Assembly: GCF_000737765.1 (NCBI RefSeq) | Contig: NZ_JPRI01000001.1 | Location: 620,001-684,000, forward strand | Origin: Chryseobacterium vrystaatense | GTDB lineage: Bacteria; Bacteroidota; Bacteroidia; Flavobacteriales; Weeksellaceae | Length of the DNA: 64,000 nt | Direction of reading: 5' to 3' | Program-made: the position numbers and the translations under genes | Part shown: piece by piece, positions 1 to 64,000 of the stretch | Numbering within the stretch: position 1 is the stretch's first letter | Layout: every line of letters starts with the position of its first letter | Notes under the pieces: generated by a model | The model's database searches: none | The model's input: only the letters and a program-made list of their open reading frames with translations | Told to the model about the DNA's origin: nothing

Positions 1-2
1 CC

Positions 3-179
3 TATAAAGTATTCAATCTTCCTAAATCAGAATTAATTGAAGAATATCGGAAGTTTGTTACATCTTTTAATTCTACAGGAAGAGGCACTGAAGGTTATGG
101 ATGCGTCAAAACAGTTTTTAATGTTATTAAAAAAGAATATACCGAAGAATTAATTGGAGACGCAATAAAACATTTTTAG
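3..179 (+). CDS. C-terminal end of an unknown protein, cut by the window edge
   Basis: An open frame enters from the left edge and runs 58 codons to TAG at 177-179. It has no start inside the window, so only the C-terminus is seen. The residues are ordinary soluble protein (ends DAIKHF), with no signal peptide or membrane segment. I do not recognise the family. It lies in the AT-rich island that interrupts yifB, so it is probably island cargo. The other two forward frames stop within a few codons, which supports this frame. Confidence 0.45.
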   Translation, partial: YKVFNLPKSELIEEYRKFVTSFNSTGRGTEGYGCVKTVFNVIKKEYTEELIGDAIKHF

Positions 180-268
180 ATACAATGAAAGCAAAAGTCA
201 AGGTCCCGTTTTTGAAAATCAACTCTTCCCTGTAATTGTTCCAAAATTATAGCATAACATAATTTTTA

Positions 269-475
269 TTATTTATCGATATTTTTGTTTTGTATTTCAA
301 TTCTTTCTTTCTCGAGAATATCCGCCATAATTTTCGCTTGTAGTTTGCAATCCATGAGCTCCGCTTTTAAGCTGTCAATTGTTATGTCTTTCTTATCAAT
401 AACTTTAAATGAAGTATCTGATTTTGAACAACCAACAAGTAAAAGAAGAATAATAGAGATAAGGAACTTTTTCAT
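269..475 (-). CDS. Small predicted lipoprotein (68 aa)
   Basis: Residues 1-16 form a short signal sequence (MKKFLISIILLLLVGC) with a clear lipobox, LVGC, so the protein is predicted to be lipidated at Cys16. The remaining 52 residues are charged and probably helical (a run rich in K, E, I and L), and may form a coiled coil. No catalytic motif is seen and I do not recognise the family. It resembles small lysis-type or entry-exclusion lipoproteins of mobile elements, but that is a guess from size and location only. The overlapping plus-strand frame at 285-500 is a shadow. Confidence 0.55.
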   Translation of the reverse strand: MKKFLISIILLLLVGCSKSDTSFKVIDKKDITIDSLKAELMDCKLQAKIMADILEKERIEIQNKNIDK

Positions 476-579
476 GATTTATATTTTCACTCTTAAATAA
501 CAGAAACTTCATATTTATAAATTTTCTATTATTTATTTTATTAGCATATTTATATTATTTATCAGGTGATGTTATTTTA

Positions 580-786
580 TCAATTAGAGATGTAAATTAT
601 CATCTCCTTTTGTATTTGACAGGTATCTCCAAAGAAATTAAAATTGAAAAGAATCTGTTTATTACCACCTGTGAAAAACAGATTTTTTATGATTAGAAAT
701 ACTATAGTTTGTAAAAACAGGCCATCTTTCAAATCCCTTATGCTTTCTATTGGAACAAAGCGAAAAACCCTTTTCATCAATTTCAT
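580..786 (-). CDS. Doubtful small ORF (68 aa), unknown
   Basis: An open frame of 68 codons rich in F, I, K and N, as expected for translated AT-rich DNA. It has no signal peptide, no recognisable domain and no obvious ribosome binding site. A second Met at codon 4 is an equally good start. It lies in an otherwise gene-free stretch (476-867) of the island and may be a fragment of a decayed gene or chance. I list it only because nothing else explains the region. Confidence 0.2.
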   Translation of the reverse strand: MKLMKRVFRFVPIESIRDLKDGLFLQTIVFLIIKNLFFTGGNKQILFNFNFFGDTCQIQKEMIIYISN

Positions 787-867
787 TTGTTCCTTATCAA
801 ATCACAGGAAAGAATATAAATAAAATAGTGAAGAGGTGTTAAGAGTAGCAATTCAAAAAGATAGACA

Positions 868-2163
868 CTATTTTATTTGATTAATAAACCCTTCACTTAG
901 TCGTCTCACTGTACTTGCCGAATTGTTCACGATCGCATTGTAGAGTGGTTGAATTTTATTTGGTAAATCAGAAAATTCGTCTAATTGATATTTAGTAAGG
1001 AAATCAGAGAAATACCCAACCATGTCGTGATGTTTCAGCTTTTCCAAAATAATATCGTCATTCGTAATTCCCTTTTCGAAATATTTTAACCACCTTTCCT
1101 CGGTAATTTTCGCAAGTTCATTTTCTGCTGTAGGTACAGCCGCATTTGATCTGCCATAATGATTCCCTAACAATACCACGAGATAGGCTTGTATGCAATC
1201 CATTAAGGCTGGTGCTGGAATCGTTCTACCTAAGGTAGCTAATTTTTTCACAGCCATTGGTTCATTATGAAAGTTATTGAATGCGAAATGTACATCAATC
1301 AACTGTTTGGCAGCTTTAATAAATGTATTAGAACGCAAATTTTCTGGCACATAATCAAAACCACCAACTTTTGACAAAGCTGTTTTTACACCACTAATGG
1401 CAATAGAATTACCAGAAGCAGTGACGTCACGATATGTAGAACCGATATTCCAGCGATCATTCTCACTTAATTTGTCCCATATCTGTGGAAGCATTGTATT
1501 TAAATTACCCAATGCGTTTTCTAATTTTGCTCCTATTTCAGTTTTAATGGCTGTAATAAGTATAGTTATGACGGTTCGTAAATAGAAAACAGGTGAATTT
1601 ATCACTTGATCTAATTGCTTATCATGTAGTGGCATTGTTTCGGTTAGCAAACGGTCTCTAAATTTTGAGAATTCTAATGCTATAGATATGTCCTGTTCAC
1701 CAAGAATATATTTAACACTAGTTTTAACAATGTCGAAAGCTTCAACATAATCTAAATCTTCTGTTGCGTCTTTTGAGAAATAATGAGTAATAAGTTCGTT
1801 TGCTTGCCTAAGTTTTAAAGCTGCCGTCTTCCCGATAACTCCAAGTTGCTCGGCTAATTGAATTGTTGAATAATCAGTTAATACGGAATCAATCGCAGAA
1901 TATTCATCAATATCAGGTCGGTTCAACATTTCACCAATAAATGTCATACCTAATGTTCCGATTGTATCTTTCAACTTTACTATCGCCTTTTTCCAGGCGT
2001 ATTCAGCTGCCATATCATATGCTCCCCCGTTGAAAGCATTTACAATGTTTCTTTGCTGAATAGGACTTAGATATGTTGCAAAAGTTATAATTTCAGCTGG
2101 TTCCTTAATCGCAGGTGGCAGATCTATACCATCTGCACCCTGCCAAAGTTGCTTGCTTTTCAT
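868..2163 (-). CDS. Unknown 431-residue partner of the DisA_N-like protein
   Basis: No family is recognised. The protein is mostly helical and soluble-looking. Two moderately hydrophobic stretches (FYLRTVITILITAI in the middle and an LMDCIQAYLVVLL segment near residue 330) are too short or polar for confident membrane helices. I chose the ATG at 2163 because it overlaps the upstream gene's TGA as ATGA, the usual sign of translational coupling. A start four codons earlier (ATG at 2175) is also open and would give 435 aa. The tight coupling suggests that its product works with, or responds to, the upstream DisA_N-like protein, perhaps as effector of a conflict system. That role is inference only. 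Confidence 0.75.
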   Translation of the reverse strand: MKSKQLWQGADGIDLPPAIKEPAEIITFATYLSPIQQRNIVNAFNGGAYDMAAEYAWKKAIVKLKDTIGTLGMTFIGEMLNRPDIDEYSAIDSVLTDYSTIQLAEQLGVIGKTAALKLRQANELITHYFSKDATEDLDYVEAFDIVKTSVKYILGEQDISIALEFSKFRDRLLTETMPLHDKQLDQVINSPVFYLRTVITILITAIKTEIGAKLENALGNLNTMLPQIWDKLSENDRWNIGSTYRDVTASGNSIAISGVKTALSKVGGFDYVPENLRSNTFIKAAKQLIDVHFAFNNFHNEPMAVKKLATLGRTIPAPALMDCIQAYLVVLLGNHYGRSNAAVPTAENELAKITEERWLKYFEKGITNDDIILEKLKHHDMVGYFSDFLTKYQLDEFSDLPNKIQPLYNAIVNNSASTVRRLSEGFINQIK

Positions 2164-3221
2164 TGTTTTTCCCAAATTTTTAAGTTTCCATCCTGTGATT
2201 TATAAAAACAAAACTCAAAATGACCACAGTTCGTCATTGATAAAAATGCTTTTGAACGAGCTCCTCCAGTAAGTTTGTCCCCCGGGCGAACATCATCTGC
2301 TATAAGCATATGATACCCCAGAATCTTTCCTTTATCTGTCATTATCGTAATTCCATCATGGTTCAGCATTGCTTGAAAAATTGCCCCATGTGATCGAAGA
2401 TTTACAGATGATTGGCTATCGCCCTCTTGGGTTTGCATAAGCAAATTCTGAAAGTCTATTGGGATCTCTAAATAAATACCGCCATTAACCTTCAAGCCAC
2501 TTTTAACTTTTGCAATATTCTCTTCAGTATCTCGAACGATGCCAATTAAATTTCCATGACCTAATTTTAATGCTTCATCAATTAGCTTCTCAAAATAGGT
2601 ATTTAACTTTACAACCAGATCAGCATCACAATCTTTAGTCGCAGCATTACAAAGTTTATTTAGCTCATTCTTTGAATAATCCCCAAGTGGTTCAAGATTC
2701 AATGATACAATAACCTTGTTTTTTATTCCGGATAGTTCAACAACTTTCTTCCCTATGTTACGGATGTATGCGACTGAATGTTCTGATTCTCCAGACTTTA
2801 GATCCCCAACTACTTGCGAATGGATGGAAGGACTAGTTTCATCAACATCGGCACTTACTAATCCATACCTCATTTCGCTCCCATTAACCTCGACAAATAT
2901 GATCCATCCACTGGTCGCTAATGGGGCGCACAACTTGATAGCCATGCCGAATTCTTCTTTAGTCAATTCTTGACGTTTGATCGTAATAATCTTTGGAATA
3001 ATCGAATCGAGAAACTCAATATTACTTACTATTATAACTTCAGGAAACAAAGGCTTTCCTTCTTCATAATAATCCGAAATTAAATCAATAATATTTAAGA
3101 TCCCATCCTTAACAATACCAACATTGGGCATTTTGAAATTTTCCATCAATAGAAAATTTCCTATAGCATTTAGTACTTCTTTACGAAGTGAAGAGTGTTC
3201 TAGTTCAGCCACTGAAAGCAT
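2160..3221 (-). CDS. DisA_N-like (diadenylate cyclase fold) protein with N-terminal sensor region (353 aa)
   Basis: Residues about 205-353 follow the order of the DisA_N diadenylate cyclase domain. A helix (FEKLIDEALKLGHGNLIGIV) is followed by a bound-loop region, then HDGITIMTDKGKILGY where classical enzymes have DGA, then GGARSKAF where they have GTRHRA, then a final strand pair (CFYKSQDG). The catalytic DGA and RHR motifs are therefore variant (DGI, RSK). Residues 1-200 look like the sensor region called DACNV in annotation of such proteins. Known family members make cyclic di-AMP from ATP, and divergent ones have been proposed in conflict systems. Whether this one is an active cyclase is open. 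It is the first gene of a two-gene operon within the island. Confidence 0.72.
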   Translation of the reverse strand: MLSVAELEHSSLRKEVLNAIGNFLLMENFKMPNVGIVKDGILNIIDLISDYYEEGKPLFPEVIIVSNIEFLDSIIPKIITIKRQELTKEEFGMAIKLCAPLATSGWIIFVEVNGSEMRYGLVSADVDETSPSIHSQVVGDLKSGESEHSVAYIRNIGKKVVELSGIKNKVIVSLNLEPLGDYSKNELNKLCNAATKDCDADLVVKLNTYFEKLIDEALKLGHGNLIGIVRDTEENIAKVKSGLKVNGGIYLEIPIDFQNLLMQTQEGDSQSSVNLRSHGAIFQAMLNHDGITIMTDKGKILGYHMLIADDVRPGDKLTGGARSKAFLSMTNCGHFEFCFYKSQDGNLKIWEKQ

Positions 3222-3470
3222 TTATTATGGATAAAAATAATGTTTTTTTTTTACAGAATGTCTATAATAAGAAATTTAACGCATTTAACTTTTAATTCAC
3301 TCTAAAAATGAGGACGTGTAGCTTATTAGTTTATGTCCAATTGCATTTACCTTGCAAAATTACAACATTTCCCAAAGCGCCTTTTAAATTTTAGTGTAGT
3401 GTGGCATTCGGAAAGCGACTACTTATTAATTCGCATTACCTTATAGAATTTTCGCGCTAACTAATGTATT

Positions 3471-4211
3471 TTAGCAATTTCTATTGTAATTGACAAAAAT
3501 ACCCGGAACTCTTTTGGCGAGCATTGTTTTTCCGCTGCCCGGAGGTCCTATCAAAATAATGTTGTGCCCTCCCGCTGCGGCAACTTCCATGGCCCGCTTT
3601 GCGGTTTCCTGTCCTTTAACTTCAGAAAAATCAAATGGAAAATCGTTAATCCTTTCCTGAAATTCTTTTCTGGTATCTAACGTTACTTTTTTAATTGGTT
3701 TTCCTTCGTTAAAGAAATCGATGACTTCTTTCATATTTTCAGCTCCGTACACCTCAAGACCATCTACAATAGCTGCCTCTCTTGTATTCTGAAGGGGAAG
3801 TATAATTCCTTTGAAACCTTCTTCCTTTGCCTGAATGGCAATGGGAAGCACTCCTTTGACAGGTTGTAAACTTCCATCCAGAGACAGTTCGCCCATAATA
3901 ATATAATCCTGAATGTTTTCTGCCACAATCTGATCTGATGCTGCAAGAATTCCTATAGCTATGCTGAGATCGTAGGCAGCCCCTTCTTTCCTAAGGTCCG
4001 CAGGTGCCATATTAATGGTAATTTTTTTTCCCGGAATTTTATATCCCACATTTCTTAACGCTGCAGAGATCCGGTAGCTGCTTTCTTTAATGGCATTATC
4101 GGGAAGACCTACCAGGTGATATCCTACTCCTCCGGTATCTACATTAACCTCAATCGTAATGGTTTGTGCAGCTACCCCATGGATAGCACTGCCATAAATT
4201 TTTATTAACAT
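3471..4211 (-). pseudogene. YifB/ComM Mg-chelatase-like ATPase, truncated after Walker A
   Basis: The N-terminal ChlI-type domain (about residues 1-180: [20 protein letters not shown], AGxL-like [15 protein letters not shown]) is intact. It is followed by the start of the AAA+ domain with Walker A GPPGSGKT at about residue 222. The family is normally about 500 aa, and this frame ends at residue 246 with an unrelated tail, FVNYNRNC. Walker B, sensor motifs and the C-terminal domain are missing, so ATPase function must be lost unless the rest is supplied elsewhere. Family members assist branch migration in natural transformation. The break is the right boundary of the island at 1-3497. Confidence 0.85.
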
Positions 4212-4315
4212 GATCTGCGTGTTTTTGTAAAAATAAATAATATATTATTTCAAAATATCCTCATTAAAATTGACAGTTTTAAGTTTCATTATATATTTTA
4301 AAAAAAATATCAACA

Positions 4316-4361
4316 AAAAGACAAACCGATACAGAATGTTTCTGTACCGGCTTATCAGCTA
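4316..4361 (-). terminator. Hairpin terminator after the DUF6876 gene, copy 1 of a repeat
   Basis: An imperfect 10-bp stem (4326-4335 with 4341-4350, loop 5) is followed on the minus strand by a T-rich stretch (TTTGTCTTTTTG). A near-identical 45-bp copy lies at 7771-7816, also just 3' of a minus-strand gene. Confidence 0.6.
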
Positions 4362-4412
4362 TAAAAAAATTAAATTCTAATGTGTACTGTTATTGGTCTA
4401 TGACCCGGAGAT

Positions 4413-4778
4413 TTATTCTTCACAAGGCATCAGCAGGTTATTACCTATTTTACAGATCGTAAGGCTTGAAAAATAAAAGTCTTTGGCAGGCCCATTTATC
4501 TCTAACAACATCTCATCTTTCCTGTCGGATACAACAACTATAATTTCACCATCTTCATTTTTCAAAAGTTTCCATTTTTGGTATTTAACTGCGTTTAACT
4601 TTATACAGTTTTGAACCACAATATCCAAAAACCAATAGCAGTTCTCCTGTTCTGCCACATATAATATTCCTTCACTAACACTGATCTTTTCAGAGTATTC
4701 AATGAACATTTCGGCTTTGGAAAATTCGTTGTACAACTGATTTGCACAGTTCTCTATTTTCTTATTTTTTCTCATCAC
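4413..4778 (-). CDS. DUF6876-like protein (121 aa)
   Basis: The pattern DGxxYLAExxxxYWxxDI, then KWKL, then a terminal LLMPCE matches the layout I know for DUF6876 proteins. Here it reads EGILYVAEQENCYWFLDIV, QKWKLL and NLLMPCEE. The function of the family is unknown; members are small, soluble and often plasmid- or phage-borne. There is no signal peptide. It lies 178 bp downstream of the anti-sigma/barrel gene and upstream of a hairpin terminator, so it could be cotranscribed or independent. A start at codon 2 is equally possible. Confidence 0.62.
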   Translation of the reverse strand: MMRKNKKIENCANQLYNEFSKAEMFIEYSEKISVSEGILYVAEQENCYWFLDIVVQNCIKLNAVKYQKWKLLKNEDGEIIVVVSDRKDEMLLEINGPAKDFYFSSLTICKIGNNLLMPCEE

Positions 4779-4956
4779 GCTCTCATTTTAGCTCGGAAGA
4801 AACTTTTTTTGAGTAAAAAAAGCCACTTCAAAAAAATGAATGAAATGGCTCAAAAAAAAAATAATCCTAAATATTTAATATCATTTAATATCACATGGGT
4901 TTAATCAATTCCAAGACTTAATCTTCCAGCGTTTACAGTGAAAAATCAGCCTATTT

Positions 4957-6333
4957 TTATTGGATGGAATACCTTACACCGAATTCTAAATTCAGATTCA
5001 GTGGTTTTTCCCTGTAGATGGTTCTAATCTCACTTCCGTCATTAAAATTATATCTTAAGCTCGGCTCAAAATAAATCCCAAAATTTTTAAATAGTTTATA
5101 CTGAACTCCTCCTCCCGCATTCAACGACATTTGTAATGAGTTTACCGTTAGTTCTTCTGAAAAACTTTCCTTTATTTCATGATTAACTATATAATTTGTT
5201 TTCATTTTTCCAAGGATTGATTTTTCAATCTGGGCACCGGCACTTGCATAAGCAGATATATTTCCTTTCTGCCATATTCGATAATTTATCTGAACAGGAA
5301 TTCCTATATATTTGACGGTTTGCTCTCCTTTGATCATATTGGCTTCAGTTCCAGATAAGAGATCTGATGAAAGCTTTGAATAGGTCAGCCCTGTCGTCAC
5401 AGACCATTGATCATTGAGCTGGTAAGAAACAGATAATCCCAATTTTACAGGGAGCTTATGCCTTATATCTGTTTTTACATCTTCGTATCTGTTTCCTGCA
5501 AAGATTTCACCTAACGGATCTTCTTCTGTTTCCGCTCCACTGTCAGCCGGAATTTCAAGCTGTTGTCCGTTCATCATAACGTAGCCTTCCTGTTGATGGG
5601 AAGAAAGAGAAGAATTGGATGAAGGCGGCCCCGATATTAGACCCAAAATCCACTTGTGATTAAAATTGTTCCTGTTCTTATCTCCATCAGTCTGAGCCAG
5701 ATTTTCCTGGGAATAAGCTTCAGCAGTCAGAGAATCAAGACTGTATTTATCATTTATTTCTGAAACAGAAAAATGTCCAGCCATTAACGGTTCACTTATG
5801 TTATCATAGGAGTCCTTCGTTTCAACATCCTTCATGTTTACTTTTAGAGATTCATAAGATAAATCTTCTAATAGCTTTGTTTTCTTATTGGTCCTGATAT
5901 GAGAAAACACCTTTTCATTCGTTGTGCGAGCTTTATGGTTTACCTCTTTTTTATGAATATCAAAACTGAAAACAATAGCGTCCGTATTTAAGCTTCCTGA
6001 CAAAGAAGATGCCTGTACAGTCTTTTTTTGTGTTCTATTTCCCGTAAGGTTTTTAAAATCATCGTCCTGTATCTTTAGAAAGAATATAACAGAAACCAAA
6101 ACTGCGATTCCAGCAGCAATACTTAATGCACCTATTCTGTGTTTTAAATTCTTTTGATCATGCTTTTTGTCATCATTTTTCTCTGTCGAAGGTTGGTCAG
6201 GCATCAACGGAAAAACATTGTATTCTTCTTCCGGAAACAGTTCTTTTTCAATACTGAGCCAAAGGCCATCCGGCGGATCATCCTCATGACCTTCAAACTT
6301 ATTTTTTAGGTCGGCTAACCATTTATCTTTCAT
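4957..6333 (-). CDS. Anti-sigma-like protein fused to an outer membrane beta-barrel (458 aa), copy 1
   Basis: Residues 1-60 are a charged cytosolic segment (WLADLKNKFEGHEDDPPDGLW) typical of Bacteroidetes anti-sigma-like N-termini. A single membrane helix follows at about 67-87 (IGALSIAAGIAVLVSVIFFL), then a polar, low-complexity periplasmic linker to about 270. The C-terminal 190 residues are a PorT/OMP_b-brl-like beta-barrel (LGLSVSYQLNDQWSVTTGLTY), ending in an aromatic strand VRYSI. The start ATG overlaps the sigma gene's stop (ATGA, 6330-6333), so the two are translationally coupled. I infer that it holds the sigma factor inactive until an envelope signal arrives. Paralogue at 8849-10246. 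Confidence 0.8.
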   Translation of the reverse strand: MKDKWLADLKNKFEGHEDDPPDGLWLSIEKELFPEEEYNVFPLMPDQPSTEKNDDKKHDQKNLKHRIGALSIAAGIAVLVSVIFFLKIQDDDFKNLTGNRTQKKTVQASSLSGSLNTDAIVFSFDIHKKEVNHKARTTNEKVFSHIRTNKKTKLLEDLSYESLKVNMKDVETKDSYDNISEPLMAGHFSVSEINDKYSLDSLTAEAYSQENLAQTDGDKNRNNFNHKWILGLISGPPSSNSSLSSHQQEGYVMMNGQQLEIPADSGAETEEDPLGEIFAGNRYEDVKTDIRHKLPVKLGLSVSYQLNDQWSVTTGLTYSKLSSDLLSGTEANMIKGEQTVKYIGIPVQINYRIWQKGNISAYASAGAQIEKSILGKMKTNYIVNHEIKESFSEELTVNSLQMSLNAGGGVQYKLFKNFGIYFEPSLRYNFNDGSEIRTIYREKPLNLNLEFGVRYSIQ

Positions 6334-6899
6334 AGGGCCTCCTTTTTAAATTGTTTGTATGTATTAATTTCATGTACGAGTTTCCGTTTAGCCTTATGCA
6401 GTTGAGATGCCGAAGAACCTTCACTTATAGACAGTAATTGCGAAATCTCTTTATGGGATTTATTCTCAAATACATATAGATTAAAAACAACCCTGTACCC
6501 ATTGGGCAGCAATTTTATCATGGTCATAAGCTCCTCCATAGGAACATCTGACAGCTCGGGCTCTTCATCATCTTCCTTACCTATCATTTCCTCTTCCATT
6601 GTCGAAAACTCCATCTTTGAAAAGCTTCTTATATATTGCAGCACTTCATTAATAACAATGCGTATTATCCAGGCTTTTAAGGAACCCTTTCCCATATATT
6701 TAAAAGAATCGATGTGATGAAACATTTTAATAAAGCTGTTTTGAAGTATATCATGAATGTCATCATTTCCTTTCAGATATCTCCTGCATATGGACGTAAG
6801 CTCTCGTGAATAAGAATTATATAATTCTTTCCAGGCCGATTGTTCCTTTTTAACCAAACGCGTCAACAGTTGAATCTCTGGACTATCTTTTTCAGGCAT
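6330..6899 (-). CDS. ECF-type RNA polymerase sigma factor, copy 1
   Basis: The 189-residue size and two-domain layout are those of ECF sigma factors. Region 2 spans about residues 24-92, with the conserved DIHDILQNSFIKMF and the GSLKAWIIRIVINEVL segment. Region 4 spans about 124-176, with the helix-turn-helix SHKEISQLLSISEGSSASQL. It directs RNA polymerase to a small set of promoters and is expected to be held by the anti-sigma/barrel protein coded immediately downstream. A terminator at 6926-6960 separates it from the lipoprotein gene upstream. Paralogue at 10239-10805 with the same neighbours. Confidence 0.93.
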   Translation of the reverse strand: MPEKDSPEIQLLTRLVKKEQSAWKELYNSYSRELTSICRRYLKGNDDIHDILQNSFIKMFHHIDSFKYMGKGSLKAWIIRIVINEVLQYIRSFSKMEFSTMEEEMIGKEDDEEPELSDVPMEELMTMIKLLPNGYRVVFNLYVFENKSHKEISQLLSISEGSSASQLHKAKRKLVHEINTYKQFKKEAL

Positions 6900-6925
6900 T
6901 TAACGTATCCCAAATTTAATATGAG

Positions 6926-6960
6926 TAAAAAGGTGTGCTTTCCCAATTCAAGCACACCTG
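6926..6960 (-). terminator. Rho-independent terminator of the DUF4840-like gene
   Basis: A perfect 10-bp stem AGGTGTGCTT/AAGCACACCT (6931-6940 with 6950-6959) is followed on the minus strand by TTTTT. It lies 13 bp after the lipoprotein stop. Confidence 0.85.
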
Positions 6961-6972
6961 AACAATGTTTCC

Positions 6973-7569
6973 TTACGGCAGTTTCTTCAACATCGGAAAA
7001 TTATATTTTATTTTATCGTAGGGATTTACTGCGGTTCCCTCAACAGTTATTTTAGTGGCTTCCAGTTCGAAGTTTAGATTTTGAGTCTTTCCTTTTGTAA
7101 ACACTCCTTTTTTAGCTGGGACAAATGTTACAACTACTTTTTTACTCACCCCTTCTATTGGAACCTGAAGGGTCAGCTCCTTGGGAGAAAAAGCAAGTTC
7201 AACTTCTTTTTTTTCTTTATTCAGGGCCGAAGTATAATTTAGCTCATACTTAACTTTTCCAATAGCTGTTAAAGCCTGACCCGCTTTCACAGGATCACTA
7301 ATCACGGATGCAATGATCTCTTTCATTGGAAATTCTGTGAAGTTGATTATATTTTTCTGAGCACTGAAAATCACATTTGTTTCACCATTAACCGTTCCTT
7401 TTGATATAACAGCTTTTCCAGTATAATCGCCATTGACGTCTTCTATCTTTAGGGCATCGGGATTGGTTTTAGGTTTATCATCATCATCCCTGCAGCTTAT
7501 GATACTAAAAGTAAAACTTAGCAGGATGAATAACACGGATAAGGCTTTGAAGCTTACGAACTTTTTCAT
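6973..7569 (-). CDS. DUF4840-like lipoprotein, copy 1 (198 aa)
   Basis: The N-terminal signal sequence ends in the lipobox SIISC (Cys26), followed by an acidic RDDDDK stretch. Asp residues right after the lipid cysteine are common in Bacteroidetes lipoproteins. The rest is beta-rich (NGDYTGKAVISKG, ITVEGTAVNPYDKIKYNFP), as in the DUF4840 group of uncharacterised Bacteroidetes lipoproteins. It has a clear paralogue at 10902-11483 that shares INFTEFPMKEI-type and ALTAIGKVKY segments. It lies directly upstream of an ECF sigma/anti-sigma pair in both copies, and it carries the repeated upstream motif, so it may be a target or sensor of that sigma factor (inference). Confidence 0.75.
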   Translation of the reverse strand: MKKFVSFKALSVLFILLSFTFSIISCRDDDDKPKTNPDALKIEDVNGDYTGKAVISKGTVNGETNVIFSAQKNIINFTEFPMKEIIASVISDPVKAGQALTAIGKVKYELNYTSALNKEKKEVELAFSPKELTLQVPIEGVSKKVVVTFVPAKKGVFTKGKTQNLNFELEATKITVEGTAVNPYDKIKYNFPMLKKLP

Positions 7570-7607
7570 TTTAAATTTGAATTAATTATTGATTAAAAAT
7601 ATTTACT

Positions 7608-7630
7608 TTGAGTACTCATTTATAAAATGC
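7608..7630 (-). promoter_or_regulatory. Conserved GAGTACTC motif upstream of lipoprotein copy 1
   Basis: On the minus strand this reads GCATTTTATAAATGAGTACTC and then CAA, about 39 bp before the start codon. Twenty of 22 positions match the element at 11518-11540 in front of the paralogue. It contains the perfect palindrome GAGTACTC at 7610-7617. I infer an ECF-sigma-dependent promoter or operator. Confidence 0.55.
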
Positions 7631-7770
7631 AGCAATTGTAAATCCTTGCCTGAAAAATTCAATAAAAAACATAATACACTGATTATCAATATCATTATTT
7701 TATAAATAAAACATCATATTTGTTTTAAATCATCATCTTGTAAGAAGTTTTGCAACAGGATTTTATAAAC

Positions 7771-7816
7771 AAAAAGACAAACCGGTACAGACTGTCTCTA
7801 TACCGGCTTATCAGCG
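7771..7816 (-). terminator. Hairpin terminator after the T9SS protein gene, copy 2 of a repeat
   Basis: The stem ccggtacaga/tctataccgg (7782-7791 with 7797-7806) is followed on the minus strand by TTTGTCTTTTTG. It is about 85 percent identical to 4316-4361, including flanking bases outside the stem. Confidence 0.6.
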
Positions 7817-7847
7817 ATTAAAAAAAACTAACTCAGGATATTTACTA

Positions 7848-8807
7848 TTACTTTTTTATGAACTTGTTCTTGTAGGTATTTCCTTCAGAATCTTTGGAAA
7901 GGATGATATAATTTCCAGGAATAAGACTGCTTACGTCAATAGGTTCATTAAAACGGTGACTGTTTTTCTTCAACGCTATTTTTCCGGACATATCAATAAT
8001 GGAAATTTCTTTATAAGTCTTATCAGATTCTTTTCCTATAAAAAGGAATTGCGCTGTTGGATTTGGGTATACTTTCAGGCTGTTGGACTTTGTTTTCACG
8101 TCGTCTGTTCCCAGGTTACAGAATTCCCAGTCTCCAAAATTCAGTTTTACAAAATTTCCTGTCCCTAAAAATTCACACTGATCAGGACAGTACTCGGTGC
8201 ACGCGTAGAATCCATATATTCCAGGTTCTGTAGCTGTATAGCTGTCTCCCATTACTCCGCTTATTATACAGGGATCTCCTCCGGGAGGCGGACTTGTCGG
8301 AATACATCTGTACCATACGTGTTTACCATACAGATCAGGAAATACATCATCAAATTTTACTGATGCTCCGTTACAAATATTATACTCTCCCTCTCCCACC
8401 TGCATAAACGTTCCGGGTGTAAGGGTAGTCATCATTGCTGGAAGTCCGTAAGCAAATCCATCTGCCATAACAGCAGGGCTTTCCGCGCTGCAATCACCTT
8501 CTGTAACCTGAACTTTAAAATAATAAAGCTGGTCGTCATTCCCATTAATGGTAAGCGTTTGTGAGGTGGCTCCAGAAATAGGGACCCAGGGATTGGTATT
8601 AGGTGTCTGCCAGGTCCATGCCTGTTTGTACCATTGGTAATTTCCGAATGCCTGCGTAGACAGTATCTCTGTTTCGGTATTGCAGAATACAATTTTATCC
8701 GGAAATTTCACGCCCAGTCGGGGGCTTGTAATAGTGGGATTACACTGTGCTTTTACATTCATAATACTCATGAATAATAAAGCCAAAAAAATCAGTTTGG
8801 TTTTCAT
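7848..8807 (-). CDS. Secreted protein with type IX secretion C-terminal sorting domain (319 aa)
   Basis: The signal peptide spans residues 1-20 (ends MNVKAQ). The middle (about 25-220) is Ig/SPRY-like repeat sequence rich in Cys, Trp and Tyr (NYQWYKQAW, KHVWYRC). The last about 75 residues are a type A sorting domain: LKVYPNPTAQFLFIG, ISIIDMSGKI, IDVSSLIPGNYIILS, ending KFIKK. Such domains send proteins across the outer membrane through the PorSS/T9SS and are then cleaved. The passenger has no recognisable enzyme motif and may be an adhesin or surface protein. The gene sits between the two sigma modules, 41 bp after the second barrel fusion, so it could be cotranscribed with it. Confidence 0.85.
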   Translation of the reverse strand: MKTKLIFLALLFMSIMNVKAQCNPTITSPRLGVKFPDKIVFCNTETEILSTQAFGNYQWYKQAWTWQTPNTNPWVPISGATSQTLTINGNDDQLYYFKVQVTEGDCSAESPAVMADGFAYGLPAMMTTLTPGTFMQVGEGEYNICNGASVKFDDVFPDLYGKHVWYRCIPTSPPPGGDPCIISGVMGDSYTATEPGIYGFYACTEYCPDQCEFLGTGNFVKLNFGDWEFCNLGTDDVKTKSNSLKVYPNPTAQFLFIGKESDKTYKEISIIDMSGKIALKKNSHRFNEPIDVSSLIPGNYIILSKDSEGNTYKNKFIKK

Positions 8808-8848
8808 ATTTAAATATTTAATGGTTGGTTTAGTCTTATTTAAGGGGG

Positions 8849-10246
8849 TCAGTCGAGTAATATTCTGATCCCGAATTTCATATTGAAGTTTAAAGGTTTT
8901 TCTTTGTAAACGGTGTTGAGCGGGCTGTCATTTTTGAAGTGATATCCTATTCCTGGTTCTGCATATATCCCGATCTTATCTACAATTTTCATCTGCAGAC
9001 CGATGGCAGAATTCACAGAAAACTGAACAGGCTTCACATCCAGGCGTTCCTCCTGTGTGTCCTGTACCTCATCATTAACAATATATTTTGTCCTGAGTTT
9101 TCCTGCTACAGCTTTTTCAGCAAGTACGCCTCCGGTTACATATCCCGTAAATCGTCCTTTCTGAATCACATTATAATTGATCTGTACAGGAATGCCAATA
9201 TAATGGACACTCTGATCTCCTTTTATATAGTTGGAATTACTTCCGGAATGAAGCTCTGAGGTAAGTTTTGTATAGTTGATTCCGGTTCCTATTCCCCATC
9301 TTTTCCCAAGATTATAATACATGGATAGCCCGAATGTAACGGGAACTTTATGTCTGATCCTTGCCTCAACTTCTTTGCTCTGATTGGCCAGCAGGACTTC
9401 TGTAAGGGGATTACTTTCGGCACCTGAAATCCATACTTCACTGAATGCCATGGGACTTCCACTCATGGAGGCATAACCCGGAAAATTCTGTTCGGAAGAA
9501 TTTGAGGAAACATTACCTGTAAGCATACTGAGCATCCATTTTCTGGACTTGCGTACCTGAGGTTTGGCCCTGTCATTATCTGCATACTTTTCGGGAATCT
9601 CCTTTTGAATATGATTATATATTTCCTCAGCATTCTTATTATCTTTTTCTGTTGGATTTTCAGTGACCAACGGCCTGTTAACGACCGCTGAATGGTCTTC
9701 TTTAGCCAGCCCGTCCAGTAGATTTTCTTTTTCATCAGGTGCTGATATGCGCTTATCATGGGTTACAGGCTCGAATATATTTTTAAAATATGGATTCGTT
9801 TTTATTTTATCTGTGAGTGCAGCACCAAGGTTGCTGTATTTTTCATTGCCTACAGCCTGTATCTTATCATTCGTCTCTTTTTCTGCAGGTACTGTTGTTT
9901 CCTTCCTGTTTATTTTTTGAGTTTTATCAGCAAGTTTAGATCTGTCTGCTATATTCGGATTGGTATTTTCAGGATTCGTCTCTAACAGGATTTTTCCTGT
10001 GAATAAGAGCATAGCAACAGCTGCCGCAATTCCTCCGATACGGTACAGAAGAGATTTCCCAGTGCCGGAAGGTTTATTTATATTTTCTTTTACATCATCA
10101 GTTTCAGGCATTATAATTCCCGCTATTCTGTTTTCTTCTTCTTCAGAAAAAAGCTCATCTTTTATATCTTCCCACAGCCCATCCGGAACATCCTCTTCGT
10201 GGTCTTCCATTTTCCTCTGCAGGTCATTTAGCCACTGATTATTCAT
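8849..10246 (-). CDS. Anti-sigma-like protein fused to an outer membrane beta-barrel (465 aa), copy 2
   Basis: Same architecture as 4957-6333. There is a cytosolic head (WLNDLQRKMEDHEEDVPDGLW), a membrane helix at about residues 74-92 (IGGIAAAVAMLLFTGKILL), a long polar linker to about 280, and a C-terminal barrel (FGLSMYYNLGKRWGIGTGI, VHYIGIPVQINYN, ending FGIRILLD). It overlaps the sigma gene by 8 bp (10239-10246), which implies coupled translation. Sequence similarity to copy 1 runs the full length, highest in the barrel, so the two arose by duplication. Expected role: hold the adjacent sigma factor and respond to an envelope signal. The barrel may sense directly at the outer membrane. Confidence 0.8.
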   Translation of the reverse strand: MNNQWLNDLQRKMEDHEEDVPDGLWEDIKDELFSEEEENRIAGIIMPETDDVKENINKPSGTGKSLLYRIGGIAAAVAMLLFTGKILLETNPENTNPNIADRSKLADKTQKINRKETTVPAEKETNDKIQAVGNEKYSNLGAALTDKIKTNPYFKNIFEPVTHDKRISAPDEKENLLDGLAKEDHSAVVNRPLVTENPTEKDNKNAEEIYNHIQKEIPEKYADNDRAKPQVRKSRKWMLSMLTGNVSSNSSEQNFPGYASMSGSPMAFSEVWISGAESNPLTEVLLANQSKEVEARIRHKVPVTFGLSMYYNLGKRWGIGTGINYTKLTSELHSGSNSNYIKGDQSVHYIGIPVQINYNVIQKGRFTGYVTGGVLAEKAVAGKLRTKYIVNDEVQDTQEERLDVKPVQFSVNSAIGLQMKIVDKIGIYAEPGIGYHFKNDSPLNTVYKEKPLNFNMKFGIRILLD

Positions 10247-10805
10247 ATTGTGCTTTTTTTGACATTTTAAATTCTTTAATTTTCTGTACCAGCAGTCCTT
10301 TCGCTCTGTGAAACTGGGATGCGGAAGAATTTTCTGCTATTCCTAAGAGTCCGGCAATCTCTTTATGGCTTTTTTTCTCAAATACAAAAAGGTTAAAAAC
10401 AGTTCTGTACCCATCAGGAAGTGACTGTATCATGTTCATAATTACTGTTTGTGGAATTTCCTCCAAATCGGGTTCTTCATCATTGGGAACATCCGGGAAT
10501 TCATCCAGATCAGTGTGGGCAGTAAGCCCTGAATGCTGTTTTATATGTTTTAAAGATTCATTGACAGTAATCCGGATCATCCAGGCTTTTAAGGAGCCGC
10601 TGCCTCTGTATTCAAATGTTTCTATGGACCGGAACATTTTGATAAAACTATTCTGAAGAACATCATGAATATCATCTTTTCCAGAAATATAACGGGTACA
10701 GACCCCGGAGAGGTTTCCGGAATAAGATCCGAAAAGTTCTTTCCAGGCAGCTTCCTCCTTCGTGAGAAGGCGTTTTATCAAAATCTGCTCCTTGTTTTGT
10801 TCCAT
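10239..10805 (-). CDS. ECF-type RNA polymerase sigma factor, copy 2
   Basis: A 188-residue paralogue of 6330-6899. Region 2 (about 24-92) has DDIHDVLQNSFIKMFRSIETF and a GSLKAWMIRITVNESLKHI segment. Region 4 (about 124-175) has SHKEIAGLLGIAENSSASQ. Region 4 and the interdomain acidic stretch (PDVPNDEEPDLEE) closely mirror copy 1. The region 2 match implies similar but not necessarily identical -10 recognition. It is coupled to the downstream anti-sigma/barrel gene. The lipoprotein gene upstream is separated by 96 bp with no clear terminator, so it may be cotranscribed in this copy. Confidence 0.93.
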   Translation of the reverse strand: MEQNKEQILIKRLLTKEEAAWKELFGSYSGNLSGVCTRYISGKDDIHDVLQNSFIKMFRSIETFEYRGSGSLKAWMIRITVNESLKHIKQHSGLTAHTDLDEFPDVPNDEEPDLEEIPQTVIMNMIQSLPDGYRTVFNLFVFEKKSHKEIAGLLGIAENSSASQFHRAKGLLVQKIKEFKMSKKAQYE

Positions 10806-10901
10806 GTATGACTGAGGTCCGGTCTAGTGGCCAATTAAATTTTAAGCAAAAATAGACTGCATCCGGCCAATCACAATCTATTGTTCATATGATCTTATCT
10901 A

Positions 10902-11483
10902 TCAATTTGTTTTCACACAGTATGGGAAGTTAAAATTAATCGCCTCAAAAGGATTCAGCACTGTGCCATCTACTGTAATTTGTTCTGCTGCCAAAATATA
11001 TCTCAACGAATAATCTAATCCTACAAAGTATCCTTTCTGCTTTGCTGTGAGGGTGACGATTGTTTTTTTATTTACTCCATCTACCGGTATCTGAAGCTCC
11101 AGGTCCTTCGGAACAAAAGTGAGTTCTACCCAGTTTTTTTCAGCATTTAATACCGATGTATATTTAATATCGTATTTCACTTTTCCCATCGCTGTAAGTG
11201 CACTTTGGACTTTTACAGGATCCTTTACTACTGCCGTTACAATTTCTTTGATGGGAAACTCAGAAAATGTAAGGGTATCTTTTTTTACTTTAAAGTCTAC
11301 AATTTTCTCGGTTCTAAGATCTCCCTGCATGGTAATCAGTCTTCCTTTATAATTACCGTAAACGTTTTCCACTTTTACAGGCGGTATATCTATCCTGTCC
11401 TCATTCAAGCATGAGAACAGGGAAAAGATGATTGATATGGCCAAAACGGTGGTAATAACCTTAAGTACTATTAAGTTCTTCAT
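10902..11483 (-). CDS. DUF4840-like lipoprotein, copy 2 (193 aa)
   Basis: The signal sequence ends in the lipobox LFSC (Cys25), then LNEDRID. The body aligns with 6973-7569 throughout: VENVYGNYKGRL, LTFSEFPIKEIVTAV, ALTAMGKVKYDIKYTS, ITVDGTVLNPFEAINFNFP. It is predicted to be anchored in an envelope membrane. There is no catalytic motif and the function is unknown. It is the first gene of the second sigma module, and its upstream region carries the repeated GAGTACTC element 35 bp before the start. Divergence from copy 1 suggests that the duplication is not recent. Confidence 0.75.
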   Translation of the reverse strand: MKNLIVLKVITTVLAISIIFSLFSCLNEDRIDIPPVKVENVYGNYKGRLITMQGDLRTEKIVDFKVKKDTLTFSEFPIKEIVTAVVKDPVKVQSALTAMGKVKYDIKYTSVLNAEKNWVELTFVPKDLELQIPVDGVNKKTIVTLTAKQKGYFVGLDYSLRYILAAEQITVDGTVLNPFEAINFNFPYCVKTN

Positions 11484-11517
11484 TTCATTATTTTTTTTGC
11501 ATTAAACATTCATTGTA

Positions 11518-11540
11518 TTGAGTACTCATCTATAAAATCC
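11518..11540 (-). promoter_or_regulatory. Conserved GAGTACTC motif upstream of lipoprotein copy 2
   Basis: The minus strand reads GGATTTTATAGATGAGTACTC and then AA. It matches 7608-7630 in spacing to the start codon (35 against 39 bp) and in 20 of 22 bases. The palindrome GAGTACTC is at 11520-11527. Confidence 0.55.
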
Positions 11541-11731
11541 GTTTTTTCGGAAATCTTGCATGGGATGTTGAAAAAAAGAACAAGAAACCACATAACTTGT
11601 TGATTTTAAGTAAATAAAATTTTAGTATTTATTTTAGAAATGAAAAACCAGCGTGAATTTTGACGCTGGTAATTGTTTTTTAAATATAATAGATTTATCC
11701 CAAACTGCTAAATATTCCTTATATTTATTCC

Positions 11732-12562
11732 ATGTCAGTACAGATACAATCCTATTGCCTATCCTCATTTCCTTCAGATTTCACTACTGAGAATTACTGC
11801 GTGGTTCTATTGAACGGGTCTGGTGTCTTTTCAATTGATCAGATTAATTATTCTTATGAAGGATGTACTGTTCTTTTCCTTACCCCTTATCAAAAATTAA
11901 AGCTGATTTCAGAAACTGATGATTATATTTTCATTCTTTTCTTTCACGGAGATGATTACTGCATAGAATACCATAAGGAAGAGGTCGCCTGCAACGGACT
12001 TCTTTTTAATAATATTTATCTAAATCCAGGCATTAAACTAAGTCTTGATCATTACCAATATATACTTGGAATCTTTGACCATATCAAAAAGGAGCTTTCC
12101 GAAAAACATCTTTTTTCGGGGTCTATTATTAAGACCTATATACAGCTTATACTGGCTATTTGCAGTAAAGAGAAAAGTGGAATTATTGAAGATCAGATTT
12201 CCGGCAAAAGGCTTCCGAACAAAAATGCCGTGGAATTCCAAAAACTGCTGGAACTTTATTTCAGAGAGGAAAAAGAGCTGTCATTCTACAGCGGAAAACT
12301 CCATATTACAAGTAATGCCTTAAGCAAATCGGTTAAAAAAGAATTTGGAAAGCCCCCCAGCCAGCTTATTAATGAAAGATCCATACTGGAAGCTAAAAAA
12401 CTTCTTCATTTGACGTATCGTTCCATCAAGGAAATTGCTTTGGAACTTGGATTTGATGATGAGTTTTATTTCAGCAGGTATTTTAAGAACTCAGTAGGAT
12501 CTTCCCCGAAGAAATACCGGGAAAAAGTAGGCATCTCCATTGTGGCTAAAATGTCCATGTAA
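11732..12562 (+). CDS. AraC-family transcriptional regulator
   Basis: The N-terminal half (to about residue 150) is a cupin-like sensory region (VLLNGSGVFSIDQINYSYEG). The C-terminal about 100 residues hold the two helix-turn-helix motifs of the AraC family (LHITSNALSKSVKKEFGKPP and IKEIALELGFDDEFYFSRYF), followed by the typical SPKKYRE. It lies 63 bp upstream of a DUF417 membrane protein on the same strand. In E. coli the AraC-type RclR controls rclC, a DUF417 gene, under reactive chlorine stress, so it may be a local activator of that gene. This is inference from synteny. RclR-type redox cysteines are not evident here. Confidence 0.9.
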   Translation: MSVQIQSYCLSSFPSDFTTENYCVVLLNGSGVFSIDQINYSYEGCTVLFLTPYQKLKLISETDDYIFILFFHGDDYCIEYHKEEVACNGLLFNNIYLNPGIKLSLDHYQYILGIFDHIKKELSEKHLFSGSIIKTYIQLILAICSKEKSGIIEDQISGKRLPNKNAVEFQKLLELYFREEKELSFYSGKLHITSNALSKSVKKEFGKPPSQLINERSILEAKKLLHLTYRSIKEIALELGFDDEFYFSRYFKNSVGSSPKKYREKVGISIVAKMSM

Positions 12563-12601
12563 TATCCTGATATCTCTATTCTCACACGTACAGCATCAAT
12601 T

Positions 12602-12609
12602 TACCTTTG
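12602..12609 (+). promoter_or_regulatory. -7 element upstream of the DUF417 gene
   Basis: TACCTTTG matches the Bacteroidetes -7 consensus TAnnTTTG, 17 bp before the start at 12626. No clear -33 TTG is present, which fits activator dependence. Confidence 0.45.
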
Positions 12610-12625
12610 TAAAAAAGTAAATCAA

Positions 12626-13261
12626 ATGCAAACCAACACCCTTTACAACCACCTTACCAGATGGGATTCTTACTTCCTTAACTTTTTAAGAATCTCTATT
12701 TTTATCGTGATGGCCTGGATCGGCGGCCTTAAAGCTTTCCAGTATGAAGCCGACGGAATTGTTCCTTTTGTGGCCAACAGCCCTTTTATGAGTTTCTTTT
12801 ATAAAAATGCCAACCACAAAGTCATTAACGACGACCAAAAATTGGTTTCAGAATACACCCTCCATAAAAATCCGGAAGGAAAGACTTTAAAGAAAAATAT
12901 AGACTGGCACACAGAAAACGGAACTTATGCATTTTCATACGGATTGGGAACAATGATTATCACTATCGCTCTTCTGGTTCTGCTGGGAATATGGTATCCA
13001 AAGATTGGAGCTATTGGCGGAGCTTTAACTTTCATCATGTCTTTTGTCACGCTTTCTTTTCTTTTGACGACTCCGGAAGTGTATGTCCCTGATCTGGGTG
13101 GAGATCTTCCCACTCCACAGTACGGATTTCCTTATCTCTCAGGAGCAGGCCGTCTGGTTTTAAAAGACATTATCATGATGGCTGCAGGATTAGTTCTTTT
13201 TTCCGACAGTTTAAAGAAAGTTTTACGATTAATGGGCAATCATTTGGAGGAACAGAACTAA
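12626..13261 (+). CDS. DUF417 / RclC-like inner membrane protein
   Basis: A 211-residue membrane protein with about four hydrophobic helices (near 20-36, 110-130, 135-155 and 182-200). It carries DUF417 hallmarks: FLRISIFIVMAWIGGLKAFQYEADGIVPFVANSPFMSF near the N-terminus and a FPYLSGAGRLVLKDIIM stretch near the C-terminus. E. coli RclC (YkgB) of this family contributes to reactive chlorine resistance; its biochemical role is unknown. A hairpin at 13298-13330 ends the unit. It is probably activated by the AraC protein coded just upstream. Confidence 0.85.
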   Translation: MQTNTLYNHLTRWDSYFLNFLRISIFIVMAWIGGLKAFQYEADGIVPFVANSPFMSFFYKNANHKVINDDQKLVSEYTLHKNPEGKTLKKNIDWHTENGTYAFSYGLGTMIITIALLVLLGIWYPKIGAIGGALTFIMSFVTLSFLLTTPEVYVPDLGGDLPTPQYGFPYLSGAGRLVLKDIIMMAAGLVLFSDSLKKVLRLMGNHLEEQN

Positions 13262-13297
13262 ACATTTAGTTTTAAAGCTTTTGACTGCCTTAAAAAT

Positions 13298-13334
13298 AAG
13301 AAAGAAGCTACACAATGTAACTTCTTTCTTTATC
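13298..13334. terminator. Bidirectional hairpin between DUF417 and efflux genes
   Basis: A perfect 10-bp stem AAGAAAGAAG/CTTCTTTCTT (13298-13307 with 13321-13330, loop 13) lies between convergent genes. Confidence 0.7.
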
Positions 13335-13350
13335 TTATCTGTTCAGTTAA

Positions 13351-14766
13351 TTAATTGACACCTCCTCCCAGTGCTCTGTACAGCTCTACCTCAGCATTGA
13401 GTTTTTCAAGGGTGACATTCACTGCCTCCAGATCATTCTGCAGTTTATTGTTTTGAGCTGTGATCACTTCAAGATAAGTAGCCATTCCGCTTTTATACAG
13501 CTTCAACGCATCATTGATTCCTTTATCTAAAATAGCCGTTCTCTGTTCAAGCAATTCCAGCCTTTCAGATGATCCCTTAGATTTAACCATGGCATCTGAT
13601 ACTTCTCCTACAGCGGTCATTAAAGACTGCTTAAAGTTCATTACTGCTTTTTCCTGCTCTATCACCGCCGTTTCATAAGCTGTTTTCAGCTCTTTTTTTT
13701 GAAAGATGGGTGCCGCAAGATTGGCCGCCAGGGTTTTGGTGATGGATCCCGGTAAATCAAACCAGCTATTAAATTGGTTGGAGTTTAATCCTATCTGTGG
13801 AGACAGGCTGATGCTCGGGTACATCGCAGCTTTTGCCAATCCGGTTTTTGAATTGAGACTGATCACATTGAATTCTGCAGCTTTCAAATCCGGACGGCGG
13901 CTCAGAAGCTGTGCGGGAAGGCCTTCTGAAAGCTTATTTTCAGGAATCATCTGCTGCAAAGTTCCGGTTCTTTCAATACGTCCCGGATATTCGCCACAAA
14001 GTATGCTCAGTGCATTTTCCTGAACCGAGATATTCTGTTTTGCCAACGGAATCAGAAGTTCTGCTGTTTTCTTCTGAGCCTCCGACTGCTGCACCGCCAG
14101 TGAATTGATTTGCCCTGCTTTGAACTGAAGATTCATCATAGAAAGTGTACTGTTGCTCAATTCTATATTTTCTTCAGCTATTTTCAGCTGTTCGTCAAGG
14201 CTTATCAGATTGTAATATGCTTGCGCGACCTGAACAACGATTCTGCTTTTTACAGCATTCAGATTTTCTTTCTGTTCAAAATATCCTGCTGCGGCTGACT
14301 CTTTCTGCATTTTGGATTTACCCCAGATGTCCACTTCCCATGACAGTCTCAGTGAAGCACTGAAATCGTCTATATATTTGTTCCCTGTAAACTGTTCGTT
14401 AAGTGATCCGTTCAGGCTATTTTTCGAGGCCCAGCTTCTATTGGCTCCTGCACTGAAATCAAGGGTAGGAAGAAGTGCATTTTTTGCCTGTTTATAAGCA
14501 AGATCCAGCTGTTCTATATTCTTGATGGCAACGGCTACTTCGTTATTTCTGGTTAAGGCTTTTTCTATTAATTCCTTCAGTTTGGGATCTTTAAAGAAAG
14601 TTTTCCAGGGAAGTATGATGGTATCTCCGGTTACCTGCACAGATTCTCTATATGCAGCAGGGGCTTCCATATCAGTTCTTGTATAAGGTTTGCCTACAGT
14701 GCAGGACACCATTAAAGTGGCCACTGCTCCTGAAACAAGGATGTTTTTTATATTAAATAGTTTCAT
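13351..14766 (-). CDS. Efflux outer membrane factor (OprM/NodT family)
   Basis: The frame is open to 14820, but I place the start at ATG 14766 because MKLFNIKNILVSGAVATLMVSC is then a proper lipoprotein signal with lipobox MVSC. Two repeated TolC-type halves follow. RSWASKNSLNG and an SWEVDIWGKSK motif mark the first, and LLSRRPDLKAAEF is typical of the family. The protein forms the outer membrane exit duct of the tripartite pump coded upstream. It overlaps the RND gene stop by 14 bp, which implies coupled translation, and it is the last gene of the operon before the hairpin at 13298-13334. Confidence 0.93.
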   Translation of the reverse strand: MKLFNIKNILVSGAVATLMVSCTVGKPYTRTDMEAPAAYRESVQVTGDTIILPWKTFFKDPKLKELIEKALTRNNEVAVAIKNIEQLDLAYKQAKNALLPTLDFSAGANRSWASKNSLNGSLNEQFTGNKYIDDFSASLRLSWEVDIWGKSKMQKESAAAGYFEQKENLNAVKSRIVVQVAQAYYNLISLDEQLKIAEENIELSNSTLSMMNLQFKAGQINSLAVQQSEAQKKTAELLIPLAKQNISVQENALSILCGEYPGRIERTGTLQQMIPENKLSEGLPAQLLSRRPDLKAAEFNVISLNSKTGLAKAAMYPSISLSPQIGLNSNQFNSWFDLPGSITKTLAANLAAPIFQKKELKTAYETAVIEQEKAVMNFKQSLMTAVGEVSDAMVKSKGSSERLELLEQRTAILDKGINDALKLYKSGMATYLEVITAQNNKLQNDLEAVNVTLEKLNAEVELYRALGGGVN

Positions 14767-17700
14767 TTGATGATTTATTTTCTGGTCCCCCATTGTATTT
14801 CTTTGATGAGAACTTTTCATCGAGATATTGAAAAAACATGTACAATACAGGAATTACAAAAACTCCCAGTACGACTCCACTAAGCATTCCCATAGCTGCA
14901 CTTGTACTGATGGATTTGTTTCCTGAAGCCATTCCGCCTGAAGAGACCATAAGCGGAACCATTCCAACGATGAAAGCGAGTGAGGTCATGATGATTGGCC
15001 GCAGCCTTGCTTTAGCTCCATCTAATGCAGACTCTACGATAGACATTCCTGATTTTCGTCTCTGTACTGCAAATTCTACGATAAGAATTGCATTTTTTGC
15101 CAGAAGTCCGATAAGCATAATCAGTCCTACCTGCACGTAGATATTATTATCCAGTCCGATTGCTTTTATTCCAAGAAATGCACCTACTACTCCTGTCGGA
15201 ATGGAAAGCATAACTGCAAGAGGAAGGATGTAGCTCTCATACTGTGCAGCAAGAAGCAGATAAACAAACAGCAGACACAGTCCAAATATGGCAATGGTTT
15301 GATTTCCCGCTGATTTTTCTTCAAGACTTAATCCTGTCCATTCGTAACTGTAATCGGAGGGAAGTTTGTCTAATGTTTTTTCAAGTTTCCCCATTAGCTC
15401 TCCGTTACTCACACCAGGTTTTGGAGAAACATTAATATTAAGAGAATTATAAAGATTATACCGCTGTACAGATTCTGGTCCGTATACTTTATTCAAAGTG
15501 ATCATCGTATTGGCAGGAACCATTTCCCCTTTATTATTTTTTACAAAAATGTCATTGAAAGCCTGTTCATCCATTCTGAAAATCCCATCAGCTTTGATAT
15601 TCACTCTGTAAAATTTTCCAAATCTTGAAAAGTTCTGAGACTGATCTCCTGAAAAATAGGTCTGTACCGTACCCAGCAGATTGGATATGCTTACCCCAAG
15701 CTGCTTGGCTTTATCTTCATCCACTTCAAGCTCCATCTGCGGATAATCTGCTCTGAACATAGTATATGCAAATGCTACTTCCGGCACTTTCATCAGCTGT
15801 CCAATTACCTCATCGGCTTTTGCCTTCAGTGCCTGAGGATCTCTTCCCATACGGTCCTGAAGTACAATCTCGGCATCATTGGTCATCCCATATCCTTCTA
15901 CAGGAGGCATTCTGAAGGTCATTACGCTTCCCTCTCTAATGACAGCCAGTTTTTCATTTACTCCATTTAAGATTTCATCAATGTCATGGATCTTTCCTCT
16001 TTCTTTTTTAGGTTTCAGCTTTACAAACCCCATGGCATAAGCAGGGCCCGCACTGTTACTTAATAAATTATATCCTGTAATAGATGTATTTTCCTGTATT
16101 CCTTCAACCCCTTTTAAAATAGTATTGATCTTAGCGGCAGTTTCCGTTGTTTTTGTCAGTCCCGTTCCCGGAGGCATACTTAGGGTGTACATAAAAAGGC
16201 CATCATCTTCCATAGGAACAAAACTTTTGGGTGTTGTAGTCATTAACCATGCTGCAATACCAATCACTCCAATGATCAAACCTCCTGCTATCCATTTTCG
16301 CCCGATCAGAAAACGTATACCTTTCACATACCGGTTCGTCATATTATTAAATCCAGCATTGAATGCTACCGCGAATCTCTTTCCAAATCCTTTTGGATGT
16401 TCTCCTTCTGCTGAGTGGTTATTTTTCAGGAATACAGCACATAAAGCAGGCGTTAAAGTCAGGGCATTCAGTGCTGAAATAATGATGGCAATAGCCAATG
16501 TATAGGCAAACTGCTTATAAAACATTCCTGCTGAACCGGACATAAATCCGATAGGAATAAATACCGCAGACATCACCAGTGTAATAGAAATAACAGCTCC
16601 TGTAATTTCGTTCATGGCCTTGTGCGTTGCTTCTCTTCCGGAAAGGTCTGTTCCTTCCATATTGGAGTGAACCGCCTCGACGACTACAATGGCATCATCC
16701 ACAACAATACCAATGGCCAGTACCAAAGCGAAGAGTGTCAGTACATTAATGGTAAATCCTAATACCAAAAGGAAAAAGAATGTTCCTATAATGGCAACCG
16801 GCACCGCTATAGCAGGAATAATGGTAGATCTGAAATCCTGCAGAAAGAGAAAAACCACAATAAAAACGAGAATAAAAGCTTCTATTAAAGTAGACTTCAC
16901 CTGACCTGTTGCTTCATCCAGCCTCTCTTTTGTACTCATTACCTTGGAATATTTTATTCCGGGAGGAAATGATTTTGAGAGCTGCTCTATGGATTTATTA
17001 ATACCTACTTCAATAGCGTTGGCATTGGACCCTGTAGTTTGCATAATAGCTACGGTTACGGCATTCTTCCCATTGGAAAGGTTATCTCCACTGTAAGAAA
17101 GTGATCCAAATTCTACGCGGGCTACATCTTTAAGACGTATCAGATTGGTTCCGTCATTTTTAATGATGATGTTTTCATACTGCTCCGGTTTATTTTTTTT
17201 CCCTTTGTAGCGGATAACATATTCTAATGCCGCATCAGATTCCTCTCCCAGCTTCCCGGGAGCAGATTCTAAACTGTGATCTGCAATTGCATTGGAAACA
17301 TCGGCAGGTTCAAGACCATACGAAGACATTTTCTGGGGATTCAGCCAGATCCTCATGGAGTAATCTTTGATTCCGAATACCTGGGCCTGCCCTACTCCCT
17401 TAACTCTTTTGACCTGCGGAATAAGGTTGATATTGGCATAGTTCTGCAGAAACGTTTCATCGTACTTCCCATTATCATCAGTATAGATGTTGAAAAGCAT
17501 GACCATGCTGTTCTGTTGTTTTGAGGTTGTAAGTCCCATTCTTACCACTTCCTGAGGAAGTATAGGAGTTGCCTGCTGGACTCTGTTCTGTACATTGACA
17601 GCCGCCTGATCTGCATTGACGCCCTGCTTGAAAATGATAGAGATGGAAAAACTTCCGTCATTACTCGCAGTAGATTTCATGTATTCCATATCTTCTACTC

Positions 17701-17911
17701 CGTTGATCTGCTCTTCCAAAGGGGTCACTACGGAACGTATTACGGTTTCACTGTTTCCGCCGGGATAGGATCCCATCACGGTAATGGTAGGTGGTGAGAT
17801 GTCCGGGAATCTGGTCACCGCCAGCTGGTTCAGTCCTATGATCCCCAATATGACGATGATCAGAGATATTACCGTTGCCAGTACCGGACGGTCTATTATC
17901 TTTTTTAACAT
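14753..17911 (-). CDS. RND multidrug efflux permease (AcrB/MexB, HAE1 family)
   Basis: At 1052 residues this is the normal size of an AcrB-type permease. The first membrane helix is at about 10-30 (VLATVISLIIVILGIIGL), then pore/porter domains (ISPPTITVMGSYPGGN), a central group of helices, and the proton relay motif with Asp-Asp in helix 4 (LALVLAIGIVVDDAIVVVEAV). A second porter half and C-terminal helices follow (GLLAKNAILIVEFA, RLRPIIMTSLAFIVGMVPL). It exports hydrophobic drugs or bile-like compounds using proton influx, with the adaptor and outer membrane factor of the same operon. The substrate cannot be told from sequence. Confidence 0.96.
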   Translation of the reverse strand: MLKKIIDRPVLATVISLIIVILGIIGLNQLAVTRFPDISPPTITVMGSYPGGNSETVIRSVVTPLEEQINGVEDMEYMKSTASNDGSFSISIIFKQGVNADQAAVNVQNRVQQATPILPQEVVRMGLTTSKQQNSMVMLFNIYTDDNGKYDETFLQNYANINLIPQVKRVKGVGQAQVFGIKDYSMRIWLNPQKMSSYGLEPADVSNAIADHSLESAPGKLGEESDAALEYVIRYKGKKNKPEQYENIIIKNDGTNLIRLKDVARVEFGSLSYSGDNLSNGKNAVTVAIMQTTGSNANAIEVGINKSIEQLSKSFPPGIKYSKVMSTKERLDEATGQVKSTLIEAFILVFIVVFLFLQDFRSTIIPAIAVPVAIIGTFFFLLVLGFTINVLTLFALVLAIGIVVDDAIVVVEAVHSNMEGTDLSGREATHKAMNEITGAVISITLVMSAVFIPIGFMSGSAGMFYKQFAYTLAIAIIISALNALTLTPALCAVFLKNNHSAEGEHPKGFGKRFAVAFNAGFNNMTNRYVKGIRFLIGRKWIAGGLIIGVIGIAAWLMTTTPKSFVPMEDDGLFMYTLSMPPGTGLTKTTETAAKINTILKGVEGIQENTSITGYNLLSNSAGPAYAMGFVKLKPKKERGKIHDIDEILNGVNEKLAVIREGSVMTFRMPPVEGYGMTNDAEIVLQDRMGRDPQALKAKADEVIGQLMKVPEVAFAYTMFRADYPQMELEVDEDKAKQLGVSISNLLGTVQTYFSGDQSQNFSRFGKFYRVNIKADGIFRMDEQAFNDIFVKNNKGEMVPANTMITLNKVYGPESVQRYNLYNSLNINVSPKPGVSNGELMGKLEKTLDKLPSDYSYEWTGLSLEEKSAGNQTIAIFGLCLLFVYLLLAAQYESYILPLAVMLSIPTGVVGAFLGIKAIGLDNNIYVQVGLIMLIGLLAKNAILIVEFAVQRRKSGMSIVESALDGAKARLRPIIMTSLAFIVGMVPLMVSSGGMASGNKSISTSAAMGMLSGVVLGVFVIPVLYMFFQYLDEKFSSKKYNGGPENKSSNETI

Positions 17912-17943
17912 GTTAAATTTTCTAAGAATGAATGTTTATCTAT

Positions 17944-19050
17944 TTATTTCACATCTGCGGATACCAATGCTCCATCGGTAAGAACATCGATCCTGTTTAC
18001 GGCAATTTTGTCCCCGGCTTTCACTCCTGTTTTTACAAAATAATCCTGTGAGGTGCTTCCTGAAATTTCAATCGGGGACATTTTTACTTTATCCTTTCCT
18101 TCCAGTTTATAGACGAAAAACTTGTCCTGAATATCTTTTACCGCTGTTTTAGGAAGTTTTACAATCCCATCCAGTGACTGATGCAGTAAAACTCTTGCTG
18201 TTCCTCCAGCCCTCAATAATTTATCCGGATTTTGAAATACAGCTTTCATTGGAATACTTCCTGTATTTTTATCAAAATTCCCACTGGCCGTTTCAACTTT
18301 TCCGTGGTAGGAATATTTTGATCCATCCGCCAGAATCAGTTCTACGTTGCCTGTATTTTCTCCTGATGCGGCCTTTCTGCTGTAAGCAATAAAATCAGCT
18401 TCGTTCATTGAAAAATAGACATTGACCATGTTGATATTGGAAAGCGTTGTCAGTGGTGATGCATCAGAAGGACTGATGAGGTTTCCTACTCTGTTGGGTA
18501 TTCTTCCGATATAACCACTTACGGGTGCTTTGATGTACGTAAAATTGGCATTGATTTTTGATGAGCCTAATGAAGATCTGGCCTGACCTGCCTGCGCTGC
18601 AGCAGCATTATAATTGGCCTGCGCTGTTTTAAGCTGCATATCGGAAACTACTTTTCCTTCTACCAGAGGTTTCAGTTTTTCGACTTCCAGTCTTGCTGTT
18701 TCCTGAGCCGCAACGGCTGCTTTTAAGGCTGCTTCATTACTGTTAACCTGTTCGTTGTATACAGAGGGGTTGATTCTGAACAGGGTTTGCCCTTTATTCA
18801 CATACTGCCCTTCTTTTACATAAACAGCTTCCAGATATCCTGTAACCTGAGCTTTAATATCTACATTGTCCTGTCCTTCCATACTTCCCGGATATCCTGA
18901 AGAAACATCCGCATCACCGGATTTCAGCTGAATGAAATCTGTAGGCACCGCCGCCATCTGCTGGACATTTTCCTGACCGTTTCCTGAGCCGCACGAGCTG
19001 AGCACGACAGCAGTCAATGACAGCATCCAATATCCTTTTCTATAATTCAT
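17944..19050 (-). CDS. RND efflux periplasmic adaptor (AcrA/MexA family)
   Basis: A lipoprotein signal ends in LSSC (Cys20), then GSGNGQ. The barrel-sandwich lipoyl half motifs (VDIKAQVTGYLEAVYVKEGQYVNKGQ and ANFTYIKAPVSGYIGRIP) flank an alpha-helical hairpin rich in Ala, Gln and Glu (about 100-165). A beta-barrel and membrane-proximal domain complete the 368 residues. It bridges permease and outer membrane duct. It is the first gene of the three-gene operon, 32 bp before the permease. The upstream region carries a pair of 9-bp direct repeats (19122-19151) that I read as a LytTR regulator site. Confidence 0.95.
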   Translation of the reverse strand: MNYRKGYWMLSLTAVVLSSCGSGNGQENVQQMAAVPTDFIQLKSGDADVSSGYPGSMEGQDNVDIKAQVTGYLEAVYVKEGQYVNKGQTLFRINPSVYNEQVNSNEAALKAAVAAQETARLEVEKLKPLVEGKVVSDMQLKTAQANYNAAAAQAGQARSSLGSSKINANFTYIKAPVSGYIGRIPNRVGNLISPSDASPLTTLSNINMVNVYFSMNEADFIAYSRKAASGENTGNVELILADGSKYSYHGKVETASGNFDKNTGSIPMKAVFQNPDKLLRAGGTARVLLHQSLDGIVKLPKTAVKDIQDKFFVYKLEGKDKVKMSPIEISGSTSQDYFVKTGVKAGDKIAVNRIDVLTDGALVSADVK

Positions 19051-19078
19051 AATGATGGATTTTTAAATTTTACACTTG

Positions 19079-19086
19079 CAAAATAA
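19079..19086 (-). promoter_or_regulatory. Possible -7 element of the efflux operon
   Basis: The minus strand reads TTATTTTG, one mismatch from TAnnTTTG, 28 bp before the adaptor start and downstream of the LytTR-like repeats. Confidence 0.35.
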
Positions 19087-19121
19087 GCTCACAGAATAAG
19101 GATACGGATGAAGAAATCCAG

Positions 19122-19151
19122 TGAAACGTAATTAATAGCTGATGAAACGTA
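19122..19151. promoter_or_regulatory. LytTR-type direct repeats upstream of the efflux operon
   Basis: TGAAACGTA occurs at 19122-19130 and again, identical, at 19143-19151, so starts are 21 bp apart (two helical turns, 12-bp gap). LytTR regulators such as AgrA bind 9-bp direct repeats with 12-bp spacing. The divergent copy at 21313-21342 and the LytTR gene at 19312 support the reading. Confidence 0.65.
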
Positions 19152-19208
19152 GACTAAGGAAAATGAAAGGATTTGCTGCTTTTTCATGAGTAAAGCCACC
19201 TATTTAAG

Positions 19209-19256
19209 TATCATAAAATCCCTCATGATAAATATTCATGAGGGGATCTTATGATA
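19209..19256. repeat. 48-bp inverted repeat downstream of the LytTR gene
   Basis: Arms of about 20 bp (19209-19228 and 19236-19256: TATCATAA, ATCCC and CATGA against their complements) enclose a 7-bp loop, with one to two mismatches. It lies 56 bp past the response regulator stop. There is no strong T-run, so it may be a terminator, an mRNA stabilising stem or an operator. Confidence 0.6.
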
Positions 19257-19311
19257 TGCAACGATATGATTTTTTTCAGATTGAACGGAAGCTTAAGGTT
19301 TACTACAGCTT

Positions 19312-20079
19312 TTAATAATCCATCCACGATTTGAAAATGGAGGCTTTTTCCCTGCTGACGATAACTTCCATATCCGGCTGTTGTTTTCTGAGTTCCAGTT
19401 TCAGCTTTCCATTGAAATGATTCAGGACCTGTTTTACAGAATCTATATGGATAATGAACTGCCTGTTTGCGCGGAAAAAGAATTTTGGATCGAGCTGTCT
19501 TTCCAATTCTTCAAGGGTTTGCGGAACATTTTCTATGGTCCCTGTATTGAGTACTGCCTTACTCATTCCGAGTTCTGTATAAAAGTATAAAATATCTTCG
19601 GCAAGGACTGTTTTATATCCGTCACGATGAGCAAGAAGAAAACGCTTCCTGTAATCTTTAGGCTGGATATAATTCAGCAGTCCTTCAATGGCAGTTCCTA
19701 CAAAGGGGACGGTTTCTATAAAGGTTTCGTAGCGCCTCAATGCGGTTTCAAGCTCATCTTCTTCTACAGGTTTCAGCAGGTAATCTATGCTGTTATATTT
19801 AAAGGCCTGTACAGCATACTCATCATAAGCCGTTGTGAATATCACGGGGCTTCGGATATCAAATTTATTAAAGATCTCAAAGCTGAGACCGTCTGCCAAA
19901 CGGACATCCATCATGATCATATCAGGAGCCGGATGGTGATTAAGCCATTCCACTGTTGAGGTAATGGAGTCTTCTACGGACACTATTTCCACGTGAGGCC
20001 TCAGTTTTAAAAGAAGCCTTTTGAGTCTGTCTGCATTCAATTTTTCATCTTCGATGATTAAAATCTTATTTATCTTCAT
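19312..20079 (-). CDS. LytTR-family response regulator
   Basis: The receiver domain (1-120) starts IKILIIEDE-like (KINKILIIEDEKLNADRL), with phospho-acceptor Asp58 in MIMMDVRL and the switch Thr/Lys in FTTAYDEY and LLKPVEEDE. The C-terminal about 100 residues are a LytTR DNA-binding domain (ILYFYTELGMSKAVL, RANRQFIIHIDSVK). It overlaps the kinase gene by ATGA (20076-20079), so the pair is cotranscribed. From the matching direct repeats upstream of the RND operon and the universal stress gene, I infer that it controls both. Confidence 0.95.
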   Translation of the reverse strand: MKINKILIIEDEKLNADRLKRLLLKLRPHVEIVSVEDSITSTVEWLNHHPAPDMIMMDVRLADGLSFEIFNKFDIRSPVIFTTAYDEYAVQAFKYNSIDYLLKPVEEDELETALRRYETFIETVPFVGTAIEGLLNYIQPKDYRKRFLLAHRDGYKTVLAEDILYFYTELGMSKAVLNTGTIENVPQTLEELERQLDPKFFFRANRQFIIHIDSVKQVLNHFNGKLKLELRKQQPDMEVIVSREKASIFKSWMDY

Positions 20080-21194
20080 ATCAATGGAAGTTTTACAATG
20101 AATTTGTGTTCTGTCTTTTCTATTTCGGGCTTTCCATAGCCTAAGATCTCATATCTTGCTTTAATATTTCTGAGCCCCACTCCTGAAGAATCCGGTTTGT
20201 TGATCAATGGCAGAAATGTATTGGCAACCACCAGCTCACCGGCCGGAAGGGTATAGACTTCTATTTCCAGCGGATTTGATTTTGACGTTTGGTTATGTTT
20301 AATTGCATTTTCAACCAACAGCTGAAGTGAAAGCGGTACCGTATACATTTTACGGTGTTCTTCACTGATATTAATTTTAAACACGACCCCTCCGCCAATC
20401 CTTTTCTCTATCAGGAAGATGTAGGATTCCAAAAATTTAAGTTCCTCTTCTATTGCGATGAGGTCTTTTCGGGAATTGACAAGAAGATAGCGGTATACCC
20501 TGGCAAATTTTTCGGAATATTCATAACCCAACTGCTGATCTTCGAGGATCAGTTCAGAAAGCACACTTAGATTATTGAAGATAAAATGTGGATCGATCTG
20601 CAGTTTAAGAGCCTGAAGCTCTGCGGCCATGGCGGCCTGCTTATGTTTTGAAGCCCTTAGTTTATGCTGAGCGGCTTCTTCTGCTGTTTTTTTCCAGTTT
20701 TCCAGAAGATAATCTACTGTATTGAAGGCGCTGATAATAAGTGATATAATAATATTGGTGGCAACCCATTGCCCTAACAGTGTAAATTCTTTGCGGTAAT
20801 CGAGTTTGGACAGGTTTTCGGTGGTACTTTCGATAATAAAATTGACTACAATAATGATGAGTACACTTCCTACAATCTGAAGTACACACTGTATGAGCAG
20901 TCTTTTGACGGTTCTGTTGCTCCATGGAAGGAGTTTATTAAGCGTTCGGTCTATAAAGATGCTGACTTCTGATAAAAGTATCGAGAAAAGACATACCCAC
21001 AACAGGTCTTCTGCCATAAGCTGCCAGGGTCCGTTGAGATAATCCATCCAAGCAGGATCAAAGGGATCAATCAGATAGGAAAAAATATAGAAGGTAATGA
21101 TCGCCACAAGCCAGATCACCAGTCTTCTTTTTGCGGTGGAAATAATCTTCCTGTTTCGGGTTATCTTTTTTTTGAACTTAGCAATCCTGTTCAT
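20076..21194 (-). CDS. LytS/YehU-type membrane histidine kinase
   Basis: Four hydrophobic helices lie in the first about 170 residues (LVIWLVAIITFYIFSYLI and later ones), then a coiled linker and the His_kinase domain with phospho-acceptor motif LQIDPHFIFNNLSVL. An HATPase region follows (VPLSLQLLVENAIKHN, GVGLRNIKARYE). The frame is open to 21308, but MNRIAKFKKKI at 21194 is a better start. The extra 38 residues upstream look non-native and overlap the regulatory region. There is no periplasmic sensor domain, so signals are probably sensed in the membrane. It partners the LytTR regulator coded next. Confidence 0.92.
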   Translation of the reverse strand: MNRIAKFKKKITRNRKIISTAKRRLVIWLVAIITFYIFSYLIDPFDPAWMDYLNGPWQLMAEDLLWVCLFSILLSEVSIFIDRTLNKLLPWSNRTVKRLLIQCVLQIVGSVLIIIVVNFIIESTTENLSKLDYRKEFTLLGQWVATNIIISLIISAFNTVDYLLENWKKTAEEAAQHKLRASKHKQAAMAAELQALKLQIDPHFIFNNLSVLSELILEDQQLGYEYSEKFARVYRYLLVNSRKDLIAIEEELKFLESYIFLIEKRIGGGVVFKINISEEHRKMYTVPLSLQLLVENAIKHNQTSKSNPLEIEVYTLPAGELVVANTFLPLINKPDSSGVGLRNIKARYEILGYGKPEIEKTEHKFIVKLPLI

Positions 21195-21312
21195 ATTCGG
21201 GACTTTGTAAGTGTAAATATAAAAATTGATTCGGTAATACATCTTCCTGTTTTGGACGAGCCCGCGAAAACAGCTGGTGAAACGTAAAATAAGCGGCTTA
21301 GAATGCACCTCA

Positions 21313-21342
21313 TCGTTTCATCATCCAAAAAAGACATTTCAT
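21313..21342. promoter_or_regulatory. LytTR-type direct repeats between the kinase and stress-protein genes
   Basis: On the minus strand TGAAATGTC (21342-21334) and TGAAACGAT (21321-21313) start 21 bp apart, the same period as at 19122-19151. Orientation and distance toward the universal stress gene (about 83 bp before its start) match those toward the efflux adaptor (about 72 bp). A further single TGAAACGTA is at 21279-21287. Confidence 0.55.
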
Positions 21343-21397
21343 CACCCCATTCAGTCAGATCACCCTTTTTTTTATAAAGAAGAGGACCTAGTCTTTA

Positions 21398-21405
21398 TAA
21401 TTTTG
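21398..21405 (+). promoter_or_regulatory. -7 element of the universal stress gene
   Basis: TAATTTTG matches TAnnTTTG, 20 bp before the ATG at 21425. No good -33 TTG is visible, consistent with activation through the repeats at 21313-21342. Confidence 0.5.
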
Positions 21406-21424
21406 CCGTATTGAATTTGAAAGG

Positions 21425-22249
21425 ATGAAAACAATAATTGTATGTACCGATTTTTCAAGTGAGGCAGAAAACGCTGTACAGTATGCCGCCTCACTTGCTC
21501 AGGAAAACAAATACAGACTCATACTTTTTTATCTCCAGCAGATCTCAGTTCATGCATTGAATGCACAGGTTTCAGCTGATTACTTTTACGAACAGACTGT
21601 TAAAAATCAGAATAAAATGATTGCTAAGGCTGCAGAACTTTATTCTCAGTATAGCATTGAGTCCGGGTACTATTTAGCGTCAGGAAGCTTTTTTGAAGAA
21701 CTTGAAAACTGTATTCGTGACCATAGCGGAGACCTTGTGATAATGGGTATGAAGGAAAAGACATTTGAACAAAAACTGTTGGGAGATATTGCTACAAGAG
21801 CTATTCACAAAATTAAAAAGCCTTTATTGATTGTTCCTGCACACATACCGTATATGGGAATTAAGAAAATACTATTTGCTTACGACATCCACAAAAATAT
21901 GACCTGGTCTGCGATGGATGATATTTACAGTTTCATCAACAGGTTTCATGCGGAGATCGAAATTTTTAATGTCAATGACAGACTGGAAGATTTTACACAG
22001 GTCATGAATGACATTGATCTCAATTCCGGATATGATATGGAGGATATTAAATACAGTTTTAAGATGATTGAATCTATTGAGGTTATCAAGGCTATAGAAG
22101 AGGAGATTATGCTGACCAACCCTGATATCCTGATGATGATTCCTTACCAATACAGCTTTTTAGAAAGTTTATTTCACCAAAGCAAAACAACCAGAATGGC
22201 GTCAGAAAATAAGATCCCTTTATTATCAATCCCCCTAAATATAGATTAA
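21425..22249 (+). CDS. Universal stress protein, tandem Usp domains
   Basis: Two Usp folds span 274 residues. The first (1-140) starts KTIIVCTDFSSEAENAVQYAASLA and has the ATP-loop-like region DLVIMGMKEK...LLGDIATRAIHKIKKPLLIVP. The second half (145-274) is more diverged and lacks the full nucleotide-binding glycines. Such tandem proteins are cytosolic and induced by stress or growth arrest. The gene is divergent from the LytS kinase, and the intergenic region holds a LytTR-type repeat pair, so it is probably part of that system's regulon (inference). A strong terminator follows at 22326-22350. Confidence 0.92.
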   Translation: MKTIIVCTDFSSEAENAVQYAASLAQENKYRLILFYLQQISVHALNAQVSADYFYEQTVKNQNKMIAKAAELYSQYSIESGYYLASGSFFEELENCIRDHSGDLVIMGMKEKTFEQKLLGDIATRAIHKIKKPLLIVPAHIPYMGIKKILFAYDIHKNMTWSAMDDIYSFINRFHAEIEIFNVNDRLEDFTQVMNDIDLNSGYDMEDIKYSFKMIESIEVIKAIEEEIMLTNPDILMMIPYQYSFLESLFHQSKTTRMASENKIPLLSIPLNID

Positions 22250-22325
22250 GTTCAATAGAAATCTGAAAACATTTGAATTATCCTTTTGCCTTAACCGGCT
22301 GAATTTTACACTTAATCTTGTTAGT

Positions 22326-22354
22326 AAGGCCCGGAAATTTCCGGGCCTTTATTT
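22326..22354 (+). terminator. Rho-independent terminator after the stress-protein gene
   Basis: AAGGCCCGG/CCGGGCCTT stem (22326-22334 with 22341-22349) with a 6-bp self-complementary centre, followed by TTATTT. Confidence 0.8.
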
Positions 22355-22422
22355 AATTAAAAACAGTTTTAATGACAGTAGTTTCCTCTCAACGACTCCT
22401 ATTGATCAAGATTGTATATTAA

Positions 22423-23511
22423 TCATAAAGCTCTTGCCTTAGTTTTGATTCTGAAAATACTTCCCGGTGTAGAAATATACAGTGTACCTTTATCATCATC
22501 TCCAAAAACCAAATTGGTACAGGGCTCAGGAACGGCAATCGATCCCAGAACTTTCCCTTCAGGTGATAAAATCCATATTCCACCAGGTCCGGTAGTCCAG
22601 ATATTTCCTTTACGGTCCACTTTCATTCCATCTGTGATGCCTAACCCTTTTTCTTTACTTAAATCAATTAATAACTTACCATTTTTCACCGTCCCATCAG
22701 ACTGTATTTCATACCTTCTGATAAAGAGGTCTGAAGATCCATTGGCATATAGATACTTTCCATCCGGAGAAATGGCGACGCCGTTGGTGGATGGAATATC
22801 ATCAATCACTCTGATCACCTCTCCATTTTCTTTTAGATAGTAAATCCCTTGTTCTTTCAATTCATTGTCCGGGTTATTGTCCGGATTGATCATGCTTCCA
22901 AAGGTATCCGAAAAGTAAATCCCTCCTTTTTTATCTATAACCAAATCATTCGGCCCTCCCAATCTTTTCCCTTGGTACCGGTCTGCCAAAATTGTTTTCT
23001 TGCCGTCTTTTTCAATTCTCTCTATGGAACGACCTGTCCATGTGGCAATGAGCAGTCTTCCCTGTTTATCTAATGTCATGCCGTCTGAACCTATTAAATT
23101 AAATTCTTCATAAGCAGGGTCTTCTTTAGGTTTACTGTTATTAAAGCGCATTCCTACCCTCCATAGATCCTGAAAAGGATAACCTGTATTTTTCATATAT
23201 GTGGAAACAACCCCATTTTTATCTCTCTTATAAATAACATTGGCCGCCATATCACTAAAGAGAAGATAACTTCCTGCTGACGCATCAATCCAGGTAACCC
23301 CTTCGGTAAAACCAAATCCCGAAGCTACCATTTCCAAAGGTTCATCATCATTGATCAGGCTGTTTAAAGAGGAATCTTTTTTAACTACTGCCTGATTAAA
23401 ATGTTCCAGAAACTTTCCTGTTTCTGCGCTTTTGATTTTAGGGCTTTGCTCTTGCGAAAAAAGACCCGTGAAGCTCAAAGCAAAAGATACTATAAGAATA
23501 GATTTTGTCAT
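22423..23511 (-). CDS. Secreted SMP-30/gluconolactonase-type beta-propeller
   Basis: A signal peptide MTKSILIVSFALSFTGLFSQ begins at 23511. The frame is open to 23532, but this start gives the canonical leader. The body is a six-bladed propeller of the SMP-30/LRE type: GFTEGVTWIDA at the entry, GPNDLVIDKKGGIYFSDT at the metal site, ISPDGKYLYAN, and KVDRKGNIWTTGPGGIWIL. Metal ligands of the family (Glu near the start, Asn and Asp in NDL and TDGMKVD) are present. Members hydrolyse sugar lactones or related esters in the periplasm. A divergent AraC regulator lies 102 bp away and may control it. Confidence 0.88.
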   Translation of the reverse strand: MTKSILIVSFALSFTGLFSQEQSPKIKSAETGKFLEHFNQAVVKKDSSLNSLINDDEPLEMVASGFGFTEGVTWIDASAGSYLLFSDMAANVIYKRDKNGVVSTYMKNTGYPFQDLWRVGMRFNNSKPKEDPAYEEFNLIGSDGMTLDKQGRLLIATWTGRSIERIEKDGKKTILADRYQGKRLGGPNDLVIDKKGGIYFSDTFGSMINPDNNPDNELKEQGIYYLKENGEVIRVIDDIPSTNGVAISPDGKYLYANGSSDLFIRRYEIQSDGTVKNGKLLIDLSKEKGLGITDGMKVDRKGNIWTTGPGGIWILSPEGKVLGSIAVPEPCTNLVFGDDDKGTLYISTPGSIFRIKTKARAL

Positions 23512-23593
23512 ATTTAATCTGTTGATCATCATTATTTTTTTAATATATCAAAATTAGAACGGTTACGCCTTAAAAATCAGTACAATTTTGATA

Positions 23594-23601
23594 TAATTTT
23601 G
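23594..23601 (+). promoter_or_regulatory. -7 element of the AraC gene within an inverted repeat
   Basis: TAATTTTG matches TAnnTTTG. It lies inside a 25-bp imperfect palindrome (23580-23604) with arms GTACAA/TTGTAC. The start codon at 23614 would leave a very short leader. The palindrome sits between divergent genes and may be an operator. Confidence 0.4.
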
Positions 23602-23613
23602 TACTTTTATGGT

Positions 23614-24450
23614 ATGGTCAAAAAGAATCTCTACAAACCTATAGAAGTTGAATATAAACTGGTGGAGGAGTGCCCGCTTACTAAATCAAACTATACTTTT
23701 TTCCAGATCTTATATGTGATTTCAGGAGAAGGATTTGCAATCATCAACGATCATAAAACCACCTATAGGCCGGGAAATCTGCTTTTATTTGTTCCCAATG
23801 ACCATCATACACTTGATGTTCCGAAGCCATCAGAATTTCTTCTGATAAAATTTAACCGAAATTATCTCAATACCACTAAAACGCCAGAAAATATTAATTC
23901 TCTGATTCATTATGCCCCGGATCTTCAGGGATGTATTCTTCAAAATGAAGATGATAAACTGATGGTGAAAAACATATGCAGCCTTATTGTATCGGAGCTA
24001 AAAAACGGCACTTATAATCACAACGAACCCATCGTTATGCATTTCCTAAATGCACTGATTTTTATCACCACAAGAAGCATTATCACCAATCAACATGTTC
24101 TCCTTACCCAAAACTCAGAAGTCCGTATTCAAAAAATCATCTCCTATGTGCAGGAACATATTCACTTCCCGCAAAAAATAAAGGCTGAAATCATCAGCGA
24201 AAAATTTGGCTTATCTAAAAATTATCTGAGTCATTATTTTAAAAATCAAACAGGAGAAACGATAAGCCGTTTCATCATGCAGCATCGGTTAAAACTGATA
24301 GAACACAGGCTGATATTCAGCGACATCCGTGTGAATGAGATTGTGGATGAATTTGGATTTGCCGACGAAAGCCACCTTAATAAGTTCTTCAAAAAACATA
24401 AGGGCGTCAGCCTCACAGAATTCAGAAAAAAGCAAAACAAGCTTGCTTAA
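23614..24450 (+). CDS. AraC-family transcriptional regulator
   Basis: The N-terminal cupin-type domain (YVISGEGFAIINDHKTTYRPGN) is followed by a linker and a C-terminal AraC DNA-binding domain with two helix-turn-helix motifs (AEIISEKFGLSKNYLSHYFKNQ and VNEIVDEFGFADESHLNKFF). I start it at ATG 23614 (MVKKNLYKP). The longer open frame begins with TTG five codons earlier and lacks support. It is divergent from the lactonase gene and convergent with susD. Whether it controls the lactonase or itself is not shown. The ligand is unknown. Confidence 0.9.
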   Translation: MVKKNLYKPIEVEYKLVEECPLTKSNYTFFQILYVISGEGFAIINDHKTTYRPGNLLLFVPNDHHTLDVPKPSEFLLIKFNRNYLNTTKTPENINSLIHYAPDLQGCILQNEDDKLMVKNICSLIVSELKNGTYNHNEPIVMHFLNALIFITTRSIITNQHVLLTQNSEVRIQKIISYVQEHIHFPQKIKAEIISEKFGLSKNYLSHYFKNQTGETISRFIMQHRLKLIEHRLIFSDIRVNEIVDEFGFADESHLNKFFKKHKGVSLTEFRKKQNKLA

Positions 24451-24458
24451 AAATTAAA

Positions 24459-24490
24459 AACCGGAGCAGACAGGCAACTCCGGTTTTATA
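24459..24490. terminator. Terminator between the AraC and susD-like genes
   Basis: AACCGGAG/CTCCGGTT stem (24459-24466 with 24477-24484, loop 10), then TTAT. It serves the plus-strand gene and possibly the convergent susD transcript. Confidence 0.8.
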
Positions 24491-24529
24491 TTGATCAATC
24501 CAATCTAAATTGATCTAGGTATAATTCTA

Positions 24530-25990
24530 TTAATTCTGTATGATCTGCGGATTGTTATTGATCTCCTTGTTTGGGATTTGAAAGATGAACTTATCCGTCG
24601 TAAGATTCAGCCTTCCGAAAGTATGATTGGTTCCCGGATATATTCTTTCCAGAGGAGTTCCCAATCTCTTCATATCAAACCACGCATAGCCTTCACCCCA
24701 GAGCTCAATTCTTTTCTGAAGGATAATTTCACTGATCAGCTCATTTCCTGTTTTGGCGGATAAAGTATAAGCACTGTTTCTTTTGGAAGTAATTTCATAT
24801 AAAACCTGTCTGGCTTCAGCTTCTCTTCCCTGTCTCGCAAGTGCTTCCGCTTCTATATAGTACAATGAGGAAGCTCTGATGTAGATGTAATCTCCGTCAA
24901 AAAGAGTCGGATCTTTAAATTTCCAGTTCACGTAAGCAGGATAGTTTTTCTTCTTTCCGTTAAAGGTATAAGCAGCAGGCTGACTTCCGTTGAACACTTT
25001 TTTTCTGTAATCAGTATCTGCTATTGATTCATACAGACGTTTATCAATCAGCTTATAGATTTTGGCCGCCCCTGCATATCCTTCGTTTGTATTATCAAAC
25101 ATAGAGAAGAATGAAGCATAATAGTTCCCGATACTCATCGTTGATACTGTGTTGTGGAAGCCCCATAACACTTCCGGATTATTGATATTGGAAAATCCGG
25201 TTGTGGTATAGTCATTCTCAGTCATCAATGCAATTCCCTGCTTCCCTTCATTGGCATACTTTCCAGCTTTATCGTAATCACCTGTTTCAAGGTATATTTC
25301 AGCAGCGATTGCCTTAGCTGTTCGTTGATCAATCTGCGCTCTCGATGGTCGTGCATAGCTATCCAGAAGGACTATTGATTCTTCTATATCTTTGGTAATC
25401 TGCTGATAAACATCTGATACCGATGATCTCGAAAGCCCCAGGCTCTGATTACTGGTTGTAAGCACTAATGGCAATCCCGGAGCCGTTTTATTGTCCTTGT
25501 AGCTTTTGGCATAAAAACGAACCAAATAAAAATAGGAATACGCTCTCAAAGCAAGTAACTGCCCTTTGATGGCTGTGTTATTTGTTTTTGTATCATTTTT
25601 TAAATCATCAAGAAGCTTGTTGATCACAAATATCCTGGCATAAAAAGTTGTCCATACAAATTCTGCTGCCGAATTACTGGCATTGGTTGCTTCATAGTTG
25701 TAAAACATACCCAAATGCTGATTGGTGGCCTGTATCACATCATTGGACATCAGATCGGATCCTCCTTTTATGGCCATGATCCCAAAATCTGAGTGTGCCG
25801 TTGAACCTCCGGCACCATTGCTGCGCAGATCAAGGTAAATTCCACCTAGAATTTTTTCAGGTTTTGACTGGTCGTTAGCCAGTTGGTCTCCGGATATATC
25901 TCCTTCCGGCAGGGTATTTAAATCATTGGCACAACTGCCGGCAATCATACTTATTGATAAAGCAGCTATAAAATATTTTATTGTTTTCAT
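24530..25990 (-). CDS. SusD/RagB-family surface lipoprotein
   Basis: The lipoprotein signal ends IAGSC (Cys20), then ANDLNTLPEGDIS. The helical TPR-rich body has SusD landmarks: AFVWTTFYARIFVINKLLDDL, LRAYSYFYLVRFYAKSY, ETGDYDKAGKYANEG, and a C-terminal RIELWGEGYAWFDMKRLG followed by FQIPNKEINNNPQIIQN. It caps the SusC-like porin and delivers ligand to it. It is 10 bp downstream of susC. No glycoside hydrolase gene is near, so the substrate may not be a glycan. The upstream leader and operator suggest a sulfur-containing nutrient. Confidence 0.95.
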   Translation of the reverse strand: MKTIKYFIAALSISMIAGSCANDLNTLPEGDISGDQLANDQSKPEKILGGIYLDLRSNGAGGSTAHSDFGIMAIKGGSDLMSNDVIQATNQHLGMFYNYEATNASNSAAEFVWTTFYARIFVINKLLDDLKNDTKTNNTAIKGQLLALRAYSYFYLVRFYAKSYKDNKTAPGLPLVLTTSNQSLGLSRSSVSDVYQQITKDIEESIVLLDSYARPSRAQIDQRTAKAIAAEIYLETGDYDKAGKYANEGKQGIALMTENDYTTTGFSNINNPEVLWGFHNTVSTMSIGNYYASFFSMFDNTNEGYAGAAKIYKLIDKRLYESIADTDYRKKVFNGSQPAAYTFNGKKKNYPAYVNWKFKDPTLFDGDYIYIRASSLYYIEAEALARQGREAEARQVLYEITSKRNSAYTLSAKTGNELISEIILQKRIELWGEGYAWFDMKRLGTPLERIYPGTNHTFGRLNLTTDKFIFQIPNKEINNNPQIIQN

Positions 25991-25999
25991 CTGTTCTTT

Positions 26000-28954
26000 T
26001 TAAAAGTTGAATTTAAATCCTAGAGAAACACTGGATAACAGCGAGTATTTGTACGGATCAGACACCCCCGTTAATGAAGCTCGGGGATCATATCCTTTTC
26101 TCTTGGACCATAAGTAAAGATTGTTTCCTGTGACATACACTTTCAGCCCTGATAATCCGGCCTGCTGGGCAAAACCATCCGGCAGCTGATAAGACAGGGT
26201 AACATCCTGAAGGCTTATATAATCTGACTTGATCAGATAAAGCGTAGAATGTCCATTCTGATTGGTGGAGGTAAGATCTACCCTTGGCAATTCTGCATTT
26301 GGGTTTTCCGGTGTCCAGGTTTTACTTAAATCAGTTGAATAATTGGAAGCATAGGTATCTGAATGGAATAAAGATCTGTAGATATCATCATACCCATATC
26401 CTCCAAACTGGTAGGCAAAGTTCACCGCAAGGCTGATCCCTTTATACGTGAAATCTGTCCCGAACCCACCATATACCTTCGGAATCGCTGATTTTCCGGT
26501 ATTGTAATCCGTTGCTTCCTTATAATTAGCTGTAATAGTGGTTTCCTCCTTTTGCGTATCTGGATTGACCGCGGTTCTGTACCATTGTGCATCTCCGTTT
26601 TCAGGATTTACTCCTGCAAATTTTTTCAGATAGTAGGTATATCGGTCGCCTCCCTCGGACAGAATAAACAAACCACTCACAAGACCTGTACTTCTTTGCT
26701 CGGCAGGCAGCCTGGTAATTTCGTTTTTATAATGGGTTGCATTTCCATACACATTCCACTTGAACTGGTCTGCACGGAGAATCTCTACATTCAGATTAGC
26801 CTGAACTCCTTTATTGATCATATCTCCGATATTCCCATATTTTACAAACGAACCGGCGTTGGATGGAGGTAATGGCAGTGCATAGATCATATCTGATACT
26901 TTTCTTTCAAAGTAATCTGCATTCAGGTTGATTCTGTTTTGGAAAAGTGCAATTTCGAAACCTGCATTCAGGTTTTTGGAAGTTTCCCATTTCAGGTCTT
27001 TATTTCCCTGTTTTTTTAGAGAGAGAACTGGTTTGTCATCTCCAAAATTGTTGATTCCATAGATATCCTGATACGCATAATAGTCTCTTGTAGAGCCATC
27101 CAACAGAATATTGTCATTTCCCTGCTGACCGTAAGAAGCTTTTAACCTCAAGGAATTAATGACCGTGTTGTCTTTAAGGAAGTCTTCCTTAGCTACATTC
27201 CAGGCCACTCCTAAACCATAAAAATTCCCCCATCTACTCTCCGGAGAAAATACAGAGGAGCCATCTCTCCGGATATTGGCATTAAAGAAATATTTACCGT
27301 CGTAGTTATAGAGCAACCTTGTGAAATACCCTTCTACAGCATATTCATAGCCATTTCCTGACAGATCTGTTATTCTCACCGCATTATCAAATGATAAAGA
27401 ATTGGGGAGTAAAAGCTGCTGCTTGGAGCCGGAAAAACCATCGTTTTTTATCTTGTTCAGTTCATGTCCGGCCAGAATATTGAAGCTGTGGTTACCCAAT
27501 TTCTTTTGATAAGTCAGCAATTGCTGATGGTTTAAAGTATATTTAAAAATGGACCCCATATTAAGATTCCCTCCAACAGACGAAGAAGTACCTCCCAAAG
27601 TATTTCCGAACTGGAGATTTTTTGTATTTTCCAGATAGCCTCCGAAATTATAGGTGAAGTCCAGGCCCTTTATGATTTCATAGTTCAAACCCAGGTTTAT
27701 ATTCGTTATATTATTGACGGTCTGAGATTTATCATATTGAAGATTACCAACCGGATTTTCGAAAACAGCATAAGATCTTGTGGCTCCGTTTGGCCCCTGT
27801 CCATCACCATAATCGTACAATATCTGTCCTGTAGTATCATAAAGAAGCTGGAAATTATCATCCCTCAGAAAAACAGGATAAAAAGGTGCTATATTTCTGG
27901 CAAACTGAAAAGGATTTGAAAATCCGCCCGATTCTCCAAAATCCTGCTTGCTGTAGGTGTAGGACACACTGCTGGTTAGTTTCAATTTTGGAGTAATCGC
28001 ATAATCCAGATTTGATCTTATTCCAAATCTTTCAAATCCTGAGGCTATAAGATACCCCTCATCATCAAGATAATTCAATGATGTATACGATTTTACCTGA
28101 TCACTGTTAGCTGTGATTCCAACACTGGCTTCTCTTCTAAATCCGGGTTTAAAAAGCAGCTTTTTCCAGTTATCTTGATACAAAAGTTTAGCTTCCGGAT
28201 TAAATACTCCATCCTGCCCGATCATTTTGGCAAAAGGTACGCTGTAAGCATTATATCCCAACTTATTCAGGGCTGTAATTCCGACATCGTGAGGGCTCGT
28301 TCCGGAAGATACTGCTCCCGGCTGTTTTAATCTTGCCACTTCACCAATTCTTGCACGGTTATAATATGCTGTATAATAATCCTGTGGCGAAGAATACACC
28401 GAATAATCCTGAATAGATCTGAAGTTAACTCCTGTTTTCACATCTGCCTCTATATGCAGACCTTTAGATTTACCTCTTTTGGTATTTACGATAATAACCC
28501 CGTTAGCTCCTCTTGAACCATACAAAGCATTGGAAGAAGCATCCTCCAGAAAAGAAATACTTTCGATATCCGTTCCGGGAATGCTGTTAAGGTTTCCGTT
28601 ATAAGGAATGCCGTCCAATACGATCAGCGGGTCGCTTGATGCATTGATGGAGCCTATCCCTCTCATTCTTATCGTGGGCTGTGAGCCGGGCTGCCCGGAA
28701 GATATTACCTGTACTCCGGCAACCTTACCTCCAATCCCCTGAAGTATATTTCCATTTTGAAGATTGGCCAGGTCTTTTGTTTTCAGAGACTGTACAGATC
28801 CTGTTATTTCTTCTTTTTTCTGCTTCCCAAAAGCTACAACCACCACTTCCTGTATGGAATGCTCTTTGGAAAGACTGTCCTTTTTCTGTGCAAAGCCAAA
28901 TTCTGCAAATAAAATCATGGCCAATGCACCAATTTTACATTGTTTTCTCCTCAT
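26000..28954 (-). CDS. SusC/RagA-family TonB-linked outer membrane transporter
   Basis: Signal peptide to about residue 22 (GFAQ), then a TonB-box-like VVVVAFGKQKK with no carboxypeptidase-like N-terminal extension. The plug contains the SusC signature (IVLDGIPYNGNLNSIPGTDIESISFLEDASSNALYGSRGANGVII, residues about 118-162). A 22-strand barrel ends in aromatic LGFKFNF. At 984 residues it is a normal family size. It imports ligand delivered by the SusD protein, using TonB energy. Upstream lie a Cys-rich short ORF (29151-29309), a terminator-like hairpin (29016-29046) and an Rrf2-type operator, so expression is probably tied to cysteine or sulfur supply. Confidence 0.95.
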   Translation of the reverse strand: MRRKQCKIGALAMILFAEFGFAQKKDSLSKEHSIQEVVVVAFGKQKKEEITGSVQSLKTKDLANLQNGNILQGIGGKVAGVQVISSGQPGSQPTIRMRGIGSINASSDPLIVLDGIPYNGNLNSIPGTDIESISFLEDASSNALYGSRGANGVIIVNTKRGKSKGLHIEADVKTGVNFRSIQDYSVYSSPQDYYTAYYNRARIGEVARLKQPGAVSSGTSPHDVGITALNKLGYNAYSVPFAKMIGQDGVFNPEAKLLYQDNWKKLLFKPGFRREASVGITANSDQVKSYTSLNYLDDEGYLIASGFERFGIRSNLDYAITPKLKLTSSVSYTYSKQDFGESGGFSNPFQFARNIAPFYPVFLRDDNFQLLYDTTGQILYDYGDGQGPNGATRSYAVFENPVGNLQYDKSQTVNNITNINLGLNYEIIKGLDFTYNFGGYLENTKNLQFGNTLGGTSSSVGGNLNMGSIFKYTLNHQQLLTYQKKLGNHSFNILAGHELNKIKNDGFSGSKQQLLLPNSLSFDNAVRITDLSGNGYEYAVEGYFTRLLYNYDGKYFFNANIRRDGSSVFSPESRWGNFYGLGVAWNVAKEDFLKDNTVINSLRLKASYGQQGNDNILLDGSTRDYYAYQDIYGINNFGDDKPVLSLKKQGNKDLKWETSKNLNAGFEIALFQNRINLNADYFERKVSDMIYALPLPPSNAGSFVKYGNIGDMINKGVQANLNVEILRADQFKWNVYGNATHYKNEITRLPAEQRSTGLVSGLFILSEGGDRYTYYLKKFAGVNPENGDAQWYRTAVNPDTQKEETTITANYKEATDYNTGKSAIPKVYGGFGTDFTYKGISLAVNFAYQFGGYGYDDIYRSLFHSDTYASNYSTDLSKTWTPENPNAELPRVDLTSTNQNGHSTLYLIKSDYISLQDVTLSYQLPDGFAQQAGLSGLKVYVTGNNLYLWSKRKGYDPRASLTGVSDPYKYSLLSSVSLGFKFNF

Positions 28955-29015
28955 TATACTAATTTTTGTTTTAAAATTGAATTGTGTATTACCGTGATTC
29001 CTCCAGTTAAGACAT

Positions 29016-29046
29016 AAAAATCCCCTCCTCCCTTGTCAGGGAGATT
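29016..29046 (-). terminator. Terminator-like hairpin between the leader ORF and susC (candidate attenuator)
   Basis: On the minus strand CTCCC TGACAA GGGAG (29043-29028) is followed after GAGGGGA by TTTTT. Alternatively AATCTCC (29046-29040) pairs with GGGGATT ending at the T-run. Both pairings use the same 5' arm. It lies 105 bp past the leader stop and 62 bp before the susC start. Confidence 0.6.
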
Positions 29047-29150
29047 ATCAGACAGAAAATTTCGAAACAGTCAGGATGGCTATCTGCCTTAAAAAGAATT
29101 TGAACTTATTTTAATTTAATTCCTACAGTAATTTTTTTGTTGTCAGAAGT

Positions 29151-29309
29151 TTATGCATGCATCATCATTTTGCACATCGGAAAGTCAAAACACAGGTTGC
29201 GAACCATAAGATCGTGTTGTGAAAGGCAGCCCTCTGCGCAACAGATTTTCTGGGCAGGGATAGCAGCCATAGGGATGCATAAGTAAGAATTGAATGAATT
29301 TTTATTCAT
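29151..29309 (-). CDS. Cysteine-rich 52-residue leader ORF upstream of susC
   Basis: ATG at 29309-29307 runs in frame to TAA at 29153-29151. The product has a KICCAEGCLS core, then a RNLCFDFPMCKMMMHA tail and an early YLCIP, giving six cysteines in 52 residues, of which two are adjacent. The stretch is more GC-rich than the AT-rich spacers on both sides, which supports coding. There is no signal peptide or membrane helix. A promoter-like TACTTTTG element lies 32 bp upstream, and a terminator-like hairpin lies between it and susC. I read it as a regulatory leader whose Cys codons report cysteine supply. A free-standing metal- or redox-binding peptide is the alternative. Confidence 0.6.
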   Translation of the reverse strand: MNKNSFNSYLCIPMAAIPAQKICCAEGCLSQHDLMVRNLCFDFPMCKMMMHA

Positions 29310-29340
29310 GAGAATAAATTTTAACTTTTTTTAACTGTGT

Positions 29341-29369
29341 CAAAAGTATTTAATTATTCACGAATCCAA
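29341..29369 (-). promoter_or_regulatory. Candidate promoter of the leader-susCD unit
   Basis: The minus strand has TTG, 18 bp, then TACTTTTG (29348-29341), fitting the Bacteroidetes TTG-N17-23-TAnnTTTG form. The start of the leader ORF is 32 bp downstream. Confidence 0.5.
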
Positions 29370-29399
29370 TCATATGGTCACATGAGATAAATCATATAA

Positions 29400-29418
29400 G
29401 TCCACTAAATTAGTAGAC
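29400..29418. promoter_or_regulatory. Rrf2-type operator upstream of the susCD leader
   Basis: GTCCACTAAATTAGTAGAC is a 19-bp palindrome with one mismatch around a central A, flanked by ATA and TAT-like ends. It resembles IscR type-1 Rrf2 sites and shares the core ACYAAATTAGTAG with the operator before cysH (53783-53805). It lies about 30 bp upstream of the promoter's -33. The rest of 29419-29689 shows no gene. Confidence 0.65.
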
Positions 29419-29656
29419 TATTAAAAATACCTGAATTTTTTGTGAATTAAACGGTCATGTATTACTCAAAAAAGCAACGAAAAGTTATTTAACTTCTCCA
29501 AAACTGTACCGCTATATCCATCATATCCTTTCTAAAGGTGCATTGCATAAGCATTGTGTTCGGTTCATATATCTTACTGAAAGTCAAAACAAATGTTGTA
29601 AATTTATTACACGTAAAAACAGTGTTTTCCCCCTTTCGCAGAGTTGAGCAGTTATC

Positions 29657-29664
29657 TAATTTTG
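29657..29664 (+). promoter_or_regulatory. -7 element of the lipoprotein/two-component operon
   Basis: TAATTTTG (TAnnTTTG) lies 26 bp before the lipoprotein start at 29690. A TTG at about 29643 is too close for a standard -33. Confidence 0.4.
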
Positions 29665-29689
29665 TTTTATAAAATTAAAAACCATAAAA

Positions 29690-30253
29690 ATGAAAACTAC
29701 TATCCTGTTTAAAAATCTAAGACCGCTCTTTGCGGTACTTATTTTAAGTTTTTGCATGTTAAGCTGCACCCGCTGCTCTGAACCCCCTAAAGAACCTGTA
29801 AGTGACAGTTATAAAAAGAAACTGATCAGCTACCGTGAAGGCCGGGTACTTTATGATGAATATTCAAGAACCAACAATGCAATTCTTACAAAATACAGAA
29901 ACGGAGAACCTGATTCACGTTGGTACTGGTTTTCTGTAGAAGACATGGAGGGATATCTTCACTATGTAAAAGAAACAGCCAGAAAGCAGAAACTGAAAAA
30001 CCCGGGAATCAGAATTTATATGGGAAAATACCCGATGAATCATCCTAAAGGTAAAATGGCAAAACCAGAATATGCAGGCTATCAGACAATATTTATAGTC
30101 CCAACTGCCCAAAACCGAAAAAGCGAAAGCACAACCACAATATCCAGAACCGTAACCTCAACCGATGAGAATAAAAATGTAACGGAAATGGAAGTTCTGA
30201 ATATGACCAATCTGGCACCTCCCCCAAAAGTGTCGACCGTAGAGAACCCATAA
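29690..30253 (+). CDS. Predicted lipoprotein of a two-component operon
   Basis: A signal sequence (residues 1-25) ends in the lipobox MLSC (Cys26), followed by TRCSEPPKEP. The 187-residue body contains a central mixed segment (RWYWFSVEDMEGYLHYVKETA, NPGIRIYMGKYP) and a Ser/Thr-rich tail. I do not recognise a named family. The layout suggests a small globular domain plus a disordered C-terminus. It is the first gene of a run with a 7-TM protein, a NarL-type kinase and a response regulator, so it may be part of signal sensing at the envelope (inference). Confidence 0.8.
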   Translation: MKTTILFKNLRPLFAVLILSFCMLSCTRCSEPPKEPVSDSYKKKLISYREGRVLYDEYSRTNNAILTKYRNGEPDSRWYWFSVEDMEGYLHYVKETARKQKLKNPGIRIYMGKYPMNHPKGKMAKPEYAGYQTIFIVPTAQNRKSESTTTISRTVTSTDENKNVTEMEVLNMTNLAPPPKVSTVENP

Positions 30254-30264
30254 AAGATAAAGCC

Positions 30265-30909
30265 ATGAACTGGAATATAGAAATCGGGAAACAGATATCC
30301 ATGGTGGTATCCGTCACGGTAATGGCTCTAATGACGGTCAAATACAAAAAAATAGGGCGAGAGAATTTGTTCTTTATTGTTGGATATATCCTGCTTTCAC
30401 TGATCGATATTTTTTGCTATTTCTATTTCAACGCTACCAACCGGTCTACTGAAACGTTTTATGTGATTGGCTTTTTAATGATTGCTTTTTTTCTGTATCT
30501 GCTGTATTATTTTCAATTACTCTACTGGCCGATTTTAAAAAAGATTCAGTGTGTTCTTTTAATCCTGTTCGTTATCAATATTCTGGTGATGTTTTATATA
30601 GAGGACGATTTGCTGCATCATTTTTCTTTTAATATGCTGTACGTTGATATTCTTCTGCTCATGTTTTCCATTATTTTATTTTTATATCAGACTTTTAATT
30701 CTGACAAAATACTGGAGCTGAACAATTATCTGCCTTTCTGGATCTCGGTTTCTCTGTTAATACTTTTTATCGGGAGTATTCCCATCCTGTATTTCAGGAC
30801 GACAGTGTCACAGTCTATCTATTTTTTCATCTTATTTATGTTGAATCTTATCAGTAATGGAATACTCATGCTGGGATTAATTTGGAACAAACAGGAAAGA
30901 CTTAGATAA
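30265..30909 (+). CDS. Seven-helix membrane protein
   Basis: About seven hydrophobic helices are seen in 214 residues (near 8-26, 35-55, 66-86, 93-111, 122-143, 155-176 and 182-205), joined by short loops. This resembles a sensory 7-TM module that has been split from its kinase. There is no catalytic motif. It starts 11 bp after the lipoprotein gene and ends 14 bp before the kinase gene. The kinase itself has one N-terminal helix, so I infer that this protein is the membrane sensor that works with it. It could also be a small transporter. The family is not recognised. Confidence 0.8.
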   Translation: MNWNIEIGKQISMVVSVTVMALMTVKYKKIGRENLFFIVGYILLSLIDIFCYFYFNATNRSTETFYVIGFLMIAFFLYLLYYFQLLYWPILKKIQCVLLILFVINILVMFYIEDDLLHHFSFNMLYVDILLLMFSIILFLYQTFNSDKILELNNYLPFWISVSLLILFIGSIPILYFRTTVSQSIYFFILFMLNLISNGILMLGLIWNKQERLR

Positions 30910-30923
30910 AGCACCTTAGCATT

Positions 30924-31694
30924 ATGGAAGAAAATAATTTAGTTATTACTTTTACCATTACTTTACTTATTGTTGTTCTCACAATGATCTTTATCTATGT
31001 GGTCTTTATCAAAAAGAAAACAACACTTCTGCTTGAGCAGAAAGAAAAAGATATGCGTTTTGAAAAAGAACTGGCTACTTCACAGGTGGAAATAAAGGAG
31101 CAGACCCTGAACTATATCGGACAGGAGCTGCATGATGATGTGGGGCAAAAACTATCGGTAGTCCGATTGCGGCAGAATCAACTTATTTCCAAGCTGAAAA
31201 ACGCAGAAAAAGAAGAACTCAACGAACTCAGTGAACTGCTCGGCGAATGTATTCAGGATATCAGAAATTTATCCAAAACACTGATCACCGAGCAGATCAT
31301 TCATTTCGGACTGACGGAATCTATAGAAAGAGAGGTCAAAAGGATTCAGAAATTAAAATTGTTAAAAATAGAATTCATTACCCAAAAACAGGATATTGAT
31401 ATCTCGCCCAAACATGGATTAATTCTCTTCCGGATTATTCAGGAAAGCATTAATAACATTTTAAAACATTCCAGGGCCAAAAATGTATCTATAAGGCTGG
31501 AAGATGATCAGAATACTTTACGGATCAACATTTCAGACAATGGTAAAGGATTTATTACCACCAAAATACAGGACGGTTCAGGACTTAAAAACATGGAACT
31601 GAGAGCTAAACTTATTCATGCCGAATTTTCTATACAGTCGGAACTTAATAAAGGAACGCAGACCTCAATAACCTATTACAAATACATGATATGA
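30924..31694 (+). CDS. NarL-type (HisKA_3) sensor histidine kinase
   Basis: One membrane helix (about 8-29) is followed by a coiled coil. The HisKA_3 dimerisation motif is ELHDDVGQKLSVVRL with phospho-acceptor His70. The HATPase domain has the N-box QESINNILKHS and the G-box SDNGKGF then GSGLKNMELRA. There is no sensor domain in the protein itself. It probably receives its signal from the preceding lipoprotein and 7-TM protein. It overlaps the response regulator by 4 bp (ATGA). The likely output includes the metacaspase and protease genes downstream, but no regulator site has been shown there. Confidence 0.93.
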   Translation: MEENNLVITFTITLLIVVLTMIFIYVVFIKKKTTLLLEQKEKDMRFEKELATSQVEIKEQTLNYIGQELHDDVGQKLSVVRLRQNQLISKLKNAEKEELNELSELLGECIQDIRNLSKTLITEQIIHFGLTESIEREVKRIQKLKLLKIEFITQKQDIDISPKHGLILFRIIQESINNILKHSRAKNVSIRLEDDQNTLRINISDNGKGFITTKIQDGSGLKNMELRAKLIHAEFSIQSELNKGTQTSITYYKYMI

Positions 31695-32335
31695 AAACGA
31701 TTCCCATAGCCATAGTAGATGATCATACTTTAATGTCCAAAGCATTGGAAAATATGATCATGGAAAACCCTCAGTACAGCGTGATTATGAATCATCCCAA
31801 CGGAGAAGATTTTATAGTCGCTATAGAAAAAGCTTCAGAATTACCCGCAGTAGTCCTGATGGACATCAATATGCCTTATAAAAACGGCATAGAAACTACA
31901 GAATGGCTGACTGAGCATCATCCCGATATTAAAGTAATCGCCCTCACCATGGAAGATGACGAAAAAGTGCTGATCAAAATGCTGAAGGCAGGAGCAAAAG
32001 GCTATCTTCTGAAAGACATGCAGCCATCCATTCTTTTTCAGGCCATTGACACAGTATTCGAAAAAGGTAGTTTTTATACCGATTTTGTCGCCCAGAAACT
32101 GTTAAAAGTAAAAACAGAAGACATTAAAACCGCTTCCCTGCTCTCTGAATTAAAAGAAAGGGAAAAAGAATTTATCAAGTGGGCATGCAGCGAACTTACC
32201 TATAAGGAAATAGCCGATAAAATGTTTCTGAGCCCGAAAACGATTGATGGCTACAGGGACTCTGTTTTCACCAAACTGGAAATAAAAAACAGGGTTGGCC
32301 TGGTACTTTTTGCACTAAAACATGACTTGTACTGA
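31691..32335 (+). CDS. NarL/LuxR-type response regulator
   Basis: The receiver domain has Asp10-Asp11 in IAIVDDHTL, phospho-acceptor Asp58 in VVLMDINMP, and the switch residues in ALTMEDDE and GYLLKDMQ. The C-terminal LuxR helix-turn-helix is ELTYKEIADKMFLSPKTIDGYRDSVFTKL. The pair is translationally coupled to the kinase gene. It is followed by 274 bp without a gene that holds the upstream element of the metacaspase gene. The target promoters are unknown. Confidence 0.95.
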   Translation: MKTIPIAIVDDHTLMSKALENMIMENPQYSVIMNHPNGEDFIVAIEKASELPAVVLMDINMPYKNGIETTEWLTEHHPDIKVIALTMEDDEKVLIKMLKAGAKGYLLKDMQPSILFQAIDTVFEKGSFYTDFVAQKLLKVKTEDIKTASLLSELKEREKEFIKWACSELTYKEIADKMFLSPKTIDGYRDSVFTKLEIKNRVGLVLFALKHDLY

Positions 32336-32556
32336 TCTTCAATCATCATCGTCCGAAATCATTCATAACTCAATCATTGATCCGGTAGATTTTACAATCT
32401 ATCGGATTTTTGTTTTCATACGATCCATTAAATCTTTCAAAAATTCCCCAGTTCTTAAATCAGAAAGGGTGTTTTACCTACCACATAATTAGTCTTTTAC
32501 CTCTGTTTTGGCTGTCTTTAATAATGGAATTTTGTCCTGTCAAACTAAACCATGAA

Positions 32557-32604
32557 GGCCGAACCCGAAAAGCCGAAACAGAGTAGGGAAAATTTAAAAA
32601 CTAA
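32557..32604 (+). repeat. Repeated leader element before the metacaspase gene, copy 1
   Basis: GGCCGAACCCGAAAAGCC, six bases, then GAGTAGGGAAAA, ending 5 bp before the ATG. A close copy precedes the protease gene (33464-33513). GGC and GCC at the ends of the first block can pair. It may be an RNA regulatory element. Confidence 0.6.
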
Positions 32605-32609
32605 TCGAA

Positions 32610-33455
32610 ATGAAAAAAGCACTAGTAGTAGGAATCAATGACTATGCCCCCATCGGATCAGGAGGACCAGACTTAAACGGCTGTGTAAATGATGCCAGAG
32701 ACATGGCCAACACACTCGTCATTTGTGGTTTTGCTCCGGCAAATATTAAAATTCTCACCAATCAGAATGCCAAAAGAAGCAATATATTAAATTACCTTAA
32801 AACACTGGTGAACAGCAGTGTAAAAGGAGATTCCCTGGTCTTCTATTATTCAGGACACGGAACAAGAGTGGCTAACATTGGAGCAGATCTGGAAATAGAT
32901 GGTTTAGACGAAGCCATTTGCCCACATGATTATGCAAGTGCAGGAGTCATCCGTGATGATGATTTCAAAGCTGTACTCAGCAAGCTGAAAGCAGGGGTGA
33001 ATCTGGAAGTTATTTTTGACTGCTGTCACTCCGGAACAGGAACAAGAAAATTGGATCTGGGACTTGATTTAGAACTTTCTTATGAAGCACCCCGCTTTAT
33101 TCCGCCTATGCTCGAAGATGAATTCTATATGACCTACGCCAGCGAAATACAGTCCTCCAAAAGTTCAAAAAAGACTACAACAATGACCAAAGCTTTGGTT
33201 CCTGTTGTCGGAATGAATCATACATTATGGGCTGCATCCAAAGACAATCAGGTTTCCATGGAAGGAAATATGAGTGGCCAGATAAGGGGTTACTTCACTT
33301 ATCATTTCTGTAAAATACTGCGGGCAACCAACGGTAATATCGTAAGAAAAACACTCGACAAACAAATCGCGATGGCATTGGCTGCCATGGGCGCTGCCCA
33401 AATCAACCAGACAGAAAGCATCACTACGGAGTTTTCTCAAAAAATATTTTCATAA
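32610..33455 (+). CDS. Metacaspase-type peptidase (C14 caspase fold)
   Basis: The p20-like domain fills the N-terminal half: KKALVVGINDYAP, then the catalytic His83 in VFYYSGHGTRV and catalytic Cys139 in IFDCCHSGTG. DGLDEAICPHDY carries the acidic substrate pocket. There is no signal peptide and no extra sensor or death-fold domain, so it is a compact cytosolic 281-residue type-I-like metacaspase. Family members cleave after Arg or Lys and are implicated in stress or cell death. It lies 66 bp upstream of a serine protease gene with a shared leader element, so the two probably act together, perhaps by one cleaving the other (inference). Confidence 0.93.
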   Translation: MKKALVVGINDYAPIGSGGPDLNGCVNDARDMANTLVICGFAPANIKILTNQNAKRSNILNYLKTLVNSSVKGDSLVFYYSGHGTRVANIGADLEIDGLDEAICPHDYASAGVIRDDDFKAVLSKLKAGVNLEVIFDCCHSGTGTRKLDLGLDLELSYEAPRFIPPMLEDEFYMTYASEIQSSKSSKKTTTMTKALVPVVGMNHTLWAASKDNQVSMEGNMSGQIRGYFTYHFCKILRATNGNIVRKTLDKQIAMALAAMGAAQINQTESITTEFSQKIFS

Positions 33456-33463
33456 AAATCACT

Positions 33464-33513
33464 GGCGGAATCCGAAAAGCCATCCAAAGAGTAGGAAAAA
33501 CAGATTAAAAACC
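33464..33513 (+). repeat. Repeated leader element before the protease gene, copy 2
   Basis: GGCGGAATCCGAAAAGCC, then AGAGTAGGAAAAA and a TTAAAAACC tail, about 80 percent identical to 32557-32604 and at the same distance from a start codon. Confidence 0.6.
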
Positions 33514-33521
33514 AAATCATC

Positions 33522-34532
33522 ATGTCTAAAACTGAAACTAACAAACCTATGACGGCTGAAGAAGTATCAAGACTTAAAACCGTTAAAGCAAAATCAGCTG
33601 AAAAATTGGCGAACGCCGAAAAACTAACTAACCAGGGACCTGCCATGGAAACCATTGACGGACGGTCTTTCCCTAAAGGAATGAAATCAATCGGAATGCC
33701 TGCCAACGAAAAATCTGCAGAAGGTAAAGCAATCGAAACCGATCACTTCTATCCTACCCATTCAGATTTTGAATACCAGCCCAAATTAGAGGCTAAAAAA
33801 GACCGCAAACCAAAATTCATTGACAGAGAATCTTTCCTAACCACAGAAGGGGTAAAAACTATATTCGGTCCTGATCAGAGAAAAGTATATAATTCTACAG
33901 CATACCCATGGCGATGCGTTGGAAAAGTAGAAAGTGCATTAGGCTCAGGAAGCGGAGTGATGATAGGTCCGAGACACCTTCTTACCTGCGCTCATATCGT
34001 AGACTGGAAACCTAATAACAGTACAGGCTGGCTAAAATTTACACCAATGTATTATAACGGAAGTGCGCCGTATGGAAGTGCATGGGGAACTCTGACTTAT
34101 TATAAATACAAAGTGGCGGGACCTACGATCGATTCAACAGAAATTCAATATGATTATGTGGTTATTGTCTTAGACAGACCTATCGGAAACAGCACAGGCT
34201 GGATGGGTGCGAAATCCTACACCGATGCATGGGACGGAAAACCTTATTGGACTCATGCGGGTTATCCGGGGGATTTAACGGGTGGACAGAGACCTACTTA
34301 TCAAACAGACATTGCCTTAGACGGTGATTTCTGGAGTGCTGATGACAATGAAAGCATGAGCCATAAAGCAGATATCTGGCCGGGACAAAGCGGAGGTCCT
34401 TTCTGGGGATACTGGGATGGTGCTCCTTACGCTGTAGCTACCCAAAGCGCCCATAACCCGAGTGAAAACTTTGCGAGTGGCGGTTCAGATCTTGTCAACC
34501 TTGTTATAAAAGCACGAAACGAACATCCTTAA
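33522..34532 (+). CDS. Trypsin/V8-like serine protease with N-terminal pro-region
   Basis: The catalytic triad is visible: His158 in LLTCAHIVDW, Asp211 in QYDYVVIVLD, and Ser290 in PGQSGGPFWG. The chymotrypsin-like core begins near FGPDQRKVYNSTAYPWRCVG (about 115-133). Residues 1-110 are polar and lysine-rich with no signal peptide, and look like a pro-segment or linker. A basic site just before VYN (DQRK) could be cut by a metacaspase that prefers Arg/Lys, such as the neighbour upstream; this is untested. Secretion, if any, would need another route. A terminator follows at 34552-34586. Confidence 0.92.
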   Translation: MSKTETNKPMTAEEVSRLKTVKAKSAEKLANAEKLTNQGPAMETIDGRSFPKGMKSIGMPANEKSAEGKAIETDHFYPTHSDFEYQPKLEAKKDRKPKFIDRESFLTTEGVKTIFGPDQRKVYNSTAYPWRCVGKVESALGSGSGVMIGPRHLLTCAHIVDWKPNNSTGWLKFTPMYYNGSAPYGSAWGTLTYYKYKVAGPTIDSTEIQYDYVVIVLDRPIGNSTGWMGAKSYTDAWDGKPYWTHAGYPGDLTGGQRPTYQTDIALDGDFWSADDNESMSHKADIWPGQSGGPFWGYWDGAPYAVATQSAHNPSENFASGGSDLVNLVIKARNEHP

Positions 34533-34551
34533 CCAATTTTTTTTCTTTATC

Positions 34552-34587
34552 ATGAAGGGCCCGGCTTTGTGTTGGGCTCTTTTATTA
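34552..34587 (+). terminator. Terminator after the serine protease gene
   Basis: A 7-bp stem AGGGCCC/GGGCTCT with one G-T pair and a 13-bp loop, followed by TTTATT. Confidence 0.7.
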
Positions 34588-34602
34588 ATCGTTTTTTGAG
34601 AT
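34588..34602. repeat. ATCGTTTTTTGAGAT direct repeat, copy 1
   Basis: This 15-bp sequence is repeated exactly at 35300-35314 and 36056-36070, so the three copies flank the two AT-rich genes at 34742-35263 and 35484-35945. Copies 1 and 2 stay similar for about 20 further bases (TCTA...ACGTTT). Confidence 0.8.
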
Positions 34603-34610
34603 TGAGTTTT

Positions 34611-34739
34611 ATCTAACGTTTCGGGGTTTTGTGATGGACTGACATCAAAGAACTAATCTTCAATTTTGCACAAAAACTAACAACTACCGTTGAACGTTGC
34701 AGGTTCGCGACATTATTGAAAAGCCCTTGTTAGCGTTAG
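34611..34739 (-). other. attC-like cassette recombination site (candidate)
   Basis: On the minus strand the block ends CGTTAGAT, matching the integron core GTTRRRY. Outer arms CTAACG/CGTTAG (34613-34618 with 34734-34739) and inner arms GGGGTTTT/AAAAGCCC (34623-34630 with 34719-34726, one mismatch) give the double-arm layout of attC. Length is 129 bp. The minus-strand gene at 34742 ends 3 bp before it, as in a gene cassette. No integrase is seen in the window. Confidence 0.45.
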
Positions 34740-34741
34740 TT

Positions 34742-35263
34742 TTAGTCAATCTTGATATTGTTTTCTTGTTCAAAACAATCCACTTTGTCCATTATCTTGT
34801 TTGCTATCTCTTCTTTAGAAAATCTTGCAATATTTACAATTTCTTTAATCAAATTATAATAATTTACTGCCATAGCCATTTGTTCGAAAGCAAACTTTGT
34901 GGCATATAAATATCTGTCAATCCAATCTTCTGTGAATTGGTCTATACGATTTTCATCATATTTTTTCACTTTAATTTGATAATCATAGTTGCCAATAAAT
35001 TCAATTTCTGTATCGTTTATTGTGTCTATTGATACTGTATTGTCCAAAAAATATTGTTTAATCTTTAAGCATTCGTTGTTTGCATCATTGGGGTTCTCCA
35101 TCCATAAAATTAATGATACATTGATGTAGTCATATTGATTTTCTGCTGTATTTCGCAAAATATATTTATCTGCCTGTCTAAAAAATAGTAGAATATTTTG
35201 CCCACCAATTACATTAGCAGATTTTAAGTAGAATAATTTGTTAGAATCATTTAAAATTTTCAT
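34742..35263 (-). CDS. Unknown 173-residue protein in a cassette-like context
   Basis: AT-rich codons (many AAA, AAT and ATT), unlike the GC-richer neighbours, suggest horizontal origin. The protein is acidic and mixed alpha/beta (NVIGGQNILLFFRQADKY, VSLILWMENPNDANNECL), with a helical C-terminus (RYLYATKFAFEQMAMAVNYY). There is no signal peptide, membrane segment or catalytic motif. I do not recognise the family; small immunity or accessory proteins often look like this. It is preceded 36 bp upstream by repeat copy 2 and followed after 3 bp by the attC-like site. Confidence 0.7.
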   Translation of the reverse strand: MKILNDSNKLFYLKSANVIGGQNILLFFRQADKYILRNTAENQYDYINVSLILWMENPNDANNECLKIKQYFLDNTVSIDTINDTEIEFIGNYDYQIKVKKYDENRIDQFTEDWIDRYLYATKFAFEQMAMAVNYYNLIKEIVNIARFSKEEIANKIMDKVDCFEQENNIKID

Positions 35264-35299
35264 TTCGTAACCTTTTCAATATTAATTTGGTTTTTACAG

Positions 35300-35314
35300 A
35301 TCGTTTTTTGAGAT
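35300..35314. repeat. ATCGTTTTTTGAGAT direct repeat, copy 2
   Basis: Exact copy of 34588-34602, located 37 bp upstream of the start of the minus-strand gene 34742-35263. Shares one further base (G before) with copy 3. Confidence 0.8.
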
Positions 35315-35447
35315 GTATTTGTTGTCTATCATACGTTTTGCAGCTACAAAAAGTTGACAATTTATGATTTATTTATTAGATAAATGTAACGATTAGGGCA
35401 TTCCATTTCTAATCACTACATATAATTAAGCCATTTATTCTCTCGTC

Positions 35448-35480
35448 CATGTTATAGTACAATAACATGAGGTTCCTCAT
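35448..35480. repeat. Nested hairpins downstream of the 153-residue gene
   Basis: CATGTTAT/ATAACATG (35448-35455 with 35462-35469) is a perfect 8-bp stem. ATGAGG/CCTCAT (35467-35472 with 35475-35480) overlaps its end. There is no T-run. It lies just past the stop of 35484-35945 on the minus strand and may be a terminator or the remains of a cassette site. Confidence 0.5.
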
Positions 35481-35483
35481 TAC

Positions 35484-35945
35484 TCAGGTTGTACTTTTAG
35501 GCAATGCAATGATCTCAAGAAATCTCAACGCGTCTTCAATAATGTATGGCCTTATACTTTCTTTTGGTTTCCAACCATTATGAAGAAAATATCGAATTAG
35601 CTCGGCTATAACAGCCGGCCGATTCAAATTGATCTCATCAGTTTGCTGCTTATTAACTGGGTATGTTTTATTATTAGGTAAATGAGGTTTATACTTATAC
35701 AACCAAATTACTCCATCATCGGGATAACCTACGCTCCATTTTTCTTTTTTTACATCTGATTTAAGAGTTAAATTATCCTCTTCTCTAAACGAAAGTTGAA
35801 GCGGAGATTTTTTATATCCTTCAAGATAAATCACAACCTTTTCAACGCATTTTGAGTATTCATAATTTGTTAAATGAAGATGCAACCTTTTCCATAAGTA
35901 AGTCTCATTATCTATTTTAATTTTCCGTAATATATTTTTTCTCAT
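35484..35945 (-). CDS. Unknown 153-residue protein in a cassette-like context
   Basis: A basic N-terminus (MRKNILRKIKIDNETYLWKRL) leads into a beta-strand region (LHLHLTNYEYSKCVEKVVIYLEGYKKSP, LQLSFREEDNLTL). The C-terminus holds a helix with NRPAVIAELIRYFLHNGWKP and RPYIIEDALRFLEII. There is no signal peptide or catalytic motif and I do not recognise it. A 100-to-150-residue AT-rich ORF between 15-bp repeats fits an accessory cassette, like its neighbour. It is on the minus strand, and repeat copy 3 lies 111 bp upstream. Confidence 0.7.
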   Translation of the reverse strand: MRKNILRKIKIDNETYLWKRLHLHLTNYEYSKCVEKVVIYLEGYKKSPLQLSFREEDNLTLKSDVKKEKWSVGYPDDGVIWLYKYKPHLPNNKTYPVNKQQTDEINLNRPAVIAELIRYFLHNGWKPKESIRPYIIEDALRFLEIIALPKSTT

Positions 35946-36055
35946 TAACTGTCTTTTTAAAATGCATTATGACTTTCAAATTTAGACATTGCGTCAATCT
36001 GATTTATATAACTTTCGTAAAGTTATTTATCCTACTAATATAAAAATTTACTTTG

Positions 36056-36070
36056 ATCGTTTTTTGAGAT
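36056..36070. repeat. ATCGTTTTTTGAGAT direct repeat, copy 3
   Basis: Exact third copy, 111 bp upstream of the start of 35484-35945 on the minus strand. It marks the right edge of the cassette-like segment. Confidence 0.8.
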
Positions 36071-36142
36071 TATCTGCTTCTTTTGTAATTATAGACAGAA
36101 TAATCCTATCTAAAATTCTATTTTTAAGAAAGTAGCAGTCCA

Positions 36143-36150
36143 AATATTTT
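36143..36150 (+). promoter_or_regulatory. -7 element of the 36178-38075 operon
   Basis: TACATTTG matches TAnnTTTG at about 28 bp before the first start codon. No clear -33 is seen. Confidence 0.4.
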
Positions 36151-36177
36151 AATACATTTGTTTTAAACATATTCTGA

Positions 36178-36687
36178 ATGAATTTCGAGCAGATCAATTT
36201 ACACCTTGAAGCTTACAAAGAACACGACCAGATCCTGGATGCCGCTAAATTTTTAATCCATTCTTTTGAACTGGAACATGAAAACTTTGCCGGCTTTGGT
36301 TTTAGGGAAGAACTTTCGCCTAATTCTATGCTTTTAACGGCAGAAGGAGAATTGGGAGGACCTCAAAAAGTAATGATCCCTAGAAATTTATTTGATTTTG
36401 ATCTGAACCTCGTCCTGAATATGGTTGCCCACGAAATGCTTCATGTACGGCAGAAAGCCCCGGGGCAGGTCGTTGAAGATAAAAACGAACGGGAATTCCA
36501 GGCGTACTATGAAATGCTTTTCCATAAAGTTTTTCCGCAGGTGCCGGAAGTTTCGGATTTTCACAAAAAATTCTTTGGAAACAAAGCGCTGGAATATTAC
36601 AGAAGGATGGGCGAAGGATCAGAACTGCAAAACAAATATGCGGAAGGAAAAACAGAAATAGAACATTTAATCAATTCATTATCATGA
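36178..36687 (+). CDS. Predicted zinc metallopeptidase-like protein (HExxH)
   Basis: A 169-residue cytosolic protein with NMVAHEMLHVRQKAPG at about 82-97, where HEMLH is the HExxH zinc-binding motif. A downstream Glu for zinc (EREFQAYYEMLFH) is plausible. It is otherwise helical, with no signal peptide. I do not know a named family. Function as a protease is inferred from the motif only. It overlaps the next gene by 4 bp (36684-36687), so it belongs to one operon with the tRNA-binding, exonuclease and SufT-like genes. Confidence 0.85.
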   Translation: MNFEQINLHLEAYKEHDQILDAAKFLIHSFELEHENFAGFGFREELSPNSMLLTAEGELGGPQKVMIPRNLFDFDLNLVLNMVAHEMLHVRQKAPGQVVEDKNEREFQAYYEMLFHKVFPQVPEVSDFHKKFFGNKALEYYRRMGEGSELQNKYAEGKTEIEHLINSLS

Positions 36688-37031
36688 CCATAAAACCGGA
36701 AATATCCTGGACAGACTTTGAAAAAATAGATATAAGATGCGGAACAATAGTCTCCGTAAATGATTTTGAGAAGGCTAGAAATCCTTCTTATCAGCTGGAA
36801 ATAGACTTCGGAGATCTTGGAATAAAAAAATCTTCTGCACAGATTACTTCCCTTTATACGAAAGAGGAACTGGTAGGAAAACAGATCATGGCAGTCGTTA
36901 ATTTCCCAAGAAAGCAGATCGCTAATTTTTTCAGCGAATGTCTGGTATTGGGCGTTTATGGAGAAGACCAAAAAGACGTTACCCTTTTAGCACCATCACT
37001 TCCCGTAAAAAACGGAATGCAGGTCGGATAA
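36684..37031 (+). CDS. csaA: CsaA-like tRNA-binding domain protein
   Basis: A single EMAP/tRNA-binding OB-fold fills all 115 residues: FEKIDIRCGTIVSVNDFEKARNPSY, then LEIDFGDLGIKKSSAQIT, and the C-terminal SECLVLGVYGEDQKDVTLLAP, the usual landmarks of CsaA. It is the normal size for the family. CsaA proteins bind tRNA and have been called export chaperones in Bacillus. It is coupled by ATGA to the gene before and sits 12 bp before the exonuclease gene. Confidence 0.9.
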   Translation: MTIKPEISWTDFEKIDIRCGTIVSVNDFEKARNPSYQLEIDFGDLGIKKSSAQITSLYTKEELVGKQIMAVVNFPRKQIANFFSECLVLGVYGEDQKDVTLLAPSLPVKNGMQVG

Positions 37032-37043
37032 AATACAACACAT

Positions 37044-37745
37044 ATGATACAACACATTCCATTAGAAAAAGTTTTATTTATTGATATTGAGACTGTTCCG
37101 GGATCAGGATCATGGGAAGAGCTCCCGGAAGCCGAACAGAAGCTTTGGGACAAGAAAACCAGATTTCAGAGAAAAGAAGAAGTGACCGCTGCAGAGTTTT
37201 ATGAGCGTGCCGGTATTATGGCTGAGTTTGGAAAGATCATCTGCATCACCATTGGAATGGTCGAAAAAAATGATACCTTAAAAATTAAAAGTTTTTCAGG
37301 TCATGACGAGAAAAAGATGCTGCAGGAATTTGGAGAGATCTTCAACAGTCCCAGACTGAACAATGTTATATTGTGTGCTCACAACGGAAAAGAATTTGAT
37401 TTCCCGTGGATTGCCAGACGTTTCCTGATTAATGGTATACAGCCTCCGGTTCCGTTTCAGATGTTTGGGAAAAAGCCCTGGGAAATCCCACATATTGACA
37501 CCATGGAGCTTTGGAAATTCGGGGACTATAAAAGTTTTGTCTCTCTGGAGCTGCTGGCTCATGTCTTCGGAATTCCCACTCCGAAAGATGATATAGACGG
37601 TTCAATGGTTTCATCAATCTACTACATAGAAAAAGACTTGGAGCGAATAGTGACCTATTGTGAAAAAGATGTCTTAACTTTGGCAAATGTTTTCCGGCGT
37701 ATGCGTCAGGAAGATTTGTTGAAAAGGAATATCAATCTAGATTAA
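37044..37745 (+). CDS. Predicted 3'-5' exonuclease (PolB-like DEDD fold)
   Basis: VLFIDIETVPG (about 10-20) supplies the first Asp-Glu pair of the DEDDy exonuclease motif. The middle has LCAHNGKEFDFPWIARRF with the next Asp. HIDTMELWKFGDYKSFVSLELLAHVFGIPTPKDDIDGS and VTYCEKDVLTLANVFRRM give the third motif. This is the layout of the stand-alone PolB-exonuclease-like group (DNA_pol_B_exo2). The metal-dependent nuclease role is inferred; the DNA target is unknown. It is 3 bp before the SufT-like gene. Confidence 0.88.
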   Translation: MIQHIPLEKVLFIDIETVPGSGSWEELPEAEQKLWDKKTRFQRKEEVTAAEFYERAGIMAEFGKIICITIGMVEKNDTLKIKSFSGHDEKKMLQEFGEIFNSPRLNNVILCAHNGKEFDFPWIARRFLINGIQPPVPFQMFGKKPWEIPHIDTMELWKFGDYKSFVSLELLAHVFGIPTPKDDIDGSMVSSIYYIEKDLERIVTYCEKDVLTLANVFRRMRQEDLLKRNINLD

Positions 37746-37748
37746 AAA

Positions 37749-38075
37749 ATGAAATTTACAGACGATCAAATTGCTGACATTGGTGAGGAAATCATCAAGG
37801 TCTTAAAATCCGTATATGACCCGGAAATTCCGGTAGATATTTACGAGTTAGGGCTGATATATGATGTACAGATTTCCGAAGAAGGCGATGTAAAAATTAT
37901 AATGACCCTTACTACCCCAAACTGTCCGGTTGCAGAAACACTGCCACAGGAAGTAAAAGACAAGGTAGGAGAAGTAGAAGGTGTAAAAAGCGTAGACCTT
38001 GAGCTTACTTTTGAACCAAGCTGGAACAAAGATATGATGAGCGAAGAGGCCAAATTTGAATTGGGAATGCTTTAG
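37749..38075 (+). CDS. SufT/MIP18-like iron-sulfur assembly protein (DUF59)
   Basis: A 108-residue DUF59 protein: KSVYDPEIPVDIYELGLIYDV, then LTTPNCPVAETLPQEV with the conserved Cys and a C-terminal LTFEPSW. The family assists iron-sulfur cluster maturation or insertion, and members occur as SufT in SUF systems. No other suf gene is in the window. It ends the four-gene plus-strand operon with a strong terminator. Confidence 0.92.
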   Translation: MKFTDDQIADIGEEIIKVLKSVYDPEIPVDIYELGLIYDVQISEEGDVKIIMTLTTPNCPVAETLPQEVKDKVGEVEGVKSVDLELTFEPSWNKDMMSEEAKFELGML

Positions 38076-38096
38076 TTCTGCATCGAGAAAAAATAT

Positions 38097-38124
38097 AAAA
38101 CCCGGAGATTTTCCGGGTTTTTTG
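38097..38124 (+). terminator. Terminator after the SufT-like gene
   Basis: AACCCGGA/TTCCGGGTT stem with a GATT loop, then TTTTTT. Minus-strand sulfurtransferase ends close by, so it may act in both directions. Confidence 0.9.
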
Positions 38125-38127
38125 CAT

Positions 38128-38964
38128 TTAGATTTCTTTGGCTATTTCTTTTCCTTCTCTCCTGCTCCATTCGCTCCATGATCCCACATACAGATCAGCG
38201 ATAGGGAAGCCTGCATACTCCAGAGCCAAAATAGTGTGACACGCAGTAACACCCGATCCACAATGGATAATAAGGTGTTGAGGCTTATCTTTTAAAAGTT
38301 CTGTATACTTTTGTTTTAAAACTTCAGGCTTCAGGAAATTTCCGTTCTCATCGAGGTTCTCCGAAAAAGGAATATTGATCGCTCCCGGAATATGTCCTGC
38401 TACCAGATCAATGGGCTCAGACTCTCCCCTGTATCGGTAGGCATCTCTTACATCTACAACCGTCGAAGAATGGTTTATTAATTCATTTTCAACAACTTCC
38501 AGCGCCTTAACCGGAAGAAGCCAATTTTCTTTTTTAATGACAGAAGCTTTTTCAAAAGTCTCTTCACCGGAAGAAAATTCTACACCTTCTTTCTCTGCAG
38601 ACTGAATTCCTCCATCCAGAACCTGAACGTTTTCCAATCCAAAAGATTTCAACATCCACCAGGCTCTTGCTGCTGCATTGGCCCCATTTTTATCATCATA
38701 TACGACTACATGAGAATTCTCTGAAATTCCAAGATTTGACAATGTTTCTGCAAATTTTTCAATAGCGGGAAGAGGATGTCTTCCACCAAAAGCAGCGTCT
38801 GCTCCAAGGTCAGCCAGATCTTTATCCAGATCTATAAAACGGGCTCCTTTGATATGCTTCTCAAGATAATTCTGACGAATATCCTTTCCTGCTCTGGCAT
38901 CAAGGATAATAAGGTTTTCTCCTGAAAGTTTTTTAAAATCTGATGGTGAAATTATTGGTGACAT
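38128..38964 (-). CDS. Two-domain rhodanese, 3-mercaptopyruvate sulfurtransferase-like
   Basis: Two rhodanese domains span 278 residues: the first (about 1-120, inactive) has LIILDARAGKDIR and a GRHPLP motif, and the second (about 150-270) has VVDVRDAYRYRG and the active loop CGSGVTACH with nucleophile Cys235. CG[S/T]GVT is typical of mercaptopyruvate rather than thiosulfate sulfurtransferases. It moves sulfane sulfur in cysteine catabolism. It is cytosolic, with no signal peptide. It is adjacent to the cys cluster region but separated from it by HMG-CoA lyase, so functional linkage is only suggestive. Confidence 0.92.
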   Translation of the reverse strand: MSPIISPSDFKKLSGENLIILDARAGKDIRQNYLEKHIKGARFIDLDKDLADLGADAAFGGRHPLPAIEKFAETLSNLGISENSHVVVYDDKNGANAAARAWWMLKSFGLENVQVLDGGIQSAEKEGVEFSSGEETFEKASVIKKENWLLPVKALEVVENELINHSSTVVDVRDAYRYRGESEPIDLVAGHIPGAINIPFSENLDENGNFLKPEVLKQKYTELLKDKPQHLIIHCGSGVTACHTILALEYAGFPIADLYVGSWSEWSRREGKEIAKEI

Positions 38965-39029
38965 TTTTTGTGATTTTGGGATTAAATGATCAGTTTTGGC
39001 TAAAGCCGAATGAGTACTTAATATAGGAA

Positions 39030-39047
39030 AGCGGGCTAAAACCCGCT
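39030..39047 (-). terminator. Hairpin downstream of the HMG-CoA lyase gene
   Basis: AGCGGG/CCCGCT stem with CTAAAA loop, followed on the minus strand by TTTCC. A weak terminator. Confidence 0.5.
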
Positions 39048-39081
39048 CTTCTTAATTTATTTTGTCCCGGAGATTGCACAG

Positions 39082-39107
39082 ATTTTTTTTGATGCTTCAA
39101 AAAAAAT
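39082..39107. repeat. AT-rich palindrome in the lyase 3' spacer
   Basis: ATTTTTTTTGA/TCAAAAAAAAT (39082-39092 with 39097-39107), 4-base loop, flanked by an AGAT...ATCTG outer arm. It resembles the palindromic repeats scattered in flavobacterial spacers. Copy number cannot be judged here. Confidence 0.4.
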
Positions 39108-39152
39108 TCTATCTGCTTTATCTGTCCGATCTGCGCGAGCTTTATTTTTTAT

Positions 39153-40001
39153 TTAAAAATGAAAAATATCCTTTGCTTTATTGTAGGAACTTTCAAAATT
39201 CAGCAGATTCAGTTTATGCTCCACTTTTTCTACGCTCATAAAGTTGATCACCTGTTCTGTAGGCATATTTCCTACAAGATCGTCTTTGGCCATAGGACAT
39301 CCTCCGATTCCTTTAATGGCACTGTCGAATCTTCTGCAGCCATTATCATAAGCTGCTTTCAGTTTTGAATAGGAATCCTCATAACGGTTATGGAAATGTC
39401 CTCCAAAATTGATTTCAGGATATTTTGCAGGGATTTTTTCGAATAAAAGCGCAATGGTTTCAGGTGTTGCAACCCCTGTCGTATCAGAAAGCAGAACATC
39501 TTTAATTCCGATTTCAGAAAACCTCTTAGCCCAGAAATCGACATCCTCCCATTTCCACATTTCGCCGTATGGGTTTCCGAAAGCCATTGAAAAATAAATA
39601 TTCAGCTGTCTGCCTTCACTTTTTACCAGTTCGAGCATTCTAATGATCTCGGCAAAAGCTTCTTCCTGACTTTTATTGGTATTTCTGTGTTGAAAAGTCT
39701 CAGAAATAGAAAATGGAAATCCAAGAATATCTACCGACTGATGTTTTAATGCTTTTTCGGCACCTCTGTAATTGGCGATAATTGCAGAAACTTTGGTATT
39801 GGATAAAGATTTATCTATATTTTTGGCAACCTCATCAGAATCAGCAAGCTGAGGAATTGACTTTGGAGATACGAAGCTCAGACAATCCAGTATATCATAC
39901 CCAACTTCCATTAAAGAGTTGATGTAATCTATTTTTTTGTCAGTAGGGATAAATTCTCCCCAACCCTGCATTGCATCTCTCGGACATTCGGTTAGAAACA
40001 T
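39153..40001 (-). CDS. Hydroxymethylglutaryl-CoA lyase
   Basis: MFLTECPRDAMQGWGEFIP is the typical start of these proteins, so I use ATG 40001 rather than the earlier in-frame start at 40040. The TIM-barrel has the divalent metal and catalytic elements: DLLSDTTGVA, the HFHNRYEDSY stretch, and GIGGCPMAKDDLVGNMPTE, which carries the conserved Cys near the C-terminus. It cleaves HMG-CoA to acetyl-CoA and acetoacetate in leucine degradation. A repeat-rich region lies just upstream (40032-40070). It may be transcribed alone. Confidence 0.9.
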   Translation of the reverse strand: MFLTECPRDAMQGWGEFIPTDKKIDYINSLMEVGYDILDCLSFVSPKSIPQLADSDEVAKNIDKSLSNTKVSAIIANYRGAEKALKHQSVDILGFPFSISETFQHRNTNKSQEEAFAEIIRMLELVKSEGRQLNIYFSMAFGNPYGEMWKWEDVDFWAKRFSEIGIKDVLLSDTTGVATPETIALLFEKIPAKYPEINFGGHFHNRYEDSYSKLKAAYDNGCRRFDSAIKGIGGCPMAKDDLVGNMPTEQVINFMSVEKVEHKLNLLNFESSYNKAKDIFHF

Positions 40002-40031
40002 TGGTACTTTGATTTTCTCAAATATAATAAA

Positions 40032-40070
40032 AGTTAACAAGTTTATGTTAACCTGTTACAAAGCTAACAT
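40032..40070. promoter_or_regulatory. Repeat-containing operator candidate upstream of HMG-CoA lyase
   Basis: GTTAAC at 40033-40038 and 40047-40052 (14-bp spacing), with ATGTTA at 40045-40050 and TAACAT at 40065-40070 in inverted orientation. It lies 31 bp before the start codon. The regulator is unknown; this is a weak call. Confidence 0.35.
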
Positions 40071-40192
40071 ATTTTTGATTTTCAACCTTTTATATATAAT
40101 TTAAAATTTCAATAACTAATATGCAGCTCCAGATAAACTATTCAAGACATGGAAACCTTTGGTTTATGCATTATATTCTTCACCAATATTAT

Positions 40193-41719
40193 TTATATTA
40201 ATGATTTTACAATCGTGATCAGGCTCATGACAATAACCACCACACCTACGACAGCAAACATTTTTTTCGCAGGAAGACGTGACGCAAACATCGCTGAAAA
40301 AGGAGCGGTAAAAACACCTCCCAAAAGAAGCCCCAGCACAATGTTCCAGTGATGAATTCCTATGGTGAAAATAAATGTCAGAGCACTTACAACAGTCAGT
40401 AAAAATTTAGCCATCGTGGAACTGCCTACCACATACCGCGGTGTCCTCCCGTCTTTAATCAAAGTTCCGGTCACTAAAGGTCCCCATCCTCCTCCCGCAA
40501 AAGAATCAATAAATCCTCCCGCTAATCCTAATATTCTGAGATTGGTTCTCTTTTTCCGTATATTTTTTCCTGATTTCTTATCTTTTCCTTTAAAAGCATT
40601 TCTAAGAATATTGAATCCGAGATACAGCGTGTAACAGGCGATTACAGGTTTTACAATATGCGCATAATATTCTCCAAAATAAGACAACGCAAATGCTCCG
40701 ATAAAAGCACCAGCGGCAGCCACAGGAAATAACACCCAGACCATCTTTTTGTTGATATTTCCTAATTTATAATGGCTGATACTTCCTGCCGCCGAGGTAA
40801 ATGATTCTGCTGAATGAATGCTTGCACTTACAACCGGTGGTGGAATATTAAGCAGCAGCAGGATGGTCGTACAGATCACTCCATATCCCATACCCATTGA
40901 TCCTGCAACAATTTCAGCCAAAAAACCAGCCAACAGCATCCAGTAAAAAATATAACCGTCTTTGCTGAGAAAATGATGAATATCTCCAGACAGGTTGAAC
41001 TGGAAAATGATCATTGCCAGCACGCCAAACAGGATCAGTACCCCCATGATTCCCAGGTAAATATTGGCTCTTCTTTGTGCTGTTTTGGCAATACTGATCA
41101 GTTTTTCCATCTCTAGTTTTGCTTCAGCAGGCTGTCTGCTTTTCTCATCCAGATAACTGGTAGTCAATCTGTTCAATTCCTTTACTTTATGGGTAAAATC
41201 ACCTTTTAACTGATTTCGGATGTTCTGCATATTATCCAGAAGCCCTTCCATTTCCTCATCAGGAATTGTTTCTGTTAAGATCTCCCGTAATCTTTTGGCT
41301 ACCGTCGGAGATTTTCCATTGGTTGACACTGCAATTTTAAGATTTCCCTTCCGGACAATAGAACCCAAATAAAAATCACAAAGCCCCGGTTTGTCCGCAA
41401 TATTGACCAGAATATTATGCTGGTGCGCCCGGTTTCGGATCCGCTCTGCCAGACATATGTCATTCACTGCTACAATCGCAAGATCAGCGCTGTTAAAATC
41501 ATTATCAGTATAGGACCGTTCATGCAGGGTAAGATTGGGATAATTCTGCTTGAGTTCTTTAACCTGGTCGCTGATTTCTTTTGCCACCAGCTTAATACGC
41601 GCTCCAGGGGAATTCGCCAGAACAGACTGCAGTTTTTCCAGTGCAATATTTCCGCCGCCAATGATAAGCAATGATAATTCCTCGAGCTTTAAGAATATGG
41701 GATATAAAGAGTTACTCAT
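40193..41719 (-). CDS. Precorrin-2 dehydrogenase/ferrochelatase fused to a TSUP (TauE/SafE) permease
   Basis: Residues 1-200 are a CysG N-terminal (siroheme synthase) domain: NAD-binding LLIIGGGNIALEKLQ, SADLAIVAVND and AVSTNGKSPTVAKRLRE. Residues about 215-508 are a permease of the TSUP family with about eight helices: a core repeat AGFLAEIVAGSMGMGYGV and its partner LAGGFIDSFAGGGWGPL. The enzyme makes siroheme, needed by the sulfite reductase coded in the same cluster. The permease half may move sulfate, sulfite or related anions. The fusion is unusual. It is 5 bp after the TonB receptor gene and appears to be the last gene of the cys operon. Confidence 0.9.
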   Translation of the reverse strand: MSNSLYPIFLKLEELSLLIIGGGNIALEKLQSVLANSPGARIKLVAKEISDQVKELKQNYPNLTLHERSYTDNDFNSADLAIVAVNDICLAERIRNRAHQHNILVNIADKPGLCDFYLGSIVRKGNLKIAVSTNGKSPTVAKRLREILTETIPDEEMEGLLDNMQNIRNQLKGDFTHKVKELNRLTTSYLDEKSRQPAEAKLEMEKLISIAKTAQRRANIYLGIMGVLILFGVLAMIIFQFNLSGDIHHFLSKDGYIFYWMLLAGFLAEIVAGSMGMGYGVICTTILLLLNIPPPVVSASIHSAESFTSAAGSISHYKLGNINKKMVWVLFPVAAAGAFIGAFALSYFGEYYAHIVKPVIACYTLYLGFNILRNAFKGKDKKSGKNIRKKRTNLRILGLAGGFIDSFAGGGWGPLVTGTLIKDGRTPRYVVGSSTMAKFLLTVVSALTFIFTIGIHHWNIVLGLLLGGVFTAPFSAMFASRLPAKKMFAVVGVVVIVMSLITIVKSLI

Positions 41720-41724
41720 TGTAT

Positions 41725-44601
41725 TTAAAGTTTTAGATCATAGGTAAATGCTACGTAGTACAGCCCTCCGACCTCTGGCCCTGCCGCATACTGGAAGTAC
41801 CTGCGGTTAAGAAGATTGGTCGCTCCAATTTTTACACTTGCTTTTATTTCCGGAATCCTCCATGTTGCCTGTGCATCAATGGTGTAGTATGAAGGAATGG
41901 TTCCGGAAGCTAACGGACTTTCCCATAAGAAACTATCCTGCCATCTTGCGGCTACTGTAAATCCGATATTTTTGATAATCTCTCTGTTTCCAACACTTAG
42001 ATTGACCGCCCATTTAGGCGTATTAAAAGCTGTAATAAAAAGATCTGAAGTATGGGTTGAGATAAGATCGTTATAAGACACGTTTACATTGACATTATAA
42101 TTTCTCACGAGGTTGTAGCGTATACCCAAAGAAGTACCAAAGCTTTTGTACTTACTGGTACTGTTGGTATACACTCTATATCGGTCCTGCTTACTTCTGT
42201 CCAGCATCGCTAAAACAGCATTGTCGCTTCCGATATTTTCATTTTTAGGCACTGCAACTTCTACCTGTCCCAGGAAGCCTTCATAAACATTGTAATAAAA
42301 ATCCCAGTCGATAACGAGTCTGCTGTTAAATAAAGCTGATTTATACCCTATTTCAAAAGAAGTCACCTTTTCGGGTTGCAGTTTCGGCAGATTTGCTGGC
42401 GTCAAAAGAGCTCTGTTTTTCAATGCTGCCTGATTCTGGTTCGATCCACCATCTACCTCTTTATTTACGGCAGAAATAAACTGGTCTATAGAAGCCAGCG
42501 TATAGGAATTTTCAAGATAACCCAGCCCATCATTAGCCTTTGAGAGCCCACCTACTCTTCTTACATTCCCATTATTAACGAATGATAATGCTTCAAATAA
42601 AGAAGGAAAACGGTATCCATTTTGGAAAGAGGCTCTGAAATTATGCTCGTTAACAGGAGAATAAACTATGCTCAGCCTAGGGTTCAATTTTGTTTCAAAC
42701 TCGGGATTTCTGTCTGCACGAAGTGCCAGATTCACTTTTAATTTATCCTGGAAAAAAAGCTTGGTAAGCTGAACAAATGCACCATACTTCTGATAAATGA
42801 CATTGTTCCCGAAAGTCCCATCGGATAAAGGGATATTTCTTTCGCTGACCGGTCTGTTAAAATCAACAAAGTTATTTCCGTCAGGCGTGATGCTGTAAAG
42901 ACGGTAATCTGCTCCCGCAAGAAGATTAAAAATCTTTACAAATCGTGTAAAATCATAAGTTATTTCGCCCTGATAAAAACGGGATTTCTGTTCAAGCTTT
43001 GCTCCTCCTGTGGCAGGTGCTCCTGCAATTCCGGAATTGGCTGAATCCCAGTTATTAATCCCGATAATGGTATTTTTTAACTGTTCAAACGCTGCTGTGC
43101 CCGGAATCACCCGGTTTTTATCTGCTTGCTGTCTGGCTAAAATAAAAGCATCATTCAGATTAACTCCCGAATTGAGCCTGTCCTGCAAAGTAGTCTGAAA
43201 AATATTTTTCCAGTTGGTATTGGAAAGATTTGTAAGGTCCAGATTATCAGCCAAAGGCTTCAGATTATAAGAGTCTCCGGTATTCTCTATGGACATATAC
43301 GCTCTGAATGTCAATTCTTTACCTGTAAGTTCCACTTTATGGTTCTGAACCGTTGCATTCTGAAGACGGATCTTGTTTCCCCGCTGAAAAGTACCATCCA
43401 GTAATCCATAGCGGTAGACATACGAGGTTTTCCACTGATCTCCAAAACGGTAGTATAATCCGGCATCAAATTTTATATTCTTCACTTCAGGGCTTATGAG
43501 ATCCTTTTCATAGTACCCTGTTCTTGCAACATTAAAAGTGGTGGGTTTTCCATTATAATTCACTTTTACCGATGTCCTGTTGTTTCTTTCATCTCCGTAT
43601 TTGTTCCAGAGATCTTCGGCCGGGTTATCGGAAAGTGAAAAATTGGGATTGGCGGTAATCAGTGAATTGGGATTCTGATCTGTTCGGTTATCCGAGATCC
43701 AGTCTACCCCACTGAAATAAGAGGCATTGACTTTCACCGCAAAGTTTTTATTGAGGACTTTGGCAACTCTGAATGCACTTTCGCCAAGGGCAGCCGTTTT
43801 GTGATTAACATGATCTACATGATTCACTCCTCCTCTGAAGTAAAGGCTTATCCCTTCCGAAGTAAACGGATCTTTGGTCTGAAGACTCGCCAATCCATTG
43901 ACAGCATTCATTCCATACAGCGCAGAAGCCGCTCCGGGGGTAATTTCCATAGACTGAATATCCAATTCTGTAGGACCAATGGCATTTCCCAACGGAACTC
44001 CCAGCGTGGCAGACTGTACATCTACACCATCCACCAGCTGCATGAAGCGGAAGTTATTCGGAGAATTGAATCCTCTGGAATTGGGAACTTTTAAAGTAAG
44101 ACTTGAGGTTAAAAGTTGTAATCCCTTCACATTCTCTAATGTTTCATAGAATGAGGCAGCGGGGCTTTCCCGGATGGTTTTAATATCAATTTTTTCAATC
44201 GCTATCGGTGATCTCAGAATTTTTTCCGGAACACGCGAAGCGGAAATAACAACCTCATTGATGATGGTGTTCTGAGGATTTAATTCGATAGCTATTTTAC
44301 TGGACAATGAAAGTATCTCGGCAGTATGGGCCGCGAACCCTTCTTTGGTTACCACTATTCTGAAAGGTATTTTAACCCTTGTTCTCAGGTTGAAATTCCC
44401 TTCCTGATCGGTTACTGCAATATCCTGAGTATGTTCTACCCGGATCTGTGCTCCGGCAATGCCTTTATGGCTATCTGTATGTTTGATTATTCCGCTTAGT
44501 TCGATAAGCTGCTGTGCCTGTAAAACGGCAGTAAAGGAAAATGTCAGGAATAAGATCAGACTTATTTTCTGTTTAAGATATTTGTGGGATATGGATTTCA
44601 C
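41725..44601 (-). CDS. TonB-dependent outer membrane receptor in the cys cluster
   Basis: GTG start at 44601 gives a signal peptide (LFLTFSFTAVLQAQ) to about residue 29. A CarboxypepD_reg-like beta-sandwich (about 33-110) is followed by a plug with RVPEKILRSPIAIEKID and SALYGMNAVNGL. A long barrel ends in VAFTYDLKL. It is a classic TonB receptor, not SusC-type, and 958 residues is the usual length. It lies 135 bp after the sulfite reductase gene and 5 bp before the siroheme/permease fusion, so it probably imports a sulfur source. The upstream mini-ORF at 44631-44666 may regulate it. Confidence 0.93.
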   Translation of the reverse strand: MKSISHKYLKQKISLILFLTFSFTAVLQAQQLIELSGIIKHTDSHKGIAGAQIRVEHTQDIAVTDQEGNFNLRTRVKIPFRIVVTKEGFAAHTAEILSLSSKIAIELNPQNTIINEVVISASRVPEKILRSPIAIEKIDIKTIRESPAASFYETLENVKGLQLLTSSLTLKVPNSRGFNSPNNFRFMQLVDGVDVQSATLGVPLGNAIGPTELDIQSMEITPGAASALYGMNAVNGLASLQTKDPFTSEGISLYFRGGVNHVDHVNHKTAALGESAFRVAKVLNKNFAVKVNASYFSGVDWISDNRTDQNPNSLITANPNFSLSDNPAEDLWNKYGDERNNRTSVKVNYNGKPTTFNVARTGYYEKDLISPEVKNIKFDAGLYYRFGDQWKTSYVYRYGLLDGTFQRGNKIRLQNATVQNHKVELTGKELTFRAYMSIENTGDSYNLKPLADNLDLTNLSNTNWKNIFQTTLQDRLNSGVNLNDAFILARQQADKNRVIPGTAAFEQLKNTIIGINNWDSANSGIAGAPATGGAKLEQKSRFYQGEITYDFTRFVKIFNLLAGADYRLYSITPDGNNFVDFNRPVSERNIPLSDGTFGNNVIYQKYGAFVQLTKLFFQDKLKVNLALRADRNPEFETKLNPRLSIVYSPVNEHNFRASFQNGYRFPSLFEALSFVNNGNVRRVGGLSKANDGLGYLENSYTLASIDQFISAVNKEVDGGSNQNQAALKNRALLTPANLPKLQPEKVTSFEIGYKSALFNSRLVIDWDFYYNVYEGFLGQVEVAVPKNENIGSDNAVLAMLDRSKQDRYRVYTNSTSKYKSFGTSLGIRYNLVRNYNVNVNVSYNDLISTHTSDLFITAFNTPKWAVNLSVGNREIIKNIGFTVAARWQDSFLWESPLASGTIPSYYTIDAQATWRIPEIKASVKIGATNLLNRRYFQYAAGPEVGGLYYVAFTYDLKL

Positions 44602-44630
44602 TTGTTTAAAATTTTAGGGTTAAAAATGAT

Positions 44631-44666
44631 TTATGCGTCGTCAATTAATGAACAGCACATACACAT
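44631..44666 (-). CDS. 11-codon Cys-rich mini-ORF before the TonB receptor gene (candidate leader peptide)
   Basis: ATG at 44666 to TAA at 44631 codes MCMCCSLIDDA, with three Cys in five codons. Perfect 8-bp arms TTTTAGGG (44612-44619 plus) and CCCTAAAA (44673-44680 plus) enclose it, and the 3' arm (as transcribed) lies just before the GTG start of the receptor gene. The structure could couple translation of the mini-ORF to receptor translation. An ORF this short may also arise by chance. Confidence 0.4.
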   Translation of the reverse strand: MCMCCSLIDDA

Positions 44667-44736
44667 TCGGATCCCTAAAAGATGATGGTAGTGTTTTCTG
44701 GCATTTTTCTGCCGGTAAAGAAGGTTGATCATATTC

Positions 44737-46410
44737 TTATTTTTGGGTTTGTAAATAGCGGTAAGAGAAATCACCAAATGTTTCTTCCGAATATCTTCCT
44801 TTCAGGTAGATTCCGAAAAGTTCATCCAGAGTCTCAAGAATTTCTCCTTCGCCGATGTTTTCTTTAAATTTTGTATTAAGACGCATTCCCAGCCTATCGC
44901 CTCCGATATGAAGATTGTATTTTCCGTAAGCCGTTCCTACAAATCCTATTTCGGCATTGGGTGATCTTCCGCATCCATTCGGACAGCCCGTCATTCTGAT
45001 GGTGATATCTTCGTTTTGAAGTCCGTATTTTTGAAGGAGAGGTTCTATTTTTGTGACTAAAACAGGGAGATAACGCTGACCTTCCGCCAAAGCCAGTGAA
45101 CAAGTGTTCAGTGCAACACAAGCCACGGAATTTTTACGCAACGCGCTGGCTTCTTCCGTATAAACTGAAATCCCATGTTCTTGAAGGATATTTTCAATTT
45201 CCGTTTTATCCTCTTCCCGGATATCGGAAAGAATCAGATTCTGATTACAGGTAAACCGGAAATTCACGTTTCCTGTTTGGGCAATTTTAAACAGCCCGGA
45301 TTTTAAAGGATAATCTTCTGTATCCAGAACTCTCCCGTGCTCTACAAACAAAGTGTAAAACCATTTTCCTTCGTGATTTCGGGTCCAGCCGTAGCGGTCT
45401 TTTCTCTGTTCAAAATTAAATTCTCTGGCAGGTTCTAAACTAAATCCACATCTTTTTTCAACTTCCCTTCTATAGCCTTCGATGCCCAGCTTATCTATTG
45501 TATATTTTAATCTTGATAATTTTCTGTCGCTTCTGTTCCCGAAATCACGCTGTACCGTAATAATTTCATAGACTGCTCTCAGTAGTTTTTCTTCCGTGTC
45601 TACAAAACCTAAAAGGGAAGCCAGACGTGCATAGGTAGCATCATTTCCGTGGGTAGCACCAAGCCCTCCGCCTGCCGCAATATTGTAACCTACGATTCTG
45701 TCATCTTCAACGATGGCAATCAGCGCAATATCATTGATAAAAACATCGACATCATTGTTGGGAGGAATGGCAATTCCTATTTTCAGTTTTCTCGGCAGAT
45801 ATCTCTCCTGATACAATGGATCTTCCTCTGTTTTCCTGTCGATTACCAGCTCATCATCGATCCACAGATCATAATAGGATTTTGTTTTCGGAAGACACAT
45901 TTCACTGATTTTTCCGGCCAGTTCAAAAACCTCATGATGTAATGGTGATTCGGAAGGATTTGAAGTACAGGTTACATTTCGGTTCACATCACCGCACGCT
46001 GCGATAGAATCCAGATGCTGTAAATTGAAATTCTGAATGGTCGGCTTCACATGAGATTTTAAAATTCCATGCAGCTGAATGGTCTGGCGGGTGGTAATTT
46101 TGATCACCCCTGTGGAATAGTTTTCTGCGATTTCATGAAGTCCCGCCCACTGTTCAGACGTTAAAAATCCTCCCGGAAGCCTCAATCTGATCATATACGA
46201 ATACAGCCATTCCAATTTTTTTCCCACTCTTTCTTCGCGTCTGTCCCTGTCATCCTGCTGGTACATTCCATGGAATTTGATGAGGGTTTGGTCATCTTCT
46301 CTGATGGCTCCGGTAAAATCGTCCAAAAGGCTTTCCTTTAAGGTTCCCCTGAGTCCATTACTGCCGGTTTTTATCCTTTCTACCGGCGAAAGGTTATTCT
46401 TATCTGTCAT
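44737..46410 (-). CDS. cysI: Sulfite reductase hemoprotein (siroheme/4Fe-4S)
   Basis: The 557-residue protein has the nitrite/sulfite reductase layout. An N-terminal ferredoxin-like half leads with QLHGILKSHVKPTIQ and the siroheme-binding CGDVNRNVTCTSNP. The C-terminal half carries the cluster cysteines in ACVALNTCSLALAEG and TGCPNGCGRSP. It catalyses six-electron reduction of sulfite to sulfide and gets electrons from the flavoprotein coded just upstream (18 bp). The siroheme precursor genes are in the same cluster. Assimilatory nitrite reductase is the alternative, but the neighbours favour sulfite. Confidence 0.95.
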   Translation of the reverse strand: MTDKNNLSPVERIKTGSNGLRGTLKESLLDDFTGAIREDDQTLIKFHGMYQQDDRDRREERVGKKLEWLYSYMIRLRLPGGFLTSEQWAGLHEIAENYSTGVIKITTRQTIQLHGILKSHVKPTIQNFNLQHLDSIAACGDVNRNVTCTSNPSESPLHHEVFELAGKISEMCLPKTKSYYDLWIDDELVIDRKTEEDPLYQERYLPRKLKIGIAIPPNNDVDVFINDIALIAIVEDDRIVGYNIAAGGGLGATHGNDATYARLASLLGFVDTEEKLLRAVYEIITVQRDFGNRSDRKLSRLKYTIDKLGIEGYRREVEKRCGFSLEPAREFNFEQRKDRYGWTRNHEGKWFYTLFVEHGRVLDTEDYPLKSGLFKIAQTGNVNFRFTCNQNLILSDIREEDKTEIENILQEHGISVYTEEASALRKNSVACVALNTCSLALAEGQRYLPVLVTKIEPLLQKYGLQNEDITIRMTGCPNGCGRSPNAEIGFVGTAYGKYNLHIGGDRLGMRLNTKFKENIGEGEILETLDELFGIYLKGRYSEETFGDFSYRYLQTQK

Positions 46411-46428
46411 ATCGTATCCATTTATGAT

Positions 46429-48138
46429 TTAATACACATCTTTAACATATCTCCCGTTGAGTTCCAGTTCTTCGAGATAATTCTGAGCCTCTTCCAGGCT
46501 GTGTTTTCCCTTATCCTGAATGATATTCAGAATGGTTTTTTCAACGTCTTTACTCATGGGTTCTCTGGCTCCGCAAACGTAAAGAGATGCTCCTGCCTCA
46601 AGCCAATGGAAGACTTCCTGTGCTTTTTGCTCCAGTTTGTGCTGAACATATACTTTTTCGGCGGTGTCTCTGGAAAAGGCAAGATCGAGATGGGTCAAAG
46701 TCCCTGTTTTTAGAAAATCCTGAAGTTCGGCCTGGTAAAGAAAGTCTGAAACGAAAGTCCGGTCTCCGAAAAAGAGCCAGTTTCTGCCCTCTCCTCCCAG
46801 AGCATCTCTTTCGTAGAGAAAAGACCTGAAAGGCGCAATACCCGTTCCCGGACCAATCATTATGACATCTTTTTCCGGCTTGGGAAGTCTGAAATGTTTG
46901 GCTTCCTGAATATAAAATTCGATGTCTTCACCTTCTTTAAATTCTGCCAGAAAACCACTGCACAGTCCGTTCTGCTTTTTATCATTGATGAAAAATTCTG
47001 ATTTAGCGACGGTGATATGAATTACGCTGTCTCCATGGGCTTCCAGTGAGGAAGAAACAGAATACAAACGTGGTGACTGACCTGTTAGAGCAGGGATAAA
47101 CTGTTCAAATTCATCCGCCCTTTTTACAGGATAAATTCTCAGCAAATCGAGAAGACTTAATCGTACTTCGGGAATAGCGTGGCCTGTGATCTGCGCATAT
47201 TGAGCGACTGTTGTTTTAAGCAGATAGCTGATATTAAGATGTTTATAAAGCAGTTCTTCTGCTCCGGCCGTCAATTTCACTGTTTTAATCTGCTTTTCGG
47301 GATCAATTCCGGTTAAGCTAATAATTTCTTCTACTTCCTCTTTTTTATTAAAAGCTATCACTCCCAATGCATCACCGGGGCTGTACACAAGAGGCTCTTC
47401 TGTTTCTATTTCTATATGGTAGGTTTCTTTGTCTGAATCTCTATCATTGAGATTGATGATGGTTGAAATTTTTCCCTGGTATTTTTTTCTCGCTGTTGAT
47501 GTTTTTAGGGTAACCACGCTTTTCTGGCTGCCTTCTGCTGTTTTATTAACCGTATCAAGAATGTGTTCTGTCCAGCTATACGCATCCTGTTCATAATCGA
47601 CATCACATTTTTTAAGAGGAATTATTCTCTGAGCTCCCAGTACTTCAAAACGGGAATCGATGTCCTCGCCTGTTTTGCAGAACAGGGGATAACTACTATC
47701 TCCCAAGGCAAGTATTCCAAATTTCAGATGACTGATATCCAAATCATTTTCGTGAAGATGATCATAAAATTTTTTGGCAAGAATCGGTGGATCCCCTTCT
47801 CCCTGAGTACTGATAATAATGAAGAACAAATCTTCTTTGGCAAGATCTTTCGGCTTGTACTGGGAAAGGTCTGCCAGTTTTACCTGCACGGCTTTTTTCT
47901 TGAGAATTCCCGCAAGTTCTACTGCGAGTTTCTTACTGTTTCCGGTTTCAGTGCCATAGGCAAGGGTAATTTTCTTTGGAGAAACGGCGTTGGTATCAGC
48001 GCCCGAGGTAATCGGATGCTGTCCCACCGCAGATATTCCGGCAATTCCTGCCAGAAAACCACTGGCCCAAACGGCTTCATCTCTTGAAAAATCTCCTGAT
48101 ATTTCTTTAAGAGCTTTTAATTTAGTTTCAGACAGCAT
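46429..48138 (-). CDS. cysJ: Sulfite reductase flavoprotein, CysJ-like
   Basis: A flavodoxin domain (about 50-195) starts KITLAYGTETGNSKKLAVELAGIL. It is followed by an FAD-binding region (SPRLYSVSSSLEAHGDSVIHIT) and a NADPH domain (IGPGTGIAPFRSFLYERDALGG, ending in a aromatic VYVCG-like stretch and a C-terminal NGRYVKDVY). It moves electrons from NADPH through FAD and FMN to the hemoprotein. The N-terminal about 45 residues are a short helical extension. It overlaps the SUMT gene by 11 bp (48128-48138), which supports operon structure. Confidence 0.94.
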   Translation of the reverse strand: MLSETKLKALKEISGDFSRDEAVWASGFLAGIAGISAVGQHPITSGADTNAVSPKKITLAYGTETGNSKKLAVELAGILKKKAVQVKLADLSQYKPKDLAKEDLFFIIISTQGEGDPPILAKKFYDHLHENDLDISHLKFGILALGDSSYPLFCKTGEDIDSRFEVLGAQRIIPLKKCDVDYEQDAYSWTEHILDTVNKTAEGSQKSVVTLKTSTARKKYQGKISTIINLNDRDSDKETYHIEIETEEPLVYSPGDALGVIAFNKKEEVEEIISLTGIDPEKQIKTVKLTAGAEELLYKHLNISYLLKTTVAQYAQITGHAIPEVRLSLLDLLRIYPVKRADEFEQFIPALTGQSPRLYSVSSSLEAHGDSVIHITVAKSEFFINDKKQNGLCSGFLAEFKEGEDIEFYIQEAKHFRLPKPEKDVIMIGPGTGIAPFRSFLYERDALGGEGRNWLFFGDRTFVSDFLYQAELQDFLKTGTLTHLDLAFSRDTAEKVYVQHKLEQKAQEVFHWLEAGASLYVCGAREPMSKDVEKTILNIIQDKGKHSLEEAQNYLEELELNGRYVKDVY

Positions 48139-48973
48139 ATTCCAGGATATTTTGATGGTTTGAGACTAAGGTTCCGTTGGTTACAGATTTAAAATAAATC
48201 CCTTCCTGTATAGGTGATTCCAGCCAGGAAAACTCTTCATGCAGATTCACCACCTTCCCGATCACCACCAGTGATGGAGATACAAAGTCTTTATTTCCAA
48301 AGTTTTGCTGAAAATCTTCCAGAGAAGAGGTGTAGACTTTCTGATAAGGTGTCGTTGCCTGTTCTATGATGGCTATTTTCTTACCCTCCGTTTTCCCCAA
48401 GGTCAGAAACTTTTCTATCAGGCTGTTCAGATTTCCTTTAGACATATAAAAGACAAGCGTGTCATCGGATGCTCCAAGTTCTTTCCAGTAGGCATCGCTG
48501 AGGATTTCTTTTTTATAATAGGTCAGAAAGCGCACAGATGTGGCATATCCTCTGGCTGTTAGCGGTATTCCTGCATAGGCCGCTGCTCCGGATGCTGCTG
48601 TGATTCCCGGGATGATTTCAAATGCGATATGATGTTCTTTCAAAGCTTTCAGTTCATCCAAAACATTGGAAAAAAAAGAGATGTCCCCACCTTTGAGTCT
48701 TACCACAGTTTTGCCTAGTAAAGCAAACTCTACAATCAGGGTATTGATATGGGACTGTGGGGTAGAAGCTTTTTTACTGCATTCTTTTCCCACGTAGATG
48801 ATTTCGGAATTCTTATTTGCGTAACGGTCTATAATCTCAGGACTTACGAGACGATCACACAGGATGACATCGGCTGAAGCAATGGCTTTTACGGCCTTTA
48901 CAGTGATCAGATCAGGGTCGCCGGGTCCTGCACCGACAAGGTAAACCTTTGGTGTGCTGTTGTTTTTTTTCAT
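48128..48973 (-). CDS. cobA: Uroporphyrinogen-III C-methyltransferase (SUMT)
   Basis: The S-adenosylmethionine-dependent methyltransferase fold starts VYLVGAGPGDPDLITVKAVKAI, then DVILCDRLVSPE, the GLKGGDIS-like VVRLKGGDISFF, and GITAASGAAAYAGIPLTARGYA. The normal length is about 260-280. It makes precorrin-2, the substrate of the siroheme domain coded at 40193-41719. It overlaps the flavoprotein gene. SUMT also serves cobalamin synthesis, but the context points to siroheme for sulfite reductase. Confidence 0.95.
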   Translation of the reverse strand: MKKNNSTPKVYLVGAGPGDPDLITVKAVKAIASADVILCDRLVSPEIIDRYANKNSEIIYVGKECSKKASTPQSHINTLIVEFALLGKTVVRLKGGDISFFSNVLDELKALKEHHIAFEIIPGITAASGAAAYAGIPLTARGYATSVRFLTYYKKEILSDAYWKELGASDDTLVFYMSKGNLNSLIEKFLTLGKTEGKKIAIIEQATTPYQKVYTSSLEDFQQNFGNKDFVSPSLVVIGKVVNLHEEFSWLESPIQEGIYFKSVTNGTLVSNHQNILEYAV

Positions 48974-48996
48974 TTTAAATCTTCTTTTGGATGTGT

Positions 48997-49908
48997 CTAG
49001 AAAAGTCCTTCGATGGACAGATATCTTTCGCCCGTGTCGTAATTCACGGTGAGTACAGTAGATCCTACAGGGATCTGAGGAAGTTTTTTGGCCACTGCTG
49101 CTAAGGCGGCTCCAGTAGAAATTCCTACGAAGAGTCCTTCTTTTTTGGCAGCTTCCTTAGTAAACTCAAAAGCTTCATCTTTATTGATCTGTACAATTTC
49201 ATCCAGCAGTTCTGCATCAAGGATTGAAGGAACAAATCCTGCTCCCAGGCCCTGAAGCGGGTGTGGTGCCGGAGCTCCTCCACTAAGAACAGGGGACAAT
49301 TCAGGTTCTACAGCAATCACTTTGATGTTGGGAAATTTTTGTTTCAATACCTGGGCAAGTCCGGTGATGTGTCCTCCGGTTCCTACCCCGGTGATCAGGT
49401 AATCCAGTCCTTCCGGAAAGTCTTTCAGAATTTCCTGGGCAGTGGTTTCAACATGTACTTTCACATTTGCTGGATTGTCAAACTGTCTTGGAATCCATGA
49501 ATTTGCAGTTTCATTCGCCAGTTCTTCCGCTTTCTCAATGGCTCCCTTCATTCCTTGCTCTCTTGGAGTCAGAACGAATTGAGCTCCGTAAGATTCCATA
49601 ATTTTCCGGCGTTCCAAACTCATGCTTTCGGGCATCACTAGAATAAGCTTATAGTTTTTTACCGCAGCAACCAGAGCAAGTCCGATGCCTGTATTTCCGC
49701 TTGTAGGTTCTATAATGACACTGTTTTCGTTCAGCAGTCCTTTAGCTTCTGCATCTTCGATCATTGATAAAGCAATCCTGTCTTTGATGCTTCCTCCGGG
49801 ATTGGCTTTTTCCAGTTTGATCCAGACTTCATGTCCTGTATCGAAGAGCTTATTAATTTTTACGACCGGGGTATTTCCGATGGTTTCTAATGTGTTTTGG
49901 AACTTCAT
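48997..49908 (-). CDS. cysK: Cysteine synthase A (O-acetylserine sulfhydrylase)
   Basis: A PLP fold-type II enzyme of 303 residues. The Schiff-base Lys42 lies in GGSIKDRIA, the substrate loop is [11 protein letters not shown], and the glycine-rich phosphate loop is [10 protein letters not shown]. It makes cysteine from O-acetylserine and sulfide, the last step of the pathway coded here, using the product of the serine acetyltransferase gene 34 bp upstream. In Bacillus CysK also acts with the Rrf2 regulator CymR; whether that happens with the Rrf2 protein coded at 53824 is unknown. Confidence 0.97.
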
Positions 49909-49942
49909 ACCGATTCAATTTTATGTTGTTTTGTTGTTGATG

Positions 49943-50773
49943 TTATATCACAAATGTTAAAGATTCAGGAAGTGTTCCGTTATCTTTTATCTTTATTTCA
50001 CTTTTATTATAAACCAGAGAGCTGGAAGGAACGTTTTGTGTAATCCATACATTTCCTCCGATAATACTGTCTCTGCCGATGGTTGTATTCCCTCCTAAAA
50101 TGGTGGCTCCGGAATATATAATAACATGGTCTTCAATATTGGGATGCCTTTTCTCATTGGCCTTGTCCTTTGAAACATTTAAAGCTCCCAGTGTTACCCC
50201 CTGATACAGCTTTACATGATTTCCAATCTCTGTGGTCTCTCCGATCACGATTCCTGTTCCATGGTCGATAAAGAAATATTTTCCAATAACCGCACCCGGA
50301 TGGATGTCTATCCCGGTCCTGCTATGCGCATATTCCGAGATCACCCGGGGCAGGATTTTTACCTTTTGAATCCAGAGCTGATGGGAGATCCTGTACACAT
50401 ACGTGGCAAAAAAGCCCGGATATGAGAGGAGTATTTCTTCCAAAGACTCTGTTGCGGGATCAAATTCTAAAATAGATTCAGCGTCCAAAACCAATGTGCT
50501 GTAGATATCAGGTAATGCGAAAAAGAACCGGTCTGTCTGCTTTATGGCAAAAACCTCATCCTCTGATGCGTTTATTATCAGATCAAAAAGAATTTTCCGC
50601 AAGTTTTTAAATCCGTCATGAAGCTGATCTTCAGTATTTGTTTTTTGTGGAAGAAACATGAGAATATACAGGCCTCTGACAAAATTTTCCATTTTGTTCT
50701 TATCAAAGAATCCCTGAGAACTACTCTTTTTCTTTTCAAGGATCTGCTTAATAAAATGTTCTGAAACTTTCAT
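49943..50773 (-). CDS. cysE: Serine O-acetyltransferase
   Basis: A helical N-terminal domain (about 1-150) is followed by a left-handed beta-helix of hexapeptide repeats: GIDIHPGAVIGKYFFIDHGTGIVIGETTEIGNHVKLYQGVTLG is the active region with the catalytic His in DHGTG, and ends with NTTIGRDSIIGGNVW. At 276 residues it is the size of the EpsC-type enzymes. It acetylates serine with acetyl-CoA, and it is 3 bp after cysN. CysE normally binds CysK and is feedback inhibited by cysteine. Confidence 0.95.
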   Translation of the reverse strand: MKVSEHFIKQILEKKKSSSQGFFDKNKMENFVRGLYILMFLPQKTNTEDQLHDGFKNLRKILFDLIINASEDEVFAIKQTDRFFFALPDIYSTLVLDAESILEFDPATESLEEILLSYPGFFATYVYRISHQLWIQKVKILPRVISEYAHSRTGIDIHPGAVIGKYFFIDHGTGIVIGETTEIGNHVKLYQGVTLGALNVSKDKANEKRHPNIEDHVIIYSGATILGGNTTIGRDSIIGGNVWITQNVPSSSLVYNKSEIKIKDNGTLPESLTFVI

Positions 50774-50776
50774 TTT

Positions 50777-52015
50777 TTACTGAATTATACATGCTGCAAC
50801 GGTAGCATTAGAGGTTTCATCTACCAGAATAGCCGATCCCGTCTTTTTATTGCTTATAAAATCATCAAAAACCAAAGGCTGCGCTGTCTTAATGACTACT
50901 TTTGCGATCTCATTGAGCTTTATTTCTCCTTCTACAGTTTCCTGTTCCAGGGTATTGACATTGATCTTGTAATCTACCTGTTTTACCACGGCCCTGAGCT
51001 GTCTGCTGTGATGCTGTATCAGATATTTATTACCCGGCTGCAGGCTTTTATGGTCGAGCCAGCACAGCAGTACCTCTACTTCTTTCTCAACGCTGGGAAG
51101 TTCTTCTGCTGATGCAAAGAGGTCTCCTCTGCTGATATCGATGTCTTCTTTAATCTGAATGACAGCAGGCTGTCCTTCAGAGGTTTCCTGAACCTCAGTT
51201 CCATTCACTTCTATGGAAGATATTTCAGTAATGATCCCTGCAGGAAGTATTGCGATTTTATCTCCTTTCTGAAAACTTCCGCTGATGATCTGCCCTGCAT
51301 ACCCCCGATAATCATGGAGTTCCTCTGTCTGAGGACGGATCACATACTGTACCTGGAAACGGCTGCCACTGTTGTGCACTTCATCAAGCTGTACTTCTTC
51401 CAGATAATCCAGCAGCGAACTTCCCTGATACCAGCCTGTGGTGGATGACAGAGAAACAATATTATCTCCTTTCAGTGCAGAAATCGGAAAATAGGTGACA
51501 TCATTCAAGCCCAGACCTTCTGCCATCTTTGAATAATCTGCTTTAATGGTTTCAAAAACGTCTTCTGAATAATCCACCATATCCATTTTGTTGATCGCAA
51601 CCGCCACTTTTTTCAGTTGAAGCAGTGAAGCGATAATAGAATGTCTTCTAGTTTGTTCAATAACTCCTTTCCTTGCATCAATCAGAATCACCATAAGATC
51701 TGAATTGGAAGCTCCAGTAATCATATTCCGTGTGTACTGGACATGTCCCGGAGCATCCGCAATGATAAATTTTCTTTTTGACGTCGAAAAATACCGGTAG
51801 GCAACATCAATGGTAATTCCCTGTTCTCTTTCTGCACGGAGACCGTCCGTTAAAAGGGCTAGATCTACTCCGTCTTCATTTTTATTTTTGGAATGTTTTT
51901 CAAGGACTTCCAGCTGATCCTGCAAAATACTTTTGCTATCGTACAGCAGTCTTCCGATGAGGGTGCTTTTCCCGTCATCTACGCTTCCTGCTGTTATAAA
52001 TCTTAATATATCCAC
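50777..52015 (-). CDS. cysN: Sulfate adenylyltransferase subunit 1 (GTPase)
   Basis: The frame is open to 52054, but I start at GTG 52015 because MDILRFITAGSVDDGKSTLIG is the conserved N-terminus. G-domain motifs are GSVDDGKST (P-loop), EREQGITIDV (switch), DAPGHVQ and NKMD. Two beta-barrel domains follow, as in EF-Tu-like proteins. It is the GTPase that powers formation of adenosine phosphosulfate by the CysD subunit coded upstream. There is no fused APS kinase domain, which fits a pathway that reduces APS directly. Confidence 0.95.
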   Translation of the reverse strand: MDILRFITAGSVDDGKSTLIGRLLYDSKSILQDQLEVLEKHSKNKNEDGVDLALLTDGLRAEREQGITIDVAYRYFSTSKRKFIIADAPGHVQYTRNMITGASNSDLMVILIDARKGVIEQTRRHSIIASLLQLKKVAVAINKMDMVDYSEDVFETIKADYSKMAEGLGLNDVTYFPISALKGDNIVSLSSTTGWYQGSSLLDYLEEVQLDEVHNSGSRFQVQYVIRPQTEELHDYRGYAGQIISGSFQKGDKIAILPAGIITEISSIEVNGTEVQETSEGQPAVIQIKEDIDISRGDLFASAEELPSVEKEVEVLLCWLDHKSLQPGNKYLIQHHSRQLRAVVKQVDYKINVNTLEQETVEGEIKLNEIAKVVIKTAQPLVFDDFISNKKTGSAILVDETSNATVAACIIQ

Positions 52016-52104
52016 GTTTGTCTTTTTAAAAATGATTAATGATGAGCGATACATTCGCTGTAGATTATTTTTACTGCGCTATAATACTTATTACTTATAG
52101 CTCA

Positions 52105-53013
52105 TTAAAAGTATCCACCCTTCTTTCGGTCTTCCATGGCTGCTTCTGTCACCCGGTCGTCAATTCTGGTTTCTCCTCTTTCTGAAATTCGGGTAGCAGT
52201 AATCTCCTCAATGACTTTATCTATTGTCACCGCGTCGGATTCTACAGCTGCTGTACAGGTCATATCCCCAACAGTACGGTAGCGTATCCGTTTTGTAATC
52301 ACCCTATCATTTTCTTCCAACACAGCAAATTCTGAATTCGCGATCCAGTGTCCGTTAAGGTCCACCACTTCCCTTTCGTGCGAAAAGTAAATAGAAGGCA
52401 GATCTATATGCTCTCTCCTGATATAATTCCAGACATCCAGTTCTGTCCAGTTGCTTATCGGGAATACCCTTACGTTTTCTCCTTTATGAATTTTTCCATT
52501 GAAAATATTCCACAGCTCAGGTCTTTGAAGTTTGGGATCCCATTGTCCAAACTCATCCCGAACAGAGAATATTCTTTCTTTAGCCCTGGCTTTTTCCTCA
52601 TCTCTACGGGCTCCGCCGATGCATGCATCAAATTCGAATTCTTCAATTGCATCAAGGAGGGTAAAGGTTTGCAGCCAGTTCCGGCTTGGAAATTTCCCTT
52701 TGGGTTCTGTCAGTTTTCTTTTATGAATGGTATCTTCCACTTTTCGTACAACAAGATCTACATTCATCTCTGCCGCCAGGTGATCCCTGAAGTCCAGAAC
52801 CTCCTGGAAGTTGTGTCCGGTATCTACATGAACAAAGGTAAAAGGTATTTTCCCGTGAGGAAAAGCCTTTGCGGCAAGATGGGCCAGTACAATACTGTCT
52901 TTTCCGCCGCTGAACAGTAAAGCAGGACGTTCAAACTGTCCCGCCACCTCCCGTAAAATATAGATGGACTCAGCTTCTAACTGATCTAAATAATTCAAAT
53001 GATATAATGACAT
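52105..53013 (-). CDS. cysD: Sulfate adenylyltransferase subunit 2
   Basis: A PP-loop enzyme: ALLFSGGKDSIVLAHLA (residues about 30-46) is the ATP-binding motif. The CysD signature GGARRDEEKARAKERIFSVRD and NIFNGKIHKGENVRVFPISNWTELDVWNYI are present. It forms APS and pyrophosphate from ATP and sulfate, as a heterodimer with CysN. At 302 residues it is full length. It is 12 bp after cysH. The gene order cysH-cysD-cysN fits the direction of the pathway except that reduction is coded first. Confidence 0.97.
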   Translation of the reverse strand: MSLYHLNYLDQLEAESIYILREVAGQFERPALLFSGGKDSIVLAHLAAKAFPHGKIPFTFVHVDTGHNFQEVLDFRDHLAAEMNVDLVVRKVEDTIHKRKLTEPKGKFPSRNWLQTFTLLDAIEEFEFDACIGGARRDEEKARAKERIFSVRDEFGQWDPKLQRPELWNIFNGKIHKGENVRVFPISNWTELDVWNYIRREHIDLPSIYFSHEREVVDLNGHWIANSEFAVLEENDRVITKRIRYRTVGDMTCTAAVESDAVTIDKVIEEITATRISERGETRIDDRVTEAAMEDRKKGGYF

Positions 53014-53025
53014 ATTTTATTTTTT

Positions 53026-53739
53026 TTATTGATGAACATGCAGGCCGCATTCTTTCTTATCGGCATCCTCCCACCACCATCGGCCGGCTCTGAAATCTTC
53101 TCCTTCCTTAATTGCTCTGGTACAGGGTTCACATCCAATGCTTACAAATCCTTTTTTGTGAAGCTGGTTATAAGGAAGGTGATAGGCTTTTACATAGTCT
53201 TGCACCTGTTCTGTGGTCCAGTGCAGGATAGGATGAAACTTAATGACCTGATGATCCGGATCCCATTCCAGCTGTGGCATTTCTTTTCTTCCTGCCGAAT
53301 GTTCCGACCTTAAGCCTGTGATCCAGACCTTGTATCCCTGAAGTGCCTTTTTTAAAGGAATAACCTTTCGGATATTACAGCAGGCTTTTCTCTTTTCTAC
53401 CGATTGATAAAAAGAATCCGGTCCGTTTTCTGACACCAACTGCTGCAGAGATTCAGGATCCGGATAATATGCTTTAATTTTTTTTTTGAAGAATGCTCTG
53501 GAGGAAGTCCAGGTTTCATAGGTCTGCTCAAAAAGTCTTCCCGTATCCAGCGTAAAAATATCAATATTCAAGTTTTTTATCAGATGAGTTACTACCTGAT
53601 CTTCATAACTGAAGCTGGTAGAAAAGATGACTTCTCCAGGAAACCTGTTGGCAAGAACTTCTAAAAAACCATCATTGAAAGCACCTACAGAGGCCTTTTC
53701 CAGTAATTGATTGAATTCTATTTTCAGGGGATTTTCCAT
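53026..53739 (-). CDS. cysH: APS reductase (phosphoadenylyl/adenylyl-sulfate reductase)
   Basis: The PP-loop related fold has TSFSYEDQVVTHL. The cluster cysteine pairs are Cys120-Cys121 (KACCNIRK) and Cys203-Cys206 (SIGCEPC), which bind 4Fe-4S in APS reductases. The catalytic Cys231 is in the C-terminal ECGLH. The four-Cys pattern and the absence of APS kinase in the window point to adenylyl sulfate as substrate. It is the first gene of the cys operon, and its promoter overlaps an Rrf2-type palindrome (53783-53805). Confidence 0.95.
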   Translation of the reverse strand: MENPLKIEFNQLLEKASVGAFNDGFLEVLANRFPGEVIFSTSFSYEDQVVTHLIKNLNIDIFTLDTGRLFEQTYETWTSSRAFFKKKIKAYYPDPESLQQLVSENGPDSFYQSVEKRKACCNIRKVIPLKKALQGYKVWITGLRSEHSAGRKEMPQLEWDPDHQVIKFHPILHWTTEQVQDYVKAYHLPYNQLHKKGFVSIGCEPCTRAIKEGEDFRAGRWWWEDADKKECGLHVHQ

Positions 53740-53760
53740 TTTGAATTGAAATTAACTCCT

Positions 53761-53795
53761 GCAAATATATATAAATCCTATTTATCCTACCAAAT
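53761..53795 (-). promoter_or_regulatory. Promoter of the cys operon
   Basis: On the minus strand TTTG (53794-53791), 21 bp, then TATATTTG (53769-53762) fits the TTTG-N19-21-TAnnTTTG consensus. The -33 lies inside the palindrome 53783-53805, so binding there would block it. The leader is only about 18 bp. Confidence 0.6.
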
Positions 53796-53805
53796 TAGTA
53801 GGATA
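53783..53805. promoter_or_regulatory. Rrf2-type operator overlapping the cysH -33
   Basis: A 23-bp palindrome with one mismatch centred on A53794: arms TATCCTAC/GTAGGATA around CAAATTA. Its core CTACCAAATTAGTAG matches the operator at 29400-29418. The Rrf2 gene at 53824 is adjacent. Confidence 0.7.
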
Positions 53806-53823
53806 TAAAAATTAAAAAAAATT

Positions 53824-54240
53824 TCAGCTGTTTTTTATAAAGGAAGTCAAAGTCGCTTCCATCATGCTTTTCCTTGTTTTTTCTCTTACAATCATCAATT
53901 CATTTCTCAGATAACAGGTTGCCTCATCGACACAGTCATCACAAGGTTCGTAAAAGTTCAATGAAATACAGGGTGTTAAGGCAATGGGGCCTTCGAAAAT
54001 ACGATAGATATCCGCCAACGAAACATCGTCAGGAGACTTCAGGAGATAATACCCTCCGGCATTTCCCTGTTTGCTGTTGACTAACTTGGCTCTTTTCAAT
54101 TCGAGAAGAATCTGCTCTAAAAACTTTTTGGAAATATTCTCATCCTGTGCAATAATAGCAGTCGATAAAAATCCCTGATTGTAGTTTCTTGCCAACCTAA
54201 CCATTGCTTTCAAAGCATATTTGCAACGTTTGGACATCAT
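53824..54240 (-). CDS. Rrf2-family regulator, probable sulfur/cysteine regulator
   Basis: The N-terminal winged helix (MSKRCKYALKAMVRLA, STAIIAQDENISKKFLEQILLELKRAKLVNSKQGNAGGY) is typical of Rrf2. A cysteine group follows at Cys91, Cys100, Cys103 and Cys109 (PCISLNFYEPCDDCVDEATC), in the region where IscR ligates its cluster. A Fe-S cluster or thiol sensor is possible. The Bacillus relative CymR represses cysteine genes. The gene lies directly upstream of the cys operon in the same direction with the shared operator between them, so it is the likely regulator, and perhaps autoregulates. Start at codon 2 is also possible. Confidence 0.88.
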   Translation of the reverse strand: MMSKRCKYALKAMVRLARNYNQGFLSTAIIAQDENISKKFLEQILLELKRAKLVNSKQGNAGGYYLLKSPDDVSLADIYRIFEGPIALTPCISLNFYEPCDDCVDEATCYLRNELMIVREKTRKSMMEATLTSFIKNS

Positions 54241-54386
54241 AATTGATGCAAGTTATAACAATTTATTTAATTTCCGAAATTGCGGATTGAGATTAGAAAA
54301 ATCAATTCCTGCTACCCTCTGAAAATATCCCTCAAAGTTCAGATTTGAAAAATTTACATTGTATATTTGTTGGAAATTTATGATCG

Positions 54387-55634
54387 ATGAGTATAATAGA
54401 ATTCAACCCATTGTGGAAAGAGAAATTACTGAACCGTTTTCTCGCGTATGTAAAAATATATTCAACCAGTGATGCGGAAAGCGAAGCAACCCCTTCTACA
54501 CCGCGACAGTGGGACATTGCAAAGTATATTGCAGAGGAACTGAAAACGATCGGCCTGGCAGATGTTTCCATTGATGACAACGGGTATATTATGGGATATG
54601 TTCCTTCTAACCTGGAGAATGACAACACCCCTACAATAGGATTTATTTCACATTATGATACATCTCCTGATTTCAGCGGAGAAAATGTAAAACCACAAAT
54701 CTGGGAAAACTATGACGGAGGAGATCTTCTTTTGAATGAAACTACAGGATTCACCCTGTCTTCTTCAAAATTTGAGAGCTTAAAAAAATATATCGGACAA
54801 ACACTTATCACTACAGACGGGAATACCCTTCTTGGAGCTGATGATAAAGCGGGATGTGCAGAAATTGTAACGGCTGCCGAATACCTTATCGCTCATCCGG
54901 AAATCAAACACGGAAGAATTGCTGTAGGATTTACCCCTGATGAAGAAATCGGAAGAGGAGCGCATAAGTTTGATGTTGCCAAATTCGGTGCAGAATGGGC
55001 TTATACTATGGATGGAAGTGAAGTTGGAGAATTGGAATATGAAAATTTCAATGCTGCAGGAGCTGTAGTGAAAATCCACGGATTGAGTGTTCACCCAGGT
55101 TATGCTTACGGAAAGATGATCAATGCTGCCCTTTTAGCCGCTGAATTTATACAGTTGCTTCCAGCTAATGAAACTCCGGCTACCACTAAAGGTTTTGACG
55201 GATTTTATCATTTAATGGATGTTACAGCTGATATTTCTGAAGCTAAGCTTCAATATATTATTCGTGACCATGATGAGGAAAAATATGAAGCCAGAAAAAA
55301 ATTCATGGAGGAAAAAGTGGCTGAATTCAACCAAAAGCATGGTGAAGGAACCGCTGAAGTTGAAATCAAAGAACAGTACCGTAACATGAAGCAGCAGTTT
55401 GAAGGAAAAATGCACATCATCGACCTTGCTGCAAAAGCTATGAAAGAAGCTGATATTGAACCCAAAATCAAAGCCATCAGAGGTGGTACAGACGGCGCTC
55501 AGCTATCCTATATGGGACTCCCTTGCCCAAACATTTTTGCCGGAGGAATGAACTTCCACGGTCCTTACGAATATGTAGCTTTGGAAAGCATGGAGAAAGC
55601 AGTTGAAGTGATCATTAATATTGTAAAAGCTTAA
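54387..55634 (+). CDS. pepT: Peptidase T (tripeptide aminopeptidase)
   Basis: A 415-residue M20 metallopeptidase. IGFISHYDTSPDFSG supplies the first zinc His and Asp, LGADDKAGCAEIV the bridging Asp, and TPDEEIGRGAH the catalytic Glu and second metal Glu. The lid domain follows (residues about 210-320: VKIHGLSVHPGYAYGKM), and RGGTDGAQLSYMGLPCPNIFAGGMNFHGPYEYV gives the last His. It removes the N-terminal residue from tripeptides in the cytosol. A TATATTTG element lies about 18 bp before the start. It is 5 bp before the next gene, which may be cotranscribed. Confidence 0.96.
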   Translation: MSIIEFNPLWKEKLLNRFLAYVKIYSTSDAESEATPSTPRQWDIAKYIAEELKTIGLADVSIDDNGYIMGYVPSNLENDNTPTIGFISHYDTSPDFSGENVKPQIWENYDGGDLLLNETTGFTLSSSKFESLKKYIGQTLITTDGNTLLGADDKAGCAEIVTAAEYLIAHPEIKHGRIAVGFTPDEEIGRGAHKFDVAKFGAEWAYTMDGSEVGELEYENFNAAGAVVKIHGLSVHPGYAYGKMINAALLAAEFIQLLPANETPATTKGFDGFYHLMDVTADISEAKLQYIIRDHDEEKYEARKKFMEEKVAEFNQKHGEGTAEVEIKEQYRNMKQQFEGKMHIIDLAAKAMKEADIEPKIKAIRGGTDGAQLSYMGLPCPNIFAGGMNFHGPYEYVALESMEKAVEVIINIVKA

Positions 55635-55639
55635 TACTG

Positions 55640-56209
55640 ATGAAAAAACTTTCAGCATTAGCATTTATTTTGATCTTTGCTTTCAGCAGCGCTCAGGTAT
55701 CTGAATTTCAGAAAGCTGACTCCCGGTATGAAAGAAAAATAAAGTCTCTGTACAAGAAATATCCGAAGCCTAATGATGAAAGAACCAAGCAGGAGTGGCT
55801 CCTTACGGAAGCAAAAATATCAGCCTATAAAAATGCTTTAGAAAAGATCTCTGAAGAAGAGAAGAAAATAGCGGCTGATGTCACGTCCCCCGTGACCCCA
55901 AAGATTACTAAGGAAGCTGAATATGAATCTGGAAAGGCCTCTTTTCAAAAGTTTTTGAACGAAGCTGTGGATCTTACTTTCCTGAATTTTGCAGTCAATC
56001 CTTATAAAATAAATTTAAAATTTACTTTAGACTCTAAGGGAAATATCTATCACGTAAAAGTAAAAGGCAATAACCAGGATGTTAACGCATTTATAGAAGC
56101 AGGCTTTTACCGCATCAAAGATAAGGGCAGATGGAAACCGGCAGAATCCAATGGAAAACCGGTATCGTCTGTAGTCAATCTTCCATTACAGTTAAATTTC
56201 AGTAAATAA
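55640..56209 (+). CDS. Secreted protein with TonB_C-like domain
   Basis: A signal peptide (1-18, ends FSSA) is followed by a helical charged region to about 105 (YERKIKSLYKKYPKP). The C-terminal 80 residues resemble the TonB C-terminal fold: NLKFTLDSKGNIYHVKVKGNNQDVN and RWKPAESNGKPVSSVVNLPLQLNF. In proteins like this the domain may act in periplasmic protein contacts. There is no transmembrane anchor beyond the signal. Separation of 5 bp from pepT suggests one transcript. Exact role unknown. A terminator follows. Confidence 0.82.
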   Translation: MKKLSALAFILIFAFSSAQVSEFQKADSRYERKIKSLYKKYPKPNDERTKQEWLLTEAKISAYKNALEKISEEEKKIAADVTSPVTPKITKEAEYESGKASFQKFLNEAVDLTFLNFAVNPYKINLKFTLDSKGNIYHVKVKGNNQDVNAFIEAGFYRIKDKGRWKPAESNGKPVSSVVNLPLQLNFSK

Positions 56210-56216
56210 GATAAGT

Positions 56217-56249
56217 AAACCCGTTACCTGTGTAGCGGGTTTGTTTTTT
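56217..56249 (+). terminator. Terminator after the TonB_C-like gene
   Basis: AAACCCG/CGGGTTT stem (56217-56223 with 56236-56242) and a following T-run. Confidence 0.85.
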
Positions 56250-56378
56250 CCCACCGTCAATTAAACAACCGATATACCAAAATTCCTATCCTTTATTTCC
56301 CTTAATGATGAAAACTGTTCGATTTTTTTATTATATTTACTTTAACATCAGACTATTAACTTTAAAAATTAAATCATC

Positions 56379-56627
56379 ATGAGAACAATTAAAAAAATTT
56401 CAAGAAAAGATCTGTCAACCATACTTGGTGGCGGAATAGATACCTGCCATATGAATGGCGATTCTGCCTATTGCTATACTGACTGTGAATGTGCTTTCGG
56501 AAGAGGATGCGAAATGTATGATGACGGAAATCCAGGAAGATGTATTAGTGTAGGAGGAGGAAATCCTGGTGGAGGCGGTACGGGCGGATGCACTCCTCCA
56601 ACCATTTGTGTGGAAGAACCTTTTTAA
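56379..56627 (+). CDS. Cys-rich peptide with double-glycine leader (bacteriocin-like)
   Basis: Residues 1-19 (KKISRKDLSTILGGG) are a double-glycine type leader as in bacteriocin and pheromone precursors of this genus. The mature part would be about 63 residues with eight cysteines (23, 32, 36, 38, 44, 55, 71, 77) and a Gly-rich stretch (GGGNPGGGGTGG). No processing ABC transporter or modification enzyme is in the window. Function as bacteriocin, signal or structural peptide is unknown. It has its own terminator and precedes a porin and a LytS/LytTR pair. Confidence 0.85.
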   Translation: MRTIKKISRKDLSTILGGGIDTCHMNGDSAYCYTDCECAFGRGCEMYDDGNPGRCISVGGGNPGGGGTGGCTPPTICVEEPF

Positions 56628-56638
56628 AAGATCCATGT

Positions 56639-56667
56639 CGGAAGTCATCACTTCCGATTTTTTTGCT
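56639..56667 (+). terminator. Terminator after the double-glycine peptide gene
   Basis: CGGAAGT/ACTTCCG stem with CATC loop, then ATTTTTTT. Confidence 0.88.
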
Positions 56668-56775
56668 TTTTCAGGTAAAAACAGGTCCTTGTCACAGGAT
56701 TTCTGCCATTCATCAAATAAAGTTTTATTCCGTGACCCATAGTTGTTGTTTTGCATCAAATTATTACAGCAATTT

Positions 56776-57372
56776 ATGAAACAGACGTTTTTAGCACTAA
56801 GCACATTTTTATTATGCATGATGGGTTTTATTGAAACCCGTGCGCAGCAGACTCCCGCATTCCACATCGGAATCAAAGGCGGGGCAAATTTTACAAAAAC
56901 CTCTTCGGAGTCCTCCACCTTGGAAGGGAAATACGGCTTCGGCTATCAGGGAGGAGTCATGACAAGAATGGATATAGGAAGCCTTTATGTACAAGGAGAA
57001 GCTTTATTCAACAAAAGAAAAACCTCCTTCGAAAGCAATGACGGAAGCTCAGCAAAATTAAGCTGGAATTCTATTGACATACCTGTCGTAGTTGGTTATA
57101 AGATCATCAACACGAAGGATTTTAATGTAAGAGCATTCGCCGGAGGAGTTTACAGCTATGCTTTTAAGAACAATTTATCAACTTCCAAAGCATTGCAGGA
57201 CGGTTTTAAAAACTTTGACAAATCCAACATAGGAATCACCGGAGGTGTAGGTGTAGACTATAAAAATTTCACGGCAGACCTCAGATATGAAACAGGGCTT
57301 TCAAGCATCAGCAAAGATTTCAAATCCAAGCCACATAGCTTTACGCTCGGAATAGGATATTTCTTATTCTAA
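56776..57372 (+). CDS. Outer membrane beta-barrel (PorT/OmpW-like) protein
   Basis: I start at ATG 56776 (MKQTFLALSTFLLCMMGF), a good signal peptide; the frame opens 11 codons earlier. Processing is likely after TRAQ at about residue 26. The mature protein of about 170 residues alternates hydrophobic and polar strands (FHIGIKGGANFTKTSS, YGFGYQGGVMTRMDIG) and ends in aromatic LGIGYFLF, as expected for an eight-stranded barrel. It is the common outer membrane_beta-brl type of Bacteroidetes, with no known role. Followed by a terminator at 57394. Confidence 0.85.
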   Translation: MKQTFLALSTFLLCMMGFIETRAQQTPAFHIGIKGGANFTKTSSESSTLEGKYGFGYQGGVMTRMDIGSLYVQGEALFNKRKTSFESNDGSSAKLSWNSIDIPVVVGYKIINTKDFNVRAFAGGVYSYAFKNNLSTSKALQDGFKNFDKSNIGITGGVGVDYKNFTADLRYETGLSSISKDFKSKPHSFTLGIGYFLF

Positions 57373-57393
57373 GAACTTCAATTATCTTTACGC

Positions 57394-57428
57394 ATTAGAA
57401 ACTGCACCCTGCAGTTTCTAATTTTTTA
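57394..57428 (+). terminator. Terminator after the beta-barrel gene
   Basis: A 12-bp stem ATTAGAAACTGC/GCAGTTTCTAAT (57394-57405 with 57411-57422), then TTTTTAT. Confidence 0.92.
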
Positions 57429-57450
57429 TAAACCTGCTTTATTTTCCTGT

Positions 57451-58512
57451 ATGACAAAACCTTTTATTTTAAGAGAATATATTTTTGTTACGCTGTTCTG
57501 GCTGGTTTTTGCAGCTGCTGTGTATATTAACTTTCAGGCCACTTCTGATAAGCAATCCGCTGTATTACAGACCATCGTCCTTGTCATTGTTTCATTTATT
57601 TTCACTCACTTTCTCACAACGAGGCTTCTTCCTAATGCACTGCGGGCCAAAAAGATGAAGTTATTTCTGATTCATGCAACCGGAGTGATCCTTTTATTGA
57701 GCTTTATCTACTCTTTGATTTTCACTTATATTGAAGTCAACGCAAAAAACATGCTTCCTGAACATTTTTCGGGCCATCTTCCTTTTTTATGGAAAGGGTT
57801 TTATCTTGCCCTTCCCGCTTCTTTTCTGATTAACGGATCTGCATGCGGTATCAAGTTTTATCAGGAACACGGCAGAATAGAACGTGATCATATCCTTCTT
57901 CAACAGGCCCATTTAGAGAATCAACTGAAATTATTACAGGATCAGATCAATCCTCATGTCGTCTTTAATATTCTGAACCACATCCATATTCTGATGAAAA
58001 CGGATACTCAGCTTGCGGATTATCTACTGCTGAAGTTTTCAGATATTTTGCGCTATCAGCTTTATCACTGCAGCCAAAATCTCGTCCCTCTGCCCCAGGA
58101 TATTGAACATCTTCAAAATCTGGTAGAGGTCGAAAAATTAAGGTGGGGTAATGAGCTTGAAGTGAATACAGACTGGAATATCGGAAATAAGAAATCATTC
58201 ATTGCGCCTCTCCTGCTTGTTCCATTTATTGAAAATGCATTTAAATATGTCTGCAGGCTTCCGGGACATAAAGGCTATGTAAAGATATCCTGTATGGAGA
58301 AAGGCGGTTTTCTTTCCTTTTATGTTGAAAACTGCTATTCTGATATTGCAAGCTATAAAAAGAAAGAAGGCTCCGGCGGAATAGGTCTTCAAAATGTACA
58401 GAAGCGTTTAAAATTACAATATCCAAACGCTCATGAGCTTAAAATCGAGTCTGCCAATAATGTGTACAAAATAACTTTAACCTTAGAATTGTCTGATAAT
58501 AATGAGCAGTAA
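57451..58512 (+). CDS. LytS-type membrane histidine kinase
   Basis: Four hydrophobic helices lie in the first 130 residues (REYIFVTLFWLVFAAAVYI, AVLQTIVLVIVSFIFTHFL, IHATGVILLLSFIYSLIF, WKGFYLALPASFLI). The His_kinase domain follows, with phospho-acceptor motif LLQDQINPHVVFNILNHI and an HATPase-like region (LVPFIENAFKYV, GGIGLQNVQKRLKL). No sensor domain is present. It overlaps the LytTR regulator by 11 bp and is a second LytS/LytTR pair in the window. The membrane signal is unknown. Confidence 0.93.
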   Translation: MTKPFILREYIFVTLFWLVFAAAVYINFQATSDKQSAVLQTIVLVIVSFIFTHFLTTRLLPNALRAKKMKLFLIHATGVILLLSFIYSLIFTYIEVNAKNMLPEHFSGHLPFLWKGFYLALPASFLINGSACGIKFYQEHGRIERDHILLQQAHLENQLKLLQDQINPHVVFNILNHIHILMKTDTQLADYLLLKFSDILRYQLYHCSQNLVPLPQDIEHLQNLVEVEKLRWGNELEVNTDWNIGNKKSFIAPLLLVPFIENAFKYVCRLPGHKGYVKISCMEKGGFLSFYVENCYSDIASYKKKEGSGGIGLQNVQKRLKLQYPNAHELKIESANNVYKITLTLELSDNNEQ

Positions 58513-59236
58513 TATCCCAAAAATGAAATGTCTGATTATAGATGATGAGCCCCTGGCAAGATTTCACCTTAAAGCACTGGCAGACCAAATTGATTTTTTA
58601 TCTGTTGAGGGTACCTGTGCCACGGCACTTGAAGCAGATGCAATCGTGAAGGAAAGAGAAATCGATCTTCTTTTTCTGGATATCAATATGCCTTATTTAA
58701 CGGGTCTTGAATTTTTGGAACAGCTGGAAAATCCACCTTTATGTATTCTCACAACCGCCTATTCGGAATATGCTCTGGAAGGGTACAGGCTTCAGGTGGT
58801 GGATTATCTTCTGAAGCCTATTGCGTTCAACCGCTTTTATCAGGCTGTCAATAAAGCGCAGCAGCAATTTATTGTCTCTGAAAAACTGAAAAAGAACTCT
58901 CCTTTTGACGATCCCTTTCTTTATGTAAGACAGTCTGACAGTTTTATAAAGGTTTCATGGGTAGATATTTTATATATCGAAAGTATGCAGAATTACACCA
59001 AACTTCATTTTAAAGATAAATCTCTGGTGATCCATCAGACGATGAAGGCAATCGAAGAATCGCTGCCTTCAGAACATTTTTTCAGAATTCACAAATCATT
59101 CCTGATCAATATTACCCATATTGATATGATCTCAGGCGGACGTCTGTTTATCAATAAAACAGAACTTCCTATTTCACGTACAAGAAAGGAAGAACTGCTT
59201 AATCAGGTAGTTTATAAGAAACTTATTAGTAAATAA
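58502..59236 (+). CDS. LytTR-family response regulator
   Basis: The receiver domain (1-130) has LIIDDEP, phospho-acceptor Asp60 in LLFLDINMP, LTTAYSEYALEGYRL and LLKPIAFNR. The LytTR domain (about 145-240) has ILYIESMQNYTKLHF and FFRIHKSFLINITHIDMI. A later start at codon 8 (MKCLIIDD, 58523) would avoid overlap and fits the conserved N-terminus better; both are possible. Coupled to the kinase gene. The target genes are not known. The nearby porin and the double-glycine peptide are candidates. Confidence 0.95.
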   Translation: MSSNIPKMKCLIIDDEPLARFHLKALADQIDFLSVEGTCATALEADAIVKEREIDLLFLDINMPYLTGLEFLEQLENPPLCILTTAYSEYALEGYRLQVVDYLLKPIAFNRFYQAVNKAQQQFIVSEKLKKNSPFDDPFLYVRQSDSFIKVSWVDILYIESMQNYTKLHFKDKSLVIHQTMKAIEESLPSEHFFRIHKSFLINITHIDMISGGRLFINKTELPISRTRKEELLNQVVYKKLISK

Positions 59237-59419
59237 ATTGATAAGAAAATCGGGACTGAAAAATAAATAGCTTTTTTAAAATATAAAAAACGAAGAAAGA
59301 AGGGAGACGGAGCGTTGAAAGTGAGCAACAATCATATCTGTTTCTCTTCTTTTTCATTTAAATCTGTGCAAATTGAAAATCACACAGGACCGGCATCTCT
59401 CCTCTCCCATCTAACATCT

Positions 59420-60322
59420 TTATGGCAAATTCCACCTCAGCGACACGGCTACATACAATGTACTGGCAAATTTGGGATCGTCCATTTTTTTCTCTTTGAA
59501 AATATTCTTGATCTTCCTGTCGTTTTCACTGAAACTTCTCAGCAAAGCAGTTCCTCCTGTAAGTCGGAGGCTCAGTTTGTCATTCAGCTTCAGCTCCGGC
59601 CTGATCCCGGCTGTTATCTGCTGGTAACCTAGCAGCATTGATTTTCCATCTTTATTTCTTTCTACGGTCATACCGCTAAGATTAACAACTGCCTTCAAAG
59701 CAAATTTATCGGTAAATAGATAACCGGCTTCCATTCCTTCAGGGAAATTGATGTTCAATTTGATTTTTCCATTTGTTTTCCAGTCGAAATAAATCCATGG
59801 CAAGATCATAGGAACCCCGAAAGCTGTTGTAAGTACAGGTCCTGCTCCCAGTGCCAGATTAGGATTAAAATGTCTGATAAACAAAACTCCACCCTGTCCC
59901 AGAATATCATCGGAACTTATTTGTTCAAGATCGGTATAAACTCCCACCGAAGCGGTCATCATCAGACTCCATTTCTTTCCCAAAGGCCTGATATGCTGGA
60001 TTCCGGTCTGAGCATTCAGCATCTGATCTGGAAACAGTTGTTTTTCATAGTCTTTGTGAGTCATTTTTGCATAAGAGCCACTAAGCAAAAGGGACCACGC
60101 CTTTACCCTTCCACTGCTGTCTTTTTTCATTGACAATGGAATACTGAGGTTAAGATCCGCTCTTTTAAAGTCACTCTTCGAGTTGGTTTTCACACTGTCC
60201 TCCGGACGGATATAACTGGAAAAAGGAATATATTCGGTTTTAAGTTCTCCGGATATTCCCGATTGACCACTGGCCCAATATCCCAACAGGCAGCTGGCAG
60301 CGGCCAAAAGATTTCTCTTCAT
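59420..60322 (-). CDS. DUF6268-type outer membrane protein
   Basis: A signal peptide (1-19, ends WASGQ) is followed by 280 residues of alternating strands (LSIPLSMKKDSSGRVKAWSLLLSGSYAKM, MLPWIYFDWKTNGKIKLNINFPEGMEAGY) that end in VAVSLRWNLP, as in the DUF6268 barrel group. It is predicted to form an outer membrane beta-barrel. No function is assigned to the family. The gene is isolated between the LytTR gene and the MFS transporter. No regulatory site was recognised. Confidence 0.82.
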   Translation of the reverse strand: MKRNLLAAASCLLGYWASGQSGISGELKTEYIPFSSYIRPEDSVKTNSKSDFKRADLNLSIPLSMKKDSSGRVKAWSLLLSGSYAKMTHKDYEKQLFPDQMLNAQTGIQHIRPLGKKWSLMMTASVGVYTDLEQISSDDILGQGGVLFIRHFNPNLALGAGPVLTTAFGVPMILPWIYFDWKTNGKIKLNINFPEGMEAGYLFTDKFALKAVVNLSGMTVERNKDGKSMLLGYQQITAGIRPELKLNDKLSLRLTGGTALLRSFSENDRKIKNIFKEKKMDDPKFASTLYVAVSLRWNLP

Positions 60323-60444
60323 AATTTAAATTTTATGCAAAGAGATATCTTTAGAGACGGTTTACAAAAATTACTTGATTAAGTGCCGGAATTATATGAC
60401 CAAGCGGGAAAATGGCAGGATAAGAGTTTGATAATATTCAGTTT

Positions 60445-61635
60445 CTATAAAGAAATTTTTTTACTCTTAAATGAACGGTAGGCAAACCAAACTGCAATGA
60501 GCGCGATTCCTGCACGCATCATAACCATCGGCATTATGGAATCTGCTTCTAAAAAGCCCGCAAGTCCTGAAAGTAAAAAAGTAACCATCAGCTGCATAAA
60601 TCCCATCACCGCAGCAGCGGTTCCTCTTCCTTCCTTAAAAGGTGACAAGGCATGGGCAGAAGTAATAGGAAAAAGAATCCCTATGGCCAGCAAGGAAAGA
60701 TACAACATCATAATTTCCAGGACTACGGACAGATCTTCAGCTGCTATCAGGATATGGAGGCTGCATACTGTCAACAAAATAAGTGTTGCTGTTAATAATA
60801 GTTTTGTATCACCCACTCTCTTTATCAGTTTTGGGGTAAGATAGGCTGCTGTTATCAGAGCTAAGGAATTAAAACCAAATATAAAGCTGAATACACCACT
60901 GGAAAAACCATGAATCTTCATAAATAAGAACGGCGCATTCGAAATATAAATGATCAGAGAGGCAAAGGCAATACTTCCAATCATCGTACTATTGATAAAC
61001 TCTTTATTAGAAAGAATTGTTTTCAAATGGTCTCTTAATCCTTTTTCATCTTCTGCGTGATCCGAAGAAATAGTCTTTGAATTGGTCTCAGGAACATATT
61101 TGTATACCATGAACAGGGTTATCAACCCAAGAATCGTTAAAAAAGCAAAAGAGCTGTTCCATCCCCAAAATTTAAGAAATACACTTCCCAAAAGCGGTGC
61201 AACAATGGGTGCAATACCACTGATCTGAGATTGCTGTGAAAAAATAGCTACAGATTTCTGCCTGTCATAAAGGTCAATAACAATAGCTCTTCCAATGACA
61301 ATTCCCGCACTTCCACCAAATGCCTGCAGAAAACGCATTGCCCAAAGGACGTAAATATTCTCTGTAAAAAATATCGCTGTAGCTCCTATGATAAAGAGTA
61401 AAAGTCCGCAATACAACATGGGCTTACGTCCGGTCTTATCAGATAAAGGTCCCCAAAGCAGCTGCCCGAAAGCAAATCCCGCAAAGAAAACAGAAATAGA
61501 AATCTGAATATGTCCGATATCAGTCTGAAAAATCTCAGCCATATTTGGAAAAGCTGGCAGATAAAGGTCTATACTTAATGATTCGAGGGTGTTGAGCAGT
61601 GCCAGAATAAACACTACAATACTTAAGTTTCTCAT
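60445..61635 (-). CDS. Bcr/CflA-family multidrug efflux MFS transporter
   Basis: A 396-residue protein with 12 predicted helices. The N-terminal motif LESLSIDLYLPAFPNMAEIF with the D-x-Y-L-P signature is typical of Bcr/CflA. The loop motif WGPLSDKTGRKPM is the MFS G-x-x-x-D-R-x-G-R-[KR] motif (here LSDKTGRKP). The second half is VMGFMQLMVTFLLSG. It exports drugs such as bicyclomycin or other small molecules in antiport with protons. It lies 180 bp upstream of the AraC gene on the same strand with no operon sign. Confidence 0.92.
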   Translation of the reverse strand: MRNLSIVVFILALLNTLESLSIDLYLPAFPNMAEIFQTDIGHIQISISVFFAGFAFGQLLWGPLSDKTGRKPMLYCGLLLFIIGATAIFFTENIYVLWAMRFLQAFGGSAGIVIGRAIVIDLYDRQKSVAIFSQQSQISGIAPIVAPLLGSVFLKFWGWNSSFAFLTILGLITLFMVYKYVPETNSKTISSDHAEDEKGLRDHLKTILSNKEFINSTMIGSIAFASLIIYISNAPFLFMKIHGFSSGVFSFIFGFNSLALITAAYLTPKLIKRVGDTKLLLTATLILLTVCSLHILIAAEDLSVVLEIMMLYLSLLAIGILFPITSAHALSPFKEGRGTAAAVMGFMQLMVTFLLSGLAGFLEADSIMPMVMMRAGIALIAVWFAYRSFKSKKISL

Positions 61636-61815
61636 AAAAGGGTTTAGTCATTAAACCATCCAAAAAGGTGGTTTTTTCTTCCTGCAAAATTCCTTTAAAA
61701 AACCAGAGATTTCAATACATGAACTGAAGGAAGACCAGCACAAACTGAAGATTAAATTTTATGCCCTTTAGAAATATCCTTTATTTTAAAACAAACAAAA
61801 AGAACTTTCTGAAGA

Positions 61816-62634
61816 TTAGTGATTCCCCATCTTAAACCCATCCGGGCTCAGACCGGTCTGTTTTTTGAAAAATCGCGAGAAGTAAGAAGCATCACTAAAT
61901 CCCAGCTTAAAAGCAATTTCTTTCACCGTTAAAGCTCCGAATCTAAGCTCTCTTTTGGCCTCGAGTAAGAGCCGTTGGGCAATCATTTTTTTGACTGTCG
62001 TTCCCCTTGAAAGACGCACAATGTCATTGAGATGGTGTGTACTTATTTTTATTTGATCAGCATAGAAACCGCTCTCTTTTTCTGTCGTATAGTGTTCTTC
62101 TATCAGGCGGACCAATTCCTGAATCCGCTGCCTGTCGTTAATTAAAGGATCCTGTATATTAATCTGTTCTGTGATAATAATGCAGAAGGCTCTCAGATAG
62201 GTTTTTAATAAGTCAATCCTTGATGCATTCTTATATTCCTCTTCCATCAGCGAAACAATAATACTGCAGGTTTCAGCGCTTTGAGGATCTAATGAAAAAG
62301 GGCACGTCCCTCCTGTCAGGATCGTTTCTACATCACAAGCTTCCTTAAATATCTCCCGGCTTATGGCCAGCACATATCCTTTTTCACCCCTCAGCTTCAT
62401 ATTGAAAACCTGTCCCGGTGCAATGATACAAATCTGGCTGTTTTTTAAGATATGGTTTTCAAAATCCAATTCCATCCTGCTGTTTTCGTTCACCTGCAGA
62501 AACCAGATGATCTCAAAGAAGTTGTGCCGGTGAACATCATTGAAATTCTCCGGATGCCCCGTATCCAATGTCATCAGCTGGAATGGCTCTGAGGTCAGAT
62601 GGTGGACAGGTATGTTTTTTTCCGACAGGTTCAT
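61816..62634 (-). CDS. AraC-family transcriptional regulator
   Basis: The N-terminal cupin-like region (FNDVHRHNFFEIIWFLQVN, residues about 30-50) has metal-type His residues. The C-terminal domain has two helix-turn-helix motifs (ADQIKISTHHLNDIVRLSRGT and TVKEIAFKLGFSDASYFSRFFKKQTGLSPDGF). The MFS gene lies downstream and may be the target. Only 3 bp separate it from the stop of the membrane-anchored gene upstream, so the two are probably cotranscribed. The effector ligand is not known. Confidence 0.92.
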   Translation of the reverse strand: MNLSEKNIPVHHLTSEPFQLMTLDTGHPENFNDVHRHNFFEIIWFLQVNENSRMELDFENHILKNSQICIIAPGQVFNMKLRGEKGYVLAISREIFKEACDVETILTGGTCPFSLDPQSAETCSIIVSLMEEEYKNASRIDLLKTYLRAFCIIITEQINIQDPLINDRQRIQELVRLIEEHYTTEKESGFYADQIKISTHHLNDIVRLSRGTTVKKMIAQRLLLEAKRELRFGALTVKEIAFKLGFSDASYFSRFFKKQTGLSPDGFKMGNH

Positions 62635-62637
62635 TTA

Positions 62638-63084
62638 TTAGTGCTTATTAAATGTTGAATTTTCTCTAACAAAATTTACATCTGAAGGATTTGTAATTAT
62701 GTAAACTTCTCCTTTATCTTCGGTATTTTTCCCTTTGTAATAAATAATTTGTTTGTCAGAAACTAATTGTACATGATCTCCAATCTGTCTTTCAATATAT
62801 ATTGGAAGATAGATTTCAGCCTTTTTATGCCTTATTTGGTATGGATATATTCCGTGTTTCAATTTTTGAGAAAATTCTTCAACAGTAGACTGGAGCACAT
62901 CGATGGTCAAAATACCAAAGCTGTGATTACCAGACCTTTTTATATCAGAGACCGTTCCTTCCAGAACCACACCATTGCTTAAAACTTTATTTTCTTCCGT
63001 GTACTCTTTTGCTCCCGTTTTCGTTATAAAAACGACAATTCCGATCAAAAGAATCAATAAAACGATCAATTTCACATATTTCAT
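62638..63084 (-). CDS. Membrane-anchored protein of unknown function (148 aa)
   Basis: One hydrophobic helix at about 4-21 (VKLIVLLILLIGIVVFIT) anchors or exports the protein. The remainder (about 25-148) is a beta-rich soluble domain: VLEGTVSDIKRSGNHSFGILTIDVLQ, AEIYLPIYIERQIGDHVQLV, IYYKGKNTEDKGEVYII. This could be an OB-like fold, but I do not recognise a named family. It precedes the AraC gene with a 3-bp gap. Its start has a run of A and T with no strong RBS. Confidence 0.75.
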   Translation of the reverse strand: MKYVKLIVLLILLIGIVVFITKTGAKEYTEENKVLSNGVVLEGTVSDIKRSGNHSFGILTIDVLQSTVEEFSQKLKHGIYPYQIRHKKAEIYLPIYIERQIGDHVQLVSDKQIIYYKGKNTEDKGEVYIITNPSDVNFVRENSTFNKH

Positions 63085-63122
63085 GTCTATTTTAAATTAA
63101 AGGTTACAACAACAGGTAAAAT

Positions 63123-63154
63123 AAAAACCACAGCAAAAAAAGTGCTGCGGTTTT
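63123..63154 (-). terminator. Terminator after thiL
   Basis: Stem AAACCGCAGCA/TGCTGTGGTTT on the minus strand with one G-T pair, followed by TTATTTT. Confidence 0.85.
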
Positions 63155-63179
63155 CTACAATATTCAAAATTAAATAAGT

Positions 63180-64000
63180 TTATCCATTTTGCTGGTTGTT
63201 CAGGAATGCGTCCCAACCCTGTGCAGTAAGCGGAACCAATTGATTGGAGCCTCTTGCCACCATATAATTGCCTTCTTCATTGTCTACAGCATGACCAATG
63301 ATTGTAAAATCAGGATGGTTTTTAATTTTATCAAAATCATTTGGAGAAATAGTGAACAGCAACTCATAGTCTTCCCCACCGCTCAAGGCGGTCATAACTG
63401 GGTTAAGGTTCATTTCATCCGCTGTAGAGATCGTAAGATTATCCATCGGGATCTTTTCTTCGTACAGCCTGAAACCTGTTTTTGACTGGTCAGAAAGATG
63501 CAGGATCTCAGAGGCTAAACCATCAGAAATATCAATCATTGAAGTTGGCTTGATATCTAATTCTTCCAGAATAGTTTTAACATCTGTTCTTGCTTCAGGC
63601 TTAAGCTGTCTTTCAAGGATATAATCGTAACCTTCCATTTCCGGCTGCATATTTGGATCAGCAAGGAAAACAGCATGTTCTCTTTCCAGGATCTGAAGTC
63701 CCATATAAGCGCCACCAAGATCCCCGCTTACAACCAAAAGATCATTTGGTTTTGCACCGCTTCTCTTTACTATATTTTCATCATCCTCTATTCCTACGGC
63801 CGTAATGCTCATAACCAGTCCTGAATTGGAACTCGTAGTATCTCCGCCTATCAGATCCACCTTATATCTTGCACATGCCGCCTGAATTCCAGAATAAATC
63901 TCTTCCAATGCTTCTACCGGAAAACGGCTGGACACAGCCAGAGAAACTAAAATCTGTGTAGGAACTGCGTTCATTGCAGCAATATCGCTCAGATTCACGA
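63180..64000 (-). CDS. thiL: Thiamine-monophosphate kinase, N-terminus outside the window
   Basis: The frame is open to the right edge, so the first part of the gene is cut. Seen are the ATP-grasp-like PurM fold landmarks: NLSDIAAMNAVP at the visible start (ThiL motif with Asp), DLIGGDTTSSNSGLVMSITAVG, DLLVVSGDLGGAYMGLQIL, MIDISDGLASEI and ALSGGEDYELLFT. It phosphorylates thiamine phosphate to the diphosphate cofactor. The missing segment of about 75 residues would hold the first ATP-binding strand. A GTG near the edge is not taken as start. Confidence 0.95.
   Translation of the reverse strand, partial: VNLSDIAAMNAVPTQILVSLAVSSRFPVEALEEIYSGIQAACARYKVDLIGGDTTSSNSGLVMSITAVGIEDDENIVKRSGAKPNDLLVVSGDLGGAYMGLQILEREHAVFLADPNMQPEMEGYDYILERQLKPEARTDVKTILEELDIKPTSMIDISDGLASEILHLSDQSKTGFRLYEEKIPMDNLTISTADEMNLNPVMTALSGGEDYELLFTISPNDFDKIKNHPDFTIIGHAVDNEEGNYMVARGSNQLVPLTAQGWDAFLNNQQNG

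Follow-up and report, generated by a model that had tools for sequence, protein, structure and literature searches.

A short leader ORF ahead of one susCD pair

The window analysed here is a 64,000-nucleotide stretch of the Chryseobacterium vrystaatense genome (contig NZ_JPRI01000001.1, positions 620,001 to 684,000), and window coordinates are counted from its first letter. On the minus strand a short open reading frame (ORF), the leader, lies between a promoter element and the genes of an outer-membrane importer:

29341-29348, minus strand: promoter -7 element TACTTTTG, of the Bacteroidetes sigma-A type TAnnTTTG
29309-29151, minus strand: leader ORF of 52 codons plus stop, with six Cys and seven Met codons including the start; conserved, with in-frame indels
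28954-26000, minus strand: susC, encoding a 984-residue SusC/RagA TonB-linked outer-membrane transporter (TIGR04056, 622.8 bits, above the cut-off; Pfam Plug and barrel domains)
25990-24530, minus strand: susD, encoding a 486-residue SusD-family lipoprotein (SusD-like_3 and SusD_RagB) that follows SusC in a conserved unit

A gene for a SusC TonB-dependent transporter followed by one for a SusD lipoprotein is the arrangement that marks a SusCD operon. The 52-residue leader peptide (MNKNSFNSYLCIPMAAIPAQKICCAEGCLSQHDLMVRNLCFDFPMCKMMMHA) carries cysteines at positions 11, 23, 24, 28, 40, and 46, and 196 nt separate its stop codon from the SusC ATG at 28954. A first-pass annotation had described an ORF of 52 codons, six of them Cys, followed by a GC-rich hairpin with a T-run and by susC, and this layout was confirmed. 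Across orthologues the leader ranges from 48 to 53 codons and the untranslated spacer from 177 to 207 nt (57 loci). The leader peptide matched no Pfam or NCBIfam family, and no Rfam family matched the leader locus at gathering score, or to an E value of 1 over positions 28900-29450.

The comparisons below draw on 60 distinct leader-plus-spacer sequences (L024, L050, and L122 among them), on 61 loci made up of these 60 and the most divergent member, L107, and on a 57-sequence composite that omits L024, L050, and L122 and was used for the parsimony, terminator, gap-run, codon 31/40, and hairpin T counts. They indicate that the leader is very likely translated. Gap runs within it were either 3 bases (76) or 6 bases (56) long, with no other lengths, and those in the spacer were mostly of 1 (430) and 2 (142) bases (57 sequences). 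Stop codons occur in both other forward frames of all 57 leaders, and the TAnnTTTG box, given as the sigma-A consensus for Flavobacterium psychrophilum in the available excerpts of PMC9723704, precedes the leader ATG in all 56 orthologues examined. It is because of these three features, the in-frame gap runs, the stopped alternative frames, and the promoter box, that we judge the leader to be translated. With a transcript start assumed 5 nt past the box, the RNA would begin 23-28 nt ahead of the leader ATG. The locus thus has, as judged by comparison, the short translated ORF upstream of a regulated gene that is characteristic of attenuators.

The leader is confined to one genus and travels with one SusC. 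With tblastn at E < 1e-3, 38 of the 98 genomes of the genus, counting the window's own, each yielded a single homologue. In a profile search, 56 of the 296 genomes of the family gave matches with E values no higher than 8.7e-12, every one in the window's genus; the weaker matches in ten more, at E 0.011-0.093, resemble noise. All 31 named leader loci are from Chryseobacterium. The leader and a SusC orthologue occur in exactly the same 38 of the 98 genus genomes. These orthologues are 71-93% identical to the window SusC (its own copy aside), one copy, in G063, is broken, and two further genomes pass the SusC search threshold solely via a paralogue at 45-47% identity. When the window and the 31 named loci were compared, SusC followed the leader in 30 of 32 and SusD was present in 31 of 32; the other neighbours vary, and beyond SusCD no gene, sulfur-related or otherwise, is conserved beside the operon. 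This genome has 17 SusC genes above the TIGR04056 cut-off, 16 of which could be read upstream (the region ahead of L091 was not included) for ATG-started ORFs of at least 12 codons within 450 nt. Only the window's susC has such a leader, and no Met/Cys-rich-ended leader precedes the 15 other readable SusC genes. Likewise, none precedes four SusC paralogues (45-47% identity) in other genomes, of which L137 was covered for 177 nt upstream.

Two loci depart from this pattern. In Chryseobacterium candidae (L044, 10001-11000) the leader precedes a mere 130-residue SusC remnant without SusD, reflecting a deletion or an assembly fault; we count this exception against the leader being a susCD regulator. 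In Chryseobacterium sp. E1 (L038; G063:C1 4116866-4118806) 13 stops break SusC behind an intact, in-frame leader. The assembly is listed as 75% complete, and sequencing error is a possible cause of the break.

A small RNA element was noted elsewhere in the window. Two DUF805b RNA motifs (RF02914) at 32555-32589 and 33462-33497, plus strand, scoring 42.9 and 42.3 bits, sit 20 and 24 nt ahead of a caspase-like gene (32610-33455, plus strand) and a putative serine protease gene (33522-34532, labelled by eye from its GQSGGP motif). DUF805b is thus a repeated element ahead of adjacent protease-type genes. The caspase-like product scores below the cut-off for the NCBIfam EACC1-associated caspase type and has a PADLOC caspase match at E 3.9e-22, and the gene is possibly of the defence type.

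Constraint on the sulfur codons of the leader

The codons that bear most on the leader's function lie at its end:

29160-29195, minus strand: sulfur-codon cluster, codons 39-50, LCFDFPMCKMMM; group consensus MCFD.MMC.MMM

Positions follow the alignment, whose position 48 corresponds to residue 46 of the window's leader. Of the 60 distinct sequences, 38 have cysteine at position 11, 38 at 23, 42 at 24, all 60 at 40, and 54 at 48, while Cys 28 is kept in 14. Cys 48 is replaced in 6 of the 60 and is also missing from L107, which lies outside that set. An adjacent Cys-Cys pair is present in 23 of 57 leaders. Parsimony reconstruction on the 57 sequences placed 12, 14, and 12 replacements at Cys 11, 23, and 24, in the same range as neighbouring codons. 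By the same measure Cys 40 had no replacements, Cys 48 had four along with three silent changes, and Met 39, 44, 47, 50, 51, and 52 had 3, 3, 1, 2, 1, and 4 replacement events; for comparison, codons 49 and 53 had 12 and 15. Codons 10-29 accumulated 323 replacement and 88 silent events, that is, about 7.0 events per replacement site (over ~46 sites) against 6.3 per silent site, and we therefore see no amino-acid constraint there. The protected set thus comprises two Cys and five or six Met codons close before the stop codon, and these comparisons give the leader a signature of clustered Met and Cys codons at its end rather than of Cys codons in series.

Composition points the same way. The last 14 codons hold 6-10 Cys or Met codons in 60 of 60 sequences, and exactly 8 in 37; in the window's own leader, Leu and Pro replace Met at two positions. 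Met codons after the start average 6.8 per leader, compared with 0.65 and 0.93 in the other two frames (60 distinct sequences). Leaders average 4.6 Cys against 1.4 in shuffled sequences (60 distinct sequences), and the +1 and +2 frames are also rich in Cys codons (3.25 and 1.80), so that the Cys excess is only partly frame-specific. Two points govern how the protected positions are read. Silent changes per silent site number 2.6 in codons 43-53 and 1.45 in codons 6-9, compared with 6.3 in codons 10-29, and the low value at the ORF end makes a base-level constraint possible there. Moreover, Met has a single codon, so a conserved Met is indistinguishable from conserved ATG bases.

These results divide what the first-pass annotation had proposed about cysteine. 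Attenuators carry a conserved cluster of codons for the amino acid they sense, and the Met/Cys end cluster is such a cluster, while Cys 11, 23, and 24 are not part of one. Selection on sulfur codons agrees in part with the proposed sensing through Cys codons, and the suggested comparison across Chryseobacterium recovered Cys 40, Cys 48, and the downstream hairpin (recognisable in 52 of 57); the remaining Cys codons, including the adjacent pair, drift. A sensor built on a Cys-only series is not supported, as Met accounts for most of the protected codons near the stop and Cys for two of them.

RNA structure of the leader and the spacer

The leader and the spacer contain the following predicted or conserved RNA elements:

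29303-29316, minus strand: small hairpin P0 predicted at the leader start codon, TATTC-TCAT-GAATA; all 39 rows pair, without variation
29283-29295, minus strand: predicted 5' arm of a long-range pairing, leader codons 5-9, from pairing counts; few silent changes in codons 6-9
29214-29222, minus strand: 5' arm of hairpin P1, codons 30-32, TCACAACAC, from the consensus fold and pairing counts
29185-29193, minus strand: 3' arm of P1, from the last base of codon 39 to codon 42, GTGTTTTGA, containing Cys codon 40
29114-29132, minus strand: conserved post-stop box ATTACTGTAGGAATTAAAT, which holds the long-range 3' arm (29126-29114)
29044-29027, minus strand: hairpin T, TCTCCCT-GACA-AGGGAGG, 7 bp and GC-rich; all or part of the top-ranking local hairpin in 52 of 57 orthologues
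29020-29016, minus strand: T-run TTTTT, beginning 6 nt past the hairpin T stem

In the consensus fold a hairpin, P1, forms within the ORF by pairing of UCACARCAY (codons 30-32) with GUGYUUUGA (codons 39 to 42). Its arms pair in 98.7% of cells in 39 rows, compared with 17-52% when the arms are slid against each other. Of its eight pairs one shows change on both sides and three never vary (39 rows). At the third positions of codons 31 and 40 the pair is G-C in 33 sequences, A-U in 21, and G-U in 3, with no mismatch among the 57, and parsimony places seven changes of this pair on the tree. Locus by locus, all eight pairs are present in 53 of 61 and seven in 7; the six pairs apparent in L027 are an artefact of the motif finder, which took SRH instead of SQH. 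P1 is kept even in L107. A covariation test against a tree-based null, with about 14,100 eligible pairs, gave the P1 pair E = 0.55 and second place. The pair at the top of that test, between codon positions 4.3 and 7.1, belongs to no evident helix and was taken as a lineage effect. Because the codons for Ser 30, His 32, Cys 40, and Asp/Glu 42 sit in the P1 arms, they are likely conserved in part at the RNA level.

At the start of the leader, TATTCTCATGAATA (29303-29316, minus strand) is invariant in 39 non-redundant loci and may fold into a hairpin of 5 bp that encloses the start codon. Its invariance means that it gives no covariation evidence.

Farther apart, pairing between codons 5-9 and the post-stop box is a possibility suggested by the alignment. 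At least 11 of 13 positions pair in 53 of 61 loci, compared with a mean of 8.9 for shuffled arms. The exceptions are L003 and L007, with 10 of 13, and L107 and L111-L115, in which the helix is weak or absent; the post-stop box itself is missing in L107. Changes on both sides affect one pair, in three sequences. The box has at least 22 exact matches and, among the matches listed, all adjoin a leader. Two further proposals for this box were rejected. A pattern allowing up to two mismatches occurs in 171 of 296 genomes, which would have suggested sharing with other genes, but a reversed control also matches many. A hairpin A joining the box to the GGCTTcTTTAATCC segment seemed plausible in many rows, but on inspection its sides do not covary in the window's own clade, and its folding probability is low, at 0.07-0.25.

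In the spacer, the best hairpin of the stretch 80-160 averages -9.3 kcal/mol compared with -5.4 for shuffled sequences; its energy is lower than the mean of the shuffles in every one of 57 orthologues and lower than all 40 shuffles in only 12. This hairpin corresponds to T in 49 sequences by script and in L002, L115, and L123 by reading; in L007, L008, L010, L015, and L026 the best hairpin differs from T and still uses the GGAGG arm. Strict criteria for an intrinsic terminator were satisfied in 2 of 57 sequences against 1.8 in shuffles, which is chance level, and a terminator scan of 28000-31000 listed none at hairpin T and its T-run. Relaxed criteria, with loops of up to 16, were satisfied in 21 of 57 against 3.6 in shuffles (two-base blocks were permuted in both cases). 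Hairpin T may be a weak terminator; the first-pass description of a terminator-like hairpin agrees with a recognisable hairpin and with the excess of the relaxed form, and the strict form is at chance level. The spacer also has C-rich, G-poor stretches, with C/G ratios of 3.9 in the 80-100 bin and 4.0 in the 160-180 bin, and G-rich stretches with ratios of 0.5 and 0.7 in the 120-160 bins. This profile is compatible with Rho, without being evidence for it.

We also folded the RNA with a ribosome modelled as absent or at 12 positions, using every third of 56 sequences (19 in total, L115 left out). Hairpin T formed with a probability of 0.84-0.89 in all 13 states. P1 was abolished by a ribosome at codons 28-44 and re-formed (0.50-0.66) with the ribosome at codons 48-50, and the long-range helix was clearly lowered only by a ribosome near codons 6-16 and abolished at 6-11. 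An antiterminator pairing an upstream CTCCT box with AGGAGG was considered and rejected; 98.2% of cells pair, but shuffles do equally well and no pair changes on both sides. In this model, then, no mutually exclusive antiterminator is set by ribosome position. A terminator/antiterminator switch is not supported, and the earlier proposal that ribosome position favours read-through finds no counterpart, as no modelled position alters hairpin T in the 19 sequences.

Candidate roles of the leader and related systems

We favour, at a probability of roughly 0.45, the reading that the leader is a cis-acting peptide for the susC-susD operon that senses the supply of Met and Cys together and not of Cys alone. 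A shortage of charged Met- or Cys-tRNA would halt the ribosome in the end cluster, where it would adjoin the start of the spacer and favour susC expression, perhaps through interference with Rho, through an effect on hairpin T, or at the level of translation; under good supply the ribosome would leave at the stop codon and susC expression would fall. In textbook attenuators a 1:2 hairpin pauses the polymerase and keeps it in step with the ribosome, and P1 could be such a pause hairpin. The folding model suggests that a ribosome stopped at codons 39-44 would keep P1 open and that one stopped later need not. From the original attenuator proposal this reading retains the leader peptide, the tie to SusCD, and the downstream hairpin; it adds the conserved promoter, and it drops Cys-only sensing and the terminator switch.

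By sequence, SusC is nearest to solved SusC homologues and to RagA, which do not fix its substrate. A possible link to sulfur comes from elsewhere in the genome, where three SAM riboswitches (RF00162) score above gathering. The one at contig 1 308353-308449 (64.3 bits) precedes another SusC-SusD pair:

L133 (contig 1 300500-313500 of the same genome), minus strand: second SusCD pair, SusC 4837-7776 and SusD 3325-4818

Another precedes a TonB-dependent receptor gene (L138; Plug domain; first 467 residues covered), and the third a MetX-like gene (below the NCBIfam cut-offs). Two of the three thus lead outer-membrane transporter genes, which supports a sulfur theme for the susCD leader described here. 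A broader and tentative reading is that Chryseobacterium has a set of outer-membrane importers under sulfur-amino-acid control through two unrelated RNA devices, SAM riboswitches and a Met/Cys peptide leader with a coding-sequence hairpin. SusCD pairs are thought of as glycan or peptide importers, and glycan-responsive sensors, sigma/anti-sigma pairs, or small RNAs are the usual explanations of how they are regulated. If the reading is correct, SusCD pairs would include dedicated sulfur-scavenging members, and a nutrient status independent of the substrate could gate a SusCD, giving a handle on this importer. No earlier case of a SusCD controlled by a leader peptide would then have been described; we found none among the open-licence papers surveyed.

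The main alternative, which we regard as unlikely, is a nascent arrest peptide that would sense copper (or another thiophilic metal, or thiol stress) on the ribosome through its Met/Cys/His-rich end and control the TonB-dependent importer in this way. Met, Cys, and His are typical Cu(I) ligands, and the protected Met and Cys residues together with His 32 match these ligand types; Cys 48, in addition, is replaced less than its neighbours while changing silently. A precedent is CruR of Bordetella, which in the available text of PMC9973294 precedes a TonB-dependent transporter with a 162-nt spacer, compared with 177-207 nt here (57 loci). A metal site is, however, hard to reconcile with a distance between the two conserved cysteines that varies through in-frame indels and with the replacement of Cys 48 in a tenth of the sequences, and His 32 and Cys 40 lie in the RNA arms of P1. 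The leader also has no Pfam or NCBIfam match and no proline-rich end of the CutF/CruR kind, and no other gene is conserved alongside the operon.

It is improbable that the device is driven by RNA, with translation itself opening and closing P1 and the long-range helix so as to read general translation or initiation, the Met and Cys codons being incidental or kept at the nucleotide level. Such a leader would account for the retention of P1 in the most divergent member, for the scarcity of silent changes in codons 6-9 and 43-53, and for the placement of Ser 30, His 32, Cys 40, and Asp/Glu 42 within RNA arms; it would also fit the pairing of codons 5-9 with the post-stop box, which in the model a ribosome near codons 6-16 lowers. 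It leaves aside Met 44, 47, 50, 51, and 52 and Cys 48, which are protected outside both P1 and the long-range arms, and it depends on a long-range pairing that is weakened or lost in L107 and L111-L115 and reduced in L003 and L007.

A classical Cys-specific transcription attenuator with mutually exclusive terminator and antiterminator is highly improbable. The enrichment of Cys codons, the hairpin with its T-rich tract, and the excess of relaxed terminators all agree with one, but most Cys codons drift and Met codons dominate the protected set, no antiterminator follows ribosome position in the folding model, and the alternative partner of the GGAGG arm does not covary. Least probable of all is a small functional protein or peptide precursor merely co-transcribed with susCD: the ORF is conserved and keeps its frame, and SusCD importers are said in the excerpted text of PMC12636315 to co-occur with chryseobasin-type peptide clusters, but codons 10-29 show no amino-acid constraint, neither a modification enzyme nor any other gene is conserved nearby beyond SusCD, the peptide matches no family, and the CPxCGxG motif given in that excerpt is absent from the leader.

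Several known systems resemble a Met/Cys-sensing leader in part. The SAM riboswitch (RF00162) is a sulfur-responsive element before another SusCD pair of this genome; it is an aptamer, whereas the element here is a peptide, at a locus with no Rfam match. CruR and CutF are likewise upstream ORFs containing Cys; in the excerpts of PMC9973294, CruR acts through Rho, and a long spacer separates it from the TonB-dependent transporter that it controls. The leader here differs in lacking the proline-rich stall end and in having a Met-rich end, and with no Pfam or NCBIfam match and a Met/Cys-rich end it falls outside that family. Before cysS of Rhodobacterales, uORFC-8-2 has Cys codons within an RNA stem, but according to the portion of PMC8632094 at hand its tandem Cys codons are usually at 14-15 and a terminator is present, whereas here single Cys codons lie near the ORF end and a transporter follows. 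The cys leaders of Mycobacterium and its relatives share sulfur codons near the stop; they have no conserved terminator, and the leader here no conserved strict one, and their authors suggested Rho (PMC1262725); as far as the same partial text goes, those leaders have runs of Cys only, precede a cys operon, and belong to another phylum, in contrast to the mostly Met codons and the coding-region hairpin described here.

The closest likeness is to the amino-acid attenuators, for which clues were reported upstream of biosynthesis operons in Flavobacterium psychrophilum (PMC9723704, excerpts); leader-like short ORFs were also reported in long 5' UTRs of Bacteroides thetaiotaomicron (PMC7366714, excerpts). 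The locus shares with them a short ORF, regulatory codons near its end, a coding-region hairpin, and an untranslated spacer with a hairpin before the gene. It differs in having a SusCD importer downstream, a mixed Met/Cys cluster, and neither a conserved strict terminator nor an antiterminator switch. Since the leader resembles these attenuators but failed the antiterminator test, we set it apart as a variant of the class and not as a member.
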